Shown: piece by piece, positions 1 to 20,118 of the stretch
How positions within the stretch are numbered: position 1 is the stretch's first letter
How the letters are laid out: each line of letters begins with the position of its first letter
IMG/VR virus record: IMGVR_UViG_3300008624_000088
Coordinates: 1-20,118 of that record
Length of the DNA: 20,118 nucleotides
DNA from: a virus
Reading direction: 5' to 3' (one strand)
Notes under the pieces: model-generated
Database searches by the model: none
Seen by the model: only the letters and a program-made list of their open reading frames with translations
Told to the model about the DNA's origin: nothing
Translations under genes and position numbers: made by a program

Positions 1-1
1 T

Positions 2-1345
2 AGAGCTAGTGGGCCTGAACCATTAGACGCTTTGTTTAAATTTACAGTAGAAAGTTTTCGTAAAGCAAAAGGTAGAAGATTAAAACCTATTGAATGTCAC
101 GACATCATTACAAAGATAGCAGAAATTGTAGTAGTAGGTGGAGTAAGAAGAAGTGCTCTGATTAGTCTCTCAGATTTAGGAGATGATCAAATGAGGACAG
201 CAAAATCTGGAAGATGGTGGGAAGAATCTCCTCAAAGAGCCTTGGCAAATAATTCTACTAACTATCATACCAAACCTGACGTAGGAACTTTCCTTAGAGA
301 GTGGACTGCACTCTATGAATCTAAAAGTGGAGAGAGAGGAATCTTTTCTTCGTACAATTCTAAGAAAAAATGTATTGAATTGGAGGGTAGAAGAGAAGAA
401 AGAGAGGACTTTGGTACAAATCCATGTTCCGAGATAATATTGCGTTCACGAGAGTTCTGTAACCTCTCTGAGGTAATTGTCCGTTCAGGGGATAAATTGA
501 AAGATTTAAGAAGGAAGGTAAGACTAGCTACTATTCTTGGTACATGGCAGAGTACTCTCACTAATTTCAGATACTTATCTAGTGATTGGAAGACAAATTG
601 TGAGGAAGAGAGACTACTTGGTGTGTCCTTAACAGGAATTATGGACAATACTTTACTAAATAAATTATCTTCTGAGCTACCATCATTATTAAATTCATTA
701 AAAAATGAGACTATAAAAGTAAATAAAGAATGGAGTAAGAAATTAAATATTAATTCTTCAAGTGCGATTACATGTGTAAAACCTTCTGGAACAGTATCTC
801 AATTGGTAGATTCTGCCAGTGGTATTCATGCAAGACACTCTCCCTATTATATTAGGACAGTGAGATCAGATTTAAAAGATCCATTAGGTAAGTACATGTC
901 AGATGCAGGAGTACCAGTAGAACCTGATGTGACTCAACCTCATAATGTGGCAGTATTCTCATTTCCAGTTAAGTCACCTTCTAAATCTGTGATGAGGAAT
1001 TCATTATCTGCCATTGAACAATTAAAATTATGGTTAGTATATGCAAAACACTGGTGCGAACATAAACCATCATGCACAATCTCAGTCAAAGAGAACGAAT
1101 GGCCTGAAGTTGGAGCTTTTGTATTTGATAATTTCCATTCTATTTCTGGTATTAGCTTTCTTCCCTATTCTGATCATGTCTATAAGCAAGCACCTTACCA
1201 AGAGTGTACAGAAAAAGAATACAAAGAGTTGGCTAAAAAAATACCTACCTTAAATTGGACAAAACTTAATGAATATGAAACTGTAGACTACACTACTTCT
1301 TCACAAGAGATGGCATGTACAGGAAATTCTTGTGAAATACCTTAA
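2..1345 (+). CDS. nrdJ: Adenosylcobalamin-dependent (class II) ribonucleotide reductase, 5'-truncated by window
   Basis: Reduces ribonucleotides to deoxyribonucleotides with a B12-generated thiyl radical, feeding phage DNA synthesis. The frame is open from base 2 with no plausible start, so this is the C-terminal ~447 residues; the known monomeric enzyme is about 740 aa. The TTG at 32 lies within conserved sequence and is not the start. Visible signatures: GRASGPEPL-like opening, the GVRRSALISL block, NPCSEI with the radical cysteine (codon 425-427) and its partner Glu, EFCNLSEV with the second active-site Cys (458-460), the KPSGTVSQLVDSASGIH substrate loop, and a C-terminal C-x4-C redox pair (1316-1318 and 1331-1333) that re-reduces the active site. 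All catalytic residues in this part are present, so it looks functional. Marine T7-like phages of cyanobacteria and SAR11 are known to carry this type just before the structural genes. Identification is firm. Confidence 0.96.
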   Translation, partial: RASGPEPLDALFKFTVESFRKAKGRRLKPIECHDIITKIAEIVVVGGVRRSALISLSDLGDDQMRTAKSGRWWEESPQRALANNSTNYHTKPDVGTFLREWTALYESKSGERGIFSSYNSKKKCIELEGRREEREDFGTNPCSEIILRSREFCNLSEVIVRSGDKLKDLRRKVRLATILGTWQSTLTNFRYLSSDWKTNCEEERLLGVSLTGIMDNTLLNKLSSELPSLLNSLKNETIKVNKEWSKKLNINSSSAITCVKPSGTVSQLVDSASGIHARHSPYYIRTVRSDLKDPLGKYMSDAGVPVEPDVTQPHNVAVFSFPVKSPSKSVMRNSLSAIEQLKLWLVYAKHWCEHKPSCTISVKENEWPEVGAFVFDNFHSISGISFLPYSDHVYKQAPYQECTEKEYKELAKKIPTLNWTKLNEYETVDYTTSSQEMACTGNSCEIP

Positions 1346-1374
1346 AAACAACCTTTATAGAGAAATATTTTAAT

Positions 1375-1602
1375 ATGTTACACGGAGAAATAGCGGAATA
1401 TGGTATATCTCCTGAACTTATTACTTGGTTAGAGACTACTATTCCTAATAAGTTACCTCCTTCGGACTGTAGTATAGAGGATTTACGTTTATTACAAGGA
1501 CAACAACAAGTGATAGAACTTATTAAATCTACTTATGAAGCCTCTTCAATTGTAGCAGAAGAAAATTTACAAGATTCAATAACAATTAAATCGGATAGAT
1601 AA
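1375..1602 (+). CDS. Small hypothetical protein (75 aa)
   Basis: No family recognised. It is a short, mildly acidic protein with an N-terminal stretch (GEIAEYGISPELITWLETTIP) and a helical, Gln/Glu-rich second half (about residues 33-65). No signal peptide or membrane segment is visible. It starts 29 bases after nrdJ and its stop is one base before the next ATG, so it is very probably co-transcribed and translationally linked with the 265-aa gene. No Shine-Dalgarno sequence precedes its ATG; the upstream sequence is AT-only. Support for it as a real gene comes from tight packing on the coding strand and the absence of any competing frame. Function unknown. Confidence 0.65.
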   Translation: MLHGEIAEYGISPELITWLETTIPNKLPPSDCSIEDLRLLQGQQQVIELIKSTYEASSIVAEENLQDSITIKSDR

Positions 1603-1603
1603 T

Positions 1604-2401
1604 ATGAGTATGTTCACTAAGATGGTAAGAAAATATGTACCTCAAGCAAAAGGTAAGTCCTTGTCTCTTACTACTGGCATTAATAAAGCTGTAGATTTTG
1701 GTGCTTCATTCATTGATTATTCTGTACAAACTTATCTTTCTGATCCTTTAAGTGGATATGGCACTGACCTTTCATTTACAAAAGCTATGAACTTCTCTAC
1801 AAATATATTTTCAAACACACACCAATTAACAAATAAATTCCAGACAGGACTCACTGAAGAGTTGTCTAAATTCAGTTCCCTTTCGGGAATGGATCAGTGG
1901 GGAGGTAAGATTCAACAAGGTTTGAAACCTCGTAACATTGGAGTACCTTCATATAATGGAGCTACTTCTCCTAACATGGATTGGTTTGATAAGGGTTCAG
2001 GAAATTTAACAGACGCTATTAGCAAAGGATTTGGTAATTATGGACTCGCAGGAAAAGGTTGGATTCAAGAAAGATTAATGATGGGTGGACAATATATTAA
2101 TGAATCTTTTGGTCATATTGCGGATTTTATTAAAGATCCTGCTGATAAGATTAAACGTGATACACCTAATATTGGTGGTGGTGGTGAATGGAATGTAGCT
2201 GTTGTTGATCTTAAAAAGAATACAATGAGAGGTGCAGGAACTCTAAAAGGTAGAGCCGCAACTTTAAAATTGAATAAAGGAGCAAAAGGATATGGTAGAT
2301 CCTCTCTCAAGATAGGTTACGGATCAGGACCAGGTTCAGGAGGAGGTATTAAGAAGTGGTCAAGTGCTCAATACGCATCAGGACATAGAACAGAAAATTA
2401 A
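1604..2401 (+). CDS. Putative virion-associated protein with gp7.3-like C-terminal motif (265 aa)
   Basis: Family not firmly recognised. The protein is Gly/Ser/Asn-rich with no membrane segment. Residues 1-190 are polar with scattered aromatic residues. Residues 195-250 become basic and Gly-rich (LKKNTMRGAGTLKGRAATLK, then GYGRSSLKIGYG at about 229-240, then a GSGPGSGGGI run). T7 gp7.3, a small tail/ejection protein, ends in a similar pattern as I recall it (KKSLSVARSSGGGINI). The gene sits upstream of the portal, where T7 has 7.3. Inference: a minor virion protein ejected with DNA or bound to the tail. Its length is well above the ~99 aa of T7 gp7.3, so only the tail end is comparable. ATG at 1604, one base after the preceding stop, without a clear ribosome binding site. 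Confidence 0.6.
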   Translation: MSMFTKMVRKYVPQAKGKSLSLTTGINKAVDFGASFIDYSVQTYLSDPLSGYGTDLSFTKAMNFSTNIFSNTHQLTNKFQTGLTEELSKFSSLSGMDQWGGKIQQGLKPRNIGVPSYNGATSPNMDWFDKGSGNLTDAISKGFGNYGLAGKGWIQERLMMGGQYINESFGHIADFIKDPADKIKRDTPNIGGGGEWNVAVVDLKKNTMRGAGTLKGRAATLKLNKGAKGYGRSSLKIGYGSGPGSGGGIKKWSSAQYASGHRTEN

Positions 2402-2418
2402 TTAATGAATAGGAAGGT

Positions 2419-2889
2419 ATGATTAAACAACTTAGTCAAAAGAAAATAAAAGAAAATTGGAATAAGTATAAAAAAATAATTGAGACAGCTTTTACTGGTA
2501 CAGAAGGTGGTAATATCCTTACAACTGGTGGGACTAATGATATTTATAAGGATATTTATGGAAGATTATTAAATCCTTTCAATACTAATATGCATCTTTG
2601 GTCTGAAGATGAAGAAAAATATCTCTTACTTACACAATTACAAGAATGTGAATTTACTTATAAAAAAACTCTTGTATTAGTTGCATCTACCAGACTCATT
2701 GATATGGAAGATCAAGAAAAAATGCAATGGTATTATGATTCATATAAAATTATCTCAAAGTTTGCTAAAGAAAATGAATGTGTAGGAATGTTTTGTTATA
2801 GCGACTTAGATTATTTTGCTGAAATGGCAAAGACAACAAAAGAATGGAGTAATGTTATAACTCGTTACCAATTCTACTTTCCCCTATAA
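2419..2889 (+). CDS. Hypothetical protein, weakly T7 gp13-like (156 aa)
   Basis: No firm family. The N-terminus is a basic helix (about residues 1-22). The remainder alternates short strands and helices: a strand at about 83-91 (KTLVLVAST), a helix at about 100-117, a strand with Cys (ECVGMFCYSD) and a final strand (RYQFYFPL). The layout near the C-terminus (a strand, a helix carrying 'F', then a terminal aromatic strand) resembles T7 gp13, an internal virion/morphogenesis protein with an acetyltransferase-like fold. This is a visual resemblance only. In T7 gene 13 lies after gene 12, whereas here the gene lies before the portal. It has one of the few good ribosome binding sites in the window, AGGAAGG at 2411-2417, which fixes this start. 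A role in assembly is inferred from position. Confidence 0.6.
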   Translation: MIKQLSQKKIKENWNKYKKIIETAFTGTEGGNILTTGGTNDIYKDIYGRLLNPFNTNMHLWSEDEEKYLLLTQLQECEFTYKKTLVLVASTRLIDMEDQEKMQWYYDSYKIISKFAKENECVGMFCYSDLDYFAEMAKTTKEWSNVITRYQFYFPL

Positions 2890-2895
2890 ACTACT

Positions 2896-3435
2896 ATGAA
2901 AATATATACAAAAATAATTTATAAATGGATAGATGGTCAGCTAGTAGAAACATCTTCTGAATCCTTTGAATACGAAGGAAACCTTACCCTTTGTGGAGGA
3001 GGTGGTGGTGGTGGAGGTAAAGGTGGAGGAGGCTCAAGTGGAGGTTTGGGTGGTTCATTAGGTTCAGTAGTAAGTAGTGCCACAGGAGCAGTAAGTGATG
3101 TAGCAGAACAAGTTGAAAATGTAGTAACAGATCCAGTAGGTACTGTAAAAGACTCTTTTTCACCTATAACTGATCCAATCCAAGAGAAAATAGTAGACCC
3201 ATTAATGGAAACTTTCGTGGAAGATCCTGCGGAAGACGTTATGGAAACAATGGCTGAAGCTGGAGGAGTAGGAGAAGAAGAAGAAGAAGATAAAGCCACA
3301 GGTAAAGGTACGGCAGACAGATTAAAAGGTATAGGAGCTTCACTCGCACATAAAACGAAAACAGGAGGAGCACAAGGTAAATTTACTAGAGGATCATTAA
3401 GAGTAAGACGACCTACCTCTACTATGAAAGCTTAA
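2896..3435 (+). CDS. Gly-rich putative tail-assembly / ejection protein, T7 gp7.3-like position (179 aa)
   Basis: Modular, low-complexity protein directly before the portal gene, as gene 7.3 is close to gene 8 in T7. Residues 1-33 form a short beta-like head ending in EYEGNLTLC; I recall similar starts (E-Y-x-G-x-x-x-L-C followed by Gly) in small podovirus proteins next to portal genes. Residues 34-57 are almost all Gly/Ser with an uninterrupted run of eight Gly. Residues 58-130 are an Asp/Val/Pro-rich segment with DP repeats (TDPVGTV, TDPIQEK, VDPLMET, EDPAEDV). Residues 131-137 are Glu/Asp-rich. A basic tail ends KFTRGSLRVRRPTS. Acidic middle plus basic R-G-S-L tail is shared with T7 gp7.3, a virion protein needed for adsorption/ejection. 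Function is inferred. No Shine-Dalgarno is visible before the ATG, which follows the previous stop by six bases. Confidence 0.7.
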   Translation: MKIYTKIIYKWIDGQLVETSSESFEYEGNLTLCGGGGGGGGKGGGGSSGGLGGSLGSVVSSATGAVSDVAEQVENVVTDPVGTVKDSFSPITDPIQEKIVDPLMETFVEDPAEDVMETMAEAGGVGEEEEEDKATGKGTADRLKGIGASLAHKTKTGGAQGKFTRGSLRVRRPTSTMKA

Positions 3436-3440
3436 ATTAA

Positions 3441-5027
3441 ATGAAAACTATTAGTGTAGATACAGAGTATCAAGAAAAGGTAGGCCAAGTCCAATCCTTA
3501 TATGCACAATTAACATCTGATCGTTGGTCTTACCTTGAACGAGCAAGAACTGCTTCCGAAATAACTATTCCCTCTCTGCTTCCTGAACAAGGTCACTCAG
3601 GAACAAGCATTCTCCCTACTCCCTACCAATCCATAGGAGCAGAAGGTGTAAATAATTTATCAAGTAAATTACTCCTTTCGCTCCTCCCTCCTAATGCTCC
3701 TTTCTTTCGTCTAGTAATAGATGATGCAGAATTGGAAGCTTTGGTAGCGGATCAACAAGGGGAAGTAGAAGAAGCTCTAGCTAAAATAGAGAGAATGGTA
3801 ATGCAAGAAATCGAAGTTCGTGCATTTCGTGTACCTATTTCAGAAGCATTAAAACAATTGTTAGTAGCAGGGAATGTTCTAGTTTACCTTCCTCTAAACG
3901 AACAGATGAGAGTCTTTAGACTAGATAGATACGTAGTTAAAAGAGACTCTATGGGAAATGTATTAAAAATTATAATTAAGGAATCACTTTCTCCATTATC
4001 TTTACCCGACAAGGCTAAATCATTACTACCAGAACCAGAAGACTATGATGATTTTGGATCATCCACTGTAGATCTTTATACATGTGTAAGATGGGAAGGT
4101 AGGAATTGGAAAGTCCATCAAGAATTAGAAGGAGAAACAGTTCCAGGAAGTGAAGGAACTTATCCTAAAAATAAATGTCCATTTATAGCTTTACGATTCA
4201 CACATATAGATGGTGAAGATTATGGAAGAGGATTTGTAGAAGAATATATTGGCGATTTAAAGTCCTTAGAAAGTTTAACTAAGGCTATCGTAGAAGGTAG
4301 TGCGGCAGCATCTAAAGTTTTATTCTTAGTACGTCCAAATGGTACTACAAGAATTAAGACTTTAGCAGATTCACCAAATGGTGCAATTGTCACAGGAGAT
4401 GATAATGATGTATCTACTTTACAACTTCAAAAATCGGCAGACTTTCGTGTAGCTCAAGATACAATACGAGTTTTAGCTGAACGTCTGTCTCGTGTATTTC
4501 TCATGAATTCTTCTGTCAGGAGAGATGCAGAAAGAGTAACAGCAGAAGAAATAAGAATAGCATACCAAGAATTAGAGATAGCTCTAGGTGGAGTTTACTC
4601 TATTCTGTCTCAAGAATTTCAATTGCCCTTGGTACAACTTCTCATGAATAAAATGCAGAAAGAGAAAAAGTTACCAAAATTTCCTGATGAGTCTTTGAAA
4701 CCTCTTATTGTAACAGGTGTTGAGGCACTTGGGAGAGGTCAAGACTTAAATGAGCTTGCAGGATTCTTACAACATTTAGCACCTCTTGGAGCTGAAGTAG
4801 CTATGAGAGAATTAAATGTTAATGAGTATATTGGTCGTCTAGCGGCATCACTCGGAATTGATACCGAAGGGCTTTTGAAAACTGAAGAAGAGAAACAACA
4901 AGAACAGCAAGCAATGTTACAACAGCAAGAACAAATGGAGGAACGTCAACTTATGGGTAAAGTCGTAGGTGATGTAGCTCCTGAAATTGCTAAGAGTGCA
5001 ATGCAGAACCCTGAACAGTTAATGTAG
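3441..5027 (+). CDS. Portal (head-to-tail connector) protein, T7 gp8 family
   Basis: Forms the dodecameric ring at one capsid vertex through which DNA is packaged and ejected, and to which the tail attaches. At 528 aa it is close to T7 gp8 (536 aa). Colinear family motifs include TIPSLLP near residue 46, GAEGVNNLSSKLLLSLLPP (about 67-85), EALKQLLVAGNVLVYLP (about 136-152), YVVKRDSMGNVL, DGEDYGRGFVEEYIGDLKSL, QKSADFRVAQ, ERVTAEEIR followed by ELEIALGGVYSILSQE, and GRGQDLNEL. The C-terminal part (about 479-505) is Gln/Glu-rich, as in T7. It starts five bases after the 179-aa gene with no visible Shine-Dalgarno, and its stop overlaps the ribosome binding site of the scaffold gene. Assignment is firm. 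Confidence 0.97.
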   Translation: MKTISVDTEYQEKVGQVQSLYAQLTSDRWSYLERARTASEITIPSLLPEQGHSGTSILPTPYQSIGAEGVNNLSSKLLLSLLPPNAPFFRLVIDDAELEALVADQQGEVEEALAKIERMVMQEIEVRAFRVPISEALKQLLVAGNVLVYLPLNEQMRVFRLDRYVVKRDSMGNVLKIIIKESLSPLSLPDKAKSLLPEPEDYDDFGSSTVDLYTCVRWEGRNWKVHQELEGETVPGSEGTYPKNKCPFIALRFTHIDGEDYGRGFVEEYIGDLKSLESLTKAIVEGSAAASKVLFLVRPNGTTRIKTLADSPNGAIVTGDDNDVSTLQLQKSADFRVAQDTIRVLAERLSRVFLMNSSVRRDAERVTAEEIRIAYQELEIALGGVYSILSQEFQLPLVQLLMNKMQKEKKLPKFPDESLKPLIVTGVEALGRGQDLNELAGFLQHLAPLGAEVAMRELNVNEYIGRLAASLGIDTEGLLKTEEEKQQEQQAMLQQQEQMEERQLMGKVVGDVAPEIAKSAMQNPEQLM

Positions 5028-5037
5028 GAAGGAAAAT

Positions 5038-5823
5038 ATGCCAGAAGAAATAAATACATTTGAAGAAGAAGCTCCTGAGAGTCAAGAACATATTCAGGAG
5101 ATGATAGACAAGGCTGAAAGAGTTCAGAGTGTAGCACGAGATGATGGGAAACCTTCTTGGTTACCTGATAAATTTGAAAGTCCAGAAGATATGGCAGAAG
5201 CTTATGCCCAACTGGAACAGAAATTATCTTCTCGTGACACTCAACAAAATACAGAAACACAAGAACCAGCAACACCCTCACCTACCAGATCTTCTGAAAT
5301 ACAAGAAGTAAGTGAAGCTCTTTCTGCTCAAGGTATTGACTTTAATAAATATGCACAAGAATATGGTGAAAATGGAAGTCTAAGTGAAGAATCATATGCT
5401 GAACTAGCAGAAAAAGGATTGCCAGAAAATGTAGTGAATACATGGATAAAAGGTGAACAGGCAATAGCTGATCAGACGGTACAAAAAGCACATGCGTCTA
5501 TAGGTGGTAAAGCTGAATATGATGCTCTTTTAGAATGGGCTACTACTTCATTAGATGTAAACGAAATAGATGCATTTAATCGGGCAATAGAATCTCCCGA
5601 TGCAAACGATGTAATCTTTGCAGTTAAGTCTTTAAATGCAAGACGTTTAGTAAGTGATGGACAACCTCCTACACTTATGCAGGGTGATACAGGTGGATCA
5701 AAGATAGGTTCTTTTCAGTCAATAGCTCAATTGACTAAAGCTATGAATGATCCTCGTTATCAGAGTGACCCTGCTTACAGGGATGAAGTGACCTCTAAAT
5801 TGTCACAATCATCCATAATGTAA
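5038..5823 (+). CDS. Capsid assembly scaffolding protein, T7 gp9 family
   Basis: Directs capsid protein into a procapsid around the portal and then leaves. At 261 aa it is somewhat shorter than T7 gp9 (307 aa); the difference lies in the acidic, disordered N-terminal half. The N-terminus is Glu/Gln/Ser-rich with a WLPDKFESPEDMAEAYAQLE element typical of phage scaffolds at about 40-59. The C-terminal half matches gp9 well: GSLSEESYAELAEKG, a WIKGEQAI helix, GGKAEYDALLEWA, and a final AMNDPRYQSDPAYRDEV block that in T7 contacts the coat protein. The ATG is preceded by a strong Shine-Dalgarno (AGGAAGGA, 5026-5033) overlapping the portal stop codon, which suggests coupled and high translation. 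Confidence 0.95.
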   Translation: MPEEINTFEEEAPESQEHIQEMIDKAERVQSVARDDGKPSWLPDKFESPEDMAEAYAQLEQKLSSRDTQQNTETQEPATPSPTRSSEIQEVSEALSAQGIDFNKYAQEYGENGSLSEESYAELAEKGLPENVVNTWIKGEQAIADQTVQKAHASIGGKAEYDALLEWATTSLDVNEIDAFNRAIESPDANDVIFAVKSLNARRLVSDGQPPTLMQGDTGGSKIGSFQSIAQLTKAMNDPRYQSDPAYRDEVTSKLSQSSIM

Positions 5824-5829
5824 ACTCCA

Positions 5830-5852
5830 AAATACTACAGACATAGTAAATT
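5830..5852 (+). promoter_or_regulatory. Possible phage RNA polymerase promoter upstream of the capsid gene
   Basis: The segment AATACTACAGACATAG (from 5831) resembles the upstream half of the T7 promoter (AATACGACTCACTATAG): AATAC, AC and AC align, 9 of the first 13 positions. It does not keep the TATAGGG initiation part. It lies in the longest gap of the window, where T7 places its strong phi10 promoter. The specificity of this phage's own polymerase is unknown, so this is only a positional and partial-sequence candidate. Confidence 0.2.
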
Positions 5853-5890
5853 TTAGCCCATTGAGGTGGATAACTTTGATTGAACAGTTG

Positions 5891-5918
5891 TGGTTATAAA
5901 CGGAGACTTTTATAACTA
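5891..5918 (+). promoter_or_regulatory. Stem-loop in the capsid gene leader
   Basis: A perfect 8-base inverted repeat, GTTATAAA (5893-5900) and TTTATAAC (5909-5916), encloses an 8-base loop CGGAGACT. One G-U and one A-T pair can extend it outward. No T-run follows, so it is not an intrinsic terminator. Possible roles are an mRNA 5' stabiliser or processing site, or part of a promoter. The AAACGGAG spanning stem and loop recurs at 7218-7225. Confidence 0.4.
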
Positions 5919-5941
5919 AATGCTGGATTTTAATTCTAGCG

Positions 5942-5960
5942 TAACTTTAATCAAAAAGGA
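5942..5960 (+). promoter_or_regulatory. Translation enhancer-like element and ribosome binding site of the capsid gene
   Basis: TAACTTTAA (5942-5950) followed by AAAGGA (5955-5960) lies five bases before the capsid ATG. The T7 gene 10 leader has TTAACTTTAAGAAGGAG, in which TTAACTTTA is the known 'epsilon' translation enhancer. This leader keeps eight of those nine bases in the same order relative to the Shine-Dalgarno. Most other genes in the window lack any Shine-Dalgarno, so the element marks the capsid gene for strong translation. Confidence 0.55.
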
Positions 5961-5965
5961 AAATT

Positions 5966-7186
5966 ATGGCACTTCAAGGAGCCTCAAATGCTTTGAATGC
6001 TGCCGCTCAACGTAGTGGTCAAAGCCACGCAGACGGTGACGTAAGGAATTTATATTTAAAACTTTACGCTGGCGAAGTCATGACAGCTTTTCAGACGAAA
6101 AATATCATGATGAACCATTGCCGAGTGCGGTCAATTAAAAACGGTAAATCTGCCCAGTTCATTATAACAGGTAAATACCGTAATGCAGAATATCATACTC
6201 CTGGTAATGAGATCATGCCGGATGTGATTGCTAAAAACTTAGAGAGAGTAGTCTCTGTCGATGATCTCTTAATTGCGGCACAATTTATCCCTAATATTGA
6301 TGAAGCAATGTCACATTACGACATCCGTTCAGTCTATACACAGGAATCAGGTTATGCTTTAGCAAAAGCTGCTGACCAGAATATCCTTCGTATGGCTGTG
6401 AAAGCGTCATTAGCGACCAATCAGCAACGAGCTAGTAAACTGATTCAAGATTACGATCCTCTTGCTTCTACCAAACTTACAGATGAAGACTTCACAGAGA
6501 ATGTGACTTTTGCTGCTTCATTCGCTAATTCAAAGAAAGCCGCCTATTTCATGGAAGGCTTAATTGAAGCCAAGCGTGTCTTAGAAAGTGCGGGAGCACC
6601 TCTTGAAGATCTAGTTTGTGTAATGGCTACTGATCAATATTACTCATTGTTTAAGACAGTATCAAACAGTGAAGCTGTATCTGCTTTGACAATGTTTAAT
6701 AGAGATGTAGGTGGAGGTGGATCAGTTAAGGATATTGATCTTCCAATGATTGCAGGAATTCCTGTAGTTAGAACTCCTCACCTTGGATCTTTAGGTGCAT
6801 CTGCATGGACAGGTTCATTGTGGAATACTGCTAACCCTGCTGTTTCAACTGGTCAAGCACCACTTGCAAATACCGCAGGATCAGGTAGAGCCGCTGTTTA
6901 CAATCTTCCAGCATCTTATTCTGGTGTTGTAAATGATGGTAGTGATAATGGGCCTACTGCAGGTCGAGATGGCACTGCTACTGTAAACTTAGAGGACGAA
7001 TCTTTAACAGTTCGTGCTATAGTTATGCATAAAGATGCTGTAGCTACAGTGAAACTTATGGATCTTGCCGTTGAGTCTGAGTATCAGATTGAACGTCAGG
7101 GTACTTTGATTGTTTCAAGGTACGCAATGGGTCATAACGTACTACGTCCAGCAATGGCTGTAGCACTGAAGGCTCCAGCAGCTTAA
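5966..7186 (+). CDS. Major capsid protein, T7 gp10A family (HK97 fold)
   Basis: Builds the icosahedral head. At 406 aa it is longer than T7 gp10A (345 aa). Family landmarks in order: LYLKLYAGEVMTAF (about 29-42), VRSIKNGKSAQF, DDLLIAAQFIPNIDEAMSHYDIRS (about 99-122), ESGYALAKAADQNIL, the DIDLPMIAGIPVVRTPHL region (about 252-269), and the end MHKDAVATVKLMDLAVESEYQ...YAMGHNVLRP. Extra length lies mainly in a Gly/Ser/Asn-rich loop at about 270-335. Its Arg codons are mostly CGN (12 of 18), unlike the AGA-dominated neighbours, consistent with high expression. It is isolated by a 142-base leader with enhancer and Shine-Dalgarno upstream and a terminator downstream. No sign of the T7 gp10B frameshift product. 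Confidence 0.97.
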   Translation: MALQGASNALNAAAQRSGQSHADGDVRNLYLKLYAGEVMTAFQTKNIMMNHCRVRSIKNGKSAQFIITGKYRNAEYHTPGNEIMPDVIAKNLERVVSVDDLLIAAQFIPNIDEAMSHYDIRSVYTQESGYALAKAADQNILRMAVKASLATNQQRASKLIQDYDPLASTKLTDEDFTENVTFAASFANSKKAAYFMEGLIEAKRVLESAGAPLEDLVCVMATDQYYSLFKTVSNSEAVSALTMFNRDVGGGGSVKDIDLPMIAGIPVVRTPHLGSLGASAWTGSLWNTANPAVSTGQAPLANTAGSGRAAVYNLPASYSGVVNDGSDNGPTAGRDGTATVNLEDESLTVRAIVMHKDAVATVKLMDLAVESEYQIERQGTLIVSRYAMGHNVLRPAMAVALKAPAA

Positions 7187-7195
7187 TCTAATTAA

Positions 7196-7268
7196 GGGCA
7201 ACAGGAGGTTCTCTTCCAAACGGAGTGATCCTTCCTCTCTCCATTACCTCCTGCTCTGCCCTTTTTTT
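7196..7268 (+). terminator. Rho-independent terminator after the capsid gene (T7 T-phi position)
   Basis: GGGCA (7196-7200) pairs with TGCCC (7257-7261), and CAGGAGGT (7202-7209) pairs perfectly with ACCTCCTG (7246-7253), with a small A/CTC internal bulge. A run of seven T follows immediately (7262-7268). The apical part (7210-7245) is long and may fold further (GGAG with CTCC). T7 has its only late terminator, T-phi, at exactly this place between genes 10 and 11, where partial read-through gives excess capsid over tail proteins. Confidence 0.88.
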
Positions 7269-7287
7269 CTTACCTTCATTATTCAAT

Positions 7288-7899
7288 ATGGCTACTTTAA
7301 CACCCACTTCAAAATTAGATGCTGTCAATTCAATCCTTTTAGGAATTGGAGAAGCACCTGTAAATACACTCGGATCAGGTTTACAGGAAGCAGAGATTGC
7401 TGAAGTAACTTTAAATAATATTAGTAGAGAAGTCCAATCTCAAGGATGGACTTTCAATACAGAAATAAGATATTCTCTAGCTAGGGATGGGGCAGGAGAA
7501 ATTAATCTACCAAGTAATTGTTTAAAAGTAGATACTACTACAATTTTACGAGATTACAAGACTGATGTAGTTGAACGAAGTAGAAAATTATACGATAGAG
7601 TTACCAATTCATTCACTTTTACCAAAGATATAGAAACAGATATAGTCGTCTTATTAGGTTTTGAAGAGTTACCTGAGACTGCGAGACGTTATATAACTTT
7701 AAGAGCAGCTAGAAAATTTCAAGAAAACATTCTAGGATCTTCCACATTATCTCAACTTCAAGCAGATGAAGAACAATTAGCCTTATTTGCATTGAAAGAG
7801 GCTGAAGCTGAAGCAGGAGATTATTCAATATTTGATCAATACGATACTTACCGACACATTGATAGAAAAATAAATTCATCTATCTCTACCCTTCTTTAA
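7288..7899 (+). CDS. Tail tubular protein A (gatekeeper), T7 gp11 family
   Basis: Forms the ring that joins the portal to the nozzle and helps retain DNA. The start is placed at ATG 7288, giving 203 aa (T7 gp11 is 196 aa). An in-frame upstream extension to the GTG-like codon at 7225 would translate the terminator hairpin and adds an unrelated hydrophobic stretch. From the chosen start the family pattern begins at once: SKLDAVNSILLGIGEAPVNTL (about 6-26), then NNISREVQSQGWTFNTE (about 44-60), a GFEELPETARRYITLRAARKFQ block (about 120-141) and an Asp/Tyr-rich C-terminus. No Shine-Dalgarno is present; translation starts 19 bases after the terminator T-run, on read-through mRNA. Confidence 0.95.
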   Translation: MATLTPTSKLDAVNSILLGIGEAPVNTLGSGLQEAEIAEVTLNNISREVQSQGWTFNTEIRYSLARDGAGEINLPSNCLKVDTTTILRDYKTDVVERSRKLYDRVTNSFTFTKDIETDIVVLLGFEELPETARRYITLRAARKFQENILGSSTLSQLQADEEQLALFALKEAEAEAGDYSIFDQYDTYRHIDRKINSSISTLL

Positions 7900-7908
7900 A
7901 TATTAACT

Positions 7909-10848
7909 ATGGCATTAGTATCTAAATCCATACCTAATCTTATAAATGGAATTTCACAACAACCTCCTGAAGTAAGATTACCCTCTCAAGGAGAAGTTCA
8001 AGAGAATGGGTTAGCTTCTGTAGTAAGAGGATTAGAAAAAAGGCCAGGAACAGAGGTTATACAAAAATTAGATTTCACACCAACTGGTAGTTACCTTATT
8101 CATTCAATAAGAAGAGATGAAGCAGAAGAGTACACTTTAATTCTAGGTAAATCAGGAAGTACTAAGTTCTTAAAAATATTTGATGGTGATGGAAATGAAA
8201 TGCCTGTGGAAGGTAATGATTATTCTGGTACTTTTGATGCTTTAGTAGACGGAGATCTAGGATATTTCTCTGAAGTCACTGATTATAGTACTCAAGTAAC
8301 TGCTACTACTGTTACTGATACTACTTTCTTTTGTTCAAATCAAAAGACAATAGAAGTAGCTACTGCTAATGATCAAACTTCTGGACAAGATACTCCTGCA
8401 TTTAAGTCAGATAGAGGAACTACTTCACTTACTTCTGATAATCATAGAGAAGCTTTAATTTATATTAAACAAGGTGGTTTTAATAGTAAGTACGAAGTAA
8501 CAATAAAGGTAGGAAGTCAACATTATAAAGTAGGATACCAGACTCCTGCTACTGCACCTGTAATGAACCAGCAGTATATAGGTACTGAGACTATTGCAAG
8601 AATTCTTAAAAAGGGTTCAGGTGAATGTGATGGTACTGGTTGGGGACAATTCACTGCATCAGATGCAAATTTAAAACTAGAAGGTTTTGGAGGTAGAAAA
8701 CCAGAAGAAAATAAAGATGCAAATGGAGATACTTCTGCTGATCATTGGGACGGATTTGATGATTCTGGTGCAATGCCATCAGGTATGACATGTACAAGAA
8801 CAGGGAGTGTCCTTCACTTTGTACATACAGCAGATTTTGAATTAAGCACTTCTGACTCTCATGGTGATACTGATTTATTCCCAATAATGGGTGCACTTGG
8901 AGGAGGTACTACTAAAAAGTTCTCAGATCTCCCATCATCAGGTGTTCCTAATGGTTTTGTTACTAAAATAGCAGGAAGTAATACTGGAACTGAAGACGAT
9001 TTCTATGTGAAATGGGAAGGTAATAGTCTAGGAAAAGGTGTATGGAAAGAGTGTGTTGGCCCTAACTTAGATCATCATTTTAAATATTCCACTATGCCAC
9101 ATAGGTTAGTCAGAGTATTTGATGATACTAATATTACTTCTGTAAATCCTTTAGGAATTACATTTGTTTTTGAAGCAGTAGTAAGTACTACAGATACACG
9201 AACAGTAAGCAGTTCAAGTACTACTCACAATAGAATAGGATGGAATGCGAGATTGGCAGGAGATGATACCTTAAATCCTTTTCCTTCCTTTGTAGGTAGT
9301 GCAGTAACAGACATATTCTTTCATAAAAATAGATTAGGATTTTTAAATGATGAGAATGTGATTTTTAGTGAAGCAGGAAACTATTATAATTTCTTCCCAT
9401 TAACTGTCATAACAGGAGTCGATAGTAATCCTATTGATGTGACAGTATCAAATGATAAAGTATCCCTCCTTAAACATGCTATCCCATTTAGTGAAACCCT
9501 CTTATTCTTCTCTGAGCTACAACAATTCAGATTATCAGATCAGGGTGCACTCTCTCCAGCAACCGTTTCCATTGACGTAACTACCCAATTTGAAACTGAT
9601 GCTAGAGCTAAACCTGTGTCAGTTGGAAGGTACGTATTCTTTGCTTTTCAAAGAGGAGAGTTCTCAGGAGTAAGGGAATACTTTGTAGATAATAGAAAAG
9701 AAGTTAATGATGCAGTAGAGATTACTAATCATGTACCTCAATATATACCAGGAAAAATTACAAATCTAGTATCTTCAAGTAATGAGCAAATTTTGGTATG
9801 TCAAAGTAGTACTGAACCTCAGAACTTATATGTATATAAATATTATTGGCAAGCAGAAGATAAGATTCAGTCCTCATGGTCAGTATGGAAATTTGGAAAT
9901 GATATTTTAAATTGTACATTCATAGGTTCCACACTTCAGTTACTTATTCATAGATCTGATGGAGTATACTTAGAAAATATTAATTTATCTACTGACTCTT
10001 CTGTAGCAATAATGGAAGATAAAACTTCAGTATTACTAGATAGAAGAATAAAGATTCAATCCTCTACAACTGTGGACACATTCTCCGATATACCCTATAC
10101 AGGTATCCAGAGTCTAGCTATTACAACAGCAGGGACAGGTTATACAGCAGGGAATTTAACTGCCACAGGAGGAGGAGGAAGTGGATTTACAGGTACATTT
10201 ACTGTAGGAGGATCAGGAGAAGTAGCTACTGTAACAATCACTAATGCAGGAAGTGGATATTCTTCTGTACCTACTATTGCACTTTCTACAAGTACAAGTG
10301 GAACTGTAGCAGTTATCACTCCCACTTTAGAATTACCTTCTAATATGGTATATGTAAATCAGAATGCACAAAAAGTTCTACAAAGTGATGTAGATACTTT
10401 AGTAGCAGGAGGAGATAAAATATATGCAGGAATACCATTTAATTTTAAGTATGAATTTACACGTTTCCTTCATAAGACTAAAGATGGTGTAGCAGTACAG
10501 TCAGCTAAACTTCAATTAAGGAATATAAATGTACTTTATAGTAAGACAGGTTTCTTTAAGTTAAACGTAGATGTAGAACCTTATACTATTAATATACCTG
10601 ATCCTGATAATCCTGGAGGTATAAAAGAAATAACACCTAGAAAAGCCTATGAAAAAACATTTAGTGGTTTCCTAACTAATAGTTCTCAGATTGGAGAGTA
10701 TAAATTATTATCTGGTACTTTTAAAAGTTCCATACTTTCTAGTCCACAAAATTGTAAAGTTTCTTTAACTAATGATGAATACCTACCATGTGCATTTCAA
10801 AGTGCAGAATGGGAAGGATTCTTAAATATCAGATCACAAAGGCTATAA
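7909..10848 (+). CDS. Tail tubular protein B (nozzle), T7 gp12 family, with inserted Gly-rich repeat domain
   Basis: Forms the tapered tail nozzle, a beta-propeller hexamer that seals DNA in the head and anchors fibres. At 979 aa it is much longer than T7 gp12 (about 794). Family signatures: MALVSKSIPNLINGISQQP at the N-terminus, GLEKRPGTEV, TMPHRLVR (about 394-401), NPFPSFVGSAVTDIFFHKNRLGFL (about 457-480), EAGNYYNFFP, KHAIPFSETLLFFSELQQF, TTQFETDARAKPVSVGRYVFFA, HVPQYIPGKI and a C-terminal AFQSAEWEGFLNIRSQRL. Two places account for most of the extra length: a loop at about 240-310, and a separate Gly/Thr-rich segment at about 733-804 (10105-10324) with two AGxGY units. The gene begins nine bases after gp11 with no Shine-Dalgarno. 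Confidence 0.96.
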   Translation: MALVSKSIPNLINGISQQPPEVRLPSQGEVQENGLASVVRGLEKRPGTEVIQKLDFTPTGSYLIHSIRRDEAEEYTLILGKSGSTKFLKIFDGDGNEMPVEGNDYSGTFDALVDGDLGYFSEVTDYSTQVTATTVTDTTFFCSNQKTIEVATANDQTSGQDTPAFKSDRGTTSLTSDNHREALIYIKQGGFNSKYEVTIKVGSQHYKVGYQTPATAPVMNQQYIGTETIARILKKGSGECDGTGWGQFTASDANLKLEGFGGRKPEENKDANGDTSADHWDGFDDSGAMPSGMTCTRTGSVLHFVHTADFELSTSDSHGDTDLFPIMGALGGGTTKKFSDLPSSGVPNGFVTKIAGSNTGTEDDFYVKWEGNSLGKGVWKECVGPNLDHHFKYSTMPHRLVRVFDDTNITSVNPLGITFVFEAVVSTTDTRTVSSSSTTHNRIGWNARLAGDDTLNPFPSFVGSAVTDIFFHKNRLGFLNDENVIFSEAGNYYNFFPLTVITGVDSNPIDVTVSNDKVSLLKHAIPFSETLLFFSELQQFRLSDQGALSPATVSIDVTTQFETDARAKPVSVGRYVFFAFQRGEFSGVREYFVDNRKEVNDAVEITNHVPQYIPGKITNLVSSSNEQILVCQSSTEPQNLYVYKYYWQAEDKIQSSWSVWKFGNDILNCTFIGSTLQLLIHRSDGVYLENINLSTDSSVAIMEDKTSVLLDRRIKIQSSTTVDTFSDIPYTGIQSLAITTAGTGYTAGNLTATGGGGSGFTGTFTVGGSGEVATVTITNAGSGYSSVPTIALSTSTSGTVAVITPTLELPSNMVYVNQNAQKVLQSDVDTLVAGGDKIYAGIPFNFKYEFTRFLHKTKDGVAVQSAKLQLRNINVLYSKTGFFKLNVDVEPYTINIPDPDNPGGIKEITPRKAYEKTFSGFLTNSSQIGEYKLLSGTFKSSILSSPQNCKVSLTNDEYLPCAFQSAEWEGFLNIRSQRL

Positions 10849-10851
10849 AAA

Positions 10852-11469
10852 ATGGCGAATCCAGCAGTAATTCTAGCAGCAGTTCAATTAGGTATTGGTC
10901 TTTGGAGTGCATGGAAAGGAGATAAAGCTGCTCAAGAAGCTAGAGATGCTGAAGCTGAAAGACGAAGGAGAATGAGAGAGTTAGCCATTAAGAAATATGG
11001 CTTTCAACAAGCACAAGCTTCAAAGAATTTAAGTTTATTAGACAGACAGGACACTAGACAAAGAGATATTGAAAAGAATGTAATATTTGCTGACATGGTA
11101 AAACAAAAGAAAATAGAAGGTAAAATATTAGCACATGGTGGAATGATAGGTAAAAGTTCTACATTCTATATGGATAAAATTACAGGTGATTTACTGAGAG
11201 GCCGAGAGGCAATTAAAGAAGACTTTTTACATAAAAGAATTAATACATATTTTAAGAAAGAATCAGTAGTAGACGGTTTAAAAATGGATAAACTAAATAT
11301 GGAGTATGGAATAGCAGGGCTTACTCCTCCTCCTGATCATGATAAATCTCTTATGTATTTACAAATGGTAAATAGTGGATTAAATTCTTATGGTACTTAT
11401 TATAAATATTCTAAACCTACACCTGATCCTAATTTAACATATACCAATCCAGGAAATCCCCACGTATGA
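10852..11469 (+). CDS. Internal virion protein, T7 gp14-like (205 aa)
   Basis: Probable small internal core protein that is ejected first and forms a pore in the outer membrane. Size (T7 gp14 is 196 aa), position between gp12- and gp15-like genes, and architecture agree. A short hydrophobic N-terminus (AVILAAVQLGIGLWSAW, about 5-21) is followed by a long Ala/Arg/Glu/Gln-rich amphipathic helix (about 22-75, with AQEARDAEAERRRRM and FQQAQASKNLSLLDRQDTRQ). The C-terminal third is Pro/Tyr/Asn-rich. Direct sequence identity to T7 gp14 is not obvious by eye, so the call rests on synteny and layout. It starts three bases after the gp12 stop; an AAGG about nine bases upstream, inside gp12, is a weak ribosome binding site. 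Confidence 0.8.
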   Translation: MANPAVILAAVQLGIGLWSAWKGDKAAQEARDAEAERRRRMRELAIKKYGFQQAQASKNLSLLDRQDTRQRDIEKNVIFADMVKQKKIEGKILAHGGMIGKSSTFYMDKITGDLLRGREAIKEDFLHKRINTYFKKESVVDGLKMDKLNMEYGIAGLTPPPDHDKSLMYLQMVNSGLNSYGTYYKYSKPTPDPNLTYTNPGNPHV

Positions 11470-11481
11470 GAATATTGAAAT

Positions 11482-14406
11482 ATGGCAGAACAATCTTATA
11501 GTCCACACGTTAGTCAGAAAGAATTTACGCCTGAACTTACTCAGTCTCGATTCGATCCTCCTACACCTAGTGGTGCTGATATTCAAAATACTTATAATCA
11601 GAAAAAAGCAATAGCAGATGCTATTATGTCTGTAGGACAATCTGGTGCTGATGCTTTTGGAAGAGCAAATTTAAGACAAATCGAACAAGAAGAATTAAAT
11701 GCCGCAGCAGAAGGAAAAATAGATAAAGAGAATTTAATTAAAGCAGAAATTGAAGGAAGGGCATTAGCGGCATCAGGAAAAGAGTGGAATGAGACTACTG
11801 CCAAAGATTTACTTAATAAAAGTATTCTGTATAGGAAAGGTAATCCTGAATTAGTAAGAAGAATGAATAGGGGATACCTCCTTAAATCTGGTGAGTTGAC
11901 TGTTGCTCAAACTAATAGTGATCTAAAGACTAAAGCTCCAGGTTTAATCAAAGAATTAGCAATTGAATGGAAAAGATTAAATAATAATTTTAATTCTGCG
12001 GCTCGTGCAGGACAAGGAGCAGGAGAATTTATTCCTGATTTTCCAGAATTCTTAGCTGAACAAGTTAATATTGAAGCAGGAAAAATAAAAGGAAAGTTCT
12101 TAGAGAAAAATCCTTTAATAAATGAAGTACTAGCAAAAGAAGGAAGAAGATTAAACTTTGATCCTGTATTAGCCGAAGCTTCTAAATGGTGGACAGGCTA
12201 TAAAGAAAGAGAAAAAGCATTAGCTATAGATACTAATCTATCCCAGAACCAATGGGGAGGAATGACAGGTGCAGAGTATCGTACTTCTGTACAGCCTAAC
12301 CTCATGAAGAAATTTAATCTGACTAAGCAAGAGGCAGATCTTGAAGCGATAGGATATTTAAAAGGATTGCTTATATCTAAAACAGATCAGGATGGAGACA
12401 TGTTGTTAAGTGATCCATTGTTTTCTTCTATAGAACAAATTGTAAAGTATCCTCATGAAGGAGTGACTCTTTTAGATGCACGAGGAGAACATAATACAGG
12501 AGCACAAGCAAAAGAATTGCTGGATTTAAGTAGAAAAATCTATAAAAGGATATATGATAAGTCTCAAGCACTTGCTACAAAAGGAAATAAAGAAAGAGAA
12601 AAAGGAATACAATTACAGTTTTCTCAATTTTCAGCTCAAATTCGTGATAAGTTAGCTAAAGCTAGTACTGTCGGAGAAATAGATGCACTTATAGGTGACG
12701 TAAGAAATCAAGTCGATAAACCAAAAGAAGATAATATTTCTCTTTTTGGTACTTTAGGTGGAGAATATGCTTCCCATTTACTAAAAGACTTAACTTCAAG
12801 GAGAAAAACATTAGAAGAATTAGGTAATAAACCTAAAGAACCTACTCCTGATCAGAAAAAAAATATAGATGATGCTATTGTCCAGATTTCAGATCAAACT
12901 TCTAGTGAAAGTATTTTACAAGAATATGATATAGAAGCTTTAGATTCAGTTATTTATGCTTTAGATGTTATCCGAGATAGAATTGATAAAGAAGGGACAG
13001 ATCATACTGCATATCTTCCATTCTATGAAACGTGGCATAAAGCGACTAAAGAAGTATCAAAAGTAAAAGCGGCAAAAATAAAAGAAGCAGACGAGAAAGA
13101 AAAAGCTGATAATATTGAGACTTTAAAAGCTAAAAATCAAGAAGATCAAATTGATAATAATACTAAAATTAATGCTAGACAAGTTACTCATGTAGAAACT
13201 ATTCATGATCAAATAGAGTTATATTTAAAGGCTGCTCCAGGTGCACGAAATGATAGTATATTAGAAAACTTAGAAAACTTACTAGTGGAAGATGTAGAAA
13301 AAATTCATATTACAAATAATGGATTAGGTACATATAAAACTACAGAATCTTTGTTTCATCCAGATAAAGTAGATGAGTATCGTCTTCTTATTGCTGCTCA
13401 AAGAGCTAAAACCCAACAAGAAAAAGATACAGAAGAAGGTGAACCAGTAGAAACTCCTCCTCTAACATATAAAGATATATCAGGGAAAATAGATTTATTA
13501 GTTAATAAACCTATTAATGAATTATTCTCTGCTAATGGAGAGCCTGATTCAGAGATAAGTACAATAAGAAAAGACTTATATACTAAATTAATTAATAAAG
13601 AAATATCTATTACACATTTTGAACATTTCAAAGGATTTCTTAATGGTATAGAAAAAGATATTCATAAAGTTTTAGATGATACTTATGGATCTAAAACTGT
13701 GTACGATGAAGCTGATCGTGAGTTATTTCGACAAGTTACAGGTAGTGGAGAAGAAGGTATTAGTACTCCGCTTGATGGTAACCAAAAGAAATTACTTGGA
13801 GAAATGCGTGGTGATTTAATGAGATTTCATCAGAGTATGATTAAAAGACATGGAGATGTCTTTCTTCAAACAAGTATGGAAAATCATCCATTGAGACAAG
13901 GTATATTGAACGCTTATGTCGAGTATTTAATAGGAAGAGAATCTTCTAAAGTTATTGTAGATAAATATTTAGATGTAAGAACTGTCGCAGGAGAAGAGAA
14001 AAGAAGGTTCACTCCTGAAGAAGAAGAAGTTCTTAGAAATGCTATACCTAAAGGTAACTCTCCTCATGCTAAAGCTTTCAATGCTCTTTCCTATAAATTA
14101 GGAAGTAGTGTAGTACCTCCTACTGATACTACTACTACTTCTGATACTACTACTTCTGATACTACTACTACAAGTTTATCAGATACAATGGAAGTAGTAG
14201 CGAAAACCCAAGATCTAGCAAAACAAAATAATGTACAGATTAGTAATGAAGAGATTATGAAAAATATTAAGGCTGGAAAAACTCTTACATTTACAGAATC
14301 AGGAGATTTTGTAATGGAACCAGCATGGGTAGATAAGGAAATAATTCCAATAAATGAATTAAATAATACTACAGACAATAAAGTAAAACAATCTTTAGGA
14401 TTTTAA
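11482..14406 (+). CDS. Internal virion protein, T7 gp15-like (974 aa)
   Basis: Probable internal core / ejectosome protein that crosses the periplasm during DNA entry. It follows the gp14-like gene as in T7 but is longer (T7 gp15 is 747 aa). It is polar, almost entirely helical in character, rich in Lys/Glu/Gln/Asn, with no signal peptide or membrane segment. A region near 520-570 (about 13039-13190) is strongly coiled-coil-like (KVKAAKIKEADEKEKADN). The C-terminal region carries an Asp-Thr-Thr-Ser repeat linker (residues 882-898) and then a basic tail. The N-terminal IADAIMSVGQSGADAFGRAN segment resembles starts of other gp15-like proteins. Assignment is by synteny, size class and composition; no catalytic motif is seen. 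The start is 12 bases after the gp14-like stop, with no clear Shine-Dalgarno. Confidence 0.8.
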   Translation: MAEQSYSPHVSQKEFTPELTQSRFDPPTPSGADIQNTYNQKKAIADAIMSVGQSGADAFGRANLRQIEQEELNAAAEGKIDKENLIKAEIEGRALAASGKEWNETTAKDLLNKSILYRKGNPELVRRMNRGYLLKSGELTVAQTNSDLKTKAPGLIKELAIEWKRLNNNFNSAARAGQGAGEFIPDFPEFLAEQVNIEAGKIKGKFLEKNPLINEVLAKEGRRLNFDPVLAEASKWWTGYKEREKALAIDTNLSQNQWGGMTGAEYRTSVQPNLMKKFNLTKQEADLEAIGYLKGLLISKTDQDGDMLLSDPLFSSIEQIVKYPHEGVTLLDARGEHNTGAQAKELLDLSRKIYKRIYDKSQALATKGNKEREKGIQLQFSQFSAQIRDKLAKASTVGEIDALIGDVRNQVDKPKEDNISLFGTLGGEYASHLLKDLTSRRKTLEELGNKPKEPTPDQKKNIDDAIVQISDQTSSESILQEYDIEALDSVIYALDVIRDRIDKEGTDHTAYLPFYETWHKATKEVSKVKAAKIKEADEKEKADNIETLKAKNQEDQIDNNTKINARQVTHVETIHDQIELYLKAAPGARNDSILENLENLLVEDVEKIHITNNGLGTYKTTESLFHPDKVDEYRLLIAAQRAKTQQEKDTEEGEPVETPPLTYKDISGKIDLLVNKPINELFSANGEPDSEISTIRKDLYTKLINKEISITHFEHFKGFLNGIEKDIHKVLDDTYGSKTVYDEADRELFRQVTGSGEEGISTPLDGNQKKLLGEMRGDLMRFHQSMIKRHGDVFLQTSMENHPLRQGILNAYVEYLIGRESSKVIVDKYLDVRTVAGEEKRRFTPEEEEVLRNAIPKGNSPHAKAFNALSYKLGSSVVPPTDTTTTSDTTTSDTTTTSLSDTMEVVAKTQDLAKQNNVQISNEEIMKNIKAGKTLTFTESGDFVMEPAWVDKEIIPINELNNTTDNKVKQSLGF
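14125..14175 (+). repeat. In-frame DTTTTS repeat tract in the gp15-like gene
   Basis: Three tandem units each begin GAT and continue with ACT codons and a Ser codon (18, 15 and 18 bases; 14125-14142, 14143-14157, 14158-14175). They encode D-T-T-T-T-S, D-T-T-T-S and D-T-T-T-T-S. The third unit differs only by ACA AGT in place of ACT TCT. The tract probably forms a flexible linker before the last ~75 residues and is a likely site of unit-number variation. Confidence 0.85.
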
Positions 14407-14412
14407 AAGAAT

Positions 14413-17400
14413 ATGGCAGAAACTATTGTACCAGAAGAGATAGTTCAGGAAGAACCAGTTATAAAGACTGAAGCTGTTCAAGAAAACCCAGTAGAAGTTC
14501 CTGATGTAAGTGCTCAGATAGAAAAAGAAAAACTAGAGAGTAAAAATCCTTCAGAAATAAAATCTCCCGAATTCAATAAGGAAGAAGTACCAGATTTTAA
14601 AACTGAACCTTTAAGTACCACATCTTCTGTAAAACAATTTGTAAAGTATCCTAAAGAATATGTAGCAAGACAAAGTGCTGTATGGTTACAAGGATATTCA
14701 GAAAAAACTGGGATATTTGATACTGAAACAGGTATATTAAAAGATGCAAGTGCTAAAGAAGTTGTAGAATTTATACAAGATCAAGAAAATAAAGAAGGAA
14801 AAATAAATTCTTTAACTAATTTCCTAAAGAAAGAGTTTGGAACTATAGCACAAAGAGAAGAATGGGGGCCATTAGATTGGACTTTTTATAATGCTTATGA
14901 TCAATTTAAAGGTATTAATCATATGGCTTATCAAATTCTACAAGGAGACAAATGGTTACCTGGCCCACCAGCAGAAGAGCCTGAGACTGTAGGAGGACAA
15001 ATTGCAGGATTTGGTGGACAAGCTTATTTAAGTTATAAAACAGGTGGACTTATAAATGCACCTAAATGGGTAGGAAAAGCTATTCCAGCATTTGAAAGCT
15101 TCATGAAACTGCCAGCAGTGAAGGGAGTAGTACAAATGGCTACTGGAGAAGGTGTGACGCTCCCTAAAGAGTACAGACTTTCTACTGTAATGGCAGATGT
15201 CTTTGAAATGGATGAGGGAATATTTGCAGAACTTGCTGCTTCTGAAGATGAAGGAATATTTGAAGGAAGATGGAAGTCTTTCTTAGATGGTTTCTTTACA
15301 GGAGTGGGAGGACATTTATTAGTTCCTCCTTTAATTTATTTTGGAAAACAATTATATAGAGGTGGTTCATTTACAGCAGATAAAATAGGAAGTACAAGAC
15401 CTTTCAAAGCTGTAGCAAATAAATTAAAAGAAGTTAAAAATAATTATATTGAACTCTTTCCTGAGACAATAGTCACTAAAAGAGATGTCAATATTAATAA
15501 AACTATTCCTAAATTAAAAGAAGAACTACAAGCAGAGATAGCACGGAAAGCAGGGAAAACTACACCAAAAGTTAAAACTGAACCAGCACCTTTACTTGCT
15601 CCTCCTTTACATCAAAAAGTGGCACTTGAAGTTGATAGTGCTAATTTTCGATTTGAAGATCCGAATGTTCCTCCTATTACTAAAGAGAAGTTACCTCCTG
15701 AAGCAAGTATTACAGAGAGACAATTAACACTAAAAAATATTTCTAGTGAAAAAGTAAAAAAGAAATTCAAAGCTAATAGAAAAATTCCAGATGGGACTAT
15801 TGTAGAGGTCAGACCTACTATTTCTCCTGCTGATGCTTTAAATACCAGACAGGGAAAAAGAGTTCTAGTTACTGTACATCCTGATCCTAAAACTTCAAAG
15901 AAACCTAAGAGTCCTGTTGGTTATGATCATGCAGTAACTTTAAGAAATGTAGAATTTAGAGTAAATCAGGATGCAAGATACGAAATAGCTTCAGGTAAAA
16001 GTTCTAAATTTCCTGCAATGACTGCAAAAGGAGAGATAGTACAGACTAAACCTGTATTTGAAGGTATAGAAGTTAATTTTAATCCTAAATCAGATCACTT
16101 ATTTAGAGTAGTAGAGAATGGTCTAGCTATTAGAAGTGCTGAAGAGGCAGTAGTATTCGATCAAAGAGTTCTAGTTAGAGGAAAAGTTACTTATTGGGAC
16201 AAAGCTTCTGCTCCTAAACCTAAACAAGGTAAAAAAAGTGGTACTAAGTTTAAATATCAGGATAGAAAAAAAGAATTAATAACTGATACTGAGACAGTAA
16301 TAGCTCCAAAAGCTAAAGGTAGAGCAGAAGATTTAGCACTTACACCTGAAGAAATTGAAGAGTTTATCTCAGGGCCAATTGATACTAAGAAGATTCTTGG
16401 TAAAATTAATCTTCAAAAGATTGTAGCTGATCATGATGTAATACGAGCTATTGAAGTTCTCAGTGAGAGACTCCCTAAACATATCCCAATGTCGGAAGAA
16501 CAAGCTAAACGTGGAGCGGCAATGTGGATAGAAGAATTGAAATTAAAAGGTGTGGATGTAGAAAACTTTTTAGCTCAATTAGGAGGAAAAACTAAAGATT
16601 TAGTATATCAAGTTCTTGCAGCTCGTATTCTACATACTAATCAGATGACAAAGTTTGCAGAAGCCGCACAAGAACTTGCAAGTAAAGCATTAACTACTAG
16701 ACTTTTGAAAGAAGAAATAAGACAAGCTAAATTAAAAGGAAGAAGTACTGAAGCTTTAGAAGAAAAACTTGCAAAAGAAGGAACAAATTTAGATGATTCC
16801 CTAGTCGTACTTATGGAACTTGCTAAAGGACATCAAATGCAAGGGTTTTTAAGTGGTACTAATACCGATATTGCACGAGTTCTACGCTTCCAACAGATTC
16901 CTATTGTCTCTGAATTAGGAGATTCTCAAGTTATTACTGATATTGTAGAAAGAGAATTACAAAATCTGGAAGCAATGACAGGTGGACGTTATAATGCTCA
17001 AGAACTAGTAGAAGATTTCTCTATTAGAGTAGCAGAGCTTGTTGATGATGCTCAAATTAGTAATATGGTGAATAAACCTGTATTTACTAGACTTTTTGAA
17101 GGTATTAATTTTATAAATATAAATGCAATGTTGTCTAATTTTGCTACAAATTCTGTTAATATAACAGGAACAGGCATAATGACAAACTTACTTGCTACAG
17201 AAAAGATACTAGGTTCAATATTTAGTAAAATTCCAGGACTTAGAGGAAAAACTGCTGGAGCAGGAGGCTTTAGAGAGTCTTTTCATTATATATTTGGTAT
17301 GACTCAAGCTTTATTAGAAACAGCATGGTTCACTGAGTCTAAAATATTTAATAGATCTGCTACAGGTCAAGCTTGGCAAACTTTTAAATCAGGTAGATTA

Positions 17401-19491
17401 GCTAAATTAGAACATGAACTACAAAAAGCAGGACTTAGTACAGGAGAAGAGACTTTAAAAGTACCTATTATTGGTGAGATGGGTGTTCCTGAACCACTAG
17501 GGCCAAAAGCTGTAAGTGATATAACTCGTCCTCTTACTCAAAAATTACTTGGTAAAGGTCTAGAGATAGGAGATAAGTCTGTAGCAGGAAGAATACTAAA
17601 AACTGCCTCTATAGGAATAGGACTTCCAGGTAGAGGTCTGCTTGCAGGAGACGCTTTCTTTAGAGAAATTAATTATAGAGCTATGATCCATACTTTATCA
17701 TGGAGAGAAGCTACAAACTTAGCAGGATCAGGAGCTACAACTGCTGAAATAAAAGCTACTTATAGAGAAATAATAAGAAATTTACCTGAAGAAATAGATG
17801 AAGCTGCCCAAATATATTCACAGATGTCTCTATTTCATGAAGACTTATCTCAAAAAGGTGTAGAAACTTTATTTCATTGGTTAGAGAAAAATAGGAAAGC
17901 CACGATAGCACCGGGAACTAAGAATTTCTTAATAAAGAATTTAGGAAGTAATGTAGCTACTTCATTCCTTCTTTCTAAAATGCCATTTGTAAAGACGTTA
18001 TATAATATACAAAAACAAATGATGTGGGAAAGAGGGCCAGTAAAGGCCGGAAGATTAGCTTATTCATTTGTCTCAGATGAGAATGCTGCAAAAGCATGGA
18101 CAAAAAATCCTCATCAAATGCAAGAAGATTTAGCTAAGATTACTTCAGGTTCTATGCTAATGTACTTAGGTTATGCAGGATATAACAGTTTTACTGTTGG
18201 AGATAGTAAAGTTCAGTATAATCTAAATAGTCCTGATATAAATACCAGAGACTTAGCTCAAGAAGAAAATAGAATGGTTCCAGATATAACTGTGAATAAT
18301 ATACAGGATGGTACATTACATTCTATTCCTACTGGAAGAGCCGATCCTCTTACTACTCCTGTAACCGCAGGAGCTTTAATAGGACTGTACGAAGATTTAT
18401 TTTTAGAAATAGAAGCTTTAGAAGAATCAGGAGATTTTATAGGAGCAGATCAGAAGTCGGATGAATTGATGCAACAGATATTCTTTCAGACAGGAATGTT
18501 CTTTACTGATAAAATGGCTCTTCAAGGACTAAAAGAAATTCTATTTAATGTTCCAGGATTAGATCATCCTTATGCTGATCCTTCTAAAATAATAAATGAC
18601 TATTTAGTAGAATGGTTAAATCCAGTAATATATGAAAGTCTACGAAAAGGTATAGCACGAGCAGTTCAAAATCAAGCTTTCTTACCTGAATCTAAAATTA
18701 AGCATAGAATAGTTCCTAAAAATAAACAAGAATTCAAAGGATCTATACGAGATAGACATGGAAATATACTAACTAAAGATAAAGTAGAACAATTAGATTA
18801 TATTTCCAAACTAGTTAATCTATGGATTGATAGGCAACGAAAATTACATATCATTGATCCTGATGGTGATCTTAATGAAGAAGGAAAGAATGATCCTATT
18901 AAACGAGGATGTTGCTGGCTAATGGACTTAGAAGGGAATCTTAAAGGATTCTCAGCTAAAGAAGAAGGTATGGCACGAAGATTCTTAGAGAATGTCTTTG
19001 CTCCTGTTTCGGTGAGAAAGGTTACACAGACTAATACTTCTGTACTTATCCGAAATCTAAAAATAGATTGGGAACATCCTAAGAGATGGACTAAATACGT
19101 AGTACCGGGAACAGGACAATACATTCCCTTAACTGCTAGACAACAGTTTACTTATGGAGCATTAGCAGGATTTTATAATAAACATGCTTTTAATAATCCT
19201 AGATTTGATAGAATTGTTAAAGCACTAAAAACTGATACTGATTGGAAAAATATACCAGAATTATCAAGTGCAACAAATCTTAGACTTCTTAAAGAAGAAG
19301 TAGAGCAAATGCTGATAAGTAATAAAATTCTTGCAGGAGCTACTTTTTTAGAAAGTCCCGAATTCAAATCATTATTAGATTTAGCTACAGAAATGAAAAT
19401 ATTAAAACATCCAGAAATATTAAAACAAAGTAGTGCAGAAAAACTACTTAATGATTTAACTCAGAAACCTCAAGAAAGACAGAACCTATAA
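14413..19491 (+). CDS. Very large internal virion protein, T7 gp16-like (1692 aa)
   Basis: Probable main internal core protein that is ejected, spans the cell envelope and pulls DNA in. It is the third gene of the 14-15-16 set and the largest in the window, but longer than T7 gp16 (1318 aa). Residues 1-75 are acidic and Glu/Pro/Val-rich, probably disordered. Residues 190-320 contain Gly-rich, partly hydrophobic helices (GGQIAGFGGQAYLSYKTGG; SFLDGFFTGVGGHLLVPPLIYFG). Residues about 429-599 are beta-rich (RKIPDGTIVEVRPTI, KRVLVTVHPD, HAVTLRNVEFRVN). The remainder is mainly helical, with a hydrophobic NININAMLSNFATNSVNITG-type segment around 897-920 and a GIGLPGRGLLAGDAFFREINYRAM block around 1071-1095. 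The lytic transglycosylase motif of T7 gp16 (E-S-x-F ... G-x-M-Q) is not seen at the N-terminus. Exact role inferred from synteny. Confidence 0.82.
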   Translation: MAETIVPEEIVQEEPVIKTEAVQENPVEVPDVSAQIEKEKLESKNPSEIKSPEFNKEEVPDFKTEPLSTTSSVKQFVKYPKEYVARQSAVWLQGYSEKTGIFDTETGILKDASAKEVVEFIQDQENKEGKINSLTNFLKKEFGTIAQREEWGPLDWTFYNAYDQFKGINHMAYQILQGDKWLPGPPAEEPETVGGQIAGFGGQAYLSYKTGGLINAPKWVGKAIPAFESFMKLPAVKGVVQMATGEGVTLPKEYRLSTVMADVFEMDEGIFAELAASEDEGIFEGRWKSFLDGFFTGVGGHLLVPPLIYFGKQLYRGGSFTADKIGSTRPFKAVANKLKEVKNNYIELFPETIVTKRDVNINKTIPKLKEELQAEIARKAGKTTPKVKTEPAPLLAPPLHQKVALEVDSANFRFEDPNVPPITKEKLPPEASITERQLTLKNISSEKVKKKFKANRKIPDGTIVEVRPTISPADALNTRQGKRVLVTVHPDPKTSKKPKSPVGYDHAVTLRNVEFRVNQDARYEIASGKSSKFPAMTAKGEIVQTKPVFEGIEVNFNPKSDHLFRVVENGLAIRSAEEAVVFDQRVLVRGKVTYWDKASAPKPKQGKKSGTKFKYQDRKKELITDTETVIAPKAKGRAEDLALTPEEIEEFISGPIDTKKILGKINLQKIVADHDVIRAIEVLSERLPKHIPMSEEQAKRGAAMWIEELKLKGVDVENFLAQLGGKTKDLVYQVLAARILHTNQMTKFAEAAQELASKALTTRLLKEEIRQAKLKGRSTEALEEKLAKEGTNLDDSLVVLMELAKGHQMQGFLSGTNTDIARVLRFQQIPIVSELGDSQVITDIVERELQNLEAMTGGRYNAQELVEDFSIRVAELVDDAQISNMVNKPVFTRLFEGINFININAMLSNFATNSVNITGTGIMTNLLATEKILGSIFSKIPGLRGKTAGAGGFRESFHYIFGMTQALLETAWFTESKIFNRSATGQAWQTFKSGRLAKLEHELQKAGLSTGEETLKVPIIGEMGVPEPLGPKAVSDITRPLTQKLLGKGLEIGDKSVAGRILKTASIGIGLPGRGLLAGDAFFREINYRAMIHTLSWREATNLAGSGATTAEIKATYREIIRNLPEEIDEAAQIYSQMSLFHEDLSQKGVETLFHWLEKNRKATIAPGTKNFLIKNLGSNVATSFLLSKMPFVKTLYNIQKQMMWERGPVKAGRLAYSFVSDENAAKAWTKNPHQMQEDLAKITSGSMLMYLGYAGYNSFTVGDSKVQYNLNSPDINTRDLAQEENRMVPDITVNNIQDGTLHSIPTGRADPLTTPVTAGALIGLYEDLFLEIEALEESGDFIGADQKSDELMQQIFFQTGMFFTDKMALQGLKEILFNVPGLDHPYADPSKIINDYLVEWLNPVIYESLRKGIARAVQNQAFLPESKIKHRIVPKNKQEFKGSIRDRHGNILTKDKVEQLDYISKLVNLWIDRQRKLHIIDPDGDLNEEGKNDPIKRGCCWLMDLEGNLKGFSAKEEGMARRFLENVFAPVSVRKVTQTNTSVLIRNLKIDWEHPKRWTKYVVPGTGQYIPLTARQQFTYGALAGFYNKHAFNNPRFDRIVKALKTDTDWKNIPELSSATNLRLLKEEVEQMLISNKILAGATFLESPEFKSLLDLATEMKILKHPEILKQSSAEKLLNDLTQKPQERQNL

Positions 19492-19503
19492 TAGTATAAT
19501 AAT

Positions 19504-20118
19504 ATGCCAGCACTAGAACGACAAGGCCCATTTAGTTACGATGCTGATCTCACTTCATCAAATAATATTTATACATTAGTTAAATCTGTTTATGATCCTA
19601 CTAATGGAGAAATTTTAGAAGTTCTTGTTGATGGTGTAAAAGTTCAAGGTGTAGGTTTATCCATCGCAGGAACTATTATTTCTGGTGATTTGTTTTATGT
19701 AAATAGTTTAACTAATCCTACTACAATCTCTTTAGTTAATGCTTCTACTTCTGCTAAAGTTACTATTAGAAGACTCTCAAATCGTGAAACACCTCAAGTA
19801 GACTTTGCACCAGGATCTGTAATACGAGAACAAGATCTTGATAACTCTACAAACCAGACTCTCCATGTAGCTCAAGAAGCTATGGATACAGCTCTATCTG
19901 GAATGGTTCTTCAAGCAAGTGGTAAATTCGATGCAAAAAGTAAAGTCGTTGAAAGTGTTGCTGATGGTGTTGCTGCTAATGATGCAGTAAACAAAGGACA
20001 ATTAACAGCTACAGAAGTAGCTACACTTGCATACAAAGAAGATGCAGAAGACTATAAACTAGAAGCAAAGGATTGGGCAGATAAAGACGATGGTCAAGTT
20101 AAAGCATACACTGATAAT
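19504..20118 (+). CDS. Tail fibre protein, N-terminal part (T7 gp17 family), truncated by window end
   Basis: Host-recognition fibre; only the first 205 residues are inside the window and the frame is open to the last base. It aligns with the virion-attachment domain of T7 gp17: TISLVNASTSAKVTIRRLSN (about 79-98), PQVDFAPGSVIREQDLDNST (about 101-120), then QTLHVAQEAMDTA (about 121-133), and GKFDAKSKVVESVADGV ... DAVNKGQLTA (about 140-170). From about 172 an Ala/Glu/Lys/Asp-rich heptad region begins (YKEDAEDYKLEAKDWADK), matching the start of the T7 coiled-coil shaft. The host-specific tip lies beyond the window. It starts 12 bases after the gp16-like stop with no Shine-Dalgarno (ATAATAATATG). 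Confidence 0.95.
   Translation, partial: MPALERQGPFSYDADLTSSNNIYTLVKSVYDPTNGEILEVLVDGVKVQGVGLSIAGTIISGDLFYVNSLTNPTTISLVNASTSAKVTIRRLSNRETPQVDFAPGSVIREQDLDNSTNQTLHVAQEAMDTALSGMVLQASGKFDAKSKVVESVADGVAANDAVNKGQLTATEVATLAYKEDAEDYKLEAKDWADKDDGQVKAYTDN

Follow-up and report, generated by a model that had tools for sequence, protein, structure and literature searches.

Does the large ejection protein of this phage lack the wall-cutting domain found in its T7 counterpart, and what would such a lack mean? The window, 20,118 bases long, is an entire environmental virus record with the gene order of T7-like phages (Table 1). Names given here to its portal, scaffold, capsid and reductase genes rest on sequence and order rather than on a family search. 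The bounds of the gp16-position ORF are exact (ATG at 14413, stop at 19491), and it starts 6 bases past the end of the gp15-position ORF. The product resembles T7 gp16 in its large size and its place between gp15 and the tail fibre. T7 gp16 begins with a transglycosylase (SLT) domain, whereas a sequence-only reading of the window had described a gp16-like protein without a visible lytic transglycosylase.

Table 1. Features of the window, with M15 peptidase ORFs from the records of two relatives
Feature	Position	Strand	Basis or remark
End of ribonucleotide reductase, then several ORFs without assigned function, portal, scaffold, capsid	first in gene order
Tail tube A (PF17212), nozzle/tail tube B (PF25675), gp14, gp15-position ORF, gp16-position ORF	after capsid
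gp14-family internal virion protein	10852..11469	+	PF24072, E 5.8e-7
gp15-position protein, 974 aa, without muralytic match	11482..14406	+	mainly helical model, pLDDT 66
gp16-position ejection protein, 1,692 aa, without recognisable muralytic domain	14413..19491	+
Acidic N-terminus, probably disordered, aa 1-80	14413..14652	+	composition, pLDDT ~30
Conserved N-terminal region, aa 81-385	14653..15567	+	helices in model, low to moderate confidence
Inserted module, aa 401-622	15613..16278	+	best conserved part of gp16; missing in L028
Phage_L5_gp82 match (PF25735), aa 502-587	15916..16173	+	E 3.4e-6; phrog_586 at E 0.013
Conserved ejection core, aa 852-1398	16966..18606	+	common to P-SSP7, Syn5, pelagiphage and roseophage gp16-position proteins
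Start of tail fibre (PF03906)	after gp16-position ORF, window end
M15 peptidase ORF, L001 record	L103:5345-5725		motif and PHROGs
M15 peptidase ORF, L028 record	L110:13252-13650		motif and PHROGs

Pfam found no SLT domain in ten window proteins, gp14, gp15 and gp16 included, and none appeared when all six frames of the 20,118-base record were searched (0/1); the control for the six-frame search was positive in 8 of 14 well-known genomes. The reading had also failed to see an E-S-x-F ... G-x-M-Q pattern, and a motif check agreed, as neither ES-x-[FYWL] nor G-x-M-[QA] is present in gp16. Two ES-x-[FYWL] matches occur in gp15 (residues 476 and 622), where the partner motif is missing. Controls were run because Pfam misses some phage hydrolases. 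It was blind to the lysozyme domain of phiKMV gp36, residues 753-874 of which matched T4 lysozyme at 2.5e-9 in a PDB sequence search; PHROGs label this protein too. We therefore do not equate lack of a match with lack of activity.

Five local profiles (SLT, lambda-R-like, phiKMV gp36C, M15 and Amidase_2) were built from hydrolases in these phages. Against 12 window proteins they gave nothing better than E 56, the best being SLT on gp14, and against gp15 and gp16 of three relatives (L001, L002 and L028) nothing better than E 35. Leave-one-out SLT profiles recovered the tested member in six of six cases (2.6e-5 to 2.4e-47). When the five profiles were run over 45 gp16-type entries (phiKMV gp36 among them) and 29 gp15-type entries, the only domains found were the ten that had served as profile sources, namely six SLT, three lambda-R-like and phiKMV gp36. 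PHROGs and PDB sequence searches, using single sequences and profiles, returned no muralytic match above chance for window gp15 or gp16; searches of the same kinds do detect the SLT domains of T7 and L079, the lambda-R-like domain of L082 and phiKMV gp36. The visible absence of a transglycosylase is thus borne out by Pfam, six-frame, motif and profile searches. The profile search for muralytic families that the reading had proposed left gp15 and gp16 unmatched among the 12 window proteins, and no sequence or profile match contradicting the reading turned up in either protein.

Several faint similarities were treated as chance. These were gp16 residues 103-154 to the PGRP homologue 3ep1 (E 3.2), a profile of the slot that holds the inserted module to beta-hexosaminidase (E 1.1), the lysozyme-like family Pesticin in 1 of 29 gp15s (E 0.0077), and phrog_3861 ("amidase") on the gp15 of HTVC019P (E 1.6e-4, no separate stretch). 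With seven gp15s scanned singly for Pesticin, that of L047 scored 0.065 at 837-884, again no separate stretch.

The N-terminus of gp16 had been described as acidic and disordered. This fits the first ~80 residues, which contain 22.5% D/E and 11% K/R and are 22-35% identical to L001 and L002, and seems wrong beyond them. Residues 81-149 were modelled chiefly as helices (pLDDT 55-76), and the whole of residues 81-385 is conserved, with 63% identity to L001, 43% to L002 and 32% to L028; residues ~185-345 are matched in L008 and L009 too. Simple hydropathy gave no membrane segments in gp16 of the window, L002 or HTVC011P, and weak ones in L001, L028, L014, P-SSP7 and T7.

Structure models added little, because the gp16 model was poor and that of gp15 only fair, so that the folds of these proteins were barely tested. 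An AlphaFold model of gp16 residues 1-860 (13 rows) had a mean pLDDT of 44.5 and a pTM of 0.27. All Foldseek matches to this low-confidence model had E > 0.5, and structure-search rows lay mostly over the long helices at ~726-829. The peptidoglycan hydrolase 8aud (Z 7.7, rmsd 2.7 over 99) was rejected as a match, since only long helices were aligned and unrelated helical proteins gave equal Z. The gp15 model, mainly helical (pLDDT 66.3), had no Foldseek match reaching E 0.001. Of 50 structure-search rows for this model, 5 were podophage core or ejectosome entries, tied with unrelated helical proteins. These five were T7 gp15 (6yt5; Z 7.7, rmsd 22.5 over 195), 9k2v (Z 7.5, rmsd 3.4 over 78), 9vvp (Z 7.4, rmsd 26.9 over 271), 7k5c (Z 7.0, rmsd 23.2 over 197) and 9jyy (Z 6.7, rmsd 29.2 over 281).

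Relatives of the window proved more informative about what kind of protein this is. A scan with the nozzle protein listed 80 loci of at least 326 relatives (L007 is the record of L002); a pattern scan for relatives of gp15 found none. Full-length gp16 relatives lie on two independent contigs, L001 (70% identical) and L002 (48%); both are collinear with window gp16, start with MAE and are also without SLT. An iterative profile of the core was joined by 30 of 45 proteins at E 1e-3 or better. Nineteen of these are environmental (the window, L001, L002, L028, L014, L097, L009, L020, L008, L019, L049, L032, L033, L062, L081, L098, L079, L067 and L082), those of L019 and L020 running off contig ends. 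The other 11 come from named phages (HTVC011P, HTVC019P, HTVC025P, HTVC041P, Gjalp, CRP-114, CRP-118, CRP-125, LUZ100, P-SSP7 and Syn5), comprising P-SSP7, Syn5, five pelagiphages, three roseophages and LUZ100. The 15 that stayed outside were T7 gp16, RHEph21, phiKMV gp36 and gp37, L056, L069, L035, L047, L055, L057, L065, the truncated L040, L068, L070 and L084. Rows removed before the count were L007, L013 (truncated, with the same start as L020), L036 (a near copy of L033), L042 (with nearly the same start as L040) and L078.

Judged from sequence, window gp16 is of the P-SSP7/Syn5/HTVC011P core type. It shares with the proteins of P-SSP7 and Syn5 (phrog_6651), HTVC011P and other pelagiphages its gene position, large size, homologous core and lack of SLT. 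It differs in length (1,692 aa, where the proteins seen from P-SSP7, Syn5 and HTVC phages have 1,205-1,415 aa), in having an L5_gp82-type module, and in matching only phrog_586 and not phrog_6651 directly, the latter being matched by HTVC011P, P-SSP7, Syn5 and L098. Sequence homology to T7 gp16 was not detectable: hhalign, with T7 as a single sequence, gave a probability of <1%, and T7 gp16 did not join the iterative search.

The missing hydrolase was common in this sample. SLT was found in 5 of 46 T7-like records (T7 and four environmental ones), an undercount because many records are fragments perhaps short of gp16, and in 2 of 14 named phage records (T7 and RHEph21; three of the 14 are also among the 46). 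None of the 11 named phages with a homologous core had an SLT. For most named phages the tests were SLT plus the five local profiles on gp16; PHROGs searches covered CRP-118 gp33 and the two ejection proteins of each of P-SSP7, Syn5, HTVC019P and HTVC011P, and L097 and L098 were examined as proteins rather than as whole records. A recognisable N-terminal hydrolase is present in only three of the 30 core homologues: an SLT in L079, a lambda-R-like domain in L082 (lambda lysozyme structures, 1e-22) and another in L067, identified by its similarity to L082. In the core tree, a branch supported at 97/95 has all 27 hydrolase-free members to one side. L079, L067 and L082 cluster closely, with LUZ100, in which no hydrolase was found, adjoining them, and because the three sit together, two unrelated hydrolase families stand at the N-termini of closely related cores. 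The marine members sampled have neither an SLT nor a lambda-R-like domain at the N-terminus.

Absence of the hydrolase is therefore not peculiar to the window phage and looks ordinary, because the counterparts in several cultured marine phages are also without the domain. T7 is a poor yardstick, because its gp16 is not detectably homologous, and the expectation of a T7-type SLT was a weak premise for a core whose 11 named members have none. What survives of the sequence-only reading is the missing transglycosylase and the lack of any muralytic sequence match; what does not is the expectation drawn from T7. Mosaic placement of wall-hydrolase domains is in print, P22 and Sf6 having none (PMC8954989). 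A literature search, covering listings and freely available passages, found no statement that gp16 of marine T7-like phages lacks SLT.

The less ordinary feature of the protein is the unusually conserved module in its middle, rather than the missing wall-cutting domain. The PF25735 match in window gp16 scored 27.4 bits, just above the cut-off of 27, and the family was seen in 3 of 19 records searched, over the cut-off in L001 and L002 and under it in L014. L5 gp82 is an early, non-structural protein. Residues 502-604 of the module are 90% identical in L001, 89% in L002 and 71% in L014; the corresponding values are 72%, 46% and 28% (28-30%) for the gp16 core and 90%, 95% and 69% for the capsid protein. 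Conservation of the module is thus roughly at the level of the capsid protein, whereas the remaining gp16 diverges. Acidic residues such as D561, E568, E578 and D596 are invariant across six rows of the slot. L028, which the core tree puts nearer than L014 to the window, has no module and carries unrelated sequence in the slot, with nothing muralytic in its place. The module is also found (53%) in L097, a near neighbour of L014. A distant gp16-position protein of 2,337 aa, L098 (3487-10500), has a partial L5_gp82-like stretch (~33% identity), a HELIH motif at residue 1089, beyond the partial module, and the phrog_6651 core. A tblastn search of the module against the phage collection found none at E 0.1, the two matches returned (E 1 and 7) being at chance level.

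Codon usage hinted that the module was transferred between lineages. Between the window and L014, identical codons were used at 44 of 71 conserved residues of the module versus 116 of 263 in the capsid gene (p 0.011). The comparison with the core (74/150) was not significant (p 0.085), nor did identity at fourfold sites differ significantly (16/31 in the module versus 22/61 and 49/128); all these counts were recomputed from rounded percentages. Strong constraint may explain the same pattern. Other gp16-position proteins have a GNAT domain (L067) or ART-PolyVal (one member of A8). The module is a separately constrained insert and most likely a passenger that would be delivered with the DNA.

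Wall enzymes are encoded elsewhere in the genomes of close relatives. A Pfam scan covered 59 of the 115 ORF entries, some ORFs being listed twice, of the L001, L002 and L028 records. Among the matches listed, Amidase_2 was found in three ORFs of 143-144 aa, one in each record, and Peptidase_M15_3 in two; the M15 peptidase was not seen in the L002 record, which was scanned in part. Both enzymes are stand-alone ORFs without a counterpart in the window, which ends within the fibre gene, and in the relatives the M15 gene follows the fibre gene and precedes a terminase-sized ORF. The amidase of the close relatives is gp3.5-like. T7 gp3.5 is not known to be a virion protein. The same set of records (L103-L110) holds two ORFs matching NifU_N (best E 1.7e-50) and, in that of L028, a separate 352-aa ORF (L110:14643-15698) matching ART-PolyVal at E 6.1e-7 (30.7 bits; cut-off 31.2).

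We think it probable that these observations belong together as follows. The ORF would encode a marine T7-like phage's large ejection protein and belong with those of P-SSP7, Syn5, pelagiphages and roseophages. Analogy with T7 suggests that this protein would be ejected together with gp14 and gp15 and would form the inner part of a trans-envelope DNA channel. This channel would pass the wall with ejection proteins that carry no dedicated hydrolase, wall cutting at lysis would fall to the separate M15 peptidase and gp3.5-like amidase genes, which are present in relatives and presumably in the window phage, and the module would be a passenger acting in the cytoplasm. That a hydrolase is simply not needed is the simplest reading of the absence pattern; the thin host wall invoked by the sequence-only reading would be a conjectural reason for it. 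For P-SSP7, a tube that penetrates the cell wall has been described (PMC5345008).

It is unlikely, though worth weighing, that a muralytic domain has instead diverged past recognition in the slot (residues 401-622), elsewhere in gp16, or in gp15. The idea has to be kept in view because other podophages hold such domains away from the N-terminus, in gp15 or in the gp16 hub. The hub of the PhiM1 gp16 counterpart contains an inserted endolysin-like domain and its gp15 counterpart a lysozyme-like one (PMC11440229), and the gp15-like protein of K1E and K1-5 bears lysozyme activity (PMC8954989). The strong conservation of the slot and its invariant acidic residues speak for the idea, and the AlphaFold model gave no confident structure for the slot. 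However, neither the slot nor gp15 has a profile, PHROG or PDB sequence match to a muralytic family. PhiM1 and the window share a domain placed inside the gp16-position protein, but the PhiM1 insert is described as endolysin-like (PMC11440229), whereas the window insert matches PF25735, a family without a muralytic name, and the close relative L028 dispenses with the module with no muralytic match replacing it.

About equally improbable is that the activity comes from another virion-associated protein, for example an M15 peptidase or amidase carried in the particle. Such enzymes are separate genes in relatives, and both may lie outside the window record because it is a fragment; yet the site of the M15 gene downstream of the fibre is the usual place for lysis genes, the amidase resembles T7 gp3.5, and the other window ORFs tested gave no muralytic match. 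That an SLT was lost recently, or is masked by a frameshift or a wrong start in the record, is barely credible. The six-frame search of the record found none, only 6 bases separate gp15 from gp16, and the collinear, MAE-starting, SLT-free gp16s of the independent contigs L001 and L002 contradict recent loss or a frameshift.

If the hydrolase-free channel is right, the T7 picture in which the gp16 transglycosylase opens the wall would fail for this mostly marine T7-like group. Cultured members such as P-SSP7 and HTVC011P would then offer a natural way to ask how podophage channels get through peptidoglycan when they carry no hydrolase, and the conserved module in the slot would count among candidate proteins that enter the cell as infection begins. 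A bolder reading, which we hold to be possible but rather doubtful, is that gp16 is polyvalent and ejected, with a slot for exchangeable cargo separating its N-terminal region from its core, that the L5_gp82-type module travels into the cytoplasm along with the DNA, pre-loaded for an early function, and that other T7-like phages fill this slot or similar positions with other modules, an N-terminal wall hydrolase being one of several optional pieces. Polyvalent proteins are likewise large and probably ejected, with extra domains inserted, and the class frequently bears lysozyme domains too; they combine several disparate activities (PMC5512222), whereas window gp16 has an ejection core and one recognised extra domain.

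Other ORFs of the window gave minor observations. For a 265-aa ORF at 1604-2401, neither Pfam nor PHROGs gave a match at E 1. The listed GTG start of tail tube A (7225-7899) is probably too early, since its Pfam match starts only at residue 31 and residue 22 is an in-frame ATG. The nozzle protein (7909-10848) has 979 aa, of which residues ~721-803 match phrog_460 (head closure Hc2) at E 1.6e-9 and are likely an inserted glycine-rich domain. Between nozzle and gp14 (10849-10851) the window is without a gp13-like ORF, as are L001, L002 and L028, whereas an ORF of ~138-165 aa occupies this place in T7, HTVC011P and other relatives. Finally, a stretch of ~38 aa that starts with MKIYT forms the N-terminus of a separate glycine-rich ORF in the window (2896-3435) and of gp14 proper in L001 (6318-7055) and L002 (6101-6844), and by this distribution is a putative N-terminal tag moving between proteins.
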